In this document: one piece after another, positions 1 through 64,000 of the stretch
Layout: each line of letters starts with the position of its first letter
How positions within the stretch are numbered: the first letter of the stretch is position 1
Notes under the pieces: model-generated
Databases searched by the model: none
The model's input: the letters and a program-made list of their open reading frames with translations, nothing else
What the model was told of the DNA's origin: nothing
Assembly: GCA_018822665.1 (NCBI GenBank)
Contig: JAHJJX010000027.1
Coordinates: 62,001-126,000 of the forward strand
From: a bacterium
GTDB lineage: Bacteria; Campylobacterota; Campylobacteria; Campylobacterales; Sulfurimonadaceae
Direction of reading: 5' to 3'
Length of the DNA: 64,000 nt
Translations under genes and position numbers: made by a program

Positions 1-379
1 GATAATCGTACATCTCTTTGATAACCGTATTGGAACATCCGATTGGTCTTATCCAGCACTCAAGAGGAGTATCGGTCGTCAAGTCACCAAGCTTATGATG
101 GTCTACAATCCCCAATATAGTTGCTTGTTTTATATCTTTAGGGGCTTGAGCCAAATCAGAAAAATCGACTAAATAAACTTTTTCACCTGCATAAGATGTC
201 TTAAGTTCAGGAACTTTCCCTCCGAATTTGCTTAAAATAAATTCAGTTTCATTTGAAATCTCGCCTTGACGCGTTGGAATACAATCTTCCCCGAGTTTAT
301 TTTTCAAATAAGATAAAGAAATAGCTCCAACAATTGAGTCACTATCCGGGCTAGTGTGTCCAAAAACATATATTGACAT
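1..379 (-). CDS. ppaC: Manganese-dependent inorganic pyrophosphatase, N-terminal part (runs off the window)
   Basis: Family II (DHH) inorganic pyrophosphatase, a cytoplasmic enzyme that hydrolyses PPi to two phosphates and so pulls biosynthetic reactions forward. Only the first ~126 residues are visible. The sequence begins MSIYVFGHTSPDSDSIVGA, which contains the metal-binding GHxxPDxD motif, and later has VDHHKLGD, the DHH motif that names the superfamily. A further conserved stretch, PIGCSNTVI, follows. The start is the ATG at 377-379. A TATAAT-like -10 lies upstream at 404-409 (minus strand). The C-terminal DHHA2 domain lies outside the window. Confidence in the family is high. Confidence 0.93.
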   Translation of the reverse strand, partial: MSIYVFGHTSPDSDSIVGAISLSYLKNKLGEDCIPTRQGEISNETEFILSKFGGKVPELKTSYAGEKVYLVDFSDLAQAPKDIKQATILGIVDHHKLGDLTTDTPLECWIRPIGCSNTVIKEMYDY

Positions 380-403
380 TTTAATAACCTTTAATTTTTT
401 CGT

Positions 404-409
404 ATTATA
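404..409 (-). promoter_or_regulatory. -10 element of ppaC
   Basis: TATAAT on the minus strand, 25 bases ahead of the ppaC start codon. No clear -35 is seen, as is common for the main sigma factor in this phylum. Confidence 0.5.
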
Positions 410-430
410 CTAAAGTTTATTTAGAAACTT

Positions 431-440
431 TCCACATGCC
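431..440 (-). repeat. Dispersed word GGCATGTGGA, intergenic single copy
   Basis: Exact copy read on the minus strand, extended to GGCATGTGGAAA. It lies between the divergent ppaC and cls genes without a partner arm, so here it is not a terminator. Confidence 0.9.
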
Positions 441-479
441 AAACTTGATCGCATTGTAAAACAAAATTTTAAAAGATGA

Positions 480-485
480 TATAAT
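480..485 (+). promoter_or_regulatory. -10 element of cls
   Basis: TATAAT, 17 bases ahead of the cls start codon, followed by a GAGGG ribosome binding site. Confidence 0.5.
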
Positions 486-502
486 TTATTTGAGGGTTAA
501 AA

Positions 503-1888
503 ATGGATACAGATGTAACAAATATCATTTTATACTATAGTTTCATTCTCGTGGGTGAGCTTTTAATTATCTTGGTGGTGGCGCACATGCTTTACAAAAG
601 ACGTGCGCCCGCAAGCATGACGGCATGGCTTTTGTTTATGATTTTGGTACCTTATATTGCGGTTGTGCTGTATTTTATTTTCGGATTTAGAAAACGAAAA
701 AACAGATATAAAAAGGAACATATCAAACTGCAAAAGCGCAGACAAAGTTATCAGACACAAAATCCTATAAATGAAGTTTTAAGAAGTTACGGCATTGCAG
801 ATGCAAGCGCAAACGAGAATTTCGAGCTTTATACAGATGCACCGAGTGCCTATAAAAAGTTTATGCACTACATCGGGGAAGCAAAAAAATCCATCTACAT
901 AAGCACCTACATTTTCAAATACGATGATGTCACAAAAAAAATCATAGAAGCACTTATACAAAAAGCAAACGAAGGTGTAGATATCAAAATACTGATAGAT
1001 TCTCTCGGTTCTTGGGAACTTTATTTATTTCAGGGCAAGCTAAAAGAGTTACGAGCTTCAGGCGCAAAGCTTGAATTTTTTATGCCTATCTTTGAAATGC
1101 CCTTGAGAAACTACATTAATCTTAGAAATCATCGAAAAATCTATATCTTTGACAACAAAAAAGTTATGAGCGGCGGTATGAATTTATCTCATGAATACTT
1201 GGGAGAAACAAGGGAAAAATCAAGATGGGAAGATATACTTTTTTTCACACAAGGCTCATCTGCGGAGCTCTTTTTTGAGATATTTGCATCGGACTGGTTT
1301 TATGCTTCATCACAAAAACTGAGTTTTGAAAGAGATGAAATCATAATCAGAGGAGATACCTTCATACAAGTCGTGCCATCAGGACCGGACATGGACAAAG
1401 ACACCCTTTATGAAGCAATTTTATGCGGCATTTACGGTGCCAAAAAGCGAATATGGATTGTCACGCCCTATTTTGTGCCTGACGTATCTTTAATCCAAGC
1501 ACTCATCATTGCCAAACATAAAGGAATAGACGTGAAGCTCATCACTCCCAAAGAGGCAAATTTTCTCTCTGATTTAACACGAAGTTCCTACATGAGAGAA
1601 CTTGAGGAGGTTGGTGTCTATGTTGCCCTTCATAACGGCACTATGCTCCATGCAAAAGCCATCCTCTTTGATGACACGAGTGTAATGCTCGGAAGTGTAA
1701 ACATTGACAACAGAAGCCTGTTTTTAAACTATGAAGTTGCTACTTTTGTTTACTCCAAAAAGGTAATCAACGAAATTGAGTTATGGATGAGAGGGCTCTT
1801 GTCAAACTCTTCAACAGGGGTAAAAGAGGTTTCTGCCTTAAGAAGAATCATAGAAAATTTTATGAGAATGATAGCTCCACAATTATAG
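503..1888 (+). CDS. cls: Cardiolipin synthase (phospholipase D superfamily)
   Basis: Membrane enzyme that condenses two phosphatidylglycerols into cardiolipin and glycerol. The 461-residue length and architecture match ClsA: two hydrophobic helices in the first ~65 residues (PLDc_N), then two PLD catalytic domains. Each carries an HKD motif: HRKIYIFD with His210 and HAKAILFD with His383, both followed by a GS/GG-N stretch (GGMN, GSVNIDNRS). The start ATG at 503 has GAGGG seven bases upstream. The next gene begins nine bases after the stop, so the two are probably cotranscribed. Nothing unusual; family assignment is secure. Confidence 0.95.
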   Translation: MDTDVTNIILYYSFILVGELLIILVVAHMLYKRRAPASMTAWLLFMILVPYIAVVLYFIFGFRKRKNRYKKEHIKLQKRRQSYQTQNPINEVLRSYGIADASANENFELYTDAPSAYKKFMHYIGEAKKSIYISTYIFKYDDVTKKIIEALIQKANEGVDIKILIDSLGSWELYLFQGKLKELRASGAKLEFFMPIFEMPLRNYINLRNHRKIYIFDNKKVMSGGMNLSHEYLGETREKSRWEDILFFTQGSSAELFFEIFASDWFYASSQKLSFERDEIIIRGDTFIQVVPSGPDMDKDTLYEAILCGIYGAKKRIWIVTPYFVPDVSLIQALIIAKHKGIDVKLITPKEANFLSDLTRSSYMRELEEVGVYVALHNGTMLHAKAILFDDTSVMLGSVNIDNRSLFLNYEVATFVYSKKVINEIELWMRGLLSNSSTGVKEVSALRRIIENFMRMIAPQL

Positions 1889-1896
1889 AGAGAAAA

Positions 1897-2637
1897 ATGT
1901 TTGTACCGAAAAAATCTATCAAATCTTTAAAACATCAAGAGCTATTCTGCAAGGACAGCTTTAATGTTTTATGCTGGAATGTAGCAAAATTGACACTCAA
2001 GAGTTCCTATAAAGAGTATCTGCACTCTCTTGTAGAAAATGAAAAGATAGATATTTTACTCCTCCAAGAAGTCAAACAACAGATATCCGCTTCATTTGAC
2101 ATGTACGACTACTCTTATATTTTGTCACCAAACATTCAAACAAAAAAGTATCTCTTTGGCGTACTAAGCGCATTTAAAATATCCTGCGAAGATGCACTTT
2201 CACTTTTAACAAAAAAAAGAGAATTGACTTATGCCACGCATAAGGTAGCATTGGTCACGGAACATAAAATGTGCAAGGGTCAGAAACTGCTCATTGTAAA
2301 TCTGCATGCGATAAACTTTGTAAGAAATATTGATTTTTACAATGAGTTGCACACCATTAAAACAAGCGTTCAAGCACATAAAGGTTCTATGATAATCGCG
2401 GGCGATTTCAACACATGGAACTTGCAAAGAGTAAAATTTTTAAATGAATTTGCTTCTGAATTGTCGCTCAAGGAAGTAAGGTTTAGTGATGATTCAAATC
2501 TTAAAAAAATTTTTACAAACTCTTTGGATTATATTTTTTACAGGGATTTAGAGCTTATAAGCTCTCAGGTCATCGACAGTAAAAAAATCTCCGACCATAA
2601 TCCTATCCTTGCAACTTTTAAATGCATCACTTTATAA
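1897..2637 (+). CDS. Endonuclease/exonuclease/phosphatase family protein
   Basis: Predicted Mg-dependent phosphohydrolase of the EEP (DNase I-like) fold, 246 residues. The visible motifs are CWNVAK near the start (the family NxN strand), LLLQEV (the catalytic Glu), GDFNTW (the D-x-N motif) and SDHNPI at the C-terminus (the catalytic SDH). I start it at the ATG at 1897, just after cls and preceded by GAGAG, rather than at an upstream in-frame codon inside cls. There is no signal peptide. The substrate cannot be told from sequence; relatives cut DNA, RNA, phospholipids or phosphodiesters. The end overlaps the convergent nitroreductase gene by 11 bases. Confidence 0.85.
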   Translation: MFVPKKSIKSLKHQELFCKDSFNVLCWNVAKLTLKSSYKEYLHSLVENEKIDILLLQEVKQQISASFDMYDYSYILSPNIQTKKYLFGVLSAFKISCEDALSLLTKKRELTYATHKVALVTEHKMCKGQKLLIVNLHAINFVRNIDFYNELHTIKTSVQAHKGSMIIAGDFNTWNLQRVKFLNEFASELSLKEVRFSDDSNLKKIFTNSLDYIFYRDLELISSQVIDSKKISDHNPILATFKCITL

Positions 2638-3256
2638 ATTCAACAACTTCTTCATAATCTAATCGTAACTGTTTGGACTGCTCTTGTATTCTGTATCCAA
2701 AAGGCAAAACCAAGGAAAGCTGATATTTCTTAATATCTAGACCTAGTATTTCTTCGATTTTACCCTTGTCAAATCCCTCTATAGGGCAAGAGTCTATCCC
2801 TAAAACTGCCGCTGCACTCATCATATTGCCCGCGGCAATATAGGTTTGCTTTGATGTCCATGCATAAATATTTTCATCACTACTTAAAGTTTGCTCCAAA
2901 TGCTTGGCGTATAAATCCAGATAAAAATCAAGCTTATCTTGCGGCATTTCTCTTCTTAAAAATCTTTTTTTCGGTATGCCTGACTCTGGTTTGACAGACT
3001 CGATTCCGGCTAAAATTACAACTAAATGCGAACATGAAGTCACTTGAACCTGATTCCAGCAAGCAGGTCTCAATTTTGCTTTTAATTCTTCATTGCTTAT
3101 AACCAAAAATTTCCATGCTTCCATGCCAAAAGAAGACGGCGATTTTCGCCCTGCTTCTAAAATATATTTTATTTCTTCATCGGAGATTTTTTTACTCTCC
3201 TCAAACACTTTGCACGCATGTCTAAAATCCACTGCTTCTTCAAAACTTTTATTCAT
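2627..3256 (-). CDS. Nitroreductase family NAD(P)H-dependent flavoprotein
   Basis: FMN enzyme of the nitroreductase (NfsB-like) family, 209 residues, which transfers hydride from NAD(P)H to quinones, nitroaromatics or related acceptors. Family features are RHACKVF at the N-terminus (an FMN phosphate-binding arginine), the SPSSFGMEAWKFLV segment that binds flavin, and the C-terminal LVLPFGYR strand. The start has GGAGGAAA just upstream. It is cytoplasmic and stands alone, convergent with the EEP gene. The physiological substrate cannot be inferred. Confidence 0.88.
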   Translation of the reverse strand: MNKSFEEAVDFRHACKVFEESKKISDEEIKYILEAGRKSPSSFGMEAWKFLVISNEELKAKLRPACWNQVQVTSCSHLVVILAGIESVKPESGIPKKRFLRREMPQDKLDFYLDLYAKHLEQTLSSDENIYAWTSKQTYIAAGNMMSAAAVLGIDSCPIEGFDKGKIEEILGLDIKKYQLSLVLPFGYRIQEQSKQLRLDYEEVVEFIK

Positions 3257-3331
3257 TATTTTTCCTCCTATAATACAAAAAATTATATACTTGCAAACTT
3301 AATCGTAGAAAAGGAACTTTTTAATCAAATA

Positions 3332-4231
3332 ATGGAAAATTTTGCTTTAATATTTGTGGCGATATTTGTTGGATATATAGTCAATCAATTACAATTATTG
3401 CCAAAAGATGCTCCTAACATACTCAATCAATTTGTCATATATATTTCATTACCCGCAATGGTCTTGCTTCAAATACCGAAACTCTCTTTTTCTTCAGAAG
3501 TTTTTATTCCTATCGTTTTGGCTTGGATTGTTATGAGCATAAGCGCCCTGCTGATATTTTTTATATCTAAGAAATTAGAGTTCTCCCGAGAGGTTACGGG
3601 CGCTTTAATGCTCGTAGGTGTCCTTGGCAATACCTCTTTTTTGGGCATCCCCATAGTACATGCTTATTTTGGAGAAACAGCCATTCCCCATGTTTTGATG
3701 TATGACCAGCTAGGTGCATTTATTGCACTTGCTACGTACGGAACTTTTATCGCCTCATATTACTCAAATACGAGTGAAATAAATATCAAAATTATCACAT
3801 TTAAAATACTTACATTCCCTCCGATGATAGCACTTGCAGTCGCACTCATGCTGATGGGAACGACCTTTCATCCTGCCGTTATCAGTGTGCTCTCATCCTT
3901 TGCCGACACAATAGTTCCCATTGCTTTGGTCGCCGTCGGTTTACAACTTCAATTCAAACTCCCCAACCAATATGTGAAGCCTTTTAGTATTTCACTTTTT
4001 GTAAAGCTTGTACTTGCGCCTTTGGTTGCGTATGGTGTCTGTTTTGTATTTTCATGGGATAATCAGGCTTCATTGGTGTCCATCATGGAATCAGGGATGG
4101 GTCCTATGATAACAGCCGGAGTAGTAGCTTCTATGGCAGGTCTTGCGCCAAGGTTAAGCTCTGCTATTGTAGGGTATGGAACATTATTGTCATTTCTTAC
4201 AACGGCAGTTTTATTTAAACTCATAGTATAA
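3332..4231 (+). CDS. AEC family transporter (auxin efflux carrier superfamily)
   Basis: Inner-membrane secondary carrier of about 299 residues with ten predicted hydrophobic segments in two blocks. Family members export or take up small organic acids; MleP-type malate carriers are the best-known bacterial examples. The start chosen is MENFALIFVAIFVGYI at 3332, where the first membrane helix begins; a longer in-frame reading would overlap the divergent nitroreductase gene. The conserved SLPAMVLLQI and PMITAGVVASMAGL segments are typical of the family. The substrate is unknown. It ends in a strong hairpin at 4244. Confidence 0.85.
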   Translation: MENFALIFVAIFVGYIVNQLQLLPKDAPNILNQFVIYISLPAMVLLQIPKLSFSSEVFIPIVLAWIVMSISALLIFFISKKLEFSREVTGALMLVGVLGNTSFLGIPIVHAYFGETAIPHVLMYDQLGAFIALATYGTFIASYYSNTSEINIKIITFKILTFPPMIALAVALMLMGTTFHPAVISVLSSFADTIVPIALVAVGLQLQFKLPNQYVKPFSISLFVKLVLAPLVAYGVCFVFSWDNQASLVSIMESGMGPMITAGVVASMAGLAPRLSSAIVGYGTLLSFLTTAVLFKLIV

Positions 4232-4243
4232 AAAATGAGGGGA

Positions 4244-4271
4244 AGCTTCTCTTAGTTCAATAAGAGAAGCT
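4244..4271. terminator. Bidirectional terminator between AEC transporter and lipoprotein
   Basis: Perfect 11-base inverted repeat AGCTTCTCTTA / TAAGAGAAGCT with a six-base loop between two convergent genes. A T-run follows on the minus-strand side. Confidence 0.85.
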
Positions 4272-4287
4272 CTATTGTATTATCTAA

Positions 4288-4578
4288 CTATTCTTTAGAT
4301 GTAACCGGTTCATTTTCATTCTTTACTACTTCAGACTCCGGAACAGCCGGTTCATTTTCATTATTGACTACTTCAGACTCAGGAACAACCGGTTCATTTT
4401 CATTCTTTACTACTTCAGATTCAGGAACAACCGCCTCGGGTGCACTTGATTCTGCTACAACTGCATTAGACACTTCGTTAACTACTTGCGTAGGTTCAAC
4501 ATTTTGCGTTTCCACCGAGCTATCGCCACATCCAACTAAAAACAACGCCGCTAACACTATCGAAATTACTATTTTCAC
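4288..4578 (-). CDS. Small lipoprotein with three tandem 14-residue repeats
   Basis: Predicted lipoprotein of 96 residues. The N-terminus is a lipoprotein signal ending in LVGC (lipobox), so Cys17 is the likely lipidated residue. The mature part is acidic and of low complexity, with the unit VPESEVVKNENEPV three times in a row near the C-terminus, encoded by 42-base DNA repeats at 4305-4430. The start is GTG with AAGGA upstream. I recognise no domain. The repeat suggests an extended, variable linker or surface stalk, and its length may vary between strains. Confidence 0.75.
   Translation of the reverse strand: MKIVISIVLAALFLVGCGDSSVETQNVEPTQVVNEVSNAVVAESSAPEAVVPESEVVKNENEPVVPESEVVNNENEPAVPESEVVKNENEPVTSKE
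4305..4430. repeat. Three 42-base tandem repeats inside the lipoprotein gene
   Basis: Units at 4305-4346, 4347-4388 and 4389-4430 differ at only a few bases. The unit length is a multiple of three, so changes in copy number keep the frame. Confidence 0.92.
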
Positions 4579-4734
4579 GTACTATCCTTATGGGCCTTTA
4601 AACTAGGCGCGGAATTATACACAGTTTGGCTCAGATTTGCATTTTATTTTTTCAAGATATTAAAACATGCTCTCAATGCCCTATCTAAAGGCAATTAAAC
4701 GCATATAAAAATATTTTCCCATTTGTTGTTTACA

Positions 4735-4827
4735 TTGGAAATACTGAAAAACAATCAAGTTGAAGCAATAGTTATTTCAACGGATGAGTATGAAAGGTTA
4801 AAAGAGATTGAGGAGATGTTTGAATGA
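4735..4827 (+). pseudogene. Remnant of a Phd/YefM-type antitoxin gene
   Basis: An open stretch without a start codon encodes LEILKNNQVEAIVIS, then TDEYERLKEIEEMFE and a stop. This matches the C-terminal half of Phd/YefM antitoxins, where a conserved 'EAIVIS..EYERL' strand-helix precedes the toxin-binding tail. The N-terminal DNA-binding half is missing. A new ATG at 4824 overlaps the stop in the ATGA style of toxin-antitoxin operons, but the reading that follows (MKDMAKQFDIDLK...) soon runs into uvrA and resembles no toxin I know. I read it as a decayed module beside uvrA. Confidence 0.55.
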
Positions 4828-4890
4828 AAGATATGGCTAAACAATTTGATATAGATTTAAAACTCTTTAATATATTTTTACAGAAAAAAT

Positions 4891-4918
4891 CTTTCCACAT
4901 GCCAGAGCTTGTGAAAAG
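4891..4918. terminator. uvrA terminator built on the dispersed word
   Basis: Imperfect stem CTTTCCACA / TGTGAAAAG (one mismatch) just past the uvrA stop. Read from uvrA it is followed by ATTTTTTC. The outer arm contains an exact GGCATGTGGA copy (4894-4903, minus strand). Confidence 0.75.
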
Positions 4919-4928
4919 ATTTTATAGC

Positions 4929-7754
4929 TTATTGATGCAGGGCCAACTCTTTTTTCAGATATTTTCCTGTATAACTGCCTGTTTTTTCATACGTTCTTGC
5001 CAGCTCTTCGGGTGGGCCCTCGGCTATAATGAGACCGCCTCCCGAACCGCCTTCTGGTCCCATATCTATAACGTAATCTGCATTTTTTATCATGTCGAGA
5101 TTATGCTCGATTATGAGAACGCTGTTTCCTAGTTCAACAAAATGATGCAGTACTTTTGTAAGTCTATCAACATCTGCAAAGTGAAGCCCTGTTGTCGGCT
5201 CATCCAAGATATAGAGCGTTTGTCCTGTATCTTTACGACTTAATTCTTTGCTTAGTTTTATTCTTTGTGCTTCACCGCCCGAGAGTGTTACCGCATTTTG
5301 CCCTAAAGTAATATAGCCAAGTCCTACATCCACGAGTGTCTGCATTTTTTGATGTATTTTAGGAATAGAATTGAAAAATTCATAGGCTTCATTAACACTC
5401 ATATTTAACACATCCGATATACTTTTTCCTTTGTAAAAAACTTCTAAGGTTTGATTATTGTATCTGCGGCCTCTGCAAGAGTCACACTTCACCATGATAT
5501 CTGGCAGGAAGTGCATTTCTATTTTTATTTCGCCCTCCCCCTGACATTTCTCGCATCTGCCGCCTTTGACATTAAAACTAAATCTAGAACTTGTATAGCC
5601 TCGAATTTGCGACTCTTTTGTTTGAGAAAACAGATTTCTAATCTCATCCATTACACCGGTATATGTTGCGGGATTACTTCTTGGGGTTCTTCCTATGGGG
5701 CTTTGGTCCAAGTAAATCACTTTATCCACATGCTCAAGACCTGTTATCTCCACACCTGCAACTTTGTTAACTTTTCTGGCATGATTGAGTAATTCTCTTG
5801 CTGTTGGAAGAAGTGTTTGAAGCATAAGAGAACTTTTCCCGCTTCCGCTTACCCCGGTTATACATACAAAATTATTGAGTGGAATTCTTGCACTCAAGTT
5901 ACTGATATTGTTTATAGTGACATTTTTTATCTCTATAAACTTCTCTTGCTCTCTTCTGTAAAAATATTCTATCTTTTTTCTACCATAGAGATAATCCGCC
6001 GTAAGTGTTTTAGCTTTTTTCAATTTGTCTAAAGTACCGCTAAAAACAACTTCTCCGCCAAATTTTCCGGCACCGGGACCTATGTCGACAATAAAATCAG
6101 CATTTTCTATGGTTTCTTTATCATGTTCAACTACTATGACGCTATTGCCTTTTTCTTGCAAACTTCTCAGCGTTCGGATGAGCTTGAGCGTGTCTCTTTC
6201 ATGAAGCCCGATACTCGGCTCATCCAGAACATACATTACACCCGTTAAACCACTGCCGATTTGGGAGGCTATTCTTATTCTTTGAGCCTCACCGCCGCTA
6301 ATGCTTCTCGCATCACGCCCCAAAGTGATATAACCGAGTCCAACATCAAACAAGAAGTATAATCGTTCCCTTATTTCATTTAAAATTGGTGCCGCGATTT
6401 GTGTATTTTGAAGATTTAAATAAGTGAAATTATCTTTATTTTCAAACCACTCATACGTTTTTGCTATAGGCATATTTAAAAGTTCAGATATCCCTTTTTG
6501 CCCAACTTTCACAGCCAAAGATTCCCTTTTTAATCTATGAGAATTACAGATATTGCAAACTTTTTCACTCATATAGTCAGCCAATTCTTTTTCATCTTTA
6601 AACATGTCGTAGGCTATTTTAATGATTCCGGGCCACATTCTTTTGACTTCGTGGTTTTTCCACATAAAAGAAACTTCATCTATTCCGCCATGTAAAATAG
6701 CCTTTTTTTTGTAATCCGGCAAATCCGAATAGGGTATTGTTACATCGATGTCGTTATGTGCGCAAAAACCTTTTAAAAATGTAAAAAAATATCCCTTATT
6801 AAAACCATAAACAATTTTAACGGCACCCTTGTCCACGCTTAAATCTTGGTCTATAATTTTCTCATGGTCTAGCGCATATCGCAGTCCCAAACCGTCACAC
6901 TCTTTACAAGCACCTTTTGGCGAGTTAAATGAAAAAGAGAGCGGCTCAAGCGGGTCAAAACTTATCTTACAATCAAAACAGGCATTATGCTCACTATAAT
7001 GGATACTCGCATTTTTCAATCCAAGTTCTTCATGATTGAGTATCTCTATCTCCAACTCACCGTAACTCTCTTGCAGTGCTTTTTCAACATCCGCCGCAAT
7101 GCGCTCTTTGTTTTCTTCTTTAACAACAACTCTGTCTATAACAACTTTTATAGTATGTTTTTTAGTTTTACTAAGCTCAATCTCTTCATCGAGTCTGACC
7201 ATAACACCGTCTATCATCGCCCTTACATACCCTTTGTGTACGAGCGACTCAATCATGTCGGCATAAGAGCCTTTTTTTTCATTCACAAGGGGAGCCAAAA
7301 GAATCAGCTTTGCGCCCTCAGGAAGTTTAGCCACCTCTGCTATAATATCTGAAGCACTCATTTGTGAGATGACTTTGCCGCATTTATGACAATGCTGAAT
7401 CCCTACACGCGCATAAAGAAGTCTGAAATAATCATAGATTTCGGTTATAGTTCCGACGGTTGAACGAGGATTTTTAGAAGTTGTTTTTTGATCTATTGCT
7501 ATGGCTGGTGTCAGTCCTTCTATTTTATCGACATCGGGTTTTCCCACACGATCAAGGAACTGTCTGGCATAAGAAGACAAAGATTCCATATAGCGCCTCT
7601 GCCCTTCTGCGTATAAAGTATCAAAAGCTAAAGTTGATTTTCCGCTTCCGCTTAATCCTGTAAAAACAACCAACTTATTTTTTGGAATTTCGAGTGAAAT
7701 ATTCTTTAAATTATTTTCTCTTGCACCTGTTATTTTAATAACATCTTTTTTCAT
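4929..7754 (-). CDS. uvrA: Excinuclease ABC subunit A
   Basis: Damage-recognition ATPase of nucleotide excision repair, 941 residues, the usual full length. Two ABC ATPase modules are visible: Walker A GLSGSGKST near residue 34 and GVSGSGKSS in the second half, each paired with an ABC signature (SISGGEAQRI and TLSGGEAQRI). Zinc-finger cysteine pairs are at CFDC/CKEC in the first module and CEKC/CDSC in the second. It works with UvrB and UvrC, which are not in this window. It ends at the word-based hairpin at 4891-4918. A one-mismatch copy of the dispersed word lies at 5726-5735 within the codons for EHVDK. Confidence 0.98.
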   Translation of the reverse strand: MKKDVIKITGARENNLKNISLEIPKNKLVVFTGLSGSGKSTLAFDTLYAEGQRRYMESLSSYARQFLDRVGKPDVDKIEGLTPAIAIDQKTTSKNPRSTVGTITEIYDYFRLLYARVGIQHCHKCGKVISQMSASDIIAEVAKLPEGAKLILLAPLVNEKKGSYADMIESLVHKGYVRAMIDGVMVRLDEEIELSKTKKHTIKVVIDRVVVKEENKERIAADVEKALQESYGELEIEILNHEELGLKNASIHYSEHNACFDCKISFDPLEPLSFSFNSPKGACKECDGLGLRYALDHEKIIDQDLSVDKGAVKIVYGFNKGYFFTFLKGFCAHNDIDVTIPYSDLPDYKKKAILHGGIDEVSFMWKNHEVKRMWPGIIKIAYDMFKDEKELADYMSEKVCNICNSHRLKRESLAVKVGQKGISELLNMPIAKTYEWFENKDNFTYLNLQNTQIAAPILNEIRERLYFLFDVGLGYITLGRDARSISGGEAQRIRIASQIGSGLTGVMYVLDEPSIGLHERDTLKLIRTLRSLQEKGNSVIVVEHDKETIENADFIVDIGPGAGKFGGEVVFSGTLDKLKKAKTLTADYLYGRKKIEYFYRREQEKFIEIKNVTINNISNLSARIPLNNFVCITGVSGSGKSSLMLQTLLPTARELLNHARKVNKVAGVEITGLEHVDKVIYLDQSPIGRTPRSNPATYTGVMDEIRNLFSQTKESQIRGYTSSRFSFNVKGGRCEKCQGEGEIKIEMHFLPDIMVKCDSCRGRRYNNQTLEVFYKGKSISDVLNMSVNEAYEFFNSIPKIHQKMQTLVDVGLGYITLGQNAVTLSGGEAQRIKLSKELSRKDTGQTLYILDEPTTGLHFADVDRLTKVLHHFVELGNSVLIIEHNLDMIKNADYVIDMGPEGGSGGGLIIAEGPPEELARTYEKTGSYTGKYLKKELALHQ

Positions 7755-7764
7755 CTAAAACCTT

Positions 7765-8496
7765 CTAAAAAAATATTCTTTGTATTAAATATGTAACCAC
7801 TATAATATAAAAAGCAACTAACAATCTTCTTTGCAATGTTACTTCAACCCTGTCTTTGAGCAGTATGCCGATATAAACGCCGAGCAATGATGCAAAGCCG
7901 ATTATAAGACCGCTCTTGAAGTCCACATGCCCGAGTGCGGCATGCGAAATAAAACCTGCGATTGATGAAAATACTACAAAAAACAAACCTGCCGATATAG
8001 CTTTTTTGAGTGGAACATGTAAAAATCCAACCAAAATAGGTACCAAAATAATACTTCCGCCAACACCGATAGCCATACTCATGGCACCTAAAAAAAGACC
8101 GATAATAAAAAGTATAATTTTACTTACTTTTCTTTGGTCTTTATGCTCCTTTGTTTTAAAAAAAAGTCTTAAAAGTGCAAAAAGTGCAAAACTTAAAAAA
8201 ATAATTTCAAGTGTGGCATCTTCAATATTTGATGTTATTTGACCACTTAAAAGTGCTCCGATAAAACCACCAATGCCAATCACGCCAATCATAGCGACAT
8301 CAAGCGTACCTTTTTTGTTGTTTAAATAACTTCCGTAAATAGAACTAAAGACCATTTGAACAACAGATATTCCTATAGCTACTTTTGTCTCAAATCCAAA
8401 CATAAGTAAAAGAGGAACTAAGATAGTCCCGCCCCCAATGCCGAAAAATCCAGATAAAAGACCAACGCCAACTCCGAGCAAAATCAGTTCTAGCAT
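7765..8496 (-). CDS. TauE/SafE family sulfite or anion exporter
   Basis: Integral membrane protein of 243 residues with about eight hydrophobic segments in two repeated halves. Each half carries the family glycine motif (GFFGIGGGTILVPLLL and MAIGVGGSIILVPILVG). Family members (TauE, SafE, CysZ-like) move sulfite, sulfoacetate or other small anions across the inner membrane. In this organism, with sorAB elsewhere in the window, sulfite is plausible but unproven. It starts 11 bases upstream of uvrA and probably shares its transcript. An exact dispersed-word copy at 7922-7931 encodes the GHVDF segment. Confidence 0.85.
   Translation of the reverse strand: MLELILLGVGVGLLSGFFGIGGGTILVPLLLMFGFETKVAIGISVVQMVFSSIYGSYLNNKKGTLDVAMIGVIGIGGFIGALLSGQITSNIEDATLEIIFLSFALFALLRLFFKTKEHKDQRKVSKIILFIIGLFLGAMSMAIGVGGSIILVPILVGFLHVPLKKAISAGLFFVVFSSIAGFISHAALGHVDFKSGLIIGFASLLGVYIGILLKDRVEVTLQRRLLVAFYIIVVTYLIQRIFF
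7922..7931 (-). repeat. Dispersed word in tauE-like gene
   Basis: Exact GGCATGTGGA on the minus strand, which is the coding strand here, read as xGG CAT GTG GA (H-V-D). Confidence 0.9.
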
Positions 8497-8522
8497 TCAA
8501 TTACCACATATTTTTTCCCTGC

Positions 8523-8528
8523 ATTATA
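8523..8528 (-). promoter_or_regulatory. -10 element of the tauE-uvrA transcript
   Basis: TATAAT on the minus strand, 27 bases ahead of the tauE start codon. Confidence 0.5.
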
Positions 8529-8603
8529 CTCAAGGAAGCCTTTATAGTAGTTTTATAGATTATTAATCCTTTGTATTTAATTTTGCTTTGAGATTCAATC
8601 AAG

Positions 8604-8609
8604 TATAAT
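8604..8609 (+). promoter_or_regulatory. -10 element of the cheX-fliN operon
   Basis: TATAAT in the context AAGTATAATC, 32 bases ahead of the cheX-like start. No sigma54 or sigma28 motif was seen. Confidence 0.5.
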
Positions 8610-8640
8610 CAAAGATTAACTAATTCTAGCAAGGTACACA

Positions 8641-9069
8641 ATGTTAAAAACCATAACCGAAGCTTCTGAAAATTTTTGCATACACCAAATTCGTCTTCCT
8701 TACGAAATAAGTGGTGATGTGCACCAAAAGAGAACGCTTATTGCTTATATTGATATAAATGTGCATGCAAATAAAAAGTATAGGGTTTATGTTGCCTATG
8801 AGCAAAATTTTATACAAAGAATTTCAAAGCTTTTTTTAGAAGAAGATGAAAGTGACGAAGAGACTTTGATTGACATGGCATTGGAAACAACAAATTTGAT
8901 TGTTGGAAGTGCTAAAGTGATTGCAGAAAAAGAAAATCAGGACGCATACACTATCAATACTCCGCATTTTCTTAAGATAGATATGTTTGATTTTCAGTAT
9001 GATGAGGCAAAAACAATCAAAATTGAGAATGACATTATGATTATTGCTATCAAGGAATTAAATGAATAA
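8641..9069 (+). CDS. CheX/CheC-type chemotaxis phosphatase family protein
   Basis: Cytoplasmic protein of 142 residues resembling the CheX/CheC/FliY phosphatase domain. Relatives either remove phosphate from CheY or form part of the flagellar switch. The helix DEETLIDMALETTNLIVGSAKVIAE fits the family E-x2-N active-site helix (E-T-T-N here). It overlaps fliN by eight bases. The same order (a small CheX-like protein, fliN, then a single-pass membrane protein) is what I recall for the C. jejuni locus Cj0350-Cj0352. Catalytic activity is not certain because only part of the motif is clear. Confidence 0.72.
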   Translation: MLKTITEASENFCIHQIRLPYEISGDVHQKRTLIAYIDINVHANKKYRVYVAYEQNFIQRISKLFLEEDESDEETLIDMALETTNLIVGSAKVIAEKENQDAYTINTPHFLKIDMFDFQYDEAKTIKIENDIMIIAIKELNE

Positions 9070-9403
9070 GAGAAAAAAACATACTTATGGAGAAAAAGAG
9101 ATTCCATTTGATGCAGACAAAGAGTTGTCATGGATGAACTATTCTGGACTTTTGGATATGGAAGTGGAATTCGTCTCTGATTTAGGTGAAACAGAACTGA
9201 GTGTTGCCGAAATTTTACAACTTGAAAAAGGTTCAATAATAGACTTGAAAAAACCTGCGGGAGAAAGTGTTGAGTCTTATGTCAACGGTCGTATTCTAGG
9301 CAAAGGAGAGGTTATGGTTTATGAAAAAAATCTTGCAATAAGAATTAACGAAGTTTTAGATTCCAGCGCTGTTATATATCACCTCTCAAAAGAAAGACTA
9401 TGA
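9062..9403 (+). CDS. fliN: Flagellar motor switch protein FliN
   Basis: C-ring component of 113 residues that with FliM and FliG sets the direction of flagellar rotation and anchors the export apparatus. The C-terminal half is the SpoA/FliN domain: LDMEVEFVSDLGETELSVAEILQL, then GSIIDLKKPAGESVESYVNGRILGKGEVMV. Its start overlaps the cheX-like gene and its stop overlaps the next gene by four bases, showing translational coupling. The length and N-terminal tail are normal for this phylum. Confidence 0.9.
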   Translation: MNKRKKHTYGEKEIPFDADKELSWMNYSGLLDMEVEFVSDLGETELSVAEILQLEKGSIIDLKKPAGESVESYVNGRILGKGEVMVYEKNLAIRINEVLDSSAVIYHLSKERL

Positions 9404-10269
9404 TTCGGCTATTATTGATTTTTCTTCTTCCTCTTATGCTTCATGCGTCAAAAATACTGAGTTATAATATTTATGACAGAACAGACAGGGTAGATGTTAT
9501 GATTACCTTTGACACCCCGTATGACGGAGTGATAAAACAAAATTCAAGCCAATCAAAAATTATTATAAAACTTGAAGATGCCACTATAGAATCATCAAAA
9601 TTAAAACAGTTGTCATCAAAATTTTTATATTCTCTCAGCATTACTCCTATGTCAAACTATATACAAATCGTTGCGACCACACCTCCATCCATCAAACTAA
9701 CAGCATCTAAAACATCCGATTCCTACGGCTTAAGATTAAGATTTACAGATCAAACGCCAAAGAGCTTAAACCAAACGGCAGAATCACCCCAAGTCAACAC
9801 CTTAGAAGCTCTTCCAACAAAAAATGATGACGACATAACTCAAAGTTATTATATAGTTATAGCAATACTAATTATCGGGATTTTAATTTTATTTTTTATC
9901 AAGAAAAAAGTAGCTCCAAAAAATAAGGTAAACACTCCAAGCTCTTCATGGCTTTTTAAAACAAATGCCGAGCCAACAAAAACAACAGGTAAAAATGATG
10001 TCAGTATTAGATTTCAAAAAACTATAAATCAGGCAAGCAGTGTGGTGATGTTAGATTTTGCCGATCAAAGCTACCTTGTTCTCATGGGAAATCATAATAT
10101 TTTGCTTGATAAATTCATAGATAATAAACCTACAACACAAGATGATTTTGAAACAATTTTGCAAAATAGACATAAAGAGTTGGATGAATTTTTAAAAGTG
10201 GATAATGGTTCCAAAGAGCCTTTTCAAGCTTATACGGAAAAAGCAGCTTCTATCCGTTATGAGGTTTAA
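9400..10269 (+). CDS. FliO-like membrane protein, downstream of fliN
   Basis: Protein of 289 residues with a signal peptide (MIRLLLIFLLPLMLHA), a periplasmic beta-rich domain of about 120 residues resembling an AMIN-type fold, one membrane helix near residues 147-165, a basic stretch (KKKVAPKNK) and a cytoplasmic tail. That topology, and its place directly behind fliN, fit FliO, the assembly factor of the flagellar export gate, which in this phylum often has an enlarged periplasmic part. Sequence alone does not prove this. The next gene is convergent, so the operon ends here. Confidence 0.6.
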   Translation: MIRLLLIFLLPLMLHASKILSYNIYDRTDRVDVMITFDTPYDGVIKQNSSQSKIIIKLEDATIESSKLKQLSSKFLYSLSITPMSNYIQIVATTPPSIKLTASKTSDSYGLRLRFTDQTPKSLNQTAESPQVNTLEALPTKNDDDITQSYYIVIAILIIGILILFFIKKKVAPKNKVNTPSSSWLFKTNAEPTKTTGKNDVSIRFQKTINQASSVVMLDFADQSYLVLMGNHNILLDKFIDNKPTTQDDFETILQNRHKELDEFLKVDNGSKEPFQAYTEKAASIRYEV

Positions 10270-10280
10270 ATAGATATTCT

Positions 10281-11429
10281 CTATTCTTCCTCATCGGAAG
10301 CTTTATTACTAAATTGCTCTCTTAAAAGCTTTTTAATTGTTTGTATATTGCCTTCATGTAGTTCGTAGCTCTCATCCATCATTTTGTTTATATGATAAAC
10401 CTCTGTAACGGTAATACCGTAAGGATCTTTTTTTTCTCTGCTCATAACACCATTATCGCTAAATGAGTACAGATAAAGGCTTTTACGGGTGTGTTGAATA
10501 TAATAGGTCAATACAATTTCATCGGAATGTTTTTTTTCTATAGCTACTATGACTCTTTGATTTTCTGCATGCTTCGTGTCTAATTGCAGGATTTTTTTTG
10601 CTTCATCGATATTCATATACCCAACATAAAATTTTGCATAGAGGTCATGATATCTTTGTGTTTTAGCGTTCATCAAAAAATACATATCGATTATAAATTT
10701 TTTATGGGATCTGAGTGTTCTTGTTATCCAAGAAATTGTGTTGTAGTATTTAAAATGATAAAGCTTAAGATTATGAGCTTCTATCATTTTGGGTGACTTG
10801 ATTTTTTGTTTTGCATTAAGCACTCTTGAGCTTGGCTTTTTGATATATTCTAAAACATCATTAGCCAAAAACTCGTCTGTAATCCATACGCTACAGTAAG
10901 AAGGCAGTTGTTTTGTTCCCGTTGCACCTTCATTCAATATAATGAGTGATTTTATTTCATAATCCGGAAATATAATCTCTAGAAGAGCTTTTTTCTTTCT
11001 AAGTCTTTTTTTTAATTTCAAAATAGATTTTACTAGTGTCATTTCTACAAAATATAACTCATTTTTTGTAAAAATTAAAGCATCAAACTCGTTTATTTCT
11101 CTGCTTTTGGTTCTATACACTATTTGTTCTTTTTCGCTTATTGACAGCGTATTGGCATGTGACTTATGCCGACCTTGATGAAAACCTTTTAATACAAATT
11201 TTTCTATTTCTTCATTTTTTTCAACATAACGTAAAAGTTTCTCATAAATAAAGTTCTCAAACACCTCGCCCTCAAAAGAGCGATAAGAGCTAAGATACGC
11301 TGGGTCTTCTTTGTCAATCCCTTTTGCTATTAAAGACAAGAGATGTTTAACATTATATTTATAGTGCAAAATATTATCAGATATGTCACTATCATCTAAT
11401 GTTTTAATTGAATTACTTATCTCCAGCAT
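10281..11429 (-). CDS. Hypothetical protein with a PD-(D/E)XK nuclease-like core
   Basis: Unrecognised cytoplasmic protein of 382 residues. Residues ~52-135 look like a restriction-nuclease core: FEGEVFENFIYEKLL (acidic helix), NEFDALIF with Asp116, then LYFVEMTLVK with Glu129 and Lys134. The usual E-x-K appears here as E-x-T with a Lys three residues on. This resembles the nuclease part of DUF1887/Card1-type proteins, where an 'E-D-x-L..(E)CK' strand pair cuts nucleic acid, but there is no obvious N-terminal sensor domain. The C-terminal ~200 residues are lysine-rich and unassigned. It lies 16 bases upstream of dusB on the same strand. Nuclease activity is inference. Confidence 0.45.
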   Translation of the reverse strand: MLEISNSIKTLDDSDISDNILHYKYNVKHLLSLIAKGIDKEDPAYLSSYRSFEGEVFENFIYEKLLRYVEKNEEIEKFVLKGFHQGRHKSHANTLSISEKEQIVYRTKSREINEFDALIFTKNELYFVEMTLVKSILKLKKRLRKKKALLEIIFPDYEIKSLIILNEGATGTKQLPSYCSVWITDEFLANDVLEYIKKPSSRVLNAKQKIKSPKMIEAHNLKLYHFKYYNTISWITRTLRSHKKFIIDMYFLMNAKTQRYHDLYAKFYVGYMNIDEAKKILQLDTKHAENQRVIVAIEKKHSDEIVLTYYIQHTRKSLYLYSFSDNGVMSREKKDPYGITVTEVYHINKMMDESYELHEGNIQTIKKLLREQFSNKASDEEE

Positions 11430-11444
11430 ATACCATCCATATTT

Positions 11445-12398
11445 TTATGTGACTAACTCGCTATTTTTAAAAAAGTCATCAATTATATTACGAGATTCTT
11501 GCACATCATCTATGCGATTCACATCGTTTCTTAACATTGAAGCACCACGATAACCTTTAGAATAGGTATGTGTATGCTTTCTAAACATTGCAACACCTCT
11601 TGGTCCATAAAACTCTATCATTTTGTCGTAATGCTCCATAATAATTGCATGCTTAATATTTTTATCTATATCTTGTGACCCACTGCGAAGTTGATGAAAA
11701 ATCCAAGGGGCTCCGACTGCACCACGCCCAATCATTACTCCATCGGCACCTGTATGCTCCAGCACCCATTTAGCTTTTTCGTACGAATCAATATCGCCGT
11801 TGGCTATTACAGGGATAGAAACACTCTGCTTAATTTCAGCAATCGCATCGTAGTCAACTTCTGCTTTAAATTTTCCCGCACGGGTTCTTCCGTGAACTGC
11901 TATAAAGTCAGCTCCACTGTCTTGCACTATTTTTGCAATTTCCAAATGATTTTTCTTTTCAAAACCCAGTCTTATCTTTACGCTTGTTAAACTCTTGTTC
12001 GATGTATCTTTTATAGTTCTAATTATTTCACCCATGAGTGGTAAATTTAAAAGCAGAGAACTTCCACTTCCGTGGCCAACAATCTTTGGAACAGGACATC
12101 CGCAATTTAAATCTATTATATCGATTCCTGTTTTTTCATTTAAAATTTCAACTGCTTTTTTTACAACGTTTACATCTGCACCTGCAATCTGAACTGAATA
12201 AGGGTCTTCGTTCACACTTTTTTGCAACATGTGCAGTGTTTTTTCTGAACCATGTGCAAGTGCATTTGAACTAAGCATCTCACTAACGGTTAAATCAGCT
12301 CCAAACTTTTTTACAACACTTCTAAATGGTAAATCAGTATAGCCTGCAAGAGGAGCTAATACATAAATAGGTTTATCAAAGGAAAGATTTTTTAACAT
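11445..12398 (-). CDS. dusB: tRNA-dihydrouridine synthase (DusB type)
   Basis: FMN enzyme that reduces specific uridines in the tRNA D-loop. The TIM-barrel motifs are clear: LAPLAGYTDLPFR at the N-terminus, VQIAGAD, DLNCGCPVPKIVGHGSGSSLL with the catalytic Cys in the NCGCP loop, VKIRLGF, FIAVHGRTR, VIANGDI and GVMIGRGAVG. About 317 residues is normal for DusB. I prefer the ATG at 12398 (MLKNLSF), which has GGGGA at proper spacing, to the GTG 15 bases upstream that would give five extra residues. Confidence 0.93.
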   Translation of the reverse strand: MLKNLSFDKPIYVLAPLAGYTDLPFRSVVKKFGADLTVSEMLSSNALAHGSEKTLHMLQKSVNEDPYSVQIAGADVNVVKKAVEILNEKTGIDIIDLNCGCPVPKIVGHGSGSSLLLNLPLMGEIIRTIKDTSNKSLTSVKIRLGFEKKNHLEIAKIVQDSGADFIAVHGRTRAGKFKAEVDYDAIAEIKQSVSIPVIANGDIDSYEKAKWVLEHTGADGVMIGRGAVGAPWIFHQLRSGSQDIDKNIKHAIIMEHYDKMIEFYGPRGVAMFRKHTHTYSKGYRGASMLRNDVNRIDDVQESRNIIDDFFKNSELVT

Positions 12399-12473
12399 TA
12401 CGGTTGTCCCCACTTAAATTTACACACTAAAATTAAGCGTTGTAAATGCCAAATTATTTTTGATATATAAATA

Positions 12474-13490
12474 CTATATGAATAAATTTATATTAAAGTT
12501 TTTATTGCGCTCTTTTAATGCGCGGTATGCTTTAAATTTTACATACTCTGAAGATTGTGAATTTTCTAATATTTCATCTGCAGGTGCTAACATTTCTAAG
12601 TCAAACAATGTGAATAAATATGCTTCCATCGCTTCTTCTTTGCTTGAACTAAGAATTTCAAATAACTTCATTCTATGCTCAGGAATCATTTTATAAGATA
12701 AAATAGTTGACATTTTTATATAATCTTTTGTGTCAAATTCCAATCCACTCATAAGATTGATTAATGACTCATTTGAAATATCTAAAATATTTTCACTCGA
12801 ATTGATTCGAGACAAAAGTTCAAAAAGTGCATCTTTTGTTAAATATGTTTTATATTTTTCTATTGCATATAAAGGCGCTTTTTTTACAAAATCAACATAT
12901 ACTTCTTGCGATAATTTTCTATCATATTTATTAGGATGCGTTAAGATATCTTCAGCACTTATCATCCCTTTTTTATAACGATTTTTATCATTTTGAATAA
13001 CAAATGGATTACTAGATTGCAGTGAATATTTTTTTAAATCAACAACTTCTCCATTTTTAATATTCTCCACAATATTTATAACGGCATTAATCTTCTCATT
13101 TTCTGTATCAGCTTTTAAGTTTTGACTTGGAAAAAGAGTTGTTTTATCTACAAGTGAGCCTAAAAGTGTATATCTTGGTGTTTTAAAAGTATGGTTTCTG
13201 TTTTCTTTACCAAGATAAGCGTCAACAAAAGCATCAATAAGCTTTTCATAATCTTTTTCATATTTGCGTAGTTTAAAGTTTCCCATTAATGAATAAAAAG
13301 ACATATGAACTATACTGCCTACATAGAGTAATATCACAGGAACAATTGCCCACAAAGCGATAGAAAGCGACGGTAACGGAACACCGAAAAAGTCTATACT
13401 TATGCTACCTTGAGTTATAAAAGAGTAAACATACCATCCTATTAAAACAACAAAGATTAATGTTGCAATTGTATAACGCTTTATATACAT
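12474..13490 (-). CDS. Hypothetical membrane-anchored protein
   Basis: No family recognised. The 338-residue protein starts with two membrane helices (residues ~8-26 and ~44-68) joined by a short loop, followed by a long, charged, helical cytoplasmic part. The C-terminal half contains repeated short helices (for example DALFELLSRINSSENILDIS, then NLMSGLEFDTKDYIKMSTIL), suggesting a helical-repeat scaffold. It lies ten bases behind the dksA-type gene on the same strand. There are no catalytic motifs. Codon use looks like that of its neighbours, so it is probably an old lineage gene. Confidence 0.6.
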   Translation of the reverse strand: MYIKRYTIATLIFVVLIGWYVYSFITQGSISIDFFGVPLPSLSIALWAIVPVILLYVGSIVHMSFYSLMGNFKLRKYEKDYEKLIDAFVDAYLGKENRNHTFKTPRYTLLGSLVDKTTLFPSQNLKADTENEKINAVINIVENIKNGEVVDLKKYSLQSSNPFVIQNDKNRYKKGMISAEDILTHPNKYDRKLSQEVYVDFVKKAPLYAIEKYKTYLTKDALFELLSRINSSENILDISNESLINLMSGLEFDTKDYIKMSTILSYKMIPEHRMKLFEILSSSKEEAMEAYLFTLFDLEMLAPADEILENSQSSEYVKFKAYRALKERNKNFNINLFI

Positions 13491-13499
13491 TATAATTCC

Positions 13500-13853
13500 T
13501 TATCTATTTGATTTTTCAACTATTTCTCTACAGTCTATGCAATATATAGCATGTGGCTTTACTTTTAAACGTTGAAAACCGATAAGATCTTCACACATCT
13601 CACATACGCCATAATCACGATTAGCAATTTTAGCTAAAGCAACATGAATCTCCTGCAACTCTTTTGTTTGTTGAGAGATTATAGCGCTCTCAATCATCGA
13701 GTTGTTATTTGCAGCGGCATGATCACCCTCATCATTTAACTCTAATGAATTTAATTCGTCAAGCTCCCTATTGACGCCAGAAATATTTTTCATAATCTGA
13801 ATCTTACGACCTTCTAAAATTTCTTTGAAGTATTTCAATTCACTTTGTTGCAC
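13500..13853 (-). CDS. DksA/TraR-family zinc-finger protein
   Basis: 117-residue homologue of DksA, the RNA polymerase secondary-channel factor that acts with ppGpp. A long coiled coil (residues ~1-75) is followed by a four-cysteine zinc finger CEMC...CIDC. The N-terminal arm is shorter than in E. coli DksA, as usual in Campylobacterota. Tip residues at the coiled-coil turn (ELNDEGDHAAANN) include acidic positions that could reach the polymerase active site. It is first in a run with rlmH, thiE and accD upstream. The name dksA is likely, but TraR-like paralogues exist. Confidence 0.82.
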   Translation of the reverse strand: MQQSELKYFKEILEGRKIQIMKNISGVNRELDELNSLELNDEGDHAAANNNSMIESAIISQQTKELQEIHVALAKIANRDYGVCEMCEDLIGFQRLKVKPHAIYCIDCREIVEKSNR

Positions 13854-13878
13854 TTATCTTCCTTGTTCATTATATGCT

Positions 13879-14337
13879 TTATTTATGATAGGGGTGATTA
13901 CTTAATAGAGAAAAACCTCTATAAATCTGCTCCAGCAAAACAGCTTTCGCTATTTTATGACTCATAGTAATATTTCCTAGGCTTATAACAATATTACTTT
14001 TTTTTAAAAAGCTATCTTCAAAGCCATAAGCTCCACCTATAAAAAATTTCACGGACATTCTATCATTTAATAGCTTACTAAATTCAAAACTATCGATTAA
14101 TTTTCCAGCAGGGTGCAAAGAAATAGAAAAACATTCACTTAAATACGGCTCTAAAACCTTTGTATAGGCCTGCTGGGAGGCCTCCGGTGAAATAGTGTGT
14201 GATTTTGCTACATCTTTTGGAAAAAGTTCAATACTGTCCACTTTTGCAAAACGAGATATCATTTTTTCTAATTCTTTATAAAGAGGGTCATACACTCCTC
14301 TTTCTTTTTTAGCTATCGAGATAATCTCTATTTTCAT
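13879..14337 (-). CDS. rlmH: 23S rRNA (pseudouridine1915-N3)-methyltransferase
   Basis: SPOUT-class methyltransferase that acts on assembled ribosomes at helix 69, 152 residues. The knot motifs [48 protein letters not shown] at the C-terminus are diagnostic, including the near-invariant NHPYHK ending. Its start overlaps the thiE stop by four bases (ATGA), so the two are translationally coupled. Confidence 0.95.
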
Positions 14338-14897
14338 TCCAAAAGTCCGCTACCTATTACATGATACGTTATATTTTCAAAACAATCACTTTTTTTAACT
14401 CCGCCAATAGCAGCAACAAGATGCTTTGACTGAGATGCAATTGCATCCATAGAGTCACCCAATACATTTTTAATATCTTTTTTTGTAGAAGTGTCTCGAT
14501 ACGCACCTAAGCCAATATAGTTTAAATCAAGTTCATTTGCTTGTAAAACTTCTACTTCATTATGAGTAGATATACCTAAAATTTTATCTGACTTAATAAG
14601 AGTTCTGAGTACTTTTACAGCATTTTTTATATCAGCATCAATAATCTTTAAATCTTCTTGACCGACATGTACGCCATCACAAAATTCAATCAACTCATAA
14701 GAATCATTTATAATTAAATAGCCGCTAAAAAGTTTTCTAATTTTAATTAATTGTTGCTTTTTAAAAGCAAGATTTGCATTTTTATTTCTATATTGAATAA
14801 TTTCTGCGCCACTTTTTATAGCAATCTCTATGAATTTTTCCAAAGATATGCCTCTGCTTTCTAAAAGTTCTTGGTCGCAAAGGGCATATAGGCGCAT
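14334..14897 (-). CDS. thiE: Thiamine phosphate synthase (ThiE/TenI family)
   Basis: TIM-barrel enzyme of 187 residues joining the thiazole and pyrimidine halves of thiamine. The visible family features are IIQYRNKN (pyrimidine pyrophosphate contact), [23 protein letters not shown] (the metal-binding ND and VHLGQxDL motif), [20 protein letters not shown] (the G-P-x-x-T-x-T-K position) and AAIGGV. It is somewhat shorter than typical ThiE (about 205-215), so a TenI-like relative is possible. It sits between accD and rlmH in a tight minus-strand run. Confidence 0.82.
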
Positions 14898-14907
14898 TGA
14901 TAGAAAA

Positions 14908-15753
14908 TTAGACTTTTAAAAGTGTTAATATATCGCTTAGTGTTTTTTTAAGCTCATTTCTATTTACAACCATGTCAATAGAACCTTTTTCAAGTAAAAA
15001 TTCTGCTCGCTGGAATCCGTCTGGCAAATCAGAGCCTATGGTTTGCTTGATAACTCTCTGCCCTGCGAAACCAATAAGTGCTCCCGGCTCTGCTATGATG
15101 ACATCTCCCAAGGTAGCAAAGGATGCGCTTACTCCGCCCATTGTCGGATCTGTTAAAACAGAGATATAAGCTAATTTATGTTTTGCAAGTTTTGCCAATG
15201 CTGCGGAAGTTTTGCTCATTTGCATTAATGAAAATGTGCTCTCCTGCATTCTCGCGCCACCGCTTGCACTTATTATTATTAAACCTTGCTTGTTTTCTAT
15301 AGCACGATTTACGGCACGAACAATTTTTTCACCTTCAACCGAACCCAAAGAACCGCCCATAAACGCAAAGTCAAAGATAACCAACTGAACGGGTACTTCA
15401 TTAATCTTACATTCACCGCTCACAACCGATGAACTTCTGCCCGTCTTTTGCTGCCCCTCTTCTATTCTCTTAGCATAAGACTTTTTATCTACAAATTTAA
15501 GCGGGTCAATTGGCTTTAAATTGTCATCAAATTCTACAAATGTTCCATCGTCCACTAGAAGTTTAATTCTTTCTTTAACACCTATTCTAAGATGATAACC
15601 ACACTTAGGACATACGTAATTCTGGTTTTCAATTTCTTTGTAATACATTAAAGATTGGCAAGATTGGCATTTAATCCAATGTGCAGGAGCCTCACTTTTT
15701 GTTGGTTGTTGTTTTGTAATTGAATTTCTAGAAAAAAGGTTTAATAAGTTCAA
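14908..15753 (-). CDS. accD: Acetyl-CoA carboxylase carboxyltransferase subunit beta
   Basis: Beta subunit of the carboxyltransferase that with AccA makes malonyl-CoA for fatty acid synthesis; 281 residues. The N-terminal zinc ribbon has CQSC and CPKC about 19 residues apart. The crotonase-like core shows SASGGARMQE, the oxyanion-hole segment, and PTMGGVSASFATLGDV. The subunits accA, accB and accC are not in the window. The start is followed upstream by a 112-base gap carrying the gltBD terminator. Confidence 0.95.
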   Translation of the reverse strand: MNLLNLFSRNSITKQQPTKSEAPAHWIKCQSCQSLMYYKEIENQNYVCPKCGYHLRIGVKERIKLLVDDGTFVEFDDNLKPIDPLKFVDKKSYAKRIEEGQQKTGRSSSVVSGECKINEVPVQLVIFDFAFMGGSLGSVEGEKIVRAVNRAIENKQGLIIISASGGARMQESTFSLMQMSKTSAALAKLAKHKLAYISVLTDPTMGGVSASFATLGDVIIAEPGALIGFAGQRVIKQTIGSDLPDGFQRAEFLLEKGSIDMVVNRNELKKTLSDILTLLKV

Positions 15754-15828
15754 TAAGATATCCTTAATATATAAATGGCGATTATTATACCAAATTTATA
15801 CTTAGTATGTAAAATTATCCAAGACAAT

Positions 15829-15857
15829 AAACTTACCCAGCGAATGTGGATAAGTTT
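15829..15857. terminator. Probable gltBD terminator
   Basis: Stem AAACTTACCC / GGATAAGTTT with one mismatch, between gltD and accD. It contains the nine-base TTATCCACA, identical to a DnaA box, but only one copy is present. Confidence 0.55.
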
Positions 15858-15865
15858 TTATCTTC

Positions 15866-17251
15866 TTAAGATAATAATGATTTAGTTATGCTTCTTGCCG
15901 CTTCACGACCGTCAAATGCTGCTGTTACCACCAAATCTGCACCTCTAAAACAGTCTCCTCCGGCATAGATTCCTGCAGTTGTTGTTTCATAAGTTTTTTC
16001 ATCTATTATAATTCCGCCCCAGCTGTTCGTATCTATTCCATTTTCAGCTAAAAAAGATGGAATACTAGGGTCAAAACCTAAAGACATAATGATAATATCG
16101 GCATTGACTCTAAATTCACTGCCTTTAATCTCTTCCATTTTTTGTCGGCCTGTGGCATCTTTAGCACCAAGAGTAGTTTTTATAACTTCCACAGCTACGG
16201 CGACACCAGATTCATTCAATATGATTTCTTTTGGAGCAACAAAGAAAGTAAAGTCAACACCCTCTTCCATTGCATTTTTATATTCTTTTTGACTTCCAGG
16301 CATATTATAGGCATCACGGCGATATAAACAGGTTACACTTTTTGCACCTTCTCTTTTTGCCGTTCGAAGACAATCCATTGCAGTATCACCACCTCCTACA
16401 ACAACAACATTTAAATCTTTAAAATCGAATTTTTTATCATAAGATAATTTAAAATGCTTTTTCTGAATCGCTGTTAAATAATCCATGGCGGCATACACGT
16501 TACGAGCATTCTCACCTAAGAGTGAAGCTTTTTTAGCTTTTGTGGCACCTACACCGATAAACATTGCATCATGTTCATTTGCTATCTCTTCAAATGGAAT
16601 ATCTTTTCCAACTTCACAATTTAAAATAAGTTTTAGTCCGCCCTCTTGAAGTAGCTTCACCCTTCTTTCAACTATTTTTTTATCTAATTTAAAATTTGGA
16701 ATACCATAGGTCAAGAGGCCGCCCGCTCTATCGCTTCTTTCATACATAGTTACAGAAATGCCTGAACGAAGAAGGTATGTAGCCGCGGAGAGTCCGGCAG
16801 GTCCGCTTCCTATGACTGCTACCTTTTTATTTGTAGTAATCCCCGGAAAATAAGGTTTAAAACCATGCTTAAAACCTTCCTCCGTAATATGCGTTTCAAC
16901 GGAACCGATAGTAATGGCGCCATGACCATCATTTAAAGTACAATCTCCCTCACACAACCTATCGTGAGGGCAAACTCTGCCCATTACTTCGGGAAAAGGA
17001 GACGGTTCATTGGACAGCTTAAATGCAAATTCTAAATCTTTTTCAGCAACAGCTTTTAACCATTGGGGAATATAGTTATGCAATGGACATTTATTAAGAC
17101 AAAATGGATCACCGCACTGAATACAACGCTCACTCTGAGAAGCTGCATCATTAATACTAAATACTTCATAAATTTCACCAAAATCTTTTGTTCTTTCTAC
17201 TACTAATCTTTTAACTGGTTCAATTCTTTCTGTTGATAAATATTCTCTCAT
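15866..17251 (-). CDS. gltD: Glutamate synthase (NADPH) small subunit
   Basis: Beta subunit of GOGAT that feeds electrons from NADPH to the large subunit, 461 residues. The N-terminal [4Fe-4S]-type region has CIQCGDPFCLNKCPLHNYIP and CPHDRLCEGDC. An FAD Rossmann motif VIGSGPAGLSAATYL and an NADPH motif VVVVGGGDTAMDCL follow, with the C-terminal AGGDCFRGADLVVTAAFDGR FAD-binding segment. It lies five bases behind gltB. Confidence 0.97.
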   Translation of the reverse strand: MREYLSTERIEPVKRLVVERTKDFGEIYEVFSINDAASQSERCIQCGDPFCLNKCPLHNYIPQWLKAVAEKDLEFAFKLSNEPSPFPEVMGRVCPHDRLCEGDCTLNDGHGAITIGSVETHITEEGFKHGFKPYFPGITTNKKVAVIGSGPAGLSAATYLLRSGISVTMYERSDRAGGLLTYGIPNFKLDKKIVERRVKLLQEGGLKLILNCEVGKDIPFEEIANEHDAMFIGVGATKAKKASLLGENARNVYAAMDYLTAIQKKHFKLSYDKKFDFKDLNVVVVGGGDTAMDCLRTAKREGAKSVTCLYRRDAYNMPGSQKEYKNAMEEGVDFTFFVAPKEIILNESGVAVAVEVIKTTLGAKDATGRQKMEEIKGSEFRVNADIIIMSLGFDPSIPSFLAENGIDTNSWGGIIIDEKTYETTTAGIYAGGDCFRGADLVVTAAFDGREAARSITKSLLS

Positions 17252-17256
17252 AATTA

Positions 17257-20200
17257 TTAATCTCCTTTCTCTAGATTTAGAGGTAGTTTTGTTAAATTTT
17301 TAGGACTAATTAACCAAAAATTTCTTATCTCAACTCTAAAATTATCAAGCAACTCTTTAGCCTGCTTGCTTCCTGTCTCAACTACATAATCTTTGAGTAG
17401 TCTTTTTAAAAAGTGTCTAGCTTCATCGCCCTCGTCTGTATCGATACGAATAGCTTCGACTAATTCTCGGTTTACATTTTCCACAAAAGTATGATTACTG
17501 TCATAAACAAAAGCAACTCCTCCTGTCATGCCTGCTCCAAAATTAATACCCGTACGTCCAAGGATAACAACAATACCGCCCGTCATATACTCACAGGCAT
17601 TATCTCCGGTTCCCTCAACTATAGCTAAGGCTCCTGAATTACGAACAGCAAATCTCTCTCCGACACATCCGGAAATATACAATTTACCGCCCGTTGCGCC
17701 ATAAAGACAAGTATTCCCTCCGGCGCTAAAACCTTCACCTTCATTTTTAGAAGTAATAACTATCTTGCCTCCGTGCATCCCTTTGCCAATATAATCATTT
17801 GCAACACCATTAAGATATATAGACACTCCCGGTACTAAAAATGCCCCTAAAGCCTGCCCTGAAATGCCGGTAAGATTTATTTTAATAGTATCTGTTTTTA
17901 ATCCGTTGTCTCCATAGTATTGTGCAATTTCACCGCTTATTAACGCACCGAAACTTCTATTCGTATTCGTTATAGTTCTACTGATTCTAATCGGATGTTC
18001 CGGATGTTTAATAGCACTCATAGCCTCTTTTAAAACATCTTTTTCAAAAGCATTATCATCAAATGGAGGATTTGATTTTTGTTGATGTGTATTTACTCCA
18101 TGCTCTTGATGAAGTACATTTGAAAAATCAAATTTTTGTGCAAACTTATCATCTACAACTTTCAATATATCACTTCTTCCAACCATCTCTTCAATGGTTT
18201 TAAAGCCAAGTTCAGCCATTATGGAACGAACATCTTCCGCCAAAAGTGTAAAAAAGTTTATTAACTGGTTAACATGCCCTTTAAAAAATTCTTGACGAAG
18301 TTTTTCATTTTGAGTAGCAATACCAACAGTACATTTATTAACGTGGCAGATACGAAGCATTTTACATCCGACTATTGTTAAAACACCCGTACCAAATGCA
18401 TAACTCTCAGCACCGAGTAAAGCGGCTTTGACAACGTCAAGACCTGTTTTCATGCCGCCGTCTGTCTGAAGCTCTACAAGTCCGCGCAAATTATTTGCTT
18501 TTAAAGCATTATGCGCCTCACTTAAGCCAAGTTCCCATGGATTACCTGCAAACTTAATAGACGTAAGAGGAGCAGCTCCCGTACCGCCATCTCCGCCGGA
18601 GATAATAATTTTATCTGCATACGCTTTGGCAACACCTGCTGCAATTGTTCCAACACCTATTGTTGAAACCAATTTGACAGCAACTCTTGCATTGGGATTA
18701 ACCTGTTTCATATCAAAAATCAACTGAGCCAAGTCTTCTATAGAATAGATATCATGATGCGGAGGAGGTGAAATAAGCGTAACACCCGGCACCGTATGAC
18801 GAAGTTTGGCAATAAGCGGTGACACTTTATGACCAGAAAGCTGACCACCTTCACCAGGTTTTGCACCTTGCGCAACTTTAATTTGAATCTCTTCTGCCGA
18901 ACGAAGATAAGCCGGTGTCACGCCGAATCTTCCAGATGCCACTTGCTTGATTTTTGAATTTCTTTCAGTATCAAAACGTGCAGAATCTTCTCCACCCTCA
19001 CCCGAATTAGACTGCGCACCGATTCTGTTCATCGCCATAGCAATCGTTTCATGTGCCTCCGGAGAGATAGAACCGAGACTCATAGCCGCAGAAGCAAATC
19101 TTTTGAAAATTGCTTCTTTTGGTTCAACCTCAGAAATATTAATTGGTTTTCTGTCTGAATTAAATTGTAAAAAATCACGAATAAACTTTAAGCCTCTGTT
19201 GTTTACCACGGCTTTAAGCTTATCAAAATCTTTTTTATTTCCGCTTGCTGCGACTGCATGAATAGCATGAATCACATCAGGACCAAAATCATGATGTTCT
19301 TGGTCATTGTAAAACTTATAAAATCCGCCAACATTCAGTGGAAATATTTTATTAAATCCATTTTCTTTGTATGCATCTGCGTGATACCGTTCAAGTCTTT
19401 CATCTATATCATCATAATCAAGACCGCTCAATGCAGAGTTTGAACTCTCAAAACAATCTTTCACAATCGTATTATTTAATCCTATGACATCAAAAAGTCC
19501 GGCATTTCTATATGAAGCTATAGTAGCAATACCCATTTTGGACATTATTTTTAATAAGCCTGCATTGAGAGCGCCATGAACAGATTTAAGTGCTTCTTGA
19601 CACGTAATTTTTATTGCTTTAGATTTTTCCAGCTGATCAACAACCGTTGTAAAAAGTAAATTTGGGTACACAGCGCTTGCGCCATATCCGATAAGCACAG
19701 CTGCTCCATGAGAATCCACAACTTCTCCGGTCACACAAATCATCGAAACCAAATGACGAATTTTAGCTTCGAGCAATGCAATATTAAGACGACCCACAAC
19801 AATGGCCATTGGGATAATTTTTTTACTTGCCCCAAATTCATAATCATCTAAAATAATAATTCTTGCACCCTTATTATTTACAGAATCAATTACATGCGCG
19901 ACCAAAGCTTCAAGTGCATTTTTTAAATTTCCGCTGTATGCTGTTGAAAAAATTTCGTTATGGTAAAAAGCTTGATAACGAGGTGATTTTTTATCTCCAA
20001 AAGATTTTAAGACTTCAAGTTTCTCATCCGTTATAATCGGGGAAATAGCTTTTAAACGATGTGCATGAGAGGGAATCTCATCCAACATATTATGAATTTC
20101 ACCAAAACCCGTATTGAGGCTCATTACAACTTTTTCGCGAATCGGATCAATCGGCGGATTTGTAACTTGAGCAAATTTTTGTTTAAAATAATCAGAAAAT

Positions 20201-21696
20201 GAGCGTTGTTTATTTGAAAATGCAGCTAAAGGGGTATCGTCTCCCATAGAACCGACAGCTTCTTTACCGTCTATCATCATAGGTTCAATAACTTGCTCAA
20301 CTACTTCTTGAGTAATATTAAAATATCTTTGTCTTTTAATAAGATTTTCTTTATCAAAATCACATTGGGTAATATACTGCTCTTCCACATGCTCTTGCAG
20401 GTAAATCATATGTTCGTTCAACCATTTCATATATGGATTTGAACCTTTTAAGTAATCGTTAATCTGGCTGTTTTTAAGCAATTTTCCATATTTTAGGTCA
20501 AGACCAAGCATCTCACCGGACTGCAAACGACCTCTTTCTTTAATATTTTCTTCTGCTATATCGATTACGCCATATTCGCTGGCAATGAGAAGATTATCAT
20601 CATGTGTCACTATATATTTTGATGGGCGGAGTCCGTTTCTATCAAGAACACAACCGATATAACGGCCATCAGTTACAGAGAATGCTGCCGGACCATCCCA
20701 TGCTTCAAAAACAGTAGAATGGTACTCATAAAATGCACGAAGCTCGGGATCCATGTGAGGAGCATTTTGCCATGCCCCCGGAATAACTCCGCGAACGGCT
20801 TTAAAAAAGTCCATTCCGTTTACAAGCAGGAATTCAAGGAAATTGTCTGCGCTGGCGCTATCAGATGATTTTAATTGCAATATAGGAAGGATTCTTTTAA
20901 TCTCTTTATCTGTAAAAACTTCACTTTTAATCGACTCTGATTTTATCTCAACATTAAAACGGTTCCCCTCAACAGAGTTGATTTCACCGTTATGCGCTAC
21001 TGCACGAAACGGCTGTGCAAGTCTCCATTCAGGAAGTGTATTTGTAGAAAACCTTTGGTGAAAGAGTGAAAAAGATATTTTAAAATTTTCGTCTTGAAGA
21101 TCTTTATAAAATTCTTTGATATGCGTAGGCATAACAAGTCCCTTATAGGAAAGAACTTTTGATGACATTGAAGCAATATAAAAATTTCTATCCTCAACAA
21201 GCTTATGCTCACTCTCTTTGCGGCTTAAATATAAAAGCGCATCAAATCTGTTCGTAGCCATAATAGAATTTGGAGTAATAAAAAGCTGAACAATAGAAGG
21301 TAATGATGCAAGCGCCTGCTCTCCGAGTGCTTTCGTATTTACAGGCACATTACGACGAAGAACCACTTTTAAATCATTCTTTTTACAAAATTTTTCAACT
21401 ACATCTAAATGAGTGATATCTTTTGTAAATACTGTTGCTACGGCAAATTGCTTAGGTAACTCAACCCCGTTGTTAAGTGCTTCTTTGCGGAGAAACTCTG
21501 TGGGCATAGACAATAACAAACCGCTACCGTCACCTGTTTTGCCATCAGCGGCAACCGCACCGCGGTGCATCATTCTCTCTAATGCAGTTATTGCATTTTC
21601 TAAAACTTGATGAGATGCTTTGTTTTTAATATTGGCAATAAGGCCAAAGCCACAATTGTCCTTAAACGATCTCAATAAATCATGATATTCAACCAT
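17257..21696 (-). CDS. gltB: Glutamate synthase large subunit
   Basis: Alpha subunit of GOGAT: converts glutamine and 2-oxoglutarate to two glutamates, the main ammonium assimilation route with GlnA. About 1479 residues, full length. The glutaminase domain begins DNCGFGLIA, with the catalytic Cys exposed after removal of a short propeptide. The FMN-binding synthase domain has the 3Fe-4S cysteines in CKMLRICHVNKCTVGIA, and the C-terminal GXGXG beta-helix is intact (GISGQALGAFL...). I start it at MVEYHDLLRSF (21696) with GGGAG upstream, not at the longer in-frame start. A one-mismatch dispersed word lies at 20394-20403. Confidence 0.97.
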   Translation of the reverse strand: MVEYHDLLRSFKDNCGFGLIANIKNKASHQVLENAITALERMMHRGAVAADGKTGDGSGLLLSMPTEFLRKEALNNGVELPKQFAVATVFTKDITHLDVVEKFCKKNDLKVVLRRNVPVNTKALGEQALASLPSIVQLFITPNSIMATNRFDALLYLSRKESEHKLVEDRNFYIASMSSKVLSYKGLVMPTHIKEFYKDLQDENFKISFSLFHQRFSTNTLPEWRLAQPFRAVAHNGEINSVEGNRFNVEIKSESIKSEVFTDKEIKRILPILQLKSSDSASADNFLEFLLVNGMDFFKAVRGVIPGAWQNAPHMDPELRAFYEYHSTVFEAWDGPAAFSVTDGRYIGCVLDRNGLRPSKYIVTHDDNLLIASEYGVIDIAEENIKERGRLQSGEMLGLDLKYGKLLKNSQINDYLKGSNPYMKWLNEHMIYLQEHVEEQYITQCDFDKENLIKRQRYFNITQEVVEQVIEPMMIDGKEAVGSMGDDTPLAAFSNKQRSFSDYFKQKFAQVTNPPIDPIREKVVMSLNTGFGEIHNMLDEIPSHAHRLKAISPIITDEKLEVLKSFGDKKSPRYQAFYHNEIFSTAYSGNLKNALEALVAHVIDSVNNKGARIIILDDYEFGASKKIIPMAIVVGRLNIALLEAKIRHLVSMICVTGEVVDSHGAAVLIGYGASAVYPNLLFTTVVDQLEKSKAIKITCQEALKSVHGALNAGLLKIMSKMGIATIASYRNAGLFDVIGLNNTIVKDCFESSNSALSGLDYDDIDERLERYHADAYKENGFNKIFPLNVGGFYKFYNDQEHHDFGPDVIHAIHAVAASGNKKDFDKLKAVVNNRGLKFIRDFLQFNSDRKPINISEVEPKEAIFKRFASAAMSLGSISPEAHETIAMAMNRIGAQSNSGEGGEDSARFDTERNSKIKQVASGRFGVTPAYLRSAEEIQIKVAQGAKPGEGGQLSGHKVSPLIAKLRHTVPGVTLISPPPHHDIYSIEDLAQLIFDMKQVNPNARVAVKLVSTIGVGTIAAGVAKAYADKIIISGGDGGTGAAPLTSIKFAGNPWELGLSEAHNALKANNLRGLVELQTDGGMKTGLDVVKAALLGAESYAFGTGVLTIVGCKMLRICHVNKCTVGIATQNEKLRQEFFKGHVNQLINFFTLLAEDVRSIMAELGFKTIEEMVGRSDILKVVDDKFAQKFDFSNVLHQEHGVNTHQQKSNPPFDDNAFEKDVLKEAMSAIKHPEHPIRISRTITNTNRSFGALISGEIAQYYGDNGLKTDTIKINLTGISGQALGAFLVPGVSIYLNGVANDYIGKGMHGGKIVITSKNEGEGFSAGGNTCLYGATGGKLYISGCVGERFAVRNSGALAIVEGTGDNACEYMTGGIVVILGRTGINFGAGMTGGVAFVYDSNHTFVENVNRELVEAIRIDTDEGDEARHFLKRLLKDYVVETGSKQAKELLDNFRVEIRNFWLISPKNLTKLPLNLEKGD

Positions 21697-21815
21697 TTTG
21701 ACTCCCAAATGTAATAAATTTATAGTTATTTTTGATAAATTTAATCTCTTTTTAAAGAAACTTAGTCTATTTAAAGACAAGGTGGTATATTTTACTATTT
21801 AAAGGTTTAAAAAAG

Positions 21816-21821
21816 TATAAT
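21816..21821 (+). promoter_or_regulatory. -10 element of recO
   Basis: TATAAT in AAAGTATAATAC, 65 bases ahead of recO, in the divergent gltB-recO gap. The leader between it and recO is AT-rich and holds no recognisable riboswitch. Confidence 0.4.
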
Positions 21822-21885
21822 ACTGAAAATATTTTAAGTATAAATTTTAATTTTGTGTATATAAGAAACTAGGAAAGAACAAAAA

Positions 21886-22506
21886 ATGCAGGGCTACATC
21901 ATCAACCTTAATAAAGTCAAAGATGAAGATTTAATCGTCACAATAGTATCACGTGATAGCTTAGACACTCTTTATAGATTTTATGGTGCAAGGCATGGAG
22001 TGATAAATCTTGCTTTTAAAATTGATTATGAAAAAGAATTCTCTTCCAAGTCCGGCATCGCCAGATTAAAAGATGTCATTCATATTGGCTTTAGATGGAT
22101 AAATGATTATAAACTCTTAAGACTTTGGCAAGATTTTCTGGCTCTTTTTTTCAAACATCTCAAAGATGCCCATGAACTCGATGCATTTTACTTTGAGCTT
22201 ATCGATAATGCTTCAATAGAGTGGAGTAAACAAAATCCAAAAAGAGTTGCCATAGAATCTTATGTTAAATTATTGCATCATGAAGGAAGACTTCATAATG
22301 AATTTAACTGTTTTTTATGTTCAAAACAAATTATGGAGGATGAGATATCAATCATCCGAGCATTTTTGCCGACACATAAAGAATGCTCTCACACACTAAG
22401 CATAAACAAACACGCACTTGAAGAGTTGTTTGAAAATAAATCCAGCTTATTTTTGGATGATAAAGAGGTAAATCGACTTTGGTATACTCTACTTGAAGGT
22501 TTATAA
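21886..22506 (+). CDS. recO: Recombination mediator protein RecO (Campylobacterota type)
   Basis: 206-residue RecO homologue that anneals SSB-coated DNA and loads RecA with RecR. The N-terminal OB-fold strand reads MQGYIINLNKVKDEDLIVTIVS and continues LYRFYGARHGVINLAFKIDYE. The helical part ends in a two-cysteine segment (CFLCSKQIMEDEIS) where longer RecO proteins bind zinc. It is shorter than E. coli RecO (242), as in Helicobacter. It ends in the word-pair hairpin at 22527. Confidence 0.82.
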   Translation: MQGYIINLNKVKDEDLIVTIVSRDSLDTLYRFYGARHGVINLAFKIDYEKEFSSKSGIARLKDVIHIGFRWINDYKLLRLWQDFLALFFKHLKDAHELDAFYFELIDNASIEWSKQNPKRVAIESYVKLLHHEGRLHNEFNCFLCSKQIMEDEISIIRAFLPTHKECSHTLSINKHALEELFENKSSLFLDDKEVNRLWYTLLEGL

Positions 22507-22526
22507 AATTTGAGTGCTTTTTCACC

Positions 22527-22553
22527 TTGGCATGTGGAAATTCAACATGCCAA
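22527..22553. terminator. Word-pair hairpin between recO and methyltransferase
   Basis: Inverted TTGGCATGT / ACATGCCAA (nine paired bases, nine-base spacer) in the 55-base gap between convergent genes. The left arm is an exact dispersed word (22529-22538), the right arm a partial copy. Confidence 0.8.
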
Positions 22554-22561
22554 ACAATAAA

Positions 22562-23119
22562 CTACAATTTTTTGGCAACGATTGAAGCTATTTTAACTCT
22601 CTCTCCTTTTAAATTTGTATCTATTTTTTCTTCGTAGTAAATAACATCCAAGCCTATAAAAGAGTGTAAAAGCTCATTTTTTCTCAATAAATAGTCTAAA
22701 TTCATAGTTTCATGCTGAAAATCACCGTGTGCCAATATAAAAGTTTCAAAAATTAAAACTCCGCCGCTTTTGAGTCCATCTTTTATTTGTGACATTAAAC
22801 GACGACTTAAATAGTTGGTGTTGACAATAAGGTCATACTTGCCCGGAGCAATATTGTACTTATCTAAATCTGAATCAATTTTAGTAATCGTTGAGCTTTT
22901 TTTTACTTTACTCAGTGCATAATCAGAAATATCAACCGCATCTACCAAGAAACCTAAATCTGCTAAAAAATGGGTATTTCTTCCGGTTCCACATGCCACG
23001 TCAAGAGCTTGACCGATATTTGCATGATTTACATATTTTTCAACTATTTTCGAAACCTCGACAGGCATCGGATTTTCTTCTAAATATTTTTTATTCCATC
23101 TGCTTTTATCTTCTAGCAT
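22562..23119 (-). CDS. Class I SAM-dependent methyltransferase (TehB-like)
   Basis: 185-residue methyltransferase with motif I LDVACGTGRNTHFLADLG, motif II VDAVDIS and motif IV KYDLIVNTNYLSR. The N-terminal RWNKKYLEENPMPVEVSKIV helix is typical of the TehB/small-molecule group. The substrate is unknown. It is the last gene of the minus-strand run from 30.6 kb and starts 11 bases behind nspC. The exact dispersed word at 22988-22997 encodes VACGTG, the heart of motif I. Confidence 0.85.
   Translation of the reverse strand: MLEDKSRWNKKYLEENPMPVEVSKIVEKYVNHANIGQALDVACGTGRNTHFLADLGFLVDAVDISDYALSKVKKSSTITKIDSDLDKYNIAPGKYDLIVNTNYLSRRLMSQIKDGLKSGGVLIFETFILAHGDFQHETMNLDYLLRKNELLHSFIGLDVIYYEEKIDTNLKGERVKIASIVAKKL
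22988..22997 (-). repeat. Dispersed word in methyltransferase motif I
   Basis: Exact copy on the coding strand, extended to GGCATGTGGAA, read as xxG GCA TGT GGA (A-C-G). Confidence 0.9.
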
Positions 23120-23130
23120 TTTGTATTTCC

Positions 23131-24279
23131 TCAGGAGAGTTTATTTTTATAATCTTTATATCCAAATTCTTTCACTACATCTAAAGTTCCATTTTTTCTA
23201 TAAATGGCCAGTGATGGCAATTTAATACCGTTGAATGTTGTATTTTTAACAAAAGTATAGTGTATTTGGTCTTCAAAAATCACTTTATCTCCAATCTTTA
23301 AGGGTTCATCAAAAGAATAGTCTCCCATAATATCACCGGCAAGACATGTATTTCCGCCAAATCTATATGTATATTTTTTCTCTCCGGCTTCACCGGAATT
23401 TCTAACTGCGGCACGATAAGGCATAGCCAAAGTATCCGGCATGTGGGCTTCTGCAGAAGTATCAAGTATAGCTACGTTTATTCCATTTTTAAAGATATCA
23501 AGAACGCTTGCAATTAAAAAACCTGTTTCCCAACCTACTGCTTCACCCGGCTCTAAATAAACATCTACATTATACTTCGCTCTAAAATCTTTTATAATTT
23601 GAATGAGTTTTTCAACATCATAACCTTTTCTGGTAATATGATGTCCTCCTCCAAAGTTTATATATTTCAAACCTGTAAAGTATTTTGAAAATTTCTCTTC
23701 AAAGGCTATTAAAACTTCTTCCAGAGCATCCACATTCTGCTCGCAAAGCGCATGAAAATTCAATCCGTCTACATATTCCAAAACTTTTTCATCAAAATTT
23801 TCAAGCGTTGTACCTAAGCGACTATAAATTCCGCATGGATTATAGATATCTTTTGGGGAGGAAGAGACTTCCGGATTTATTCTTAAAGAAAGTTCGGCAT
23901 GTGGATTTATCTCTTTGACCCTCTCTTTAAATTTAAACAGCTGGTTTGGGGAATTAAAAACAATATGATCTGAAATTTTAGCTATTTCATCAATATCTTC
24001 ATCTTTAAATGCCGGAGAATAGGTGTGAACTTCGGCATGTGGATTAAACTTGCAAAACTCTTCTCTCGCCAAAAGTGCTTCGTGAAGTCCGCTTGATGTA
24101 CACCCTTTGAGGTATTGGGAGACGAGGGGAAAAGTACTCCACATTGCAAAACCTTTGAGAGCCAAAATAACTTTAGCTCCACTTTGTTTTTGCACATATT
24201 CAAGCAGTTTGAGGTTGTTTTCCAGAAATTCCTCTTCACATATATAACACGGTGTATTTACTTCGCTGAAATCTTGCAT
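23131..24279 (-). CDS. nspC: Carboxynorspermidine decarboxylase
   Basis: PLP-dependent (alanine-racemase fold) enzyme of 382 residues that decarboxylates carboxynorspermidine or carboxyspermidine, the last step of the alternative polyamine route. The PLP lysine lies in VILALKGFAMW near residue 41. Other marks are GLNFHALCEQ, YINFGGGHHITRKGYDVE, DVYLEPGEAVGWETGF and GNTCLAGDIMGDY, with the active-site Cys. It is preceded by its partner dehydrogenase with four bases between. Two exact words (23896, 24034) and one near copy (23438) fall within it. Confidence 0.95.
   Translation of the reverse strand: MQDFSEVNTPCYICEEEFLENNLKLLEYVQKQSGAKVILALKGFAMWSTFPLVSQYLKGCTSSGLHEALLAREEFCKFNPHAEVHTYSPAFKDEDIDEIAKISDHIVFNSPNQLFKFKERVKEINPHAELSLRINPEVSSSPKDIYNPCGIYSRLGTTLENFDEKVLEYVDGLNFHALCEQNVDALEEVLIAFEEKFSKYFTGLKYINFGGGHHITRKGYDVEKLIQIIKDFRAKYNVDVYLEPGEAVGWETGFLIASVLDIFKNGINVAILDTSAEAHMPDTLAMPYRAAVRNSGEAGEKKYTYRFGGNTCLAGDIMGDYSFDEPLKIGDKVIFEDQIHYTFVKNTTFNGIKLPSLAIYRKNGTLDVVKEFGYKDYKNKLS
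23896..23905 (+). repeat. Dispersed word in nspC (first copy)
   Basis: Exact copy on the plus strand; the nspC coding strand reads it as N-P-H-A. Confidence 0.9.
24034..24043 (+). repeat. Dispersed word in nspC (second copy)
   Basis: Exact copy on the plus strand, again read as N-P-H-A by nspC, 138 bases (46 codons) from the first. Confidence 0.9.
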
Positions 24280-24283
24280 ATTT

Positions 24284-25462
24284 TTAGAGCTCTTTTATTT
24301 GCCAAGGAAGCCCTTGTGTCATCATTTCATCCATAAACGGATCAGGATCCATTTGTTCCATATTGAACACGCCTTGCCCGCTCCAAATCCCTTTTAACAT
24401 CAGTTTTGCGCCAATCATAGCAGGAACCCCTGTTGTGTAGGAAACACCTTGCGAGTTTGTTTCTTTATAACACTCTTCATGGTCTTTTACTTGATAAATA
24501 TAGATTTTTTTCTTTTTGCCGTCTTTTATACCCTCGGCAACAATACCGATATTTGTTTTGCCTTTCGTTCTAGGACCAAGTGAAGCGGGGTCAGGAAGAA
24601 GTGTTTTCAAAAATTCCATAGGAACAATTTTCATACCCTTATGTTCAATAGGCTCAATTCCCAACATTCCAACATTTTCCAAGCACTTCATGTGCGTTAA
24701 ATAGCTTTGACCGAACGTCATAAAAAATCGAATACGCTTAAGACCTTTTATATTGAGAACAAGAGATTCCATCTCTTCATGGTAAAGTAAATAAGAATCT
24801 TTTGGTCCCACTTCAGGATAATCCCACACCATTTTAATTTCCATAGGCTCAGTCTCAATCCACTTTCCATTTTCCCAGTAACGCCCCTTTGAAGAAACTT
24901 CTCTCAGGTTAATCTCAGGGTTGAAGTTGGTTGCAAATGCGTAACCGTGGTCACCTGCGTTACAGTCTAAAATATCGATTGTGTGAATCTCGTCAAAGTA
25001 ATGTTTTTGAGCATAGGCACAAAATATATTTGTAGCGCCCGGGTCAAAACCTGAGCCCAAAAGTCCCATTATTCCGGCTTCTTTAAATTTATCGTTTCTT
25101 TCCCACTGAAGTTTATACTCAAATTTTGCTTCATCCGGATGCTCATAGTTTGCAGTGTCCAGATAAGGTGTTTTTGTTGCGATACATGCGTCCATTATTG
25201 TCAAATCCTGGTAAGGAAGTGCAACATTGATAACTATGTCCGGCTTGCACGAGTTGATAAGCTTTATCAACGCATCCGTATTATCGGCATCGACAGTAGT
25301 TATTTCTATCTCGGCATATGGAAGTTCACTCTTAATACTTTCACATCTTCCTATACTTCTGCTCGCTAGTACAATCTTTCCAAATACATCCGCATTTTGT
25401 ACACACTTATGCACAACTACTCTACTTACTCCGCCCGCACCAATAATCAATGTTGTTTTCAT
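24284..25462 (-). CDS. Carboxynorspermidine synthase (saccharopine dehydrogenase family)
   Basis: NADPH-dependent enzyme (CANSDH, LYS1-like) of 392 residues that joins aspartate semialdehyde to putrescine or diaminopropane, giving the substrate of NspC. The N-terminal Rossmann motif is LIIGAGGVSRVVVHKC; LLGSGFDPGATNIFCAY is the family nucleotide-to-catalytic segment. TTGVPAMIGAKLML near the end is also conserved. It is adjacent to nspC, the standard pairing, and its start overlaps the patatin gene's stop by one base. Confidence 0.93.
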   Translation of the reverse strand: MKTTLIIGAGGVSRVVVHKCVQNADVFGKIVLASRSIGRCESIKSELPYAEIEITTVDADNTDALIKLINSCKPDIVINVALPYQDLTIMDACIATKTPYLDTANYEHPDEAKFEYKLQWERNDKFKEAGIMGLLGSGFDPGATNIFCAYAQKHYFDEIHTIDILDCNAGDHGYAFATNFNPEINLREVSSKGRYWENGKWIETEPMEIKMVWDYPEVGPKDSYLLYHEEMESLVLNIKGLKRIRFFMTFGQSYLTHMKCLENVGMLGIEPIEHKGMKIVPMEFLKTLLPDPASLGPRTKGKTNIGIVAEGIKDGKKKKIYIYQVKDHEECYKETNSQGVSYTTGVPAMIGAKLMLKGIWSGQGVFNMEQMDPDPFMDEMMTQGLPWQIKEL

Positions 25463-27660
25463 TAAAACTTTTCTCCTAAATATAAATAACCCGTATGTTC
25501 GCCCGCTTCTGAAAATCCATAAGCCAAATAAAATGGCCCCAGAACTGTATCAGCCGCTACATAAATTGTTCCTGATTTTTTCATTATATCATAATTAAAA
25601 TTATCATCTTTTGTCCAAGTATTCCCAACTTCTGCGCTAAACCCCGCATACAGAGGAGTATTTAACGCACCGAAGAAACCTCCGTTTTTAATTTCATAAC
25701 GGTATTTTAGAAGCCCTAAAAACATATTTTCCCCTATTAAAGAATAGGGAGCATAACCGGACATGTTAAAAAGTCCGCCAAGAGTAAAACTTCCTGCTAA
25801 GGCTGCTATGTTGTTTCGATATGTATTTCCGTACTTCAAAAAGGCAGTTATATTATGATATCCGAACACAAACGGTTTTTCTATATCCAAATATATCTGT
25901 TCATAATCATAGTCGCTTCCAAGCTCCTGTGTTTCTTTTGTCCAAAGAATTTTCGAGCGGATTCCCTCGTTTGGAAAATTGAGATTATCCAAATCATCAG
26001 ACTTTATTGAAGCATAGAGCGGTCTTGCTCTAAAATTTTCTTTTCTGTCTAAAAGAGCTACCTCTAAATTATCATGGTACAGCGAATACCCTACTTCAAA
26101 ATCATAATCCGTTGTGATATGCGTACCCACAGCGAAAGTTCCTCCGTATCTTTCCACGTCCAATTCTACCGTACCATTGTTACCAAAACTAAGCTGGCTC
26201 GCAGGCATGAGATTTATCCAGTTTCCATACACCAAAGAGGGTTTAAAGTAGTACTGATTTGTACAATCTGAAGGTTGGAAAATTTCCGTATAGGCTCTTT
26301 TTCTTTTTCCGATTTCAAAATCATTTTTCCATTCGCCGCCATACTCGTTTAAGCCAAACATTGTATAACCGAACTTCAAAGAATAGCTTGAGTGCCCGCG
26401 AAAGTCATCTTCAAGCCCTAAAGCAAAACGAATTTCACCGTGAGTATCCCAGCTTGGTGTTGTTGTAATAACTAAGATATTACGCCCATTGACATTTTTC
26501 ACACTGTAATCGACACTGTCAAATATCATCATGTTGTATATATGGAGCAAATCGGCTCTTAATACTTCTTCATCGAGTTTGGTTCCTAAACCGACATGCA
26601 ATTTATCTAAAATTGCCCGGTCCCCCAAATAGGTCGGATTATTTATTCGTATTTCATCTATAATAGGCGCTTTAAATTCTTGTTTTGCCCTATGCTTTTT
26701 TTTATATTGGGCATATTCTTCATTGCTTAGAGATAATTTTTTTAATTTATTTTCATATTGAGCTCTTGTGACATCTACTCCCGTTTGAATAATAGAAGCA
26801 TATTTATCCGCATCCAAGCCTGAAAAACCGCTTAAATCCGGTGTTAATAAAATATCTTCGCCTGTTAATTTTAAAATTGATTTGTTTACATTTTTTCGCA
26901 TTAAAATATCTACGAGCTGACCCATAATTACAAAATACGAATCTACTTTTAATTCTTTATTAAAATCCTCGCTTACATCCACCGCTATGACGATGTCGGC
27001 ACCCATCTCTTTTGCCAAATCAATAGGCATATTTTCACTCACACCGCCATCTACCAAGTCTATGCCGTTAATATTGATAGGCTGTAATCCCCCAGGAATA
27101 GAACTCGAAGCATAAATAGCTCTTGCAAGTGAACCTGATTTTAAAACAACGGCTTCACCGTTTTTTATATTTGTAGCTACCGCTCTAAAGGGAATCGGAA
27201 ATTTATCAAAATCTTTTATACTTTGCGCATGCTGGGTTTCACGCAAAAACTTAAATAATAAAGGCTGTCTTTTAAGCACTCCCGTCGGTAAAGCAATGTT
27301 ATTTTCAACATCAATTCCCAACCCGAGTTTACCTTGATAATAGTACTCTAGCTCTTTTTTACGAATCGGTATATCTCTTCGGTTAAAATCCGTACGAATA
27401 TAATCTTTCCAATCAGACGACACAAGCATAGACTCAATCTCTTGAGGCGTTTTTCCTGAAGCATACAGTCCCCCTACAAAGGAACCCATGCTTGTACCGA
27501 CTATCATATCGATAGGAATATTTTTTTCTTCCAAGACCTTAAGTATACCGACATGGGCACCGCCACGAGCACCGCCTCCACTAAGAACAAGTCCTATTTT
27601 AGGTCTATCGGCGAATAAAACGGAACCGACTAAAAAAATTAAGATTAAAAAAACTTTCAT
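25462..27660 (-). CDS. Patatin-like phospholipase with C-terminal Omp85-type barrel (type Vd secretion)
   Basis: 732-residue exported protein. After a short signal peptide come the patatin domain, a single POTRA-like segment (residues ~320-400) and a 16-strand-type beta barrel ending in aromatic YLYLGEKF. The hydrolase motifs are intact: LVLSGGGARGGAHVG (oxyanion hole), GTSMGSFVGG (nucleophile Ser) and VDGGVSENMP (catalytic Asp). This is the plan of PlpD from Pseudomonas and FplA from Fusobacterium, which anchor or release a lipase at the cell surface. It sits among membrane-lipid genes (dgkA, MFS-acyltransferase), so a role in phospholipid turnover is plausible. Confidence 0.9.
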   Translation of the reverse strand: MKVFLILIFLVGSVLFADRPKIGLVLSGGGARGGAHVGILKVLEEKNIPIDMIVGTSMGSFVGGLYASGKTPQEIESMLVSSDWKDYIRTDFNRRDIPIRKKELEYYYQGKLGLGIDVENNIALPTGVLKRQPLLFKFLRETQHAQSIKDFDKFPIPFRAVATNIKNGEAVVLKSGSLARAIYASSSIPGGLQPININGIDLVDGGVSENMPIDLAKEMGADIVIAVDVSEDFNKELKVDSYFVIMGQLVDILMRKNVNKSILKLTGEDILLTPDLSGFSGLDADKYASIIQTGVDVTRAQYENKLKKLSLSNEEYAQYKKKHRAKQEFKAPIIDEIRINNPTYLGDRAILDKLHVGLGTKLDEEVLRADLLHIYNMMIFDSVDYSVKNVNGRNILVITTTPSWDTHGEIRFALGLEDDFRGHSSYSLKFGYTMFGLNEYGGEWKNDFEIGKRKRAYTEIFQPSDCTNQYYFKPSLVYGNWINLMPASQLSFGNNGTVELDVERYGGTFAVGTHITTDYDFEVGYSLYHDNLEVALLDRKENFRARPLYASIKSDDLDNLNFPNEGIRSKILWTKETQELGSDYDYEQIYLDIEKPFVFGYHNITAFLKYGNTYRNNIAALAGSFTLGGLFNMSGYAPYSLIGENMFLGLLKYRYEIKNGGFFGALNTPLYAGFSAEVGNTWTKDDNFNYDIMKKSGTIYVAADTVLGPFYLAYGFSEAGEHTGYLYLGEKF

Positions 27661-27666
27661 TTTTTC

Positions 27667-28038
27667 CTAAACTAATTCAAATGCTACCAAAACAACGGCT
27701 ATCCAAATAAGTCCCGTGAGTATCAAACTCAGTAAAACCAAAGTAGCTCCGGCATCTTTTGCCCGTTTTGCAAGCAGATGATAATCGGTGGTGACCAAGT
27801 CCACGACTCTCTCAATAGAACTGTTCGCAACCTCTGCCATGATAGGGATAAACAAAGATAAAAACAAGATACTCGCGTATCCAAAACTTACAGGCAATAT
27901 CCATGCAACAATACTCATAACAAAAAATAAAAGCAGTTGCAATTTAAACGAACTCTCATTTTGAATGATATCTATAAAGCCTTCTAAGGCATAACGGCCA
28001 TTTTTAAAAAGTGAATATTTTGGTTTATTGAGTTTCAT
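27667..28038 (-). CDS. dgkA: Diacylglycerol kinase
   Basis: Small inner-membrane kinase of 123 residues with three membrane helices that recycles diacylglycerol to phosphatidic acid. The signature EVANSSIERVVDLV is the DgkA active-site motif (E-A-x-N-T-A-I-E in E. coli), and the N-terminal amphipathic helix (RYALEGFIDIIQNESSFKLQ) is present. Its start overlaps the following acyltransferase gene by 14 bases, so the two are coupled. Confidence 0.95.
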   Translation of the reverse strand: MKLNKPKYSLFKNGRYALEGFIDIIQNESSFKLQLLLFFVMSIVAWILPVSFGYASILFLSLFIPIMAEVANSSIERVVDLVTTDYHLLAKRAKDAGATLVLLSLILTGLIWIAVVLVAFELV

Positions 28039-29857
28039 ATTTATCCTTTAAGCTTGTGACTATATCTCGAAGTTCATCTGCTTTTATTTCTTTAGAAACG
28101 GGAGATGAAAAATAAATATTAATCTCCCTTTTTTCAAAAAATCTTTTTTTGCTTTTTGGTTTATGTTTTGAAAAAATACTTCCAAAAACTCCATCTATAA
28201 AATATGGCACAATCACCCCGTCATAATTTTGGGGAATGAGCTCATAGCCTCTGTAAAACTTTCCAACTTCACCGTTTTTGCTTATCTCACCCTCGGGATA
28301 CAGTGCAACCAAATTACCTGCTTCCAACCTTTTATAGGCTTCTTTAAACGCATCTTTTGAAGCTTTTGGAGAAACCGGAATCACTTCTCCTCGTTTAAAA
28401 ATCGAATGAAAAAATTTCCAATGATAAATATCTTTATCCATTAAAAAATGAATTCGTTTTTGAATTGGAAATTGTAAAAGAATCCAGTCTATCCAGCTTA
28501 CATGATTGCCTAAAAATAAAACAGCCTCGGCATGTGGAATATTTTCCAAACCAATATAGTTGTATCGGTGGCGGCTTCTAAAAATAAGTTCAATCAAAGC
28601 CCAAAATGTCATAACGACATGTCTCTTATAAATCATATAACTCATATAAATTCCGACAAAACCCATAAGATAAAAAAGCACCTCGGCATCCATTCCAAAA
28701 AAGGCAAAAACGGTTGTCAAAATTAAAAAAACAAACATAAAAATATTTTGAATAAAATTACTTCCTGCTAGCACTGTTCCCAAATGCACTCTTGGTGAGA
28801 GAAACTGAATGTAAGCATTAAGAGGAACCATCAAAAATGCGGCAAATACACCAAAAAGCATAAACATAAGTGCAATGAGACTCATAGATGTGCAAAACGG
28901 AACCAGAAAAACAATAATACTCACGCCGATGGAACCGATAGTTACGAGTCCTGTATTGATGTAGTATTTTGAAAAATTTGAAACTAAAAGAGAACCTACG
29001 ACTATACCGACTCCCGCCAATGCCATAACGCCCTGAACAAAAATTGTGTTGGTAACTCCAAGTTCACTCTTCGCATATTCGCCAAAAATGGCTAAAACAA
29101 CCTGAGAAACAGACCAAAAAAGACTCAGTGCCAAAATAGATTCAAATATCTCTTTTTTTCTAAAAATAATTTTGAGATTTTTTCGTAAATAAGCACCTTG
29201 AAGATACCTTTTTGCTTTAAATTGACGTTTACTGGCTTCAATCATTTTATTCGGCAATCTGGATGCTAAATACCATTCTATTACAGAACCTATAACCAAA
29301 AGCCAGCCAAGAGGTGCAATTGCAACTAAAATATCCTCTTTCGTAGCAAGTGTATCGTTAAACATCCCTTCAAACAAGACTGTGTAGAAAATGATTCCGC
29401 TTAAAATTGCAACCGTCGTTGTTGCTTGAACCGCACCGTTACCTGCGGTTATATACTTCATGCCGACAAGTTCTTTTATGTATCCGTACTTTGCAGGTCC
29501 GTATATAGCACTCTGAAGTGCTAACAAAAAAGTAAGTCCAAATGCCCAATAAAACATTCCGTTATAATAAGAATATGTAATACAAAGTGTAATCAGCACT
29601 GCAAAAACTGATGAATACTCCATAATTTTATTTTTAGGAAATTTGTCGGCTAAAAAGCCCGAAGGTGAGAACATCAAAATAAAAGGAAGTAAAATAAGCG
29701 CATTCACAATAGCAGTTAGAATGATTTGTACATCACCCTCATAAACTTTAAAAATAGTGTTTTGAATGATAATTTTATGCCCCAAGTCTGTGAAAGCATT
29801 TAAAAAAACAACTAAAAGATAGTTTATAACCCCGACAATTGCAAACATTTTATTCAT
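28025..29857 (-). CDS. MFS lysophospholipid transporter-acyltransferase fusion
   Basis: 610-residue fusion. Residues 1-~410 form a 12-helix MFS transporter like LplT; residues ~430-610 are a PlsC-type acyltransferase with the catalytic NHVSWIDWI (N-H-x4-D) and the phosphate-binding PEGEISKNGEV. LplT plus Aas in E. coli flip and re-acylate lysophospholipids, so this protein probably couples flipping and re-acylation. It lacks the acyl-ACP synthetase (AMP-binding) domain of full Aas fusions. Its neighbours dgkA and the surface patatin would generate or consume the same lipids. The exact dispersed word at 28529-28538 encodes I-P-H-A in the acyltransferase part. Confidence 0.88.
   Translation of the reverse strand: MNKMFAIVGVINYLLVVFLNAFTDLGHKIIIQNTIFKVYEGDVQIILTAIVNALILLPFILMFSPSGFLADKFPKNKIMEYSSVFAVLITLCITYSYYNGMFYWAFGLTFLLALQSAIYGPAKYGYIKELVGMKYITAGNGAVQATTTVAILSGIIFYTVLFEGMFNDTLATKEDILVAIAPLGWLLVIGSVIEWYLASRLPNKMIEASKRQFKAKRYLQGAYLRKNLKIIFRKKEIFESILALSLFWSVSQVVLAIFGEYAKSELGVTNTIFVQGVMALAGVGIVVGSLLVSNFSKYYINTGLVTIGSIGVSIIVFLVPFCTSMSLIALMFMLFGVFAAFLMVPLNAYIQFLSPRVHLGTVLAGSNFIQNIFMFVFLILTTVFAFFGMDAEVLFYLMGFVGIYMSYMIYKRHVVMTFWALIELIFRSRHRYNYIGLENIPHAEAVLFLGNHVSWIDWILLQFPIQKRIHFLMDKDIYHWKFFHSIFKRGEVIPVSPKASKDAFKEAYKRLEAGNLVALYPEGEISKNGEVGKFYRGYELIPQNYDGVIVPYFIDGVFGSIFSKHKPKSKKRFFEKREINIYFSSPVSKEIKADELRDIVTSLKDKYETQ
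28529..28538 (+). repeat. Dispersed word in MFS-acyltransferase gene
   Basis: Exact copy on the plus strand, extended GGCATGTGGAA; the coding strand reads P-H-A. Confidence 0.9.
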
Positions 29858-29858
29858 A

Positions 29859-30620
29859 TTAGATATTTTCTTCTTTTTCTATTAAAATTGTACTCCAGCC
29901 CTCATAAAAGCCTCTCTCTTTTTTGATTTCTGCAAAAAGTTCTTCAACAACTTTTTTAACCTCTTCTTGCGTCGGCATGTGGACTTTTACAACAACAACA
30001 CCATGGTCATATTCTTCAGTGGAGATTTCATCTTTAAACTCAAATCCAATCTTTTGTGCATTGTCTACAAATCTGTCTCTTTGCGTCGCTGTGTCAAACA
30101 CGGCATAATGTTCAACTTCCCGTGGAGAATTTATCTCATCCTCTTCTTCTTCCAAAAGAGAAATGATTTTCTCGCTTTGTATGTGATGAAACTCCAACTC
30201 ACTCGGCAGAAGCTGCACTTCATAAAAATTCCACTTCGTATCTTTTACAACATTGCTTTCATGTTTGTAACTCGTTTGTCCTAACATTTTGGACACTATC
30301 AAATCAAGCTCTTTAGAAGACGGAGCATAAAAATACAATTCACTCCAGCCATCCACAACTCTCATTCCGGCATATTTCGCTTTTTTGCCATGTTCGAGTG
30401 CAATAATGAGTGACTCTTTCGTTTCTAAAAACTCTTCATAGTCATTCATTTCTTCATTAAAAGCATCATATTTTATAAAAACGCTAAACAACCAAGGACT
30501 TGTTTTTTTTAATGCCGAAGCATCCAAATCGACTTCAATTCGCACCAAAACACCATCTTCTAATTTTCTATAAATTTCTCTCATAAACTCTTCTATGTAT
30601 TTTTGTTTAATTATAGCCAA
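29859..30620 (-). CDS. DUF695 / RraB-like two-domain protein
   Basis: 253-residue cytoplasmic protein. Residues ~1-135 match the DUF695 pattern (LEDGVLVRIEVDLDA...SPWLFSVFIKY); residues ~165-250 match the RraB fold (HYAVFDTATQRDRFVDNAQ, EYDHGVVVVKVHMPTQEEV). In E. coli RraB binds and inhibits RNase E. Campylobacterota lack a classical RNase E, so the RraB-like part probably does something else here. It is the first gene of the minus-strand lipid and polyamine run. It contains one exact dispersed word (29975-29984). Confidence 0.7.
   Translation of the reverse strand: MAIIKQKYIEEFMREIYRKLEDGVLVRIEVDLDASALKKTSPWLFSVFIKYDAFNEEMNDYEEFLETKESLIIALEHGKKAKYAGMRVVDGWSELYFYAPSSKELDLIVSKMLGQTSYKHESNVVKDTKWNFYEVQLLPSELEFHHIQSEKIISLLEEEEDEINSPREVEHYAVFDTATQRDRFVDNAQKIGFEFKDEISTEEYDHGVVVVKVHMPTQEEVKKVVEELFAEIKKERGFYEGWSTILIEKEENI
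29975..29984 (+). repeat. Dispersed word in DUF695/RraB gene
   Basis: Exact copy on the plus strand; the coding strand reads it in a rare frame, V-H-M-P. Confidence 0.9.
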
Positions 30621-30663
30621 TTTTTAAGATTTAATTGAGCAAAGCAATTCATACTTACAAATT

Positions 30664-30689
30664 GATAATGATTACTAAAACTATTGACA
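30664..30689 (+). promoter_or_regulatory. Fur-like box and -35 ahead of the porin operon
   Basis: GATAATGATTACTA (30664-30677) matches the first nine bases of the Fur consensus GATAATGATAATCATTATC exactly. A TTGACA follows at 30684-30689 with TATACA at 30705-30710. A second candidate half-palindrome, TGATA-ACAGA-TATCA, lies at 30734-30748 in the leader. Iron repression is therefore likely but unproven. Confidence 0.5.
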
Positions 30690-30765
30690 TTCTAAAAATA
30701 TTAATATACAATTCTGCAAATATTAAATGATTCTGATAACAGATATCATAATAAAAGGATGCGTT

Positions 30766-32010
30766 ATGAAAACAAAAAAAATATCGTTAGGTTTATTTAC
30801 CGCTTTGGCAATTTCAAGTGCAATGTATGCAAATGATTCTTTAGAGATTCAGGATTTAAAAAAAGAGATACAAGAACTTCGTGACATCACACAAACTCTG
30901 ATTGATGAAACAAGCGACCTAAAAACAGGCTTTAATTATACAACCGTGGATGTTTCAAAATCTCACAGCGGTTTAGGAAGTGCAGCTTCAAAAGTTTACT
31001 ATTCAAAATCGCCTCTTTCTATCGGCGGTTATGGTGAGATGTATTTTGCAAATGAAGTTAAAAACACGGGAAGTGCCAAATCAACTTTAGATGTTTATAG
31101 ATTTGTTCCCTATATAGGGTATAAATTTACCGACAATATTATCTTAAATGTTGAACTGGAATTTGAACACGGCGGCGTTGCAAACAATGGAGGAACGTCT
31201 GAGGGCGGAGAAGTTATTGTAGAGTTTATGTATCTTGACTTTCTGCTCAATCCACATGCCAACATTAGAGTCGGTAACTTTTTGGTTCCGATGGGTCTAA
31301 TCAATGAAAGGCATGAACCTACGCTTTTTACAACCGTTCAAAGACCAAACACTTCAAAACTGATTCTTCCCTCCACTTGGCATGAAAGCGGTTTAATGGT
31401 ATATGGAAATATAGTTGATAATCTTTCCTATAAATTTGCGGCTTTAAGTGCTCTGCAAACAGGAGTCAATGGTGAAAAATGGCTTCGAGACGCTCGCGGA
31501 GGCTCATTCAAACAAACAGATGCGGCACTTGGGTTTGTAGCACGTCTTGACTATACGGGTATTAACGGTCTTTTCATTGGTGCATCCTCGTATTATGCCC
31601 CGTCTGTCAATGGAACGGACTCTACTACAAATATTAACGATGTACATCTTGATTATAAAAACAGCGGCATAAGAGTTTATGGCACCTATGCCTTCGCAAA
31701 CCGTTCAAATGCATCAGATATAGCGACAAATGCGGTTGAGAGTGCCAAAGGCGGCTATGTGAACCTGAGCTACGATTTACTCTCGCGCACATCGTCAAAA
31801 AACTCTTTACCGATTTTTGTGCAGTTTGAGAGTGTAAATCCGGAGGATAAAAAAGCAGATACAACATCGGGAGATTCAATCGACACGACAACTCTTGGCA
31901 TAAACTATTTTCCGCATGAGCAAGTTGTATTAAAATTAGATTACACTCTGTATGCTAAAGGCTTGAGCGAAAGTGACACGACAAGCGTATCGATGGGTTT
32001 TATATTTTAA
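30766..32010 (+). CDS. Outer-membrane porin
   Basis: About 414 residues from the ATG at 30766 (signal peptide MKTKKISLGLFTALAISSAMYA), which has AAAGGA upstream; the longer in-frame reading is not used. A short coiled coil follows the signal (LEIQDLKKEIQELRDITQTLIDETSDL), as in trimeric porins of this phylum. Then comes a beta barrel with phosphate-selective-porin-like features (YVPYIGYKF, NVELEFEHG, RVGNFLVPMGLINERHEP), ending in aromatic GFIF. It is the first gene of a likely iron-regulated operon and presumably admits the small solute handled by the genes behind it. The exact word at 31251-31260 encodes N-P-H-A. Confidence 0.82.
   Translation: MKTKKISLGLFTALAISSAMYANDSLEIQDLKKEIQELRDITQTLIDETSDLKTGFNYTTVDVSKSHSGLGSAASKVYYSKSPLSIGGYGEMYFANEVKNTGSAKSTLDVYRFVPYIGYKFTDNIILNVELEFEHGGVANNGGTSEGGEVIVEFMYLDFLLNPHANIRVGNFLVPMGLINERHEPTLFTTVQRPNTSKLILPSTWHESGLMVYGNIVDNLSYKFAALSALQTGVNGEKWLRDARGGSFKQTDAALGFVARLDYTGINGLFIGASSYYAPSVNGTDSTTNINDVHLDYKNSGIRVYGTYAFANRSNASDIATNAVESAKGGYVNLSYDLLSRTSSKNSLPIFVQFESVNPEDKKADTTSGDSIDTTTLGINYFPHEQVVLKLDYTLYAKGLSESDTTSVSMGFIF
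31251..31260 (-). repeat. Dispersed word in porin gene
   Basis: Exact copy on the minus strand; the coding strand reads N-P-H-A-N. Confidence 0.9.
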
Positions 32011-32020
32011 AAGAGAAATT

Positions 32021-32551
32021 ATGAAAAAGATTCTAACACTCAGTATTTTACTTTTTGCGCTCTCTTTGAGTGCAAAGGTGATGACATCCCCCGTGGATGC
32101 CATGAAATATACCTACGGAGCAGAAAGTGAAATAAGTAAAAAAAATATTTTACTCTCTGCAAAGCAGGCAAGCACGATAGAAAAAGAGGCTCAAGTTCAA
32201 TTAGATACAAAAATTTTTAGAGTTTTTAAGGCTCAAAAAAATCAAAAAACTTTGGGCTTCGGAATTTTGATAAATAAAAAAGTTCGTTCTAAAAATGCCG
32301 TAGTACTTTATTTTATATCTGCCGAGTCTCTCCTAAAAGGTATAGAAATTATCGCTTTTAATGAACCTCCGGAATACTTGCCCTCCGATAATTGGAACAA
32401 ACAGTTTATAAATATATCGACACATCAGATGTTAAAACTCTCAAAAGACATTTCTACGATTACGGGAGCCACACTCAGTGCAAGAAGCATAACAGACGGC
32501 TCAAGAGTAGCCTTTGCTTTTTATAATGAGATACTAAAGGATACAGAATGA
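32021..32551 (+). CDS. Exported FMN-binding domain protein
   Basis: 176-residue periplasmic protein with signal peptide MKKILTLSILLFALSLSA and an FMN-binding domain like NqrC/RnfG. The flavinylation motif is TGATLSAR, with Thr151 the likely acceptor of covalent FMN. The acidic residue usually found six positions earlier is Ser here. FMN would be attached by the ApbE encoded at 33431-34378. Start ATG at 32021 with AAGAGA upstream. It overlaps the next gene by four bases. It likely carries electrons in the periplasm, perhaps to ferric iron. Confidence 0.82.
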   Translation: MKKILTLSILLFALSLSAKVMTSPVDAMKYTYGAESEISKKNILLSAKQASTIEKEAQVQLDTKIFRVFKAQKNQKTLGFGILINKKVRSKNAVVLYFISAESLLKGIEIIAFNEPPEYLPSDNWNKQFINISTHQMLKLSKDISTITGATLSARSITDGSRVAFAFYNEILKDTE

Positions 32552-33030
32552 GATTTACACTTATTAAAGATTTAAGGCAAGACGCAACAATGAAACCGAT
32601 TTTAGCCGGTTTATTGCTCTTTATATTCTTGTTTCTTCTTTCTGACATCTTTGTGAAATACTCCAATTTTGGAATCTTTCCACATGCCCTGAAACTTACG
32701 CTCTTTGGAGATGAAGAGCAGTTTTTAGACCCGCTAAGTCAATCATCTTTCTTAGAATTCTGGCATGTGGAAATATTTTTTATGATGATGATTCTACTAA
32801 CTTTGAATGCTGTTTTTATCAGGCTGACTCCGCCCGATACTTCCCAAATTATTGTTATAAATCTAGTCATGATTTCAGCGATACTCTCACTCATATCGCT
32901 GCCCCTCTCTTTTTTTCTCTCAGATAGTTTTATAGAGCTGTATGTCGTTTGTTTTTTTACATGGCATCTTTTTGCCCTTTATATGGCTCTTTATTCATTT
33001 TGGAATTTATACTATGAAAAAAGCATATAA
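32548..33030 (+). CDS. Four-helix membrane protein of the FMN cluster
   Basis: 160-residue inner-membrane protein with four predicted helices. I recognise no named family. Histidines sit in or next to helices (FPHALK, FWHVEIFFMMMILL, CFFTWHLFALYMALYSFW), which would suit b-type haem ligation or metal binding. It starts inside the stop of the FMN-binding gene and overlaps the next membrane gene by 17 bases, so the three products are probably made together. It carries two exact dispersed words in opposite directions (32679, 32762), separated by 73 bases. Confidence 0.6.
   Translation: MRFTLIKDLRQDATMKPILAGLLLFIFLFLLSDIFVKYSNFGIFPHALKLTLFGDEEQFLDPLSQSSFLEFWHVEIFFMMMILLTLNAVFIRLTPPDTSQIIVINLVMISAILSLISLPLSFFLSDSFIELYVVCFFTWHLFALYMALYSFWNLYYEKSI
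32679..32688 (-). repeat. Dispersed word in membrane gene (first copy)
   Basis: Exact copy on the minus strand, extended to GGCATGTGGAAA; the coding strand reads F-P-H-A. Confidence 0.9.
32762..32771 (+). repeat. Dispersed word in membrane gene (second copy)
   Basis: Exact copy on the coding strand, extended to GGCATGTGGAAA, read W-H-V-E. Confidence 0.9.
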
Positions 33031-33460
33031 ACACTCCATTTTGTATTTTCTTTTGTTTTCTCTCTTGCTGCTTAGCAGCGGGCTGATGCTCTTTGAGCAT
33101 AAGATTGGTTTGAACGTCAACAGCGTTTTAGATTACTATTTAGGCAATCAAGACAAATACACGGCTGCTAAAAGTATGGATGGAGTTTTAAAGATAGTAT
33201 TACCTCATATCTTTGCTTTTGGACTTTTTTCCATGGTGATTTTGCATTTTCTCCTCTTTACAAGTTCAAGGAATAAAGCAGAAATAAAGATTATCGTTTA
33301 TTTGACATTTACAAGTGCCCTGCTGGAGATTGCAGCTCCATTTTTCATCATTTTGGGTGCAGGTTTCTTTGCTTATTTAAAAATTGGCTCTTTTGTTTTG
33401 TTTGAGAGTTTAATCATTTACATCTCTTGGTTACTCTTTAAGAGTATTATTCATGATTAA
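33014..33460 (+). CDS. Second four-helix membrane protein of the FMN cluster
   Basis: 148-residue inner-membrane protein starting MKKAYKHSILYF at 33014, inside the end of the previous gene. Four hydrophobic helices are visible, with histidines at FEHKIGLN and in PHIFAFGLFSMVILHFLLF, where two His 14 residues apart in one helix are compatible with haem b. No family recognised. With its partner it may relay electrons from the membrane to the periplasmic flavoprotein. The 3' end overlaps the convergent apbE gene by 30 bases. Confidence 0.55.
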   Translation: MKKAYKHSILYFLLFSLLLLSSGLMLFEHKIGLNVNSVLDYYLGNQDKYTAAKSMDGVLKIVLPHIFAFGLFSMVILHFLLFTSSRNKAEIKIIVYLTFTSALLEIAAPFFIILGAGFFAYLKIGSFVLFESLIIYISWLLFKSIIHD

Positions 33461-34378
33461 ATTTTTTGTATAAAAAGAGATATTGGCACTTAATTTCAAC
33501 GCTCCATCGCTTTGCATAACAATATATCCCAAGTCCATACTCTCTAAAAAGGCATAGGCTTTTTGTGAAGGCATAACACTAGCAGCTGTTGCATAAGCAT
33601 CTAAGTCACTGCTAGGCAAAGAAGAAATAAGCGTTATTGAGAGAAACTTGTCCTGAGAAATTTTAGATTTTGGATTTATAAGGTGATTGTGTTTTGTGGA
33701 TTTTACATATCTGTTGTAGTTTCCGCTTGTGCTTATGCCCATCTCTTTTCCCAAGGTTTCAAAAGAGAGGAGTATGCCTTCACCCAAAGGATTTTGCACA
33801 TCTATTTTACATCGACCCAAACAACGTATATCCCCGCTTGCGGAGATAATGGCTTGTTTGACTTCTTTATGTTTTAAATAAGCACTTACTTTATCCACTC
33901 CAAAGCCCTTACCCATCCCGCCAAAATCTAAGCTTATATTTTTTCCTATCGATGCCTCTTTTTTATTAAAATGGATAGCTTTAAAATTCAGATATGCATC
34001 TTGCAGCTCTTTGGCATGTGGAACTTTTTCATCTTCTCCGAATCTGTATAAATCTTTTGTAATGGAACCTATAGTGATATCAAAATAACCATCACTTTGC
34101 TTGTAATATTTTTCACACAACTGCAAAGCTTCGTATGTATAGCGGTTTATCTTGGTTGTTTTATTTTTATTGAGTTGATAAATCTGTGCATTTGGATTAT
34201 AAGAGGAGAGGGAAAGTTCAACATCATTGAAAATCCCAAAACCCTCTTCTATGGAGTGAATATCTTTTTCATCAAGAGATATGCTGATAAAAGTGCCCAT
34301 CCCCACTTTTGTTCTACTTGTCATTTGGGCAGACAAAGAGAGGCATAAGAGTAAAACGAAAACGAAAACTCTCATCAC
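33431..34378 (-). CDS. apbE: FAD:protein FMN transferase
   Basis: Exported flavin transferase of 315 residues (signal peptide MMRVFVFVLLLCLSLSA) that uses FAD to attach FMN to Thr in S/TGAT motifs. Family landmarks are KVGMGTFISI, the SSYNPNAQIYQLN segment, SLDFGGMGKGFGVDKVSAYL (FAD and Mg site), AIISASGDIRCLG and DLDAYATAASVM. It faces the FMN-binding gene, its likely substrate, across a 30-base overlap and lies 18 bases behind ribB. The exact word at 34013-34022 encodes V-P-H-A. Confidence 0.93.
   Translation of the reverse strand: MMRVFVFVLLLCLSLSAQMTSRTKVGMGTFISISLDEKDIHSIEEGFGIFNDVELSLSSYNPNAQIYQLNKNKTTKINRYTYEALQLCEKYYKQSDGYFDITIGSITKDLYRFGEDEKVPHAKELQDAYLNFKAIHFNKKEASIGKNISLDFGGMGKGFGVDKVSAYLKHKEVKQAIISASGDIRCLGRCKIDVQNPLGEGILLSFETLGKEMGISTSGNYNRYVKSTKHNHLINPKSKISQDKFLSITLISSLPSSDLDAYATAASVMPSQKAYAFLESMDLGYIVMQSDGALKLSANISFYTKNLIMNNTLKE
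34013..34022 (+). repeat. Dispersed word in apbE
   Basis: Exact copy on the plus strand, extended GGCATGTGGAA; the coding strand reads P-H-A. Confidence 0.9.
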
Positions 34379-34396
34379 AAATTTATCTTTTGTACA

Positions 34397-35425
34397 TTAA
34401 ATATCTATCACTTCGTTTACTTCTAGTCCAAATCCGCTTAAACCTACAAAGTCTGTTTGCTTCAACGAAGAGAGAAGATTCATTTTAGATACACCAAAAG
34501 ATTTGAGTATCTGCGCACCAATTCCAAACTCTTTCATAGCAGCATTGTCATGATGATTTGGTTTGTTTATAAAAATCAAAACACCGCTGTTTTGTTTTAA
34601 ATATTCTATGGAGTCCACTAAATTATTATATTTTTTTTGATTTAAAAGAAGTTCCATATCTGAAATAACATTATGCACTCTTACGTTTGCGATTGTGCCC
34701 GCTTTATAAAAAACTATTGCCGTATGCTCTATCTTATCATGGTCTCTAAAGGTGTGTTTTTTAACTTTAACACCAAAAAACTCTATCTCTTGCACTTCTG
34801 TCTCATTCACCAATCTTTCATTAGCCAAACGATACTCAACCAAATCAGAAATAAATACAGTTTTGATGTTATGAGTTTCACCAAAAATATCCAAGTCATC
34901 GCGTCTTGCCATCTCTCCGTCTTCTTTAATTATCTCACAGATAACAGCAGAAGCACTCAAACCGGCTAAAGTACAAAGGTCAACAGAACCCTCTGTGTGC
35001 CCTGTTCTTACAAGAGTGCCGCCATCTTTGGCAATCAAAGGAAATATATGTCCAGGTTTTGCAAGCTCATTTGCGTGGCTGATAGGATTTGCCAAAATTT
35101 TGATAGTCATATCTCTCTCTATTGCCGAGATACCAGTCGTAGCAGCTGTTGCATCTACTGAAACCGTAAAAGCTGTTTCATGCATAGATGTGTTTGAGCT
35201 AACCATAGGATTTAAATCCAATCTCGTAGCAATTTTTTTACTTATAGCTACACAAATCAAACCCCTTGCATGTGTAGCCATAAAATTTACGTGTTGAGGA
35301 GTTGAAAATGTGGAGGCATAAACCAAGTCGCCTTCGTTTTCTCTATCTTCATCATCTATCATGATGACCATTTTTCCTTTTTTAATCTCTTCAATCGCTT
35401 CTAATACTCTCTGAATCGGTGTCAT
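34397..35425 (-). CDS. ribB: 3,4-Dihydroxy-2-butanone-4-phosphate synthase with degenerate GTP cyclohydrolase II domain
   Basis: 342 residues in two parts. Residues 1-~205 are an intact RibB domain (IDDEDRENEGDLVYAS with the metal-binding acidic loop, HTEGSVDLC, ETHNIKTVFISDLVEYR). Residues ~207-342 have the GTP cyclohydrolase II fold position but lack its zinc signature (no C-x10-GHR-x-CxC). So the protein should make the four-carbon unit of riboflavin but not open GTP. Helicobacter-type RibB proteins have the same feature, so a separate ribA is expected elsewhere. Its place upstream of apbE suggests flavin supply for the FMN system. Confidence 0.88.
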   Translation of the reverse strand: MTPIQRVLEAIEEIKKGKMVIMIDDEDRENEGDLVYASTFSTPQHVNFMATHARGLICVAISKKIATRLDLNPMVSSNTSMHETAFTVSVDATAATTGISAIERDMTIKILANPISHANELAKPGHIFPLIAKDGGTLVRTGHTEGSVDLCTLAGLSASAVICEIIKEDGEMARRDDLDIFGETHNIKTVFISDLVEYRLANERLVNETEVQEIEFFGVKVKKHTFRDHDKIEHTAIVFYKAGTIANVRVHNVISDMELLLNQKKYNNLVDSIEYLKQNSGVLIFINKPNHHDNAAMKEFGIGAQILKSFGVSKMNLLSSLKQTDFVGLSGFGLEVNEVIDI

Positions 35426-35516
35426 ATTTTCTCTTTGTAATAAATTGGTTTTAATTATATATAAATCTTAATTAAAAACACTTCAAACACTTTTTATAAA
35501 TTTAACTTGCAAATGC

Positions 35517-35545
35517 TTGACAAAGAAGAGTTATTTACCTATAAT
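35517..35545 (+). promoter_or_regulatory. Consensus promoter of the tRNA cluster
   Basis: TTGACA (35517-35522), 17 bases, TATAAT (35540-35545): a perfect sigma70 promoter 49 bases ahead of the first tRNA. It is the strongest promoter in the window and fits a stable-RNA gene. Confidence 0.85.
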
Positions 35546-35593
35546 TTCGCTCCAACAAACAAGTGACACGCTTTGTTTTGTTTGTTCAAGTAT

Positions 35594-35670
<77 letters not shown>

Positions 35671-35687
35671 ATTCTTTTTTCAAATTT

Positions 35688-35762
35688 TGGGGTGTCGCCA
35701 AGCGGTAAGGCCTCGGTTTTTGGTACCGATATTCGGGGGTTCGAATCCCTCCACCCCATCCA
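35688..35762 (+). tRNA. tRNA-Gln (TTG), copy 1
   Basis: 75 bases with encoded CCA. Acceptor TGGGGTG / CACCCCA, anticodon stem TCGGT / ACCGA with loop TTTTGGT giving anticodon TTG. Confidence 0.97.
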
Positions 35763-35775
35763 CAATTTTAAACGT

Positions 35776-35852
<77 letters not shown>

Positions 35853-36205
35853 AAAACCCCATAAACGCAGACTTTTCAACCTCTTTTAAATTCTCTTCAA
35901 AAAAAGCAATCGGCAATAACTCGGCATTTTATTTCGTCATAGCTCTTTACGCCAATTCAAATATACATTTTAAAAAGTAACAAAAAGTAGCAATATCTCA
36001 ATTATTTCTTCGTTTTTATACAAAGCAAAATGTTTAATATTTCCACATGTCAAAAACAGAAGAAACACTCCTTTACGTAAAAACTCACTGTATTAAGAAA
36101 TAATTCCGAGCCGTGTTAAGTAACTTCTAAGGCTTTTTATTTTAAAATTCCGTCCGTTTTTAAAGGATAATATCTCATAAATCATCTGTCTTTTAAAAAA
36201 TATTT
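35853..36205. other. 353-base gap inside the duplicated tRNA pair
   Basis: AT-rich spacer between the second tRNA-fMet and second tRNA-Gln. I see no gene in it. It holds one one-mismatch dispersed word (36042-36051, GACATGTGGA on the minus strand). Confidence 0.6.
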
Positions 36206-36280
36206 TGGGGTGTCGCCAAGCGGTAAGGCCTCGGTTTTTGGTACCGATATTCGGGGGTTCGAATCCCTCCACCCCATCCA
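36206..36280 (+). tRNA. tRNA-Gln (TTG), copy 2
   Basis: Identical to the copy at 35688-35762, but separated from its tRNA-fMet partner by 353 bases instead of 17. Confidence 0.97.
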
Positions 36281-36327
36281 CTTCAACTTTCAATATACTT
36301 TAAAACTTCTTTACACAAGGCAACAAA

Positions 36328-36432
36328 ATGGAAAATGATTTATTAACAAACAGCATAAGCACTTTAGTTCTTTTAGTAATTTTTGCAGTGTTCTTTTTTG
36401 TACTTACCAGAAAAAAAGAGGAAAAAAAGTAA
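36328..36432 (+). CDS. 34-residue single-span membrane peptide
   Basis: Small open reading frame starting MENDLLTNSIS with a hydrophobic helix (LVLLVIFAVFFFVLT) and a basic-acidic tail RKKEEKK. AAGG lies about eight bases upstream of the ATG. The shape (short polar N-terminus, one helix, charged C-terminus) resembles small subunits of membrane complexes such as CcoQ, but I cannot assign it. It is alone between tRNA-Gln and the convergent thiamine-binding gene. Confidence 0.5.
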   Translation: MENDLLTNSISTLVLLVIFAVFFFVLTRKKEEKK

Positions 36433-36445
36433 AACGCTTTATATT

Positions 36446-36772
36446 TTAGTGATTTACTCCCCTTTTTAGAACTTTCTCCACAGATTCTATCTTCGTTTTC
36501 AGCCTATTTTTACAATTTTTTCTAATGTCAAATTTAAGTGAAGAATAAACTCTCTCACAATCTTCCAACTGTTCATAGGCTAATGCCACTATATCCAGTG
36601 CTTCGCGCATGCTAGAAGCTTCTATGACAGTTCCCATGGGCGTTAATTGGTATGCAACTCCCGACCTGTCAATCGCATCAACAATTTTACTTACTTGCTT
36701 GGATACAGAAGCGCCCTCTCTGCACTCGTCTGAAGTTGGAAACATAGAGAACTCTAATAATACACTTAACAT
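36446..36772 (-). CDS. MTH1187/YkoF-family thiamine-binding protein
   Basis: 108-residue protein of the ferredoxin-like MTH1187 family: LSVLLEFSMFPTSDECREGASVSKQVSKIV, then YQLTPMGTVIEASSMREALDIV. Members bind thiamine or related ligands in the cytoplasm as small oligomers, with no known catalysis. It is 19 bases behind sorB. thiE in this window is 22 kb away, so any link is only thematic. Confidence 0.8.
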   Translation of the reverse strand: MLSVLLEFSMFPTSDECREGASVSKQVSKIVDAIDRSGVAYQLTPMGTVIEASSMREALDIVALAYEQLEDCERVYSSLKFDIRKNCKNRLKTKIESVEKVLKRGVNH

Positions 36773-36791
36773 TCAATTTCCTTATCTAAAA

Positions 36792-37103
36792 CTATTTTAA
36801 CGCACCGTTACCGTAATGTTCAAAAAGATAGTTGGTTGTTATTTCTACATCTTCTTTTGAGATAGGTGCTTTAAAGTGCACTATCATTTTTACAACTTTT
36901 TTGTGCCAAAAATCTTTCGATTGAGGACCTTGGTTTATAATATATCCAAAAGAGTGGCACATTAAACAGTTTGCATTCACAGCATCAAAACCTTTACCCA
37001 TTTTAATCTCATAAGAGATATATGGAACTTCCACCGCTTCATTAACCTGAGCAAAAAGAGCAGATATACTTAATATGGTTAGTATTATTATTTTTTTCAT
37101 CAT
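36792..37103 (-). CDS. sorB: Sulfite dehydrogenase cytochrome c subunit
   Basis: Periplasmic monohaem cytochrome of 103 residues, signal peptide MMKKIIILTILSISALFA, with the haem site NCLMCHSFGYI and a likely axial Met in VVKMIVHF. It takes electrons from the molybdenum subunit SorA, encoded eight bases upstream, and passes them to the cytochrome pool. The pair corresponds to SorAB of Campylobacter (Cj0005-Cj0004 as I recall) and of Starkeya. Confidence 0.88.
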   Translation of the reverse strand: MMKKIIILTILSISALFAQVNEAVEVPYISYEIKMGKGFDAVNANCLMCHSFGYIINQGPQSKDFWHKKVVKMIVHFKAPISKEDVEITTNYLFEHYGNGALK

Positions 37104-37111
37104 TTAACCCT

Positions 37112-38308
37112 TTATACCACTTCTATAGTTACAACATCTATACCGTTGTATTTATATCCGCCATGATTCCACTTGATATCTTGCGCAAGCGGCTGCTCGG
37201 CACCAAGGCGATTTATTGCCTTTGCCATGATGCTCACTTTTCCATAAGCCGTAGGCTTAAAAGCAAATCTAAACGCTCTAAACGCATAGCGGCCGGCATC
37301 TTTATCGAGAATCGCTTCCTTCCACGTTTTTCCGCCGTCCGTAGAAATGACGACATCTTTAATACCGTGGCCATCATCAAAAGCAACACCGCGGACAACG
37401 ACATGAGAGTTATGATACACAACCGTATTGTTTGTTGGGTACCCTATAACAGACTTGACATTCATCGTTGTAATGGGCTTTGTTGTCTTAAACTTGTTTT
37501 CCGGAGTTTCACATTCACAATCATTATCAGGAATACGATACGCAACGTCCATAAAGAAAAGTGATTTGTACTCATTTGTAACAGTAATATTACTAAGCAT
37601 TTTTACCCAGCTATCAGAGTAATGGCCAGGAATTACAAGACGAACAGGATAACCGTTTAAGTATGGCAAATCCTCACCGTTCATCTCATAGGCTACGATA
37701 ACATGGTCATCAAGTTCATCAATTCTCATCTCACGAATAAAAGTTGGAGTTTCATAGTACGCGGCATTATCAAGTCCGTTAAATCCAATCCACACCGCAT
37801 CTTTTTTAAGTCCTGCGCGGTTTAAAATATCGCTGAGTCTTACACCTTTCCATTTAGCACAACCCATCGCGCCGCTGCCCCACTGAATACCGCCTGCAAC
37901 CGGATTAAAAGCAGAACGGCTGTTTCCGCCGCACTGAAGGACTGAAGTGACTTCCACTTGCTCAAAGGCAGTTTTAAGTTCATTGAGTGAAATATGCAGC
38001 TCTTTGTTTACCAAGCCGTTGATATTTATTTTATACGTATCGGGGTCTATATGCGTCGGTATCTCCGGCATGTGCCATCGAACAAAAAACTCATCGTTTG
38101 ATGTTATAGCTTTTGTAAAACTGTCTCTTGGTGTCTCAAGCAAAGGCGGTCTGTCAGAATACGTAATAAGTGGTCTTTTTTCCGGAAATGCTATCTTTGA
38201 AACTTTACGAGAATCTACAGGCTGTCCGGTTACACCTGCAGAAGCCGAACTACCAAGCGCAACGGCCGATGCTGCAAGTGATGCTTTTAAAAAATCTCTT
38301 CTTTGCAT
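37112..38308 (-). CDS. sorA: Sulfite dehydrogenase molybdenum subunit
   Basis: Molybdopterin enzyme of the sulfite oxidase family, 398 residues, that oxidises sulfite to sulfate in the periplasm. The Tat signal is MQRRDFLKASLAASAVALG, for export of the folded cofactor-loaded protein. The molybdenum-ligand cysteine lies in TSVLQCGGNSRS; the substrate and cofactor segments RWHMPEIPTHI, YPVRLVIPGHYS and KMLSNITV are present, followed by the C-terminal dimerisation domain (VVRGVAFDDGHGIKDVVIS). It forms an operon with sorB and supports respiration on sulfite. Confidence 0.92.
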   Translation of the reverse strand: MQRRDFLKASLAASAVALGSSASAGVTGQPVDSRKVSKIAFPEKRPLITYSDRPPLLETPRDSFTKAITSNDEFFVRWHMPEIPTHIDPDTYKININGLVNKELHISLNELKTAFEQVEVTSVLQCGGNSRSAFNPVAGGIQWGSGAMGCAKWKGVRLSDILNRAGLKKDAVWIGFNGLDNAAYYETPTFIREMRIDELDDHVIVAYEMNGEDLPYLNGYPVRLVIPGHYSDSWVKMLSNITVTNEYKSLFFMDVAYRIPDNDCECETPENKFKTTKPITTMNVKSVIGYPTNNTVVYHNSHVVVRGVAFDDGHGIKDVVISTDGGKTWKEAILDKDAGRYAFRAFRFAFKPTAYGKVSIMAKAINRLGAEQPLAQDIKWNHGGYKYNGIDVVTIEVV

Positions 38309-38365
38309 GATTTATACCTTATTATTTTTTTATGTGATTTTATCCTAATATGTTTTTCATACTAG

Positions 38366-38866
38366 TTAAGCCTCTATATACCGGGAAATTAAATTCTTGA
38401 TTTTCTTATAAACTTTTTCAAAATCCGCAGAATAAACTCTTGTCTGCGCTATCGAGGTTATAAAATTTGTATCTCTTTCCCATCGGGGAACCAAGTGCAT
38501 GTGAATGTGTTCTGCTATCCCTGCTCCGCCGGCTTTGCCCAAATTCATCCCGATATTCACGCCTTGCGCATTTAAACCCTCTTTTAAAAGGCGAACACCC
38601 TTTTGCGCTAGGGCACTCATGTGTAGCCAAACTTCACTCTGTAAATCTTCAAGCTTATCGGTGTGAAGATGCGGAATAATCATAAAATGCCCAGGAGTGT
38701 ACGGGTAGCGGTTCATAACGATAAAACAATGCTCATCTCTGTAAAGCACATGCAAGTTTTCATCTTCTTGCGCGTTGAGGCTGATGTGACAAAAAACACA
38801 ACCCTGTATTTTTTTATTTGTAATATACTCGTTTCGCCACGGTGCATATAAAATATCTTCCATCAT
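38366..38866 (-). CDS. HIT family protein
   Basis: 166-residue nucleotide hydrolase or transferase of the histidine-triad superfamily. The active-site motif is HIHMHLVPRW. A zinc pair CVFCHI lies near the N-terminus, and GHFMIIPHLHTDKL is the second family block. I start it at the ATG at 38866 with AAGGA ideally placed; a longer reading to 38920 has no ribosome binding site and would run back over the TRAP gene's 3' end. The substrate is probably a dinucleoside polyphosphate or AMP-linked compound. Confidence 0.88.
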   Translation of the reverse strand: MMEDILYAPWRNEYITNKKIQGCVFCHISLNAQEDENLHVLYRDEHCFIVMNRYPYTPGHFMIIPHLHTDKLEDLQSEVWLHMSALAQKGVRLLKEGLNAQGVNIGMNLGKAGGAGIAEHIHMHLVPRWERDTNFITSIAQTRVYSADFEKVYKKIKNLISRYIEA

Positions 38867-38873
38867 TTTTCCT

Positions 38874-40157
38874 TTATAAAAATGCAAAAACCAAGTCTGG
38901 AAAAAGTATAACCAAACCAAGTCCTAAAAGCTGTAAAAATATAAAAGGAATAACGCCTTTATATATTTCTATTGTTTTTATACTCTCCCCTGCGGCTCCC
39001 TTTAAGAAAAAAAGAGAAAGCCCAAAAGGAGGTGTTAAAAAAGAGGCTTGCAAGTTCAGGGCAATGAGTACCGCAAACCATACAGGGTCTATCCCAAATG
39101 TATGCATAATCGGTACTAAAATAGGAACAATGATAAAAGAGATTTCTATAAAGTCTATAAAAAAACCCAATATAAAGATACCGAGCATTGCTACGGCTAT
39201 AAAAACCCAGACATCTCCTATATCTTCACTGAAAAATTCCAGTATCAAGTCGCTTCCTCCAAGCTCATTAAAAACGAGGGAAAAAGCTGTTGCGCCGATA
39301 AGAATCATAAAAATCATACCGCTTAGTTTTACAGTCTCAAGAGAAGAGTAGCGTATCATTTCAAAGTTGAGCGAATTATTTAACAACGCAAGTAAAAGAG
39401 CCCCGATGACGCCAAAGGCGGCCGATTCTGTCGGCGACGCAATCCCAAGAAAGATACTTCCTAAAACGGACATCATTAAAAGCATAGGAGGAATAATGGA
39501 GACAATAATCTCTTTGAAACTCACCTCCTGTATATCTTTTGAAATGGGTGCCATTTGAGGAGAGAAATAGGAGCGGATTAAAATATAGGCCATATACAGA
39601 GCTACGAGAAGAAGTCCTGGCAAAACTGCACCCATAAAAAGTTCGCCGACACTCACGCTCATCACATCTCCGAGAATGATGAGTATGATGGAAGGAGGAA
39701 TAATCTGACCTAAAGTTCCGCTTGCCGCAACAGTTCCCGAAGCCAGCCCCTTGTCGTAGCCTGCTTGTAACATCAGGGGCAAGGCGATAACGCTCATCAT
39801 CACGACAGAAGCGGAGACTATGCCCGTCGAAGCGGCCAAAATTGCACCGACCAAAACAACGCTAAGAGCCAACCCGCCTCGGACACCGCGAAACAAAGCA
39901 CTCATTGACATTAAAAGTCTGTGTGCCATTTGTGATTTTTCCAAGACCAGACCCATTGCAATGAAAAGAGGAACTGCCATAAGCGTTGTATTGGACATAA
40001 TTCCATAAATTCTAAAAGGCAAAACGGAAAAAACCTCAAAACCGAGTTCAGGAATAAGAAAAGCAAAAGCGATGGAAACGGCTCCAAAAACAAAGGCCAC
40101 AGGAATTCCGACTAGAAGTAGCGCTAAAACCACAATGAACATAAACATTGCAATCAT
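38874..40157 (-). CDS. dctM: TRAP transporter large permease
   Basis: Twelve-helix membrane subunit (~427 residues) of a TRAP dicarboxylate-type transporter. The repeats and LTPPFGLSLFFLKG near the end are diagnostic for DctM. I choose the ATG at 40157, which overlaps the dctQ stop as ATGA; the GTG four codons upstream lies inside the dispersed word and has no ribosome binding site. No dctP binding protein is encoded nearby, so the substrate cannot be inferred. Confidence 0.9.
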   Translation of the reverse strand: MIAMFMFIVVLALLLVGIPVAFVFGAVSIAFAFLIPELGFEVFSVLPFRIYGIMSNTTLMAVPLFIAMGLVLEKSQMAHRLLMSMSALFRGVRGGLALSVVLVGAILAASTGIVSASVVMMSVIALPLMLQAGYDKGLASGTVAASGTLGQIIPPSIILIILGDVMSVSVGELFMGAVLPGLLLVALYMAYILIRSYFSPQMAPISKDIQEVSFKEIIVSIIPPMLLMMSVLGSIFLGIASPTESAAFGVIGALLLALLNNSLNFEMIRYSSLETVKLSGMIFMILIGATAFSLVFNELGGSDLILEFFSEDIGDVWVFIAVAMLGIFILGFFIDFIEISFIIVPILVPIMHTFGIDPVWFAVLIALNLQASFLTPPFGLSLFFLKGAAGESIKTIEIYKGVIPFIFLQLLGLGLVILFPDLVFAFL

Positions 40158-40633
40158 AAGGATTTCCACATGCCAAGATTTGTTTTAAAATCTCTCACGG
40201 CCTGAAGTGATAAAAAGACAAACGATAAAGGAAGAAGCGCCTTTACTAAGTAGCGATATTCTAATCCTCCCGGGTCAGATGAAGTCTCATTTTGTACAAA
40301 ACTCATGCTTACAAAATCAATTCCAAGATAAATGATTAAAAAGGAAAAAGGGAGGATGAAAAAGAGCGAAGAGATGAGATTGATGAATGCTTTTGTTTTA
40401 GGAGAATAATGCGCGTAAAAAATATCGACTCTCACATGCGCATCTTCTCTTAGAGTATAGGCAATACCAAAAAGAATAATCAAATCAAAAAGATGCCATT
40501 CCAACTCTTGAAGTGCAGTTGAGCCTTCGGAAAACAAATATCTTGCAGTTGCATCATACACAACCAAAAGAACCAAGACAGCGACGATACATGCTGTAAA
40601 ATAGCCTAAATATTTTATGGTTTTATCTAGCAT
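40154..40633 (-). CDS. dctQ: TRAP transporter small permease
   Basis: Four-helix subunit of 159 residues that pairs with DctM; EWHLFDLIILFGIAYTLREDAHVRVDIFY is the DctQ signature. The gene ends GMWKSL, with the exact dispersed word (40165-40174) in its last codons next to the dctM start. The two genes are inserted between the HIT gene and the murF block. Confidence 0.9.
   Translation of the reverse strand: MLDKTIKYLGYFTACIVAVLVLLVVYDATARYLFSEGSTALQELEWHLFDLIILFGIAYTLREDAHVRVDIFYAHYSPKTKAFINLISSLFFILPFSFLIIYLGIDFVSMSFVQNETSSDPGGLEYRYLVKALLPLSFVFLSLQAVRDFKTNLGMWKSL
40165..40174 (-). repeat. Dispersed word at the dctQ/dctM junction
   Basis: Exact copy on the coding strand, extended to GGCATGTGGAAA, read G-M-W-K. 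Confidence 0.9.
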
Positions 40634-40693
40634 TTTACATTTATCTCTTTTAGTTTTTGATTACATCTTTTTGAGAGAACATCTGTCACTCCT

Positions 40694-42139
40694 TTATATA
40701 AAATTCGGTGCATCATTTGCAAAGAGTATGATGTCTCCTGCCCTTGTTTGATTTGCCAGAACTTCTACCAAAGATGATTTGTCGGCTAACATAATTTTCG
40801 TTTTTACTTTTAGATTTTTATCAAAAAGCTCCGCATTTAGGGCTCCCGTTACGATTACAATGTCAAAAACAGAGTTTATAGCTTCGATAAGCTTTAAGTT
40901 TAATGCATCGCTGCTCTCAACCAAACCGGGCGTGACGATTACTTTTCTGCCCTCATGAAGGGAACAAAGTCTTACCCCCTCGAGCATTCCGTCTATATTG
41001 CCATTGTAACCGTCATCCAGAATTATTTTTCCGCCTGCTTTTATCAATTGAAGTCTATGTTCTACCGGCGTCAGCTCTTTTACGGCTTGAATGATTTCAT
41101 CATTTTGCATTGCGAAATTTTTAGCAATGCGAACTGCCACGGCTATATTCATAGTCTGAAATTCACCCAATATATTTGTATGCAAAGAAAGGGTTTCATC
41201 ACCCATTTGCAATTCAAAATCTATCCCTTCCAAAGTAGCGCTTACCTTGTGGCACTCATTTCCAAAAAAAGTAACTTTATTATGAGGTTCATCCGTAACG
41301 GATGTATGCACAAATGCACGTTCGAGTCTAGGCGACTGCATGATTTCCAATTTTGCAGCGATGATATTTTTGAGAGTTTTAAAGTACTCTATATGCGCCA
41401 TGCCCACTTTTGCGACTACTACAGTCTGGGGTTCTAAAAAAGTTGTGATTTCATAAATATCTCCACTCTCTCTCGCACCTGCTTCACAAATATAAATCTC
41501 TGTATCACTTGGCAGAGAATTATTGACATCGGCAATAATTCCGCCGATTGTATTGACACTTCTGGGTGTTGCATAGGTTTTATATTTTTTACTTAAAATC
41601 TGTGCAACAAAATTTTTGATGCTCGTCTTTCCATAGCTTCCCGTTATACAAATAATTTGCAGTTTTTTCATCTCGTCAAGTTTCTTTTTTGCCGATTTTT
41701 TAAAAGCATTAAACAAAAATTTCTCTATAAAAAAACTGCCTATATAGGCTATTGCCAAAGGCATAAACACACCATAAGTTCCACATGCCGACTTAAGGGT
41801 GCAAAGTACATCCTGAAATAAAACCAGAGAAACCAAAAGAATTAAAAATCTTTTCACCCTCCATGTCAAAACCAGTTTTTTATCTAATTTTTTATGCCAG
41901 ACAATCAAGGAGGGAACAATCGCAAAATAGAAAAAAATTATAAAAAATTGTCCTGTCGTATAATACGCAATGAAGGGTATAAAAAAATATAAAAGATGCC
42001 ATTGCGGCTTGTGATGTTTTAGAATCACACGTGAGAGTTTATAGTCATACCATTGTAAATTCGTTATCAGGTACCAACCCAAAACAGTTACAAAAAGTAC
42101 ATTGGTAACAAAAGCAGCCAAAACTTCATAATTTTCCAT
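40694..42139 (-). CDS. murF: UDP-N-acetylmuramoyl-tripeptide--D-alanyl-D-alanine ligase (membrane-anchored MurF)
   Basis: 481-residue Mur ligase that adds D-Ala-D-Ala to the peptidoglycan precursor. The ATP loop is CITGSYGKTSIKNFV, followed by PRSVNTIGGIIADVN and the DDGYNGN motif. Unlike most MurF, it begins with about 160 residues containing five hydrophobic helices, a feature I associate with Campylobacterota MurF. It lies two bases behind the hydrolase gene and in one run with ddl. The exact word at 41780-41789 encodes S-A-C-G-T. Confidence 0.9.
   Translation of the reverse strand: MENYEVLAAFVTNVLFVTVLGWYLITNLQWYDYKLSRVILKHHKPQWHLLYFFIPFIAYYTTGQFFIIFFYFAIVPSLIVWHKKLDKKLVLTWRVKRFLILLVSLVLFQDVLCTLKSACGTYGVFMPLAIAYIGSFFIEKFLFNAFKKSAKKKLDEMKKLQIICITGSYGKTSIKNFVAQILSKKYKTYATPRSVNTIGGIIADVNNSLPSDTEIYICEAGARESGDIYEITTFLEPQTVVVAKVGMAHIEYFKTLKNIIAAKLEIMQSPRLERAFVHTSVTDEPHNKVTFFGNECHKVSATLEGIDFELQMGDETLSLHTNILGEFQTMNIAVAVRIAKNFAMQNDEIIQAVKELTPVEHRLQLIKAGGKIILDDGYNGNIDGMLEGVRLCSLHEGRKVIVTPGLVESSDALNLKLIEAINSVFDIVIVTGALNAELFDKNLKVKTKIMLADKSSLVEVLANQTRAGDIILFANDAPNFI
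41780..41789 (-). repeat. Dispersed word in murF
   Basis: Exact copy on the coding strand, extended GGCATGTGGAA, read A-C-G. Confidence 0.9.
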
Positions 42140-42140
42140 A

Positions 42141-42875
42141 CTAATGCTCCAAAGTCTTTAAAAATGTTGCTTCAATCTTTTTAGAAATATCTTCAGCATT
42201 GTTTATAAAAAAGTAGTGGTCACCCTCATAAACTTCTAAAACACAATCCGCTATCAGCTCTTTTATTTTCTTTGCCGAACTCAGCGGAGTGGCTGTATCT
42301 TCTTTTCCCCAGCAAAGAAGTGCTTTTCCCTCATAATCCGAAAACTGTTTGGAAAAATCTTCATTTACGACATTTTTAAAAGTTTGATACATAGGTTCGC
42401 TCAAAGTTTTTGCATCCTCTGCAATAAAAAGTTTTCTCAGTTTGGCAAGTCCAAAAATTTTAAACATTTTAAAAAGGGCTATTTTCATTAAAACTTTTAA
42501 AGATTTTTGTACATAAATTCCTGCGCTTGCCACTAAAACCAATACTTTTGGTTCAAGAATCAGTGCGACTTTACCGCCAAAGGAATGTCCAAGGATGATA
42601 TCTTTGGATGCGTTTAAATGCACCATAAGAAGCTCAACTATTCTTGCATAATCTTTCGTTTTAAGGGTTAGATTACATGTGCTATTTCCAAAACCCGGCA
42701 AATCTATATATATATGACGAAAATTATCCATATAAGGTGAAAAAGCATTTTTCATCAAGCTTTTATTACTGCCCCAACCATGCAATATTATTAAATCCAC
42801 CTTGGCATGTGGATTTAATATTTCATAACTTATCTCTAAAGTATGCTGATTGTATTGGATAGACTTTATCGCCAT
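42141..42875 (-). CDS. Alpha/beta hydrolase
   Basis: 244-residue cytoplasmic hydrolase. LHGWGSNKSLMK forms the oxyanion loop, GHSFGGKVAL holds the nucleophile serine, and the catalytic His is in GDHYFF. It sits between ddl and murF with one-base and two-base junctions, as in related Campylobacterota genomes, so a cell-wall link is possible, but the substrate is unknown. The exact word at 42804-42813 encodes N-P-H-A. Confidence 0.85.
   Translation of the reverse strand: MAIKSIQYNQHTLEISYEILNPHAKVDLIILHGWGSNKSLMKNAFSPYMDNFRHIYIDLPGFGNSTCNLTLKTKDYARIVELLMVHLNASKDIILGHSFGGKVALILEPKVLVLVASAGIYVQKSLKVLMKIALFKMFKIFGLAKLRKLFIAEDAKTLSEPMYQTFKNVVNEDFSKQFSDYEGKALLCWGKEDTATPLSSAKKIKELIADCVLEVYEGDHYFFINNAEDISKKIEATFLKTLEH
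42804..42813 (+). repeat. Dispersed word in hydrolase gene
   Basis: Exact copy on the plus strand; the coding strand reads N-P-H-A-K. Confidence 0.9.
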
Positions 42876-43912
42876 TATTTACCTTTTGCTTTTGAAATTA
42901 AATGAATATAATCGTAAGACACTTTTGCCCTTTTGGCATGTGGAAGTGAATTGGCTAATAATTCTATGGAAGCCTCAAAGTCTTCAAAGAGGTAATTTGC
43001 CATGGAACCGGGGATAGGATTTATCTCATTTAAGTACACTTCACCCTCTATAACAAAAAAGTCACATCGAATCAGTGCTCCCTCAAACATCCCTTTATAA
43101 GCTTTTTCAAAATTTGCTTTGAGTTTTGAAACAAGTTTGTCAGTCAAATCTGCTTTTGAAACTTTTTCACTTCTTGAAAAATCCATATATTTTTTCTCAA
43201 AATTCAAAAATTCCTCTTTTTGCGGCTCTTCGACAATGGAAAAATACATCTTGCCATTGGCCATAAATCCGGCGAGATTATATTCTTTGACACCCTGCAT
43301 AAAAGGTTCTACTATGACGGTCGTATCAAATTCAAAAGCGGTATCAAGCGCATAATCGAGTTCGCTTTCATCTTTAACTATGCTCACACCTATAGAACTT
43401 CCAAGACGCGCCGGTTTAATAATAACAGGATATGACAAAGCGATATCTTTATGTTCATTCGATTTAACAACTTCGTATTTTAGACTTTTAATATCTTTTG
43501 CTTCACACAACCATTTTGTATATCGTTTATCATAAGAAAATATGCAGGCATCTACTCTTGGACCGATATATTTGATAGAAAAAAAGTCTAAAAGTGCCGC
43601 AAGCGTTCCGTCTTCTCCATCCGCTCCGTGAATAAGATTGAGAATCGTGCATTTGTGTTCTATTGTCGAGAGCAAACTCTTTTGAATAAAAGCACCATGC
43701 CCTATACTCAATTTAGGCATTTTTTTATATTCACCCTTTGAAAATGTCTTCGCTTTCATTTTTGATGGTTCTATTAAATAAAAGGAATGGTCCTGATCGC
43801 AAAATATAAAACTTAAATCAATTGCACTGAGCTTTGCTTTTACGGTTATAGCGCTTACAATGCTTATCTCATGCTCAAAACTGGCACCACCGAACAAAAT
43901 TGTTAATTTCAA
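42875..43912 (-). CDS. ddl: D-alanine--D-alanine ligase
   Basis: ATP-grasp enzyme of 345 residues making the D-Ala-D-Ala dipeptide used by MurF. Visible motifs are GGASFEHEISIVSA, HGADGEDGTLAALLD, KPARLGSSIGVSIV (the ATP-grasp omega loop) and CDFFVIEGEVYLNEINPIPGSM (metal ligands and dipeptide-binding loop). It overlaps the hydrolase gene by one base. The exact word at 42935-42944 lies near the 3' end and encodes S-L-P-H-A. Confidence 0.95.
   Translation of the reverse strand: MKLTILFGGASFEHEISIVSAITVKAKLSAIDLSFIFCDQDHSFYLIEPSKMKAKTFSKGEYKKMPKLSIGHGAFIQKSLLSTIEHKCTILNLIHGADGEDGTLAALLDFFSIKYIGPRVDACIFSYDKRYTKWLCEAKDIKSLKYEVVKSNEHKDIALSYPVIIKPARLGSSIGVSIVKDESELDYALDTAFEFDTTVIVEPFMQGVKEYNLAGFMANGKMYFSIVEEPQKEEFLNFEKKYMDFSRSEKVSKADLTDKLVSKLKANFEKAYKGMFEGALIRCDFFVIEGEVYLNEINPIPGSMANYLFEDFEASIELLANSLPHAKRAKVSYDYIHLISKAKGK
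42935..42944 (+). repeat. Dispersed word in ddl
   Basis: Exact copy on the plus strand, extended GGCATGTGGAA; the coding strand reads P-H-A-K. Confidence 0.9.
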
Positions 43913-43921
43913 ATTTTTTCC

Positions 43922-44485
43922 TTATAGAGTTTGTAATAATTTCAAAGCTTCTTTTACAAGAGAAGCCGTATCGTCGCTTTTACATGTTCCAAGAGCTTTT
44001 ATTATTTTGTCTTTTTTAAATCCCAAAGATTCCAAGGCTTCACAGGCTTCACTGAAAGCTCTGTTTTGAGGCGTAGCCACAGAAATCAATTCCATATCAA
44101 AACCATTTAATTCAACTAAAATACGTCCCGCATTTTTGGGTCCGATTCCCGGAACTTTTTTTACGCCGTTTATATCTTTATTGTTGATAACTGCTGCAAA
44201 TTGCGATGGAGTATAGGTTGAACAAATCGCCATCGCGACTTTGGGTCCAACTCCATTTATTTTCACAAGCCGCTCAAAAAGCTTCTTTTCACTTACATCC
44301 AAAAATCCATATAAAAGCTGTGCATCTTCTCTTATGATATGTGAAGTAAAAAGTTTTACTTCATTATTTGAAAGAGCCGAAAATGTTTGGAGTGAAATAA
44401 ATACCTCATACACTACACCGCTTACTTCAACATGGACAAATGCCGGCTCTTTATATTCTATCTTTCCTTTTAATCCTACTATCAT
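43922..44485 (-). CDS. ruvA: Holliday junction branch migration protein RuvA
   Basis: 187-residue junction-binding subunit of RuvAB. The N-terminal OB fold (MIVGLKGKIEYKEPAFVHVEV) is followed by two helix-hairpin-helix motifs, VKINGVGPKVAMAIC and VPGIGPKNAGRILVEL, and the C-terminal RuvB-contact domain (EACEALESLGFKKDKIIKAL). ruvB is not in the window. It is in the ddl-murF run, nine bases upstream of ddl. Confidence 0.95.
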   Translation of the reverse strand: MIVGLKGKIEYKEPAFVHVEVSGVVYEVFISLQTFSALSNNEVKLFTSHIIREDAQLLYGFLDVSEKKLFERLVKINGVGPKVAMAICSTYTPSQFAAVINNKDINGVKKVPGIGPKNAGRILVELNGFDMELISVATPQNRAFSEACEALESLGFKKDKIIKALGTCKSDDTASLVKEALKLLQTL

Positions 44486-44498
44486 ATTAATTCAACTT

Positions 44499-46403
44499 TC
44501 ACTCTTTCACTGCCCTTATTTCAAACTTTCCATCTTCAACTTCTACAAGACCAAAAACTTTATCAAATGAACCTTCACGAGGACAAAAAACAATTTCAAC
44601 AGGTGGATTCACCAATCTGAATTTCAATTCATTATGTCCCAACCAAGCACCTCGGTTTATAATTCTTGCATCAAAAATATCATCCTGAAAGGATGCTGTT
44701 CTCGTTGTTAAAAGGGTAAGCTGATCACTCATCTGTTCATGTTCACTTTTAATAGTGCTTAAATGTTCTTGCATTTTTTGGAATTGTTTATACTGTTTTA
44801 CAAAAGATTCCGGCATTTTTACACCATTTTTTTTATAATGCACAAGTCTTTTTTTAACGTCATTAAATGCAGATGTATTATCTGTGATAAGTTTGCTGTA
44901 TTTTATTATCTCTTTTTTTACATTTTTGATATTTTGCTCAAGTTCTTTAATATTGTGTTCATTTTCATCAAGCCCCTCTTGCGCATCTTTTTTAAGAAGA
45001 GGGTCTATGGTAAAAATATTTTCACTTCCATGGAGTTTTTTAATATCTATAAGTCTTGAAGCAGTGGCTTTCACATAAGAGCCGCAAAGCTCTATTGTAA
45101 TCTCTTTGGCCCTTACGCTGCCCCCCAGTGCTTGAGATATTTCAACAATATCCCCATCAATGGTTCCATGCTCAAGTCGTGTTACGTGTATATTTTTCCC
45201 GTAAGCTGTACCCTTATGAATATTAATATTTAAATTATCTGCTCTGATTTGTGAAGTTTTATGTGTTTGTCCCTGAACTGTTGCGGTTATTGCATTGATT
45301 TTTGCATTGGAACCAACATTTCCATCAATATTAATCTCGCTGACTTCAACCTCCATGCCCATTCCGATGGCATCTTTTACGGAATCTTTTTCTTTAACGC
45401 TTATGGTAACATCGGAGTCCAATCCAGTTGAAATGGAACCTGTTGTTTTAAAACTTATCTCACCGATATCTACATCTGTTTTAATTAAATAAACATTCCC
45501 CTCAAGTGAGATATAGCCGTTTTCAACTGCCCTGTATTCTATGCTTGAGGGTGTATCAATTGCCTTGATACTCTCATCTGTTTGAAATGTCGGCTCATTT
45601 TTAACTATCGGCTCTTTTGGGCTCATAAACTCACCGCGGCAATTTCTACCGGGCTTGCCTACTTGAGCTTTAATATATTCTATAAGAAGTTCATCCCGAT
45701 GAACACTATGAATAAAACCTCGCTTTGCATAATCTACCTTTGTATGATCATCAACAATCTCTTTTTTATCATAATGAAAAATCAACGCATCGTTTTGCGT
45801 GAGTGTCGGCTCATAACTTTCTGCAATTAAAATTGTTTCGCTTTTAGCGTAGATTGCATGTTCTTGAACTCGAACATAAGCAGAAATTTTAGATATTGCA
45901 TCTTCAAGCATCTCATCAAAAATATTAATCAGTATATTTGCACGAATTTTTCTTTTGTTTATGAGCAGAAGAAGCTCTTTTTCAAATCTTGAATTATAGC
46001 TGACCCTCGAGCCCTCTTTTATGCTTAAATACACTTTGCATTTTGTTGCATTTGCCCCTACGGCCAAGTTGAAATTCTGGTACGGGTCATCAGGGTCTTT
46101 AGAATAAATTTCTACCTCATACATCTGTTTAATTTGAAAATTTGGGTTTAAGAGAGTAAGTTTTTCATCGAGTTGGTAGAGTTCATCCGCTGCTATCTCT
46201 TCCCAGTCCGTTTCTTTGGTTCCATCATTCATTCTGGTATAGGTCTGAACTTCCAGTATATTAAAGTCCAGCGTATCTGCATTGATATCATAAGACTGCG
46301 CTATTTTTATCAATTCTTTCGGCACATTTTGCGTTCTAACAACCGTTGGACGAATTTTTTTTGATGTTATATTTGTACTTTTATTCGAACCAAATAGTGC
46401 CAT
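44499..46403 (-). CDS. FapA-type flagellar assembly protein (DUF342)
   Basis: 634-residue cytoplasmic protein. The middle third is the polymer-forming FapA beta-helix (VENGYISLEGNVYLIKTDVDIGEISFKTTGSI then repeats of G-x-I/V strands), followed by a long coiled coil (residues ~480-580). DUF342/FapA proteins affect polar flagellar placement in Vibrio and Bacillus relatives. It is divergent from murJ and upstream of ruvA, the same arrangement as Cj0799-Cj0801 in Campylobacter as I recall. The function here is inferred from family only. Confidence 0.82.
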   Translation of the reverse strand: MALFGSNKSTNITSKKIRPTVVRTQNVPKELIKIAQSYDINADTLDFNILEVQTYTRMNDGTKETDWEEIAADELYQLDEKLTLLNPNFQIKQMYEVEIYSKDPDDPYQNFNLAVGANATKCKVYLSIKEGSRVSYNSRFEKELLLLINKRKIRANILINIFDEMLEDAISKISAYVRVQEHAIYAKSETILIAESYEPTLTQNDALIFHYDKKEIVDDHTKVDYAKRGFIHSVHRDELLIEYIKAQVGKPGRNCRGEFMSPKEPIVKNEPTFQTDESIKAIDTPSSIEYRAVENGYISLEGNVYLIKTDVDIGEISFKTTGSISTGLDSDVTISVKEKDSVKDAIGMGMEVEVSEINIDGNVGSNAKINAITATVQGQTHKTSQIRADNLNINIHKGTAYGKNIHVTRLEHGTIDGDIVEISQALGGSVRAKEITIELCGSYVKATASRLIDIKKLHGSENIFTIDPLLKKDAQEGLDENEHNIKELEQNIKNVKKEIIKYSKLITDNTSAFNDVKKRLVHYKKNGVKMPESFVKQYKQFQKMQEHLSTIKSEHEQMSDQLTLLTTRTASFQDDIFDARIINRGAWLGHNELKFRLVNPPVEIVFCPREGSFDKVFGLVEVEDGKFEIRAVKE

Positions 46404-46515
46404 TTTTTCTCATTGTGTTTTATTTTATAAAAATTAAAGACTCCATTTTAATAGATTATTTGTTAAAATATCGTAAAAGTATCTCATTTTTAAATCTATC
46501 TCCTAAAAGAAGCCT

Positions 46516-47925
46516 ATGTTTAAAGCCATTTTCACCAATAGTTTTGGTATTTTAATCTCAAGAATTTTAGGATTTATCAGAGACTTGCTTACAGCCTCCG
46601 CTCTAGGTGCAAACATCTACAGCGATATCTTTTTCATAGCTTTTAAGCTTCCCAATCTCTTTCGTCGCATCTTTGCAGAGGGTGCTTTTACGCAAGCCTT
46701 TATGCCTGCCTTTGCACGTTCTTTGCATAAATCTGTTTTTTCTGCAAATATTTTTATCGTTTTTTTATCCATTATTCTTATTATTACTCTTCTGGTAAAC
46801 CTTTTGCCGTCTCTAGCGACAAAGCTCATTGCGGTTGGACTTAATGAAAAAACAATAGAAATAGCCGCACCCTACGTGGCCATCAATTTTTGGTATCTTC
46901 CCCTTATTTTTATAGTTACTTTTTTAAGTACGCTCCTTCAGTATAAACACCATTTTGCAACGTCGGCATTTTCAACGGCGCTTCTTAATATCTCACTTAT
47001 TGCCGCCATTTATCTCTCAGAAGATAAAAGCAACGGCGAGATAGTCTACTATATGAGCTGGGGCGTTGTAGCAGGTGGTATTTTACAGCTGATAGTGCAT
47101 GTCATGGCTATACAAAAAATGGGACTCTGCAAACTCTTGTTTGGCGGATTTAAATATCTTAGGGTGAAGTCAAAAATCATCCAAAAAGAGACCAGAAAAT
47201 TTCGTTCACAATTTTTTCCTGCCGTATGGGGGAATTCCACCGCACAGGTGAGCGGATTTTTAGACACATTTTTTGCCTCGTTTTTAATCACCGGCTCCAT
47301 TAGTTATCTTTATTATGCAAATCGGATTTTTCAGCTTCCCTTAGCACTCTTTGCCATCGCAACTTCCATAGCCCTGTTTCCGCGCGTAGCGAGATATTTA
47401 AAAAATTCCGATGAAAAAAAAGCAATGGCGTATATGCAAAAAGCTTTTTGGTTTTTGGCATTTTTACTCTCGGCTAGTACGGTAATGGGTTTTATTCTGG
47501 CGCACGAGATAACCTGGCTTTTGTTTGAAAGAGGTGCCTTCGATACGACCGATACGCAAAACACAACGCTGATTTTACAGATGTATATAATAGGATTGCT
47601 TCCCTTTGGGCTTCAAAAACTGCTTTTACTTTGGCTTTATGCCAAAGAGATGCAAATGCGTGCTGCAAAAATTGCAACATTTTCTCTCCTTGCCTATATT
47701 CTTTTTTCTCTGTCATTTATCATCCCCATGGGTGCGAGCGGTTTGGCCTTGGCGAGCACCATCAGCGGTTTTGTGAGCTTTTATTTGACTATTCAAGCTT
47801 TTGGTTTGGATAATTTTTTAAAGATTATCAAATCCAAAAAGATGATTTATCTACTTTTTGGTACCATTTTACTGAGTATTTTATTGATAATTATAAAAAA
47901 CTTTCTCCATAGTTTTATTATCTAA
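46516..47925 (+). CDS. murJ: Lipid II flippase MurJ
   Basis: Fourteen-helix MOP-superfamily flippase of 469 residues that moves lipid II to the periplasmic face. The N-terminal block SRILGFIRDLLTASALGANIYSDIFFIAFKLPNLFRRIFAEGAF is nearly invariant in MurJ and includes the substrate-binding arginines. It is followed nine bases later by the SMR pseudogene and then cysS. Confidence 0.95.
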   Translation: MFKAIFTNSFGILISRILGFIRDLLTASALGANIYSDIFFIAFKLPNLFRRIFAEGAFTQAFMPAFARSLHKSVFSANIFIVFLSIILIITLLVNLLPSLATKLIAVGLNEKTIEIAAPYVAINFWYLPLIFIVTFLSTLLQYKHHFATSAFSTALLNISLIAAIYLSEDKSNGEIVYYMSWGVVAGGILQLIVHVMAIQKMGLCKLLFGGFKYLRVKSKIIQKETRKFRSQFFPAVWGNSTAQVSGFLDTFFASFLITGSISYLYYANRIFQLPLALFAIATSIALFPRVARYLKNSDEKKAMAYMQKAFWFLAFLLSASTVMGFILAHEITWLLFERGAFDTTDTQNTTLILQMYIIGLLPFGLQKLLLLWLYAKEMQMRAAKIATFSLLAYILFSLSFIIPMGASGLALASTISGFVSFYLTIQAFGLDNFLKIIKSKKMIYLLFGTILLSILLIIIKNFLHSFII

Positions 47926-47934
47926 GGGGTGTAC

Positions 47935-48082
47935 ATGGCATGGATTTATCTGGTATTGGCAGGTTTGTTTGAGATTGGCTGGAACTTCTTATGCCGTTTG
48001 GACAGGAATAGGTGCGGCCGGAACTTTTATAGTAGGTATTCTTTTTTATGGATACACTCACGTACAAAAAAAACAATTTTGA
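47935..48082 (+). pseudogene. SMR-family (SugE/EmrE) transporter gene with internal deletion
   Basis: The N-terminal helix start MAWIYLVLAGLFEIGW is intact and matches SugE-type small multidrug resistance proteins. A frame change then leads into GTSYAVWTGIGAAGTFIVG and ILFYG, which belong to the third helix. The intervening ~45 residues, including the second helix, are missing, and the C-terminal fourth helix is replaced by YTHVQKKQF and a stop. A ribosome binding site (AAGGGG) survives. So this is a recent deletion derivative; intact SMR proteins are ~105 residues. Confidence 0.85.
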
Positions 48083-48094
48083 GGATTTTTTTAG

Positions 48095-49495
48095 ATGACT
48101 TTATTTGACTCTGTTCAAAAAACAAAACGACTTTTCATCCCCTTGCAAGAAGGAAAAGTTTCACTCTATGTTTGCGGGCCAACAGTGTATGATGATGCCC
48201 ATTTGGGACATGCTAAAAGTGCTTTGGTCTTTGACCTGCTCACAAAAGTTCTCAAAGCCGATGGCTACGATGTGACTTATGCGCGAAATATCACGGACAT
48301 TGATGATAAAATTATTCTCAAAGCACAAGAGCAAAAGAAGAGCATCCAAGAGATTACAGATTTTTACACGGATGCATTTCACAAAGAGATGCAAGCCATC
48401 GGTGTATCTCGTCCCGATATCGAGCCAAAAGCAACCGAGAGTCTTGATGCAATATACCAGCTAATCCAAAGTTTGATAGATTCGCAACACGCGTACAAAA
48501 CGCTTGAGGGTGATGTTTATTTTGATACTTCAAGCGACAGTGCGTATCTCAGTCTTTCCAAAAGAGTGCAGGATGAAGATGATAAACTTCAAAGGGTTGA
48601 GAGTTCCTCCAATAAAAAAAATAGCGCCGACTTTGCTTTATGGAAAAGCGTAAAAGACGGCTCTGTTACATTTGAATCTCCTTTTGGTTCGGGTCGTCCC
48701 GGTTGGCATGTGGAATGTTCTGCAATGATTGAAAAACACATGGCATGTGGAAATAAAAAATATGCTCTGGATATTCATGGCGGCGGGGCTGATTTGCTTT
48801 TTCCCCATCATGAAAACGAAGCTGCTCAGACTAGATGCGCAACAAATCATGATTTAGCCAACTACTGGATGCATAACGGGTTTGTAAACATAGACGGTCA
48901 GAAGATGTCAAAGAGTCTTGGAAACAGTTTCTTTTTAAAAGATGCCCTCAAAGTGTATGATGGAGAAGTGCTTCGCTTTTATCTTCTGAGTACCCATTAC
49001 AGAAGCAATTTTAATTTTAATGAAGAGGATTTGCTTTCCTCCAAAAAACGTCTTGACAAAATATACAGACTCAAAAAAAGACTTTTCGGCTTGTCGCATG
49101 AAGAAAAGACAACTCCTTTTCAAGATGAACTTTTAAAAGCTTTAAACGACGACTTAAATATCTCCAGCTCTTTGGCACTCATTGATGAGATGCTAAGCAA
49201 AGCAAACGAAATTCTCGACACAACGGGAAAACATAAAGAGCTCAAGCGTGACACCCTCTCCAATCTTGCTTACATAGAAAAGCTTTTAGGTTTTGGCGTT
49301 AAAAATCCATTTGAGTATTTCCAGTTTGGAGTGGATGAAGATACAAAAACAAAAATCGCTGAGCTGATACTCCAAAGAGACGAAGCGAAAAAGGCAAAAG
49401 ACTTTGCGCTTTCTGACAAAATTCGTGATGAAATCCTGGCATGTGGAGTAAACATTATGGACACTCCGCAGGGAACTTTTTGGGAAAAGGTGTAA
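48095..49495 (+). CDS. cysS: Cysteinyl-tRNA synthetase
   Basis: Class I synthetase of 466 residues. CGPTVYDDAHLGHAK carries the first zinc Cys and the HIGH-type loop AHLGH, and KMSKSLGN is the KMSKS loop. Further zinc ligands are in GWHVECSAM and GGGADLLFPHHENE. The C-terminal anticodon-binding helical domain is complete. It has three exact dispersed words (48705, 48742, 49438), the densest cluster within one gene, two of them in or near conserved motifs. Confidence 0.96.
   Translation: MTLFDSVQKTKRLFIPLQEGKVSLYVCGPTVYDDAHLGHAKSALVFDLLTKVLKADGYDVTYARNITDIDDKIILKAQEQKKSIQEITDFYTDAFHKEMQAIGVSRPDIEPKATESLDAIYQLIQSLIDSQHAYKTLEGDVYFDTSSDSAYLSLSKRVQDEDDKLQRVESSSNKKNSADFALWKSVKDGSVTFESPFGSGRPGWHVECSAMIEKHMACGNKKYALDIHGGGADLLFPHHENEAAQTRCATNHDLANYWMHNGFVNIDGQKMSKSLGNSFFLKDALKVYDGEVLRFYLLSTHYRSNFNFNEEDLLSSKKRLDKIYRLKKRLFGLSHEEKTTPFQDELLKALNDDLNISSSLALIDEMLSKANEILDTTGKHKELKRDTLSNLAYIEKLLGFGVKNPFEYFQFGVDEDTKTKIAELILQRDEAKKAKDFALSDKIRDEILACGVNIMDTPQGTFWEKV
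48705..48714 (+). repeat. Dispersed word in cysS (first copy)
   Basis: Exact copy on the coding strand, extended GGCATGTGGAA, read W-H-V-E. Confidence 0.9.
48742..48751 (+). repeat. Dispersed word in cysS (second copy)
   Basis: Exact copy on the coding strand, extended GGCATGTGGAAA, read M-A-C-G, in a different frame from the copy 37 bases before. Confidence 0.9.
49438..49447 (+). repeat. Dispersed word in cysS (third copy)
   Basis: Exact copy on the coding strand, read L-A-C-G, in the last 20 codons. Confidence 0.9.
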
Positions 49496-49497
49496 AG

Positions 49498-49752
49498 ATG
49501 GCAGATATAAAATTTTCAAAAGAAGAAACAGAAAATATTGTGTATAAAATCAAACAATATTTCCAAAATGAACTCGATGAAGAGATAGGTCAATTCGAGG
49601 CGGAATTTCTTTTAGACTTTTTTTCTAAAGAGATTGGCAGCTATTTTTACAATGAGGGCGTACGGGATGCACAAGCTGTGATGTCAAGCCAATTTGACAC
49701 CATAACGCAGTCTCTGTATGAAATTGAAAAAATAACCGACTTTAAAAAATAA
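49498..49752 (+). CDS. DUF2164 family protein
   Basis: 84-residue soluble, acidic helical protein, two bases behind cysS (start ATG at 49498 with AAAGG upstream). ELDEEIGQFEAEFLLDFFSKEIGSYFYNEGVRDA matches the conserved DUF2164 block (E-IG-F-A..LLDF..E.GPYFYN.AI.DA). Its function is not known. It is probably translated with cysS and the methyltransferase that follows. Confidence 0.8.
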   Translation: MADIKFSKEETENIVYKIKQYFQNELDEEIGQFEAEFLLDFFSKEIGSYFYNEGVRDAQAVMSSQFDTITQSLYEIEKITDFKK

Positions 49753-49756
49753 TTCT

Positions 49757-50674
49757 ATGAATATCCCTGAAATACAAACTCTTTTACAAGAGAATTCCAA
49801 AGATACGACGAATGAGTTTAAAAGGCTGTTTCACGGTCGCGGAGGACTTTATGAGGGTTGGAATTTTTTAACTGTCGACTCTATGGATAGAGTCTTGAGT
49901 GTTGCCCTTTACAGCCAAATGCAAGATGCTCTTGAAGCAAAACTCATTGAGATGTTGAAAAATTTCATTGTTAAAAGCAGATATGCGGTTCTCGTTTTAC
50001 AACGAAGATATTTGCAAGGCACTCCAAGTGAAATTATCGTAGGGGAATTGGAAAAAGAGTTGTTTGTCGTAGAAAACGGTCTCAAAATTAAGCTCAATCT
50101 GCTTTCAAATCAAAACAGCGGATATTTTCCCGATATGAAAAATGGAAGAAAATTTATAAAAGAAAATGCCCAAGAAAAAAATGTTCTGAATCTTTTTTCC
50201 TATACCTGTGCTTTTTCTCTTTTTGCCATTGAAGGAGGCGCTCTAAGCGTTCTCAATGTAGATATGAATAAAAGTGCTCTCACAAGGGGGAGAGAGAATC
50301 ATAGACTCAATAACCTTGACACAAAAAAAGTAAGCTTTCTGCCCTACAATATTCTCAAATCATTTTCCGGCATAAGAAAAAAAGGTCCCTTTGATTTAAT
50401 TATAATCGACCCGCCCACATTTCAAAAGGGAAGTTTTGAAGCAAGCAAAGATTACACGAAAATTATACAAAAACTCCCGCAGCTCGCAAGCGAAAATGCC
50501 ATCATTCTTGCTTGTTTAAATGCTCCTGATTTGGACGCGCATTTTTTAATAGAACTTTTTAAAGAGTTTGCTCCGGATTTTAAGTTTCTCGATAGATTGG
50601 ATAACGTAGCCGAATTCGCAAGTGCCGATGAAGACAAATCTCTCAAGAATCTGGTTTTTAAAAGAGATATATAA
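49757..50674 (+). CDS. Class I rRNA-type methyltransferase (RlmK/RlmI-like)
   Basis: 305-residue SAM methyltransferase. NLFSYTCAFSLFAIEGGA is motif I, LSVLNVDMNKSAL motif II, and DLIIIDPPTFQKGSFEASKDY motif IV with the DPP[SRT]F pattern of the RlmI/RlmK (5-methylcytidine or guanosine) group. A 90-residue N-terminal segment (FHGRGGLYEGWNFLTVD) replaces the PUA domain of RlmI. The target is probably rRNA, but the base is unknown. Confidence 0.82.
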   Translation: MNIPEIQTLLQENSKDTTNEFKRLFHGRGGLYEGWNFLTVDSMDRVLSVALYSQMQDALEAKLIEMLKNFIVKSRYAVLVLQRRYLQGTPSEIIVGELEKELFVVENGLKIKLNLLSNQNSGYFPDMKNGRKFIKENAQEKNVLNLFSYTCAFSLFAIEGGALSVLNVDMNKSALTRGRENHRLNNLDTKKVSFLPYNILKSFSGIRKKGPFDLIIIDPPTFQKGSFEASKDYTKIIQKLPQLASENAIILACLNAPDLDAHFLIELFKEFAPDFKFLDRLDNVAEFASADEDKSLKNLVFKRDI

Positions 50675-50680
50675 AACCGC

Positions 50681-50710
50681 CCCGGCTATACAGGAGAAGA
50701 AATAGCCGGG
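50681..50710. terminator. GC-rich hairpin between methyltransferase and outer-membrane gene
   Basis: Perfect nine-base inverted repeat CCCGGCTAT / ATAGCCGGG with a 12-base loop, between convergent genes. It has no T-run on either side, so termination may be weak or the hairpin may have another role. Confidence 0.6.
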
Positions 50711-50731
50711 AAGTCTACCGGGTAAACTATG

Positions 50732-51583
50732 CTAGAATGTAAATACATACCTCACGATAGTTTCCATTGCTGTATCATTTTCTTTCATTGCAAAAACTGA
50801 TGAAAGATTGAACGAGTCATACTCAGAAAAAATACCTCGGTAAATAACATCAAATCCATAAATTGGGTCTATACTGGACATATACGCAGCGGCCTCCGTA
50901 TCTGCATCAAGTGAAGTGTTTTTATTAGTAAAGTCGGTTACATTTAAAGCTAAAAATGTAGACAATCCGCCAAACATTGTTATACCAAAATTATTAACGG
51001 GATAGAAAGTACCACTCAAGACTGTACTTGGTTTTAAACCTATACCGTAACTTGTTTCATCATAAGCATAATCAGGACCATTATTATTGTTTACTGAAAA
51101 ATCACCGCTCATAGTATATAAAACTGCATGAAGCGATGTTGCATTTTTTATTTTAAACATATCAGATTCATAAAGATTTACGCTAAATGAAGGTCTTATA
51201 CCGACATAAAATCCATTTTTGCTATATGTATTGTTATAAATATTTCCGCCATCTGTGAATACTTTATCTTTTAGTTCGCTGTTTATCACACCTAATGTAT
51301 AAGATAATTCAAACATCTTGCCTATGATAGTTTCCGTATTTGCAGGCAAGGTGATAATAATCCCTTGATTTTTGTACTCTGCATCACCGATTTTATCGCC
51401 ATAGTATTCATCTTCAAGGGAAAGATTTACATTAAACTGCATAAAACCTACACCTATTTGATTTTCTTGCATCTCAAATACATCAATCGGAACAGAAGAC
51501 GGCAATTCCATACTCTTGTCCTGGGCCATCAAAGCAGTAAGCAATAATGCACAAGCACCTAATATTTTTACTAATTTATCCAT
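50732..51583 (-). CDS. Predicted outer-membrane beta-barrel protein
   Basis: 283-residue exported protein, signal peptide MDKLVKILGACALLLTALMA. The mature part is alternating beta strands with aromatic ends (IGVGFMQFNVNLSLEDEYY) and finishes in VRYVFTF, a typical barrel-closing C-terminal Phe. I do not recognise the family. It is divergent from a 7TM histidine kinase and shares a 107-base upstream region containing a tandem direct repeat, so it may be controlled by that two-component system. Confidence 0.65.
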   Translation of the reverse strand: MDKLVKILGACALLLTALMAQDKSMELPSSVPIDVFEMQENQIGVGFMQFNVNLSLEDEYYGDKIGDAEYKNQGIIITLPANTETIIGKMFELSYTLGVINSELKDKVFTDGGNIYNNTYSKNGFYVGIRPSFSVNLYESDMFKIKNATSLHAVLYTMSGDFSVNNNNGPDYAYDETSYGIGLKPSTVLSGTFYPVNNFGITMFGGLSTFLALNVTDFTNKNTSLDADTEAAAYMSSIDPIYGFDVIYRGIFSEYDSFNLSSVFAMKENDTAMETIVRYVFTF

Positions 51584-51626
51584 ACAAATTCCTCTTAAAT
51601 CTCTTTATCGGTATCCTAACAAAAGC

Positions 51627-51649
51627 GTGTCACATTTGGTGTCACATTT
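51627..51649. promoter_or_regulatory. Tandem direct repeat between outer-membrane gene and kinase operon
   Basis: GTGTCACATTT occurs twice (51627-51637 and 51639-51649), 12 bases apart. Each start codon of the divergent genes is about 42-66 bases from it. Two same-direction half-sites spaced by about one helical turn are the usual operator form for OmpR/PhoB-type regulators, and such a regulator is encoded at 53504-54187. Confidence 0.6.
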
Positions 51650-51690
51650 TATAGATATTTGTTTAAAGTAAATCATGCTAGTGTTGCATA

Positions 51691-53511
51691 ATGAAAAAAT
51701 ATTTTTATACACTTTTTATAATTTTTGCTAATCTCCACCTTTATGCGATAGAGATAGATGACAAAACTTCAAAATTTTCTATTTTGGAGAAGTCATCTCT
51801 TTTTGTAGATACAACAAATCTTCTCTCAAGAGAACAGCTTCGAGACGATTTCTTTGTTAAAAACACAAAAGCGACTCTAGGTTTGGGTTTTGTTGCACAG
51901 AGTAGTCTGTGGATAAAATTCACACTCAAAAACACTTCGCCCAAGCCGATACAAAAAGTTTTGGAATATGCCAATGTCGTAACCGAAAATATACAACTTT
52001 ACTATGACGATACGGTTATTTATGATGGCATGTGGAACATCCATCCCCAAAGAGAAAGTTTACGTCCATCTTTTGTAATTGATTTAGATTCCTATGAAGA
52101 AAAAACTTTCTATATACAAGCGCATTCAAAGATATCCACCCTTATAGCCAAACTTGTTTTGTGGGAAAAAGATGATTTTGTAAAACATGACTACAAACAT
52201 AAAACTTATATTTTTATATTTTTCTCCGTCATTGCAACGCTTCTGGTTTACAACTTTATGTTGCTTGTATTTACAAAAGACAGAGCCTATTTATATTATG
52301 TTTTGTATCTTGCCAGTGTCATATTTTTTCAACTAAACTATCTTGGAGTCTCACAATTTTATCTTTTCTCAAGTACGCTTTCAATTTTAATCTCAAAAGC
52401 AAGTATGATTTATATCTCTTTTTTAATCATGACAATCGTACTTTTTACAAGAGAGTTTTTAAATACGGCACAATTCAAAAAGATAGATTTTGTTTTAAAA
52501 TTTTATCTTTACATTACTCCCGTTATTGCCCTTTTAAGTTATGATAATTTTTTATTCGATTTAAACATCATAGCTTTTTTTATTCCTCTGGGCATTTTTA
52601 CGGTAATGAGTGCTTTTTATGCACTCTTTCATGGTGTAAAACAAGCAAAATACTATGTCATTGGCTGGAGTTTTGTCATATTCTCGCTTCTCTTAATGAA
52701 CCTAAGAACCATAGGTGTCTTTGATATTTCCAAATATTTTTCTTATGTCAACGAGTTTGCATTTGTGCTTGAAGCCTTACTCTTTTCCATAGCACTCGCG
52801 CATAGAATCAAAGTGCTTACCGAAGAAAAAAATAAGGCGGATAAAGAGTTAATAGAGATTCAAAAGAATGAAAAAAACAGGCTTGAAGAAGTTGTGAATG
52901 AAAAAACAAAAGATTTAAAATCTGCTTTGCAAGAAAAAGATATTTTGTATAAAGAGTTAAACCATAGAGTAAAAAATAACCTTCAAATGATACTCTCCTT
53001 AATCAAACTGCAAATCGGAAAAAGCAAATCGGAAAACACTAAAGATGAGCTTGGTATAACAAAAAGCAGAATCAACTCCATTTCGAGCCTCTATGAATCG
53101 CTGAATTTGCAAAACAAAGAGTCCAAAGCAGATACTTTAGCTTATTTTACAAATATAATACAAGATATCCAAATTGGATTTGAGAAAAAAGTGAAGATTG
53201 CTTATGACATACGATATAACCTTAGCATCAATCAGATGCTCTATTGCGGACTTATTCTCAATGAGCTTGTCGTCAATTCATTTAAATACGCTTTTAAAAA
53301 AGAGGGTGAGATTTACATCGGCCTCTTCAAAAAAGATGCACTGATATATTTTACGATTGAAGATAACGGAAGAGGCTTTAAGCAAGAAGAGAGCCAGTCG
53401 CTAGGACTTATCATTGTCAAAACGCTCGCGCAAAAACAACTGTTTGGAACATTAGATATTGACTCGGGCAAGGGAACAAAAACAACTATAATATGGGAAG
53501 AAAATGAATAA
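51691..53511 (+). CDS. 7TMR-DISM sensor histidine kinase
   Basis: 606-residue membrane kinase. After a signal peptide (MKKYFYTLFIIFANLHLYA) comes a periplasmic 7TMR-DISMED2 domain (residues ~20-165), seven transmembrane helices (~175-375), a coiled linker, and a HisKA_2-type dimerisation domain with ELNHRVKNNLQMILSL (phospho-acceptor His425). The HATPase domain has LILNELVVNSFKYAF (N box) and DNGRGF (G box). DISMED2 domains bind carbohydrates or related ligands in known relatives; the ligand here is unknown. The response regulator gene overlaps its end. The exact word at 52027-52036 encodes G-M-W. Confidence 0.92.
   Translation: MKKYFYTLFIIFANLHLYAIEIDDKTSKFSILEKSSLFVDTTNLLSREQLRDDFFVKNTKATLGLGFVAQSSLWIKFTLKNTSPKPIQKVLEYANVVTENIQLYYDDTVIYDGMWNIHPQRESLRPSFVIDLDSYEEKTFYIQAHSKISTLIAKLVLWEKDDFVKHDYKHKTYIFIFFSVIATLLVYNFMLLVFTKDRAYLYYVLYLASVIFFQLNYLGVSQFYLFSSTLSILISKASMIYISFLIMTIVLFTREFLNTAQFKKIDFVLKFYLYITPVIALLSYDNFLFDLNIIAFFIPLGIFTVMSAFYALFHGVKQAKYYVIGWSFVIFSLLLMNLRTIGVFDISKYFSYVNEFAFVLEALLFSIALAHRIKVLTEEKNKADKELIEIQKNEKNRLEEVVNEKTKDLKSALQEKDILYKELNHRVKNNLQMILSLIKLQIGKSKSENTKDELGITKSRINSISSLYESLNLQNKESKADTLAYFTNIIQDIQIGFEKKVKIAYDIRYNLSINQMLYCGLILNELVVNSFKYAFKKEGEIYIGLFKKDALIYFTIEDNGRGFKQEESQSLGLIIVKTLAQKQLFGTLDIDSGKGTKTTIIWEENE
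52027..52036 (+). repeat. Dispersed word in sensor kinase gene
   Basis: Exact copy on the coding strand, extended GGCATGTGGAA, read G-M-W-N. Confidence 0.9.
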
Positions 53512-54187
53512 TTTAAAAATATTAATCATAGAAGATGAGAGTTTAGTCGCTCTGGAATTATCAAGCACTATATCCGCTCTCGGATACAATGTAGTGGAGT
53601 ATGCAACAAACATTAAAACGGCTGTACAACTAATGAACGAATATGAGGTAAATCTCATTTTAATGGATATAAATTTAAACGATACTATGGACGGTATTGA
53701 ACTCTACAAAAGCTTCAATACAAAGATTTCTCTTATCTATCTTACTGCCTATAAAGATGAAATAACTCTATCCAGAGCAATAGAAACGGAGCCTTTGGGA
53801 TACCTCATAAAGCCGCACGATGAATATGAACTCAAGGCATTATTGAAGTTAGCTTCATATAAGATGCAAAACAACACTTTCAAGTCGGTGCAAAATCAAG
53901 AGCTGTTAAAGATAGGCAACGGGTATGTTTTTAATAAAAAAGAAAATAAACTTTTTTTTAATGACATTTTCATATCTCTTAGCTCAAAAGAGTTGCAGCT
54001 CCTTAAGCTCCTAATAAATGCAAGAGGAAATGTTGTAACTTTTCAAACAATCGAAGATGAAATTTGGTCTGAAAAAATCGTTAGCGCTTCAGCACTCAGA
54101 ACTCTTATTTACAGATTGAGAGGAAAGTTTGAATACAAACTCATTCAAAGCGAATTCAATTTTGGAATAAAATTACAGCCGGAATAG
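53504..54187 (+). CDS. Response regulator with winged-helix output domain
   Basis: 227 residues. The receiver (1-~120) has acidic pocket residues EDES, phospho-acceptor Asp in LILMDINLND and the signalling Lys in YLIKPHD. The C-terminal domain (~140-227) is an OmpR-like winged helix (FISLSSKELQLLKLLINARGNVVTFQTIEDEIWSE...SALRTLIYRLRGKF). HisKA_2 kinases more often have other output types, so this pairing is slightly unusual. It overlaps the kinase gene by eight bases and ends at a word-pair hairpin. Confidence 0.9.
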   Translation: MNNLKILIIEDESLVALELSSTISALGYNVVEYATNIKTAVQLMNEYEVNLILMDINLNDTMDGIELYKSFNTKISLIYLTAYKDEITLSRAIETEPLGYLIKPHDEYELKALLKLASYKMQNNTFKSVQNQELLKIGNGYVFNKKENKLFFNDIFISLSSKELQLLKLLINARGNVVTFQTIEDEIWSEKIVSASALRTLIYRLRGKFEYKLIQSEFNFGIKLQPE

Positions 54188-54189
54188 TT

Positions 54190-54224
54190 CGGCATGTGTA
54201 AACATAAATACTTTCCACATGCCG
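54190..54224. terminator. Word-pair hairpin between response regulator and DJ-1 gene
   Basis: Inverted CGGCATGTGTAAA / TTTCCACATGCCG, 12 of 13 bases paired, nine-base loop, between convergent genes. The right arm is an exact word (54214-54223, minus strand); the left arm is a one-mismatch copy. Confidence 0.85.
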
Positions 54225-54230
54225 GGAATT

Positions 54231-54800
54231 TTACTCACAATACGCAGCTAACAGTCCGTCTTTAATCTTCAAATACGTCTCTTCGCCTCTGAGCTTTTTA
54301 ACGATAGCAAGCGCAAAACATATAGCCGTTGCGGGTCCTCGTGAGGTCATCACATTTGCATCTTCAACAACCATCGCTGTATCGCCTTGGTAGCCTTGTG
54401 TTCGTATCTGCTCTTGTGCCGATGGATAACATGTAAAGTTTTGCTTTAAAACTCCGGCCTTGTGAAGTGCAAAAGGGGCCGCACAAATCGCACCGATATT
54501 TTTCCCTTTTGCGTCCATCTCTTTTAAAATGTTTTGTACATAATCATCCTCGGCAAGAGTATATGTTCCATCCCAGCCACCTGGCAAAACAATCATATCT
54601 ATCGCATCTACGTATACATCTTTTACATGTATATCACTCAAAATACTAATGCCGTTTGCTCCCTTTACGGCGCTGTTTTCATCCAGTGAAGCTACTAAAA
54701 CTTCTATCTGGGCACGTCGGAGAACATCGATGATACTTACGGCTTCTATCTCTTCAAATCCACATGCCAAAGGCACTAAAACTGTTATTTTAGACATCAT
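54231..54800 (-). CDS. DJ-1/PfpI family protein
   Basis: 189-residue class I glutamine amidotransferase-like protein. The nucleophile elbow is AICAAPFAL with the conserved Cys, and the N-terminal Glu contact is ACGFEEIEAVSIIDVLRR. C-terminal TSRGPATAICFALAIV is also typical. Relatives act as glyoxalase/deglycase or chaperone-like stress proteins. The exact word at 54759-54768 encodes L-A-C-G at the start of the conserved FEE motif. Confidence 0.9.
   Translation of the reverse strand: MMSKITVLVPLACGFEEIEAVSIIDVLRRAQIEVLVASLDENSAVKGANGISILSDIHVKDVYVDAIDMIVLPGGWDGTYTLAEDDYVQNILKEMDAKGKNIGAICAAPFALHKAGVLKQNFTCYPSAQEQIRTQGYQGDTAMVVEDANVMTSRGPATAICFALAIVKKLRGEETYLKIKDGLLAAYCE
54759..54768 (-). repeat. 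Dispersed word in DJ-1 gene
   Basis: Exact copy on the coding strand, read A-C-G-F. Confidence 0.9.
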
Positions 54801-54861
54801 TTATCCCTTATTTATAAAAACTAAGTTCTATTAACTTAGCAAAACTTTACCATTATTTTAG

Positions 54862-54867
54862 TATAAT
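54862..54867 (+). promoter_or_regulatory. -10 element of the pyrD operon
   Basis: TATAAT in TAGTATAATCG, 33 bases ahead of pyrD. Confidence 0.5.
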
Positions 54868-54899
54868 CGCGTAATTTTTAAAAGTGGGAAATAACAGAT

Positions 54900-55958
54900 A
54901 TGATAAATTATGAGTCCATAAAACCTTTACTTTTCAAACTTCAGCCTGAGTCTGCCCACCATTTGGCAGAGTGCGTATTACGACTTCCAAATATTTGTCA
55001 GATACCTTTCAACTCATTTTTAGAGTCTCATTTTATCCATGAAGACATCTTAACGCAAGAGCTTTTTGGACGCACTTTTTTCAACCCGATAGGACTTGGC
55101 GCAGGATTTGACAAAAATGCAACGATGATAAAAGGGATGCAAATTCTGGGTTTCGGTTTTACTGAAATAGGTACGATTACCCCTAAACCCCAAGCCGGAA
55201 ATCCAAAACCCAGAATGTTTCGGCATGTGGAAGAACAAAGCATCCAAAATGCTATGGGCTTTAACAATGACGGTTTATTGCAGATACAAAAAAGACTCCG
55301 ACAAATTTATCCCTTTACGACTCCCGTGGGTGTCAATATAGGCAAAAATAAAGTAACTCCCGAAAAAGAAGCTATTGATGACTATACAACGCTCATTAAA
55401 GCTCTGCACACTTTAGGAGATTATTTAGTTATCAACATCTCTTCACCCAATACACCCGGTTTAAGAGATTTGCAAAATGAAGAATTTATAACCAGACTTT
55501 TTGCACAAGCCAAAGCAATCACAAACAAACCGATTTTATTAAAAATTGCTCCTGATATGACTCCCGAAGATGCTGTCGCACTTACAACTATGGCAGTAGA
55601 AAAAGGAGCGGACGGCATCATTGCGACCAACACAACAATTGATTATTCGCTTGTTAAAAATCCTAAAAATATAGGAGGACTCAGCGGAGCGGTTTTAAAA
55701 GAGAAAAGTTTTAAAATCTTTGATGCCGTTGCGGCGGAGCTTTATGGAAAAACTACACTTATTTCTGTCGGGGGAATCGATTCTGCCGAAGAAGCGTACA
55801 AGCGTATCAAGGCCGGAGCTTCACTCGTGCAGATATACAGCGGAATTATTTTTCATGGTCCGGATATGATTATGAACATAAACAAAAACCTCATAGAACT
55901 TTTAAAAGCGGACGGATATACAAATATCACTCAAGCCATAGGCGCTGATAGAAAATGA
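54900..55958 (+). CDS. pyrD: Dihydroorotate dehydrogenase (quinone), class 2
   Basis: Membrane-associated FMN enzyme of 352 residues in pyrimidine synthesis, passing electrons to quinone. The N-terminal amphipathic extension (YESIKPLLFKLQPESAHHLAE) marks class 2. GLGAGFDKNATMI, NISSPNTPGLRDLQ (with the catalytic Ser), LLKIAPDM, GIIATNTT and ISVGGIDSAEEAY are conserved FMN and substrate segments. It starts a run of four genes. The exact word at 55222-55231 encodes R-H-V-E-E. Confidence 0.95.
   Translation: MINYESIKPLLFKLQPESAHHLAECVLRLPNICQIPFNSFLESHFIHEDILTQELFGRTFFNPIGLGAGFDKNATMIKGMQILGFGFTEIGTITPKPQAGNPKPRMFRHVEEQSIQNAMGFNNDGLLQIQKRLRQIYPFTTPVGVNIGKNKVTPEKEAIDDYTTLIKALHTLGDYLVINISSPNTPGLRDLQNEEFITRLFAQAKAITNKPILLKIAPDMTPEDAVALTTMAVEKGADGIIATNTTIDYSLVKNPKNIGGLSGAVLKEKSFKIFDAVAAELYGKTTLISVGGIDSAEEAYKRIKAGASLVQIYSGIIFHGPDMIMNINKNLIELLKADGYTNITQAIGADRK
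55222..55231 (+). repeat. Dispersed word in pyrD
   Basis: Exact copy on the coding strand, extended GGCATGTGGAA, read R-H-V-E. Confidence 0.9.
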
Positions 55959-57253
55959 AACTTTTCTTAAGCCTCATACTAATTTTAGGAACATTAATGT
56001 CATCATCTTTACCGAAATACGAAACAAAAACTCTCGAAAATGGACTTCAAATAGTTGTAATTCCGCTTCACAACAATACAAATGTTGTAAGTACCGATAT
56101 ATTTTATAAAGTCGGAAGCAGAAATGAAATTATGGGTAAAACGGGCATAGCGCACATGCTCGAACATATGAATTTCAAATCTACAAAAAATTTACAAGCG
56201 GGTGAGTTTGACAAAGAGGTAAAAAGTATCGGAGGGGTGAACAATGCTTCAACAGGCTTTGATTACACACACTACTACATAAAATCAAGCACCGACAATC
56301 TTGGCAAATCACTCAGTCTTTATGCCGAACTTATGCAAAATCTCAACCTTAAAGACAAAGAATTTCAGCCCGAACGCGATGTTGTCACCGAAGAAAGACT
56401 ATGGAGAACAGACAACTCTCCTCTTGGATTCCTTTACTTCAAACTCTTCAACAATGCCTATGTTTACCATCCGTATCATTGGACTCCGATAGGTTTTATG
56501 AACGACATTAAAACATGGTCAATCAAAGATATCAGAGATTTTCACAAAACATACTATCAGCCAAGCAATGCCATATTATTGGTAAGCGGTGACGTTGACC
56601 CTGAAAAGGTGTTTAAAAAAGCAAAAAAAGAGTTTGGTGCGATTAAAAATACCAGAAAAATTCCTGAGTTTAAATTTGTTGAGCCTGAGCAAGACGGAGC
56701 CAAAAGAGTTATTATTCATAAAGAGAGCGAAGTTGAAATGCTGGCAATCACTTTTCATATTCCTGACTTTAAACATCCAGACCAAGTAACACTGAGTGTA
56801 CTCTCAGAAATTCTTCACTCCGGAAAAAGCTCGAGACTTTATAAAGAATTGATAGATAAAAAACGTCTTGTAAATCAGATATATGCCTACAATATGGAAA
56901 ATATCAATCCGGGTCTTTTTATATTTTTGGCCGTTTGTAATCCGGACATAAAAGCTGAAGATGTTGAAAAAGAGCTCGTAGCGCAGATAGAGCTTATCAA
57001 AAAAGAAAAGGTAACGAAAGAAGAGTTGCAAAAGGTAAAAATAAATACAAAATCCGACTTTATTTTCTCACTAGAAAGCTCAACTTCTGTGGCAAACTTA
57101 TTTGGAAGCTACTTGGTAAGAGGAGATTTAACACCTCTTTTAACGCATGAAGAGAGTGTAAACAAAGTCACAGAAGAAAAAATCCAAGAAGTTGCAAATA
57201 AATATTTTAACTTTGACAAATCAACAACACTTATATTAAAAAAAGGTAAATAG
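55955..57253 (+). CDS. M16 family zinc metallopeptidase
   Basis: 432-residue exported protease (signal peptide MKLFLSLILILGTLMSSSLP). The inverted zinc site HMLEH lies in GIAHMLEHMNFKST, with the distal Glu in ERDVVTEERLWR. The second inactive M16 half follows (LLVSGDVDPEKVFKKAKKEF and beyond). It overlaps pyrD by four bases and abuts dapA. The same order is what I recall in Helicobacter (HP1011-HP1013) and Campylobacter (Cj0804-Cj0806). Substrates are unknown peptides. Confidence 0.92.
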   Translation: MKLFLSLILILGTLMSSSLPKYETKTLENGLQIVVIPLHNNTNVVSTDIFYKVGSRNEIMGKTGIAHMLEHMNFKSTKNLQAGEFDKEVKSIGGVNNASTGFDYTHYYIKSSTDNLGKSLSLYAELMQNLNLKDKEFQPERDVVTEERLWRTDNSPLGFLYFKLFNNAYVYHPYHWTPIGFMNDIKTWSIKDIRDFHKTYYQPSNAILLVSGDVDPEKVFKKAKKEFGAIKNTRKIPEFKFVEPEQDGAKRVIIHKESEVEMLAITFHIPDFKHPDQVTLSVLSEILHSGKSSRLYKELIDKKRLVNQIYAYNMENINPGLFIFLAVCNPDIKAEDVEKELVAQIELIKKEKVTKEELQKVKINTKSDFIFSLESSTSVANLFGSYLVRGDLTPLLTHEESVNKVTEEKIQEVANKYFNFDKSTTLILKKGK

Positions 57254-58147
57254 ATGAATATTGTAACAGGTTCAACAACGGCACTCATAACTCCATTTAG
57301 AAATGGAAAATTAGATGAGCAAGCATACGCTAACCTTATTAAAAGACAAATCAATAACGGAATAGATGCAGTTTGTCCGGTTGGAACAACCGGAGAGAGT
57401 GCCACACTCACCTATGATGAAGACAAAAGATGTATTGAAATAGCAGTTGAAGTATGCCGCAATACAAATACTAAAGTCTTAGCAGGTGCAGGCAGTAACT
57501 CTACATCAGAAGCTATCGAAGCTGCAAAAACCGCACAAAAATGCGGTGTTGATGCTATCTTTTCTGTAGCACCTTACTACAATAAACCTTCACAAGAAGG
57601 ACTTTATCAACACTATAAAGCGATTGCGGAGTCAGTAAGCGACCTGCCTTTTATGCTTTACAATGTTCCGGGGCGAACAGTTGTCGACATAGAAGCAGAT
57701 ACTGTTATAAGACTCTTTGATGATATTAAAAATATCTATGGCATCAAAGAAGCAACCGGAAGTTTGGATAGAACGATAGAGCTTTTATCTCGTCGGCCGG
57801 AACTCAAAGTATTCTCAGGTGATGATGCGATTGATTATCCGATTCTCGCAAACGGGGGAGCCGGCATAACTTCTGTTACCTCAAACTTGCTGCCTGATTT
57901 AAAAAGTCAATTAGTAAAATATGCTTTAGCAGGCAACTTTACAGCTTCTAAAGCATTAAATGACAAACTCTATCCTATCAATAAAGTGCTTTTCGTAGAA
58001 TCCAACCCCGTGATGATTAAAGCTGCAATGTACATAGCCGGCTTAATTGACACACTGGAATACAGACTGCCTCTTATTCATCCAAGTGCAGAAAATATGA
58101 GAAAATTAGAACTCGTTATGAAAAACTATGAAATTAAAGGACTTTAA
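57254..58147 (+). CDS. dapA: 4-Hydroxy-tetrahydrodipicolinate synthase
   Basis: Lysine and meso-diaminopimelate pathway enzyme, 297 residues, TIM barrel. Key residues are the Schiff-base Lys in GIKEATGSLDR, the catalytic Tyr in LYNVPGRTVVDI and the TTGESATL substrate loop. It starts immediately after the peptidase stop codon with GGTAAATAG upstream. Product feeds peptidoglycan made by the mur genes elsewhere in the window. Confidence 0.96.
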   Translation: MNIVTGSTTALITPFRNGKLDEQAYANLIKRQINNGIDAVCPVGTTGESATLTYDEDKRCIEIAVEVCRNTNTKVLAGAGSNSTSEAIEAAKTAQKCGVDAIFSVAPYYNKPSQEGLYQHYKAIAESVSDLPFMLYNVPGRTVVDIEADTVIRLFDDIKNIYGIKEATGSLDRTIELLSRRPELKVFSGDDAIDYPILANGGAGITSVTSNLLPDLKSQLVKYALAGNFTASKALNDKLYPINKVLFVESNPVMIKAAMYIAGLIDTLEYRLPLIHPSAENMRKLELVMKNYEIKGL

Positions 58148-58148
58148 T

Positions 58149-58916
58149 ATGCAAGGCAAAACTCTTTTTGTAAGTGGCGGAACTCGCGGAATCGGAAAAG
58201 CAATTGTTTATGCTTTTGCCCAAAAAGCTTGTAATGTAGCATTTACGTATGCTTCAAATGCAGACACTGCTAACGAAATCATAGCAGATGTAGAATCCAA
58301 ATATGGTGTGAAATGCAGAGCGTACAAGTTAGATATTTTAGAGCCTTTGACATATCAGGACGTATATAAACTTTTCGATGAAGATTTTGACAGACTTGAC
58401 TTTTTCATCTCCAATGCAATCATCTCGGGTCGTGCCGTTGTTGGTGGATTTGGTCCATTTATGAGACTCAAACCAAAAGGTTTAAACAACATCTACACTG
58501 CAACCGTAGATGCCTTTGTCGTCGGTGCGCAAGAAGCTGCCAAGAGAATGGAAAAAGTCGGAGGAGGAAGCATCATCTCTATGAGTTCAACCGGCAATTT
58601 GGTTTATACTCCAAACTATGCAGGTCATGGTACGAATAAAGCTGCCGTTGAAGCAATGGTAAGGTATGCCGCGGCAGAACTTGGTGAGAAAAATATCCGC
58701 GTGAATGTAGTAAGCGGCGGTCCGATTGATACAGACGCACTCAAAGCATTTCCTAACTATGAAGAGGTAAAAGCTGAAGTTGTTCGTCGTTCACCGCTAA
58801 GCCGTATGGGTAAAGCTACAGATTTAACCGGAGCCTGTATGTTTTTGTGCTCAGATGAATCTTCATGGCTTACAGGTCAGACTATCGTCATCGACGGCGG
58901 AACAACTTTTCAATAA
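58149..58916 (+). CDS. Short-chain dehydrogenase, probable enoyl-ACP reductase-like
   Basis: 255-residue SDR, start ATG at 58149 just after the dapA stop. The cofactor motif is VSGGTRGIGKAIVYAF, and the catalytic pair fits Y-x6-K (NYAGHGTNKAA), as in FabI/FabL, instead of the usual Y-x3-K. The C-terminal GACMFLCSDESSWLTGQTIVIDGGTTF is standard SDR. It matches the gene found behind dapA in related species (HP1014, Cj0807 as I recall), often annotated only as oxidoreductase. Enoyl-ACP reduction is inferred from the active-site spacing. Confidence 0.8.
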   Translation: MQGKTLFVSGGTRGIGKAIVYAFAQKACNVAFTYASNADTANEIIADVESKYGVKCRAYKLDILEPLTYQDVYKLFDEDFDRLDFFISNAIISGRAVVGGFGPFMRLKPKGLNNIYTATVDAFVVGAQEAAKRMEKVGGGSIISMSSTGNLVYTPNYAGHGTNKAAVEAMVRYAAAELGEKNIRVNVVSGGPIDTDALKAFPNYEEVKAEVVRRSPLSRMGKATDLTGACMFLCSDESSWLTGQTIVIDGGTTFQ

Positions 58917-58922
58917 ATCTTT

Positions 58923-58957
58923 ATTTGCACATGCCGACTTCTTTGGCATGTACAAAT
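58923..58957 (+). terminator. Word-pair hairpin behind the SDR gene
   Basis: Inverted ATTTGCACATGCC / GGCATGTACAAAT, 12 of 13 bases paired, nine-base loop. Both arms are diverged copies of the dispersed word, and the loop starts GACT like that of the hairpin at 60647. Confidence 0.8.
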
Positions 58958-59058
58958 CAACAAACTATCCACTCCCCTCTTCGAATCAGCTTCAGCATAC
59001 TAACAAACCGCTTACATAATTTTGTTAAAATTTTCCTATCCAAAAACGAAGGAGTAAC

Positions 59059-59208
59059 ATGAAGAAATTGAAAGTTACATTACTAATATTAGCGGCTTTA
59101 GCATTGAATGCTTCTGCGCATCACCCTTCCCCGTCGGAAAGTGCGGGTGGAAATATGTCATCGAATTCGGGTCATCTAACCAATAGTCTGCCTGCTTCGA
59201 TTTACTAA
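59059..59208 (+). CDS. 49-residue exported peptide
   Basis: Small gene with an ideal GAAGGAG ribosome binding site. The product has a signal peptide (MKKLKVTLLILAALALNASA) and a mature part of about 29 residues, starting HHPSPSESAGGNMSS and ending SLPASIY, rich in Ser, Asn and Gly. The two leading histidines after the cleavage site could bind metal. No family recognised. It has its own terminator at 59247-59273. Confidence 0.7.
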   Translation: MKKLKVTLLILAALALNASAHHPSPSESAGGNMSSNSGHLTNSLPASIY

Positions 59209-59246
59209 AATTTCAGGGATTTATTCATCTTTACGCAACCCTTTTT

Positions 59247-59273
59247 ACGGAAAAGGCCTTACACCTTTTCCGT
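59247..59273. terminator. Terminator behind the exported peptide
   Basis: Perfect ten-base inverted repeat ACGGAAAAGG / CCTTTTCCGT, seven-base loop, between convergent genes, with a T-rich stretch on the plus-strand side. Confidence 0.85.
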
Positions 59274-59298
59274 ACCCTTTATTTAAGAGATGCTTCAC

Positions 59299-59931
59299 TT
59301 AATTACTCAGGGTGATAAGTCTTTTTTCAATCTTAACATCAGAAAATCCAAGCTCGTTTTTTATCCATTCAAGAGTCTTTAAATGATAAAAAAATACATG
59401 CGTCGGATCATTTTTGTAATACCATGAACTAAAATCAATCTTTTCACTATATATATCAGTCATACAATACAATTTTGCATTTGGTTTTAATAGTTTTTTT
59501 AGCAATAAAAAATCTTTTTTTGGATGGTAAAAATGCTCTATCACTTCACAGCAGGCTATATAATCATATCTTTCTTCCAATAATTGCGGAAAGTTATGAA
59601 AAAATGGGTCGTATTGTTTTACGAAAAAACCATTATCTTGTAATATTTTAGAGATAACGGGTCCTGTTCCCGCACCAAAATCTAGTCCTTGACTCTCAGG
59701 GGTATAATCTCTCATAATTGCTGAAGTTATAGGTGATACAAATTTTTGGTATCCTTGATTTTCAACATCATTTTCATGAATTTCATATCGCATTTTTTCT
59801 GATTTTTCATCCAATCTTTTTATTTTATCAACAAATATACCCAAACAATTTTCACATTGATAAAAAACAATATCATTTTTTTTGTAAAAAACGGAACCTA
59901 GACCATCGCAAAGCGGACAACTGTGTGTCAT
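59299..59931 (-). CDS. Methyltransferase with N-terminal zinc ribbon
   Basis: 210-residue protein. A two-pair zinc ribbon CPLCDGLG / CENCLGIF (residues ~5-35) precedes a class I methyltransferase domain with GLDFGAGTGPVISKIL (motif I) and YDYIACCEVIEHFYHPK (motif IV, as in methyltransferase type 11/23). The substrate is unknown; similar proteins modify sugars or proteins. It lies in the accessory stretch inserted between the dapA-SDR and pgsA-rseP blocks. Confidence 0.8.
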   Translation of the reverse strand: MTHSCPLCDGLGSVFYKKNDIVFYQCENCLGIFVDKIKRLDEKSEKMRYEIHENDVENQGYQKFVSPITSAIMRDYTPESQGLDFGAGTGPVISKILQDNGFFVKQYDPFFHNFPQLLEERYDYIACCEVIEHFYHPKKDFLLLKKLLKPNAKLYCMTDIYSEKIDFSSWYYKNDPTHVFFYHLKTLEWIKNELGFSDVKIEKRLITLSN

Positions 59932-60183
59932 GTTTAACTCTTTTTTGTATTTGGCAATATTCTGCCATTTTATAGCTTTAAATTGGTGTTTTGTATTTAA
60001 AAACGAAAGTTTATTTTATGTTTTATTGGAAAAAAATATAAAATTATTTCATGGTATCGAGGAATTGTAGTTTAATCTGTAAGGGATAAATTTATTTTTA
60101 AAGAGAATCGGAGGAATGTTTTTGTCTTAAAAACGAATGAGAACCTTGCTTCAAATACTTAAATTTGAAGCAAGACAAAGAAA
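59932..60183. other. Intergenic region with cytochrome terminator
   Basis: 252 bases, AT-rich. It contains the hairpin at 60145-60174 and presumably the methyltransferase promoter. I see nothing else in it. Confidence 0.5.
60145..60174 (-). terminator. Terminator of the cytochrome c gene
   Basis: Perfect 12-base inverted repeat CTTGCTTCAAAT / ATTTGAAGCAAG with a six-base loop, just past the cytochrome stop. Confidence 0.85.
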
Positions 60184-60465
60184 CTATTTACCGACTTTCT
60201 CAGCAATAGCAGTAATATCTGCATCAGTTAATGAAGCAACTTGACCTTTCATAAGACCTTTCATTGGTCCACCGTAAGTACCGTCTTTGTAACCATGAAT
60301 TGCTGCAACTATTTCAGCTTTCGTCATGTCAGACATAATCTTACTTTTGTTAAGTGCAGATTTCTCACCGTTAGCACCGTGACAACTAACACATTTTGTG
60401 TAAGCGTCAGCCATTGCCATTGAGCTTAAACCTAAAATAGCAACTAATGCGATTATTTTTTTCAT
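60184..60465 (-). CDS. Periplasmic cytochrome c (c553-type)
   Basis: 93-residue monohaem cytochrome. Signal peptide MKKIIALVAILGLSSMAMA, haem site CVSCHGANGEK, and a likely Met axial ligand in GPMKGLMKGQVASL. Size and motif match the small c553 of Campylobacterota, which carries electrons from the bc1 complex to the cbb3 oxidase; it could also accept electrons from SorAB. It is a single gene with its own terminator. Confidence 0.92.
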   Translation of the reverse strand: MKKIIALVAILGLSSMAMADAYTKCVSCHGANGEKSALNKSKIMSDMTKAEIVAAIHGYKDGTYGGPMKGLMKGQVASLTDADITAIAEKVGK

Positions 60466-60646
60466 ATTATTCTCCTAAATTGAATGACTAATTATATATT
60501 CTTTGGCTGAAATTAGTTTGATATATGTCAATTATTCTATGAAAAAAACTAATCCACCCTTCAATGTTTACTTTTTGTAAAATAAATCCAAAAATAAAAG
60601 ACGAAAACACCAACACTCTAGAGAGCCAAATTACAGAAAAATTGCC

Positions 60647-60686
60647 AAAGTTTCCACATGCCGACTATTTGGCATGTGGAAACTTT
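60647..60686. terminator. Perfect word-pair hairpin at the lipoprotein 3' end
   Basis: Sixteen paired bases, AAAGTTTCCACATGCC / GGCATGTGGAAACTTT, eight-base loop. Both arms contain an exact 12-base word, at 60651-60662 (minus direction) and 60671-60682 (plus direction). The right arm is also the last codons of the DUF4136 gene (K-F-P-H-A-K), so coding and hairpin functions overlap. Confidence 0.92.
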
Positions 60687-61192
60687 TTCATGGCTTCTTT
60701 TACGACACCGTTGATATATTCCATCCTTCTTTGAGGAGAGTCAAACTCTTTTAACCTGTCTGTTGACACGGACTGCCAAACCAAACTTTTAGTTTTTGCA
60801 TCCATCACATCTATGACAAGTTTTCCCTCTTCATAGTCATAACTTTTGCTAGTGGCGACACCCATCCCCACTCCTCTATAAGGAAAAAATCCTCCAATCT
60901 GATAATCCGTATATACTTGAGTCTTATTTTTGACATTGATACGATACATGACGTGCAAACTGGCATCTTTTTCTTCACCCAAGGCATACGATTTAAGTTT
61001 TAGCTCTTGGATAATGGCCTTATCTATCCTTTTTTCATCTAAAGAGTCTATCCCCTGTTTATTCGATTTAATGATTGCAAAAGATTTTTTTGCTTCAAAC
61101 GAATAAGACGGGTCAAAATCTGTTTGAACCTTGAGAGTAGAGCAACCTGCAAAAACAAGCGTCAATAAGACTAAACTATAAAGAAATTTCAC
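60665..61192 (-). CDS. DUF4136 family lipoprotein
   Basis: 175-residue lipoprotein: signal ending LVFAGCSTL, Cys17 lipidated. The body matches DUF4136 (VQTDFDPSYSFEAKKSFAIIKS, LGEEKDASLHVMYRIN, GKLVIDVMDAKTKSLVWQSVS). It is located in the periplasm or inner leaflet of the outer membrane; function unknown. Its C-terminal codons are part of the terminator hairpin built from two dispersed words. Confidence 0.85.
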   Translation of the reverse strand: MKFLYSLVLLTLVFAGCSTLKVQTDFDPSYSFEAKKSFAIIKSNKQGIDSLDEKRIDKAIIQELKLKSYALGEEKDASLHVMYRINVKNKTQVYTDYQIGGFFPYRGVGMGVATSKSYDYEEGKLVIDVMDAKTKSLVWQSVSTDRLKEFDSPQRRMEYINGVVKEAMKKFPHAK

Positions 61193-61241
61193 GGCAAACC
61201 TTTAAGTCAATTTCATAGCATCCATTCTACATCTTTTTTAT

Positions 61242-62384
61242 TTATAAAAGAATTTTAACTCTTAAATACACTAAAAAAACTAAGAAAATCAAAAACACCC
61301 CTACAACTATAAAAAAATCTTGTACACCAAAATAACTTACAAGCGGATGAAAAACTATCGGAGAAAAAAACTGTCCTAAAAACAGCGAACTTGTTAAATA
61401 TCCTGATGATTTCACTCTTTTAGTATGATGTGCACGGCTCAGCATCCAAGCGGCTATATTTGTCATGAGAATTCCACCGCCAAAACCAAGTATGGGTGAA
61501 GTAAAGAAAAAAAGATTCACATTCCTCACCAAACCTATTAAAATAAATCCGACACTTATAATTGCCATTCCAATCAGGTAGAGCGTTGCAAAAGAGTATT
61601 TTTTCTTTAATTTTGAAAATGTTAATGCCCCCAATGCATTTGAAACAAAGGCCAGTGAGATAATTCCGCCTGCTATCGTTGAACTTGCTCCGAAATGGTT
61701 TATAATCAAAAAAGGTATCTGGGTCGGCAAAATATAAAAAATCAACATAAGAAAAAAAGCTAAAAAATAGATTCCCAATAAGTTTGAGTTAAAATTATCT
61801 TCCCTTTCTTCGTGTACGATTTTTGTTTTATCATCCAAAAATTTTACGACAAAGGGGATAAGAATAAAACCTATGAGATAAATCCCAAAGGAATAACGCC
61901 AATAGATATCTGAAAGCAAACCGCCGCCTAAAACAAAGAAAACTCCACCTACTGCGACAAAAGCACTTTGCAAGCCCATAAATTTATGTCTTGCTTCTCC
62001 ATGAAAATAATCACCCACTAAGGATGTTGACACTATCATCAAAATAGCAACCGTGATTCCAAATACAAATCTTGAAAATAAGAGCAGTTCTATTGTTTGC
62101 AAATAGAGCCCTGCACTTCCTGTAATGGAAAAAAACAAGAGTGCAAAAATTGCAGCTTTCTTTTTTCCTGCTTTATGAATAAGATGCCCTAAAAACGGCG
62201 CTAATATTGCAATTGCCAAAGAGGGAAGCGTAATCATCATTCGTGAGAAAAATTCTATATTGTCTATGTTTGTGAAATATTCTTTCAAATGAGGCAAGGT
62301 TGTGACGATTGCAACATTGGACATCATTGTCGTCATTGCGATAAGAAGAAGCGTAAGAATGGTTAGTTTGCTGATTGCGTGCAT
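61242..62384 (-). CDS. Major facilitator superfamily transporter
   Basis: 380-residue inner-membrane transporter with 12 predicted helices. The loop between helices 2 and 3 is GHLIHKAGKKKAAIFALL, a variant of the MFS G-x3-D-x2-G-x2-K motif. It most resembles drug-efflux (DHA-type) carriers, but the substrate cannot be told. Divergent from pgsA across a 134-base gap. Confidence 0.85.
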   Translation of the reverse strand: MHAISKLTILTLLLIAMTTMMSNVAIVTTLPHLKEYFTNIDNIEFFSRMMITLPSLAIAILAPFLGHLIHKAGKKKAAIFALLFFSITGSAGLYLQTIELLLFSRFVFGITVAILMIVSTSLVGDYFHGEARHKFMGLQSAFVAVGGVFFVLGGGLLSDIYWRYSFGIYLIGFILIPFVVKFLDDKTKIVHEEREDNFNSNLLGIYFLAFFLMLIFYILPTQIPFLIINHFGASSTIAGGIISLAFVSNALGALTFSKLKKKYSFATLYLIGMAIISVGFILIGLVRNVNLFFFTSPILGFGGGILMTNIAAWMLSRAHHTKRVKSSGYLTSSLFLGQFFSPIVFHPLVSYFGVQDFFIVVGVFLIFLVFLVYLRVKILL

Positions 62385-62518
62385 TTATTTTACTTTCTGG
62401 GTTTATCCGCCATTTTATCATAGACTTTCTTTCTTATGAAAGAAACATCCAAAATTAAATAAAGTCTAAGTAAGTAATAAATAGCTAGAATTCGTCATTA
62501 AAAAATCAAGGACTGTTT

Positions 62519-63070
62519 TTGTTCAACCTCCCGAATATATTAGCTTCTTTACGCATACTTATAGCTCCACTTATGTTTTGGATTATTCTTAATCCGGAAT
62601 TCTTTACAGACAACGGCTACCATGTCACTTGGAATTATTACTTTGCTTCGCTCTTTTTCGTGCTTGCTTCAGTTACTGATTTTTTTGATGGATACATAGC
62701 AAGAGAATGGAATCAATCCACGATGCTTGGAGCCATACTTGACCCTTTAGCTGACAAAATGCTAACGCTGGCTGCATTTTTAGGTCTTATGATGATTGGC
62801 GAGGCCTCTGCTTGGGCTATCTACATCATTATAGTTCGTGAACTTTTCATCACAGGCATACGAACACTCGGTGTAAGCGAAGGAATAAGCGTCAAAGCTT
62901 CATGGGCAGGAAAAATAAAAACAGTGTCGCAAATGATAGCTATTGGATTTTTACTTATGCATTGGCCTTTTGGAAATGAGATGCTGTGGATTGCGACAGC
63001 CTTAACAGTGTATTCAGGGCTCGAATATTTATGGGGTTTTAAAGAAGCTTTATTGAAGGAAAGTAAATAA
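62519..63070 (+). CDS. pgsA: CDP-diacylglycerol--glycerol-3-phosphate 3-phosphatidyltransferase
   Basis: Membrane enzyme of 183 residues that makes phosphatidylglycerol phosphate, the precursor used later by cls. The CDP-alcohol motif D-G-x2-A-R-x8-G-x3-D-x3-D is in DFFDGYIAREWNQSTMLGAILDPLADKML. It starts with TTG (MFNLPNILASLRI) with AAGGA eight bases upstream; the N-terminus matches PgsA without a later start. It overlaps rseP by one base (TAATG). Confidence 0.95.
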   Translation: MFNLPNILASLRILIAPLMFWIILNPEFFTDNGYHVTWNYYFASLFFVLASVTDFFDGYIAREWNQSTMLGAILDPLADKMLTLAAFLGLMMIGEASAWAIYIIIVRELFITGIRTLGVSEGISVKASWAGKIKTVSQMIAIGFLLMHWPFGNEMLWIATALTVYSGLEYLWGFKEALLKESK

Positions 63071-64000
63071 TGAGTTGGTTAGTATCTCTTTTAGTTTTAT
63101 CCGCACTTATATTTTTTCATGAGCTTGGGCATTACGCTGCGGCGAGACTTATGGGTGTTTATGTAGAAGTTTTCAGCATTGGCTTTGGAAAAAGACTCTT
63201 TACTTTTCGTGCGTGGAGTACGGAGTGGAGTATCTCTGCCATACCGCTTGGCGGATATGTAAGAATGAAAGGGCAAGATGACAGCGACCCCGGCAAAAAA
63301 AGTTTTGATGCGGATAGCTATAATGTAAAAACTCCTACACAAAAAATATTTATACTTCTAGCAGGTCCTGCAGCAAATTTTATTTTGGCATTTGTTCTCT
63401 ACTTTGTGATTGCTCTTGGAGGACCTAATATCCTCTCTCCGGTTATAGGTGATGTTGTAAAAGATTCGCCCGCCTTTATTGCAGGCTTAGAATCAAAAGA
63501 CACGATTCGTTCCATAAACGGAGTTGCGATTGCAACTTGGAAAGAGATGGCAGAGATTATCTCAGAAGCGGAAGGTTCTTTAAGCATTGAAATACAAAGG
63601 GGTGGTTTTATAGAGTTTAAAATACTTACTCCAAAGTTTACAGAGACTATCAACATGTACGGAGAAACCATACAAAGAAAAATGATAGGCATAGGCAGTG
63701 CAGGCGTTTCTCATAAATTGGAATTAACTCCTCTTGAGACATTATCGTATGCATCACAGCAGACTGTTTTTGCATCAACGCTCATCTTTACAGGCGTGAA
63801 AAAACTCCTCCTTGGCGAAGTGCCTGCCAAAGAGCTTGGAGGCGTTATAAGCATAGTTAAACTCACTTCCGATGCAACGGATGCCGGATGGATGAGCGTA
63901 CTCTTTTTTGCGGCTCTCATCTCCGTAAACCTAGGGGTTTTAAACCTTCTTCCAATCCCGGCACTTGATGGAGGGCACATTATGTTTAATCTTTATGAGC
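63070..64000 (+). CDS. rseP: RseP-type site-2 protease (runs off the window)
   Basis: Intramembrane zinc metalloprotease of family M50. The first 310 residues are visible: HELGH in ALIFFHELGHYAAARL (zinc site), one PDZ domain (VVKDSPAFIAGLESKDTIRSINGVAI) and the third zinc ligand in PIPALDGGH. It has no stop in the window, so it is partial; only the last helix is missing. It cleaves membrane-anchored anti-sigma factors or signal-peptide remnants in relatives. Order pgsA-rseP is common in this phylum. Confidence 0.93.
   Translation, partial: MSWLVSLLVLSALIFFHELGHYAAARLMGVYVEVFSIGFGKRLFTFRAWSTEWSISAIPLGGYVRMKGQDDSDPGKKSFDADSYNVKTPTQKIFILLAGPAANFILAFVLYFVIALGGPNILSPVIGDVVKDSPAFIAGLESKDTIRSINGVAIATWKEMAEIISEAEGSLSIEIQRGGFIEFKILTPKFTETINMYGETIQRKMIGIGSAGVSHKLELTPLETLSYASQQTVFASTLIFTGVKKLLLGEVPAKELGGVISIVKLTSDATDAGWMSVLFFAALISVNLGVLNLLPIPALDGGHIMFNLYE

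Follow-up and report, generated by a model that had tools for sequence, protein, structure and literature searches.

A conserved 12-bp tandem repeat as the probable operator of a 7TMR-DISM kinase–regulator pair in Sulfurimonadaceae

What is the role of an exact tandem repeat placed almost midway between two divergent genes, one for a predicted outer-membrane protein and the other for a sensor kinase? This question is raised by a stretch of 64,000 nucleotides from a Sulfurimonadaceae genome (hereafter the window; its genome is G000), in which GTGTCACATTT occurs twice without mismatch, at 51627–51637 and 51639–51649, with a start-to-start distance of 12 bp. Read on the minus strand, the tandem becomes TGTGAC-ACCAAA-TGTGAC (51629–51646); the TGTGAC reading runs toward the barrel gene and the TGTCAC reading away from it, and the half-site is nearly palindromic (TGT-G-ACA). 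The repeat lies in the 107-bp intergenic gap between the minus-strand gene for a 283-aa protein and the plus-strand kinase–regulator operon, and from its centre (51638) the distance is 55 bp to the start codon of the barrel (51583, minus strand) and 53 bp to that of the kinase (51691, plus strand). An initial annotation had correctly described both the two exact copies 12 bases apart and their near-equal distance to the divergent start codons. It had taken the repeat for the operator of the regulator, controlling both itself and the barrel, and had suggested for the barrel a possible part in admitting or processing the ligand sensed by the DISMED2 domain. Markov-1 simulations put the expected number of exact 11-bp direct repeats at an offset of 10–14 at 0.12 for 64 kb and at about 0.0002 for an intergenic region of 107 bp. 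The full tandem is a single copy in the whole 2.5-Mb genome, even with up to three mismatches allowed. The features of the locus are listed in Table 1.

Table 1. Features around the tandem repeat, in window coordinates.
Feature	Position	Strand	Basis or remark
Outer-membrane beta-barrel protein (predicted), 283 aa, signal helix and 12 strands; divergent gene and predicted target	50732..51583	-	Structure model
Shine-Dalgarno-like GAGGA of barrel gene	51590..51594	-	Sequence
-10 hexamer TAGGAT of barrel promoter	51613..51618	-	Predicted from invariant spacing in 8 kinase-adjacent sites
Tandem 12-bp direct repeat GTGTCACATTT-G-GTGTCACATTT	51627..51649	.	Predicted operator
Extended -10 (TGCTAGTGT) of kinase gene	51676..51684	+	6 nt before ATG
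Sensor histidine kinase, 606 aa: 7TMR-DISMED2, 7TMR-DISM 7TM, HisKA_2, HATPase_c	51691..53511	+	Pfam domains
OmpR/PhoB-type response regulator, 227 aa: receiver (Asp55) and Trans_reg_C; recognition helix region S-x-x-RTLIYRLR	53504..54187	+	

The flanking genes bear out their earlier description as a kinase with 7TMR-DISMED2, 7TM, HisKA_2 and HATPase domains and a regulator with receiver and Trans_reg_C domains. The kinase matches PF07696, PF07695, PF07568 and PF02518 above their cut-offs and is a 7TMR-DISM sensor kinase by its domains. The regulator combines a receiver (PF00072, 67 bits against a cut-off of 30.2), whose phosphorylatable Asp55 is invariant across 11 relatives, with a C-terminal Trans_reg_C winged helix (PF00486, 44.5 bits against a cut-off of 26.2). 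It is not PhoB proper, scoring 64.1 bits with the PhoB equivalog HMM TIGR02154, for which the cut-off is 296.2. Its recognition-helix region is conserved in operator-bearing species and different in a paralog encoded on contig C12 of the same genome. For the 283-aa barrel protein, a Pfam search gave no match. The structure prediction that the initial annotation had called for, built with three sequences, gives 12 beta strands besides a signal helix at a mean pLDDT of 60 (modest confidence); the PDB structures that it most resembles, a Legionella porin and OmpT-type proteins, are barrels, at TM ~0.5. A barrel fold is plausible as a class at this pLDDT; the model gives no reading of function.

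The initial annotation had also suggested looking for the repeat upstream of orthologous loci, where it indeed recurs. Among 228 genomes of the family, there are ten close kinase orthologs including the window's, the others being 50–62% identical. A tandem TGTCAC-N6-TGTCAC stands upstream of the kinase in six of the ten (G000, G107, G097, G174, G183, G091) and likewise in two more distant relatives (G036, G143), making eight genomes, while the spacer bases and flanking sequence of the tandem diverge between loci. Conserved direct repeats of 12-bp period accompany an OmpR/PhoB-type regulator gene. Slippage could in principle make one tandem of two 11-mers, but a functionless chance duplication is contradicted by this conservation across species despite spacer divergence, and by the fixed −10 spacing and second sites described below, which leave that reading a next to negligible probability.

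The gene on the other side of the repeat varies. It encodes the barrel in G000 and G107, proteins of 1606, 1376 and 1422 aa in G097, G183 and G091, respectively (those of G097 and G091 being Ig/cadherin-like by Pfam), a 737-aa protein in G174, and other proteins in G036 and G143. What is kept across the orthologous loci compared is the repeat, not the barrel. Of the 200 family genomes searched, only two besides the window genome gave a clear barrel ortholog, one of them without a kinase/regulator ortholog: in G177 the barrel is 70% identical, both the kinase/regulator ortholog and the repeat are absent, and other response regulators are retained. These observations bear on the proposal that the operator couples the DISMED2 sensor to a barrel that admits or processes its ligand. 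Such coupling would be compatible with operator function, and in G000 and G107 the barrel gene diverges from the adjacent kinase/regulator, with the operator common to both. However, most kinase orthologs face a different divergent gene, one barrel ortholog occurs without the kinase, and the only other exact site of the window genome lies at a lipoprotein and type II secretion system (T2SS) cluster. The ligand role is accordingly not sustained, and we consider it very unlikely; the barrel is one exchangeable, predicted target.

By its nearest named relatives, the window kinase belongs to Campylobacterota. A contig scan with the kinase alignment returned mainly distant HisKA_2 kinases, the one useful locus being from Arcobacteraceae (L053). 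There, upstream of a kinase homolog at 6001, a 12-bp tandem GTGATTATTTTC-GTGATTATTTAAGGG-TATAAT has the same geometry and faces the kinase itself, which suggests a diverged operator in another family.

Relative to the promoter of the divergent gene, the repeat keeps a fixed position at the kinase-adjacent loci. Read toward the divergent gene, the site has the form TGTGAC-N6-TGTGAC-N10-TANNNT (also written TANNAT). In all eight kinase-adjacent sites, which were picked without any −10 requirement, the gap to the −10 hexamer is 10 bp, and TATAAT is matched best at offset 10, with an average of 4.75/6; the runner-up among 31 offsets reaches 3.1. In sites aligned from several genomes, −10 positions 4 and 5, unforced by the search, are A in 21/29 and 25/29 sites. 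In the window, TAGGAT begins exactly 10 bp past the operator's last GTGAC, and the barrel promoter has no separate −35 element, the operator filling that region. Because the 10-bp gap is invariant, the box sits over the −35 region, spanning about −40 to −23. The eight sites thus have the geometry of a PhoB-like class II promoter, with −35 overlap and fixed −10 distance, from which activation itself is predicted. A regulator bound over the −35 region could instead occlude it, repressing the divergent gene and perhaps its own operon too, and the position of the box is compatible with this. On the other hand, occlusion would need an independent −35 element, which the promoter lacks, and an invariant 10-bp gap is what contact with sigma region 4 would be expected to demand, whereas a repressor would tolerate varied positions. 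Repression is therefore regarded as unlikely, and activation of the divergent gene by the regulator as probable.

On the kinase side, the arrangement is looser. An extended −10 (TGNTANNNT) lies 5–6 nt ahead of the kinase ATG in six close orthologs, the window's included; so short a distance implies a leaderless mRNA, and the kinase gene appears to be leaderless (51676–51693). The box is 25–27 bp from this −10 in five orthologs and 33 bp in the window genome, and such variation indicates that the kinase side is not strictly constrained. Of the operator proposal in the initial annotation, the assignment to the regulator and the control of the barrel are therefore very probable, given the conservation with the kinase/regulator, the sites that follow the targets and the fixed 10-bp gap, while self-control through the same box is possible but uncertain.

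Across the 228 family genomes, the exact operator with its −10 was found in 10/14 kinase-bearing genomes vs. 6/214 without the kinase (p = 8e-11). This figure is partly circular, as the pattern was derived from kinase-adjacent sites, and a distal-only test was therefore made: with kinase-adjacent sites left out, the counts are 5/14 vs. 6/214 (p = 1.5e-4). When tandems were found without a −10 requirement, TANNNT stood at offset 10 in 21/28 sites of kinase-bearing genomes vs. 2/46 elsewhere (p = 1.5e-10), with G225 and G094 counted as kinase-bearing; moving G225 to the other side gives 18/25 vs. 5/49 (p = 1e-7), and distal sites alone give 10/17 vs. 5/49 (p = 1.5e-4). Site tallies were counted by hand from listed coordinates, and all co-occurrence p values are indicative because related genomes are non-independent.

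The association has exceptions. G196, G213 and G202, which form one clade (support 100/100), have the kinase/regulator in a different operon layout and no site; the metagenome-assembled genome G225 (74% complete) has six sites, and a search for the regulator found none in it; G077 has sites elsewhere and none at the kinase. Together with the nearly palindromic half-sites, the G225 sites without a detected regulator and the G196/G213/G202 regulators without sites could point to a different factor, Crp/Fnr-like or a paralogous response regulator, whose site lies near the kinase/regulator through shared regulation. Yet the sites follow the kinase/regulator across genera and loci, G177 has no site despite its other response regulators, and direct repeats with a period of about one turn are typical of OmpR-type regulators, unlike the inverted-repeat sites of Crp/Fnr. 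A different factor is thus a marginal candidate with a very low probability. A Crp/Fnr site as such, suggested by the half-sites, was rejected because the repeats are direct and their occurrence follows that of the regulator. As the operator of the regulator at 53504 the repeat is well supported by the comparisons above, and this reading is very probable.

The initial annotation had further proposed a search elsewhere in the genome. The operator with its −10 has exactly one other exact site in the window genome, at C26:44886–44918, ahead of a gene for an 1829-aa protein with Ig/cadherin-like repeats and a lipoprotein-type signal read by eye. Downstream on the same strand follow genes for GspG, GspF, a GspC-like PDZ protein, GspD, GspE and further pseudopilins; with matches to PF00263, PF00437, PF00482 and PF08334 (GspD secretin, GspE ATPase, GspF, pseudopilins), the G000:C26 cluster is a type II secretion cluster. 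Most of the 1829-aa lipoprotein can be aligned, at 49% identity, with the G097 protein that diverges from a kinase with the same operator, and in G097, G091 and G183 a T2SS cluster with its own large protein adjoins the kinase/regulator, the operator lying between. The two loci are exchanged in G135, which the kinase tree places as the sister of G000 (support 83/88). Here the kinase/regulator stands beside the T2SS cluster. At the counterpart of the window locus (methyltransferase – barrel-like gene – DJ-1 – pyrD) it is missing, but an exact operator is kept before a 241-aa barrel-like gene. This barrel and the window's show no BLAST similarity, and so may not be orthologs. The G135 T2SS promoter has only a variant, TGTAAC-N5-AGTAAC-N10-TATAAT, of 11-bp period (read by eye). 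A search for the operator within 1.5 kb of T2SS GspG genes in other genomes, with at most one mismatch, found none.

Several further loci were noted. The paralogous kinase/regulator on C12 (L051; G000:C12:37210–38870), where the repeat was not found, adjoins another giant Ig-like lipoprotein homolog (36%, its frame with one stop), hinting that sensor pairs of this kind are repeatedly linked to giant surface proteins. Expanded site sets occur in G077 (3), G143 (9) and G225 (6) (L195–L199, L221–L224), and some of these sites precede genes for small secreted proteins, a class 3 lipase or an FeeM-like N-acyl amino acid synthase. G008 has an exact site ahead of a response-regulator gene (L225 1592–1660). 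In G107, a second exact site (C5; L194 6758–6790) is flanked by a plus-strand gene and by another kinase gene; toward its −10, no gene is evident.

The following model is based on what was observed: the sequence of the box is conserved, its spacing is fixed, it occurs together with the kinase/regulator, and the loci are swapped. The kinase would control the regulator, two protomers of which would bind head-to-tail on TGTGAC-N6-TGTGAC with a 12-bp period; once phosphorylated, the regulator would recruit sigma-70 RNA polymerase in the manner of PhoB, replacing the −35 element, and so switch on barrel transcription. The same box would drive the 1829-aa lipoprotein gene that heads the T2SS cluster. 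That the repeat is the binding site of this regulator, which in its phosphorylated form under the kinase most likely activates the barrel in a PhoB-like way and drives the C26 lipoprotein, we consider highly likely on these comparisons of genomes. The regulon would consist of cell-surface proteins and a secretion machine, with its exact membership shifting between species. A broader proposal is more tentative, its chance being somewhat short of even: an undescribed Campylobacterota regulon in which a TGTGAC-N6-TGTGAC-N10-TANAAT box switches a T2SS, a giant Ig-like lipoprotein and a barrel, and thereby a surface-attachment or solid-substrate interface, on cue, and whose kinase/regulator genes have, over evolutionary time, relocated from one of their own target loci to another.

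To our knowledge, few targets of 7TMR-DISM sensors have been assigned in Campylobacterota. For a sensor of this class, an operator sequence and a target list have now been obtained from sequence alone, linking it to type II secretion and very large surface proteins and making both the signal and the function of the surface proteins directly testable. The exchange of the regulator genes between two target loci, each of which has kept an operator, is a natural experiment of unusual clarity for predicting regulons. No published description of a TGTGAC-N6-TGTGAC box or regulon was found in the open-access literature, and both the switch and its set of genes appear to be new.

Three known systems invite comparison. 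In Sulfurovum indicum, the T2SS genes GspF/G/H, a cadherin-repeat surface protein and two-component genes are induced together by elemental sulfur (PMC10045233). These are the same gene classes in the same phylum, compared by class with no orthology implied; the genus is another and no operator is described there. Given this joint induction on solid sulfur, the regulon might serve attachment to a solid substrate, which is a reasonable guess and no more. The 7TMR-DISM receptors SagS, LadS and RetS of Pseudomonas aeruginosa govern attachment and biofilm, as far as the cited accounts describe them (PMC8544897, PMC4866733), and share with the present pair a 7TMR-DISM sensor feeding a kinase; here, in contrast, a simple HisKA_2 kinase forms one operon with an OmpR-type DNA-binding regulator, with no membership in the Gac/Rsm network as far as seen. 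In promoter design, the present system resembles PhoB and the pho box of E. coli and others, where an OmpR-type regulator recognises a pair of half-sites arranged head-to-tail, with a TGTCA-like core, and the box overlaps the −35 region while the promoter retains its −10 (PMC4415409, PMC3348028, PMC10294691). The pho box comprises two 11-nt units (PMC4415409) and overlaps the −35 region (PMC3348028). Its period is 11 bp, whereas that of the window site, of both exact sites in the genome and of the kinase-adjacent sites, the last found without a spacing filter on the −10, is 12 bp; the kinase is PhoR there and a 7TMR-DISM/HisKA_2 kinase here, and the predicted targets differ as well, being surface proteins and a T2SS in the present system.
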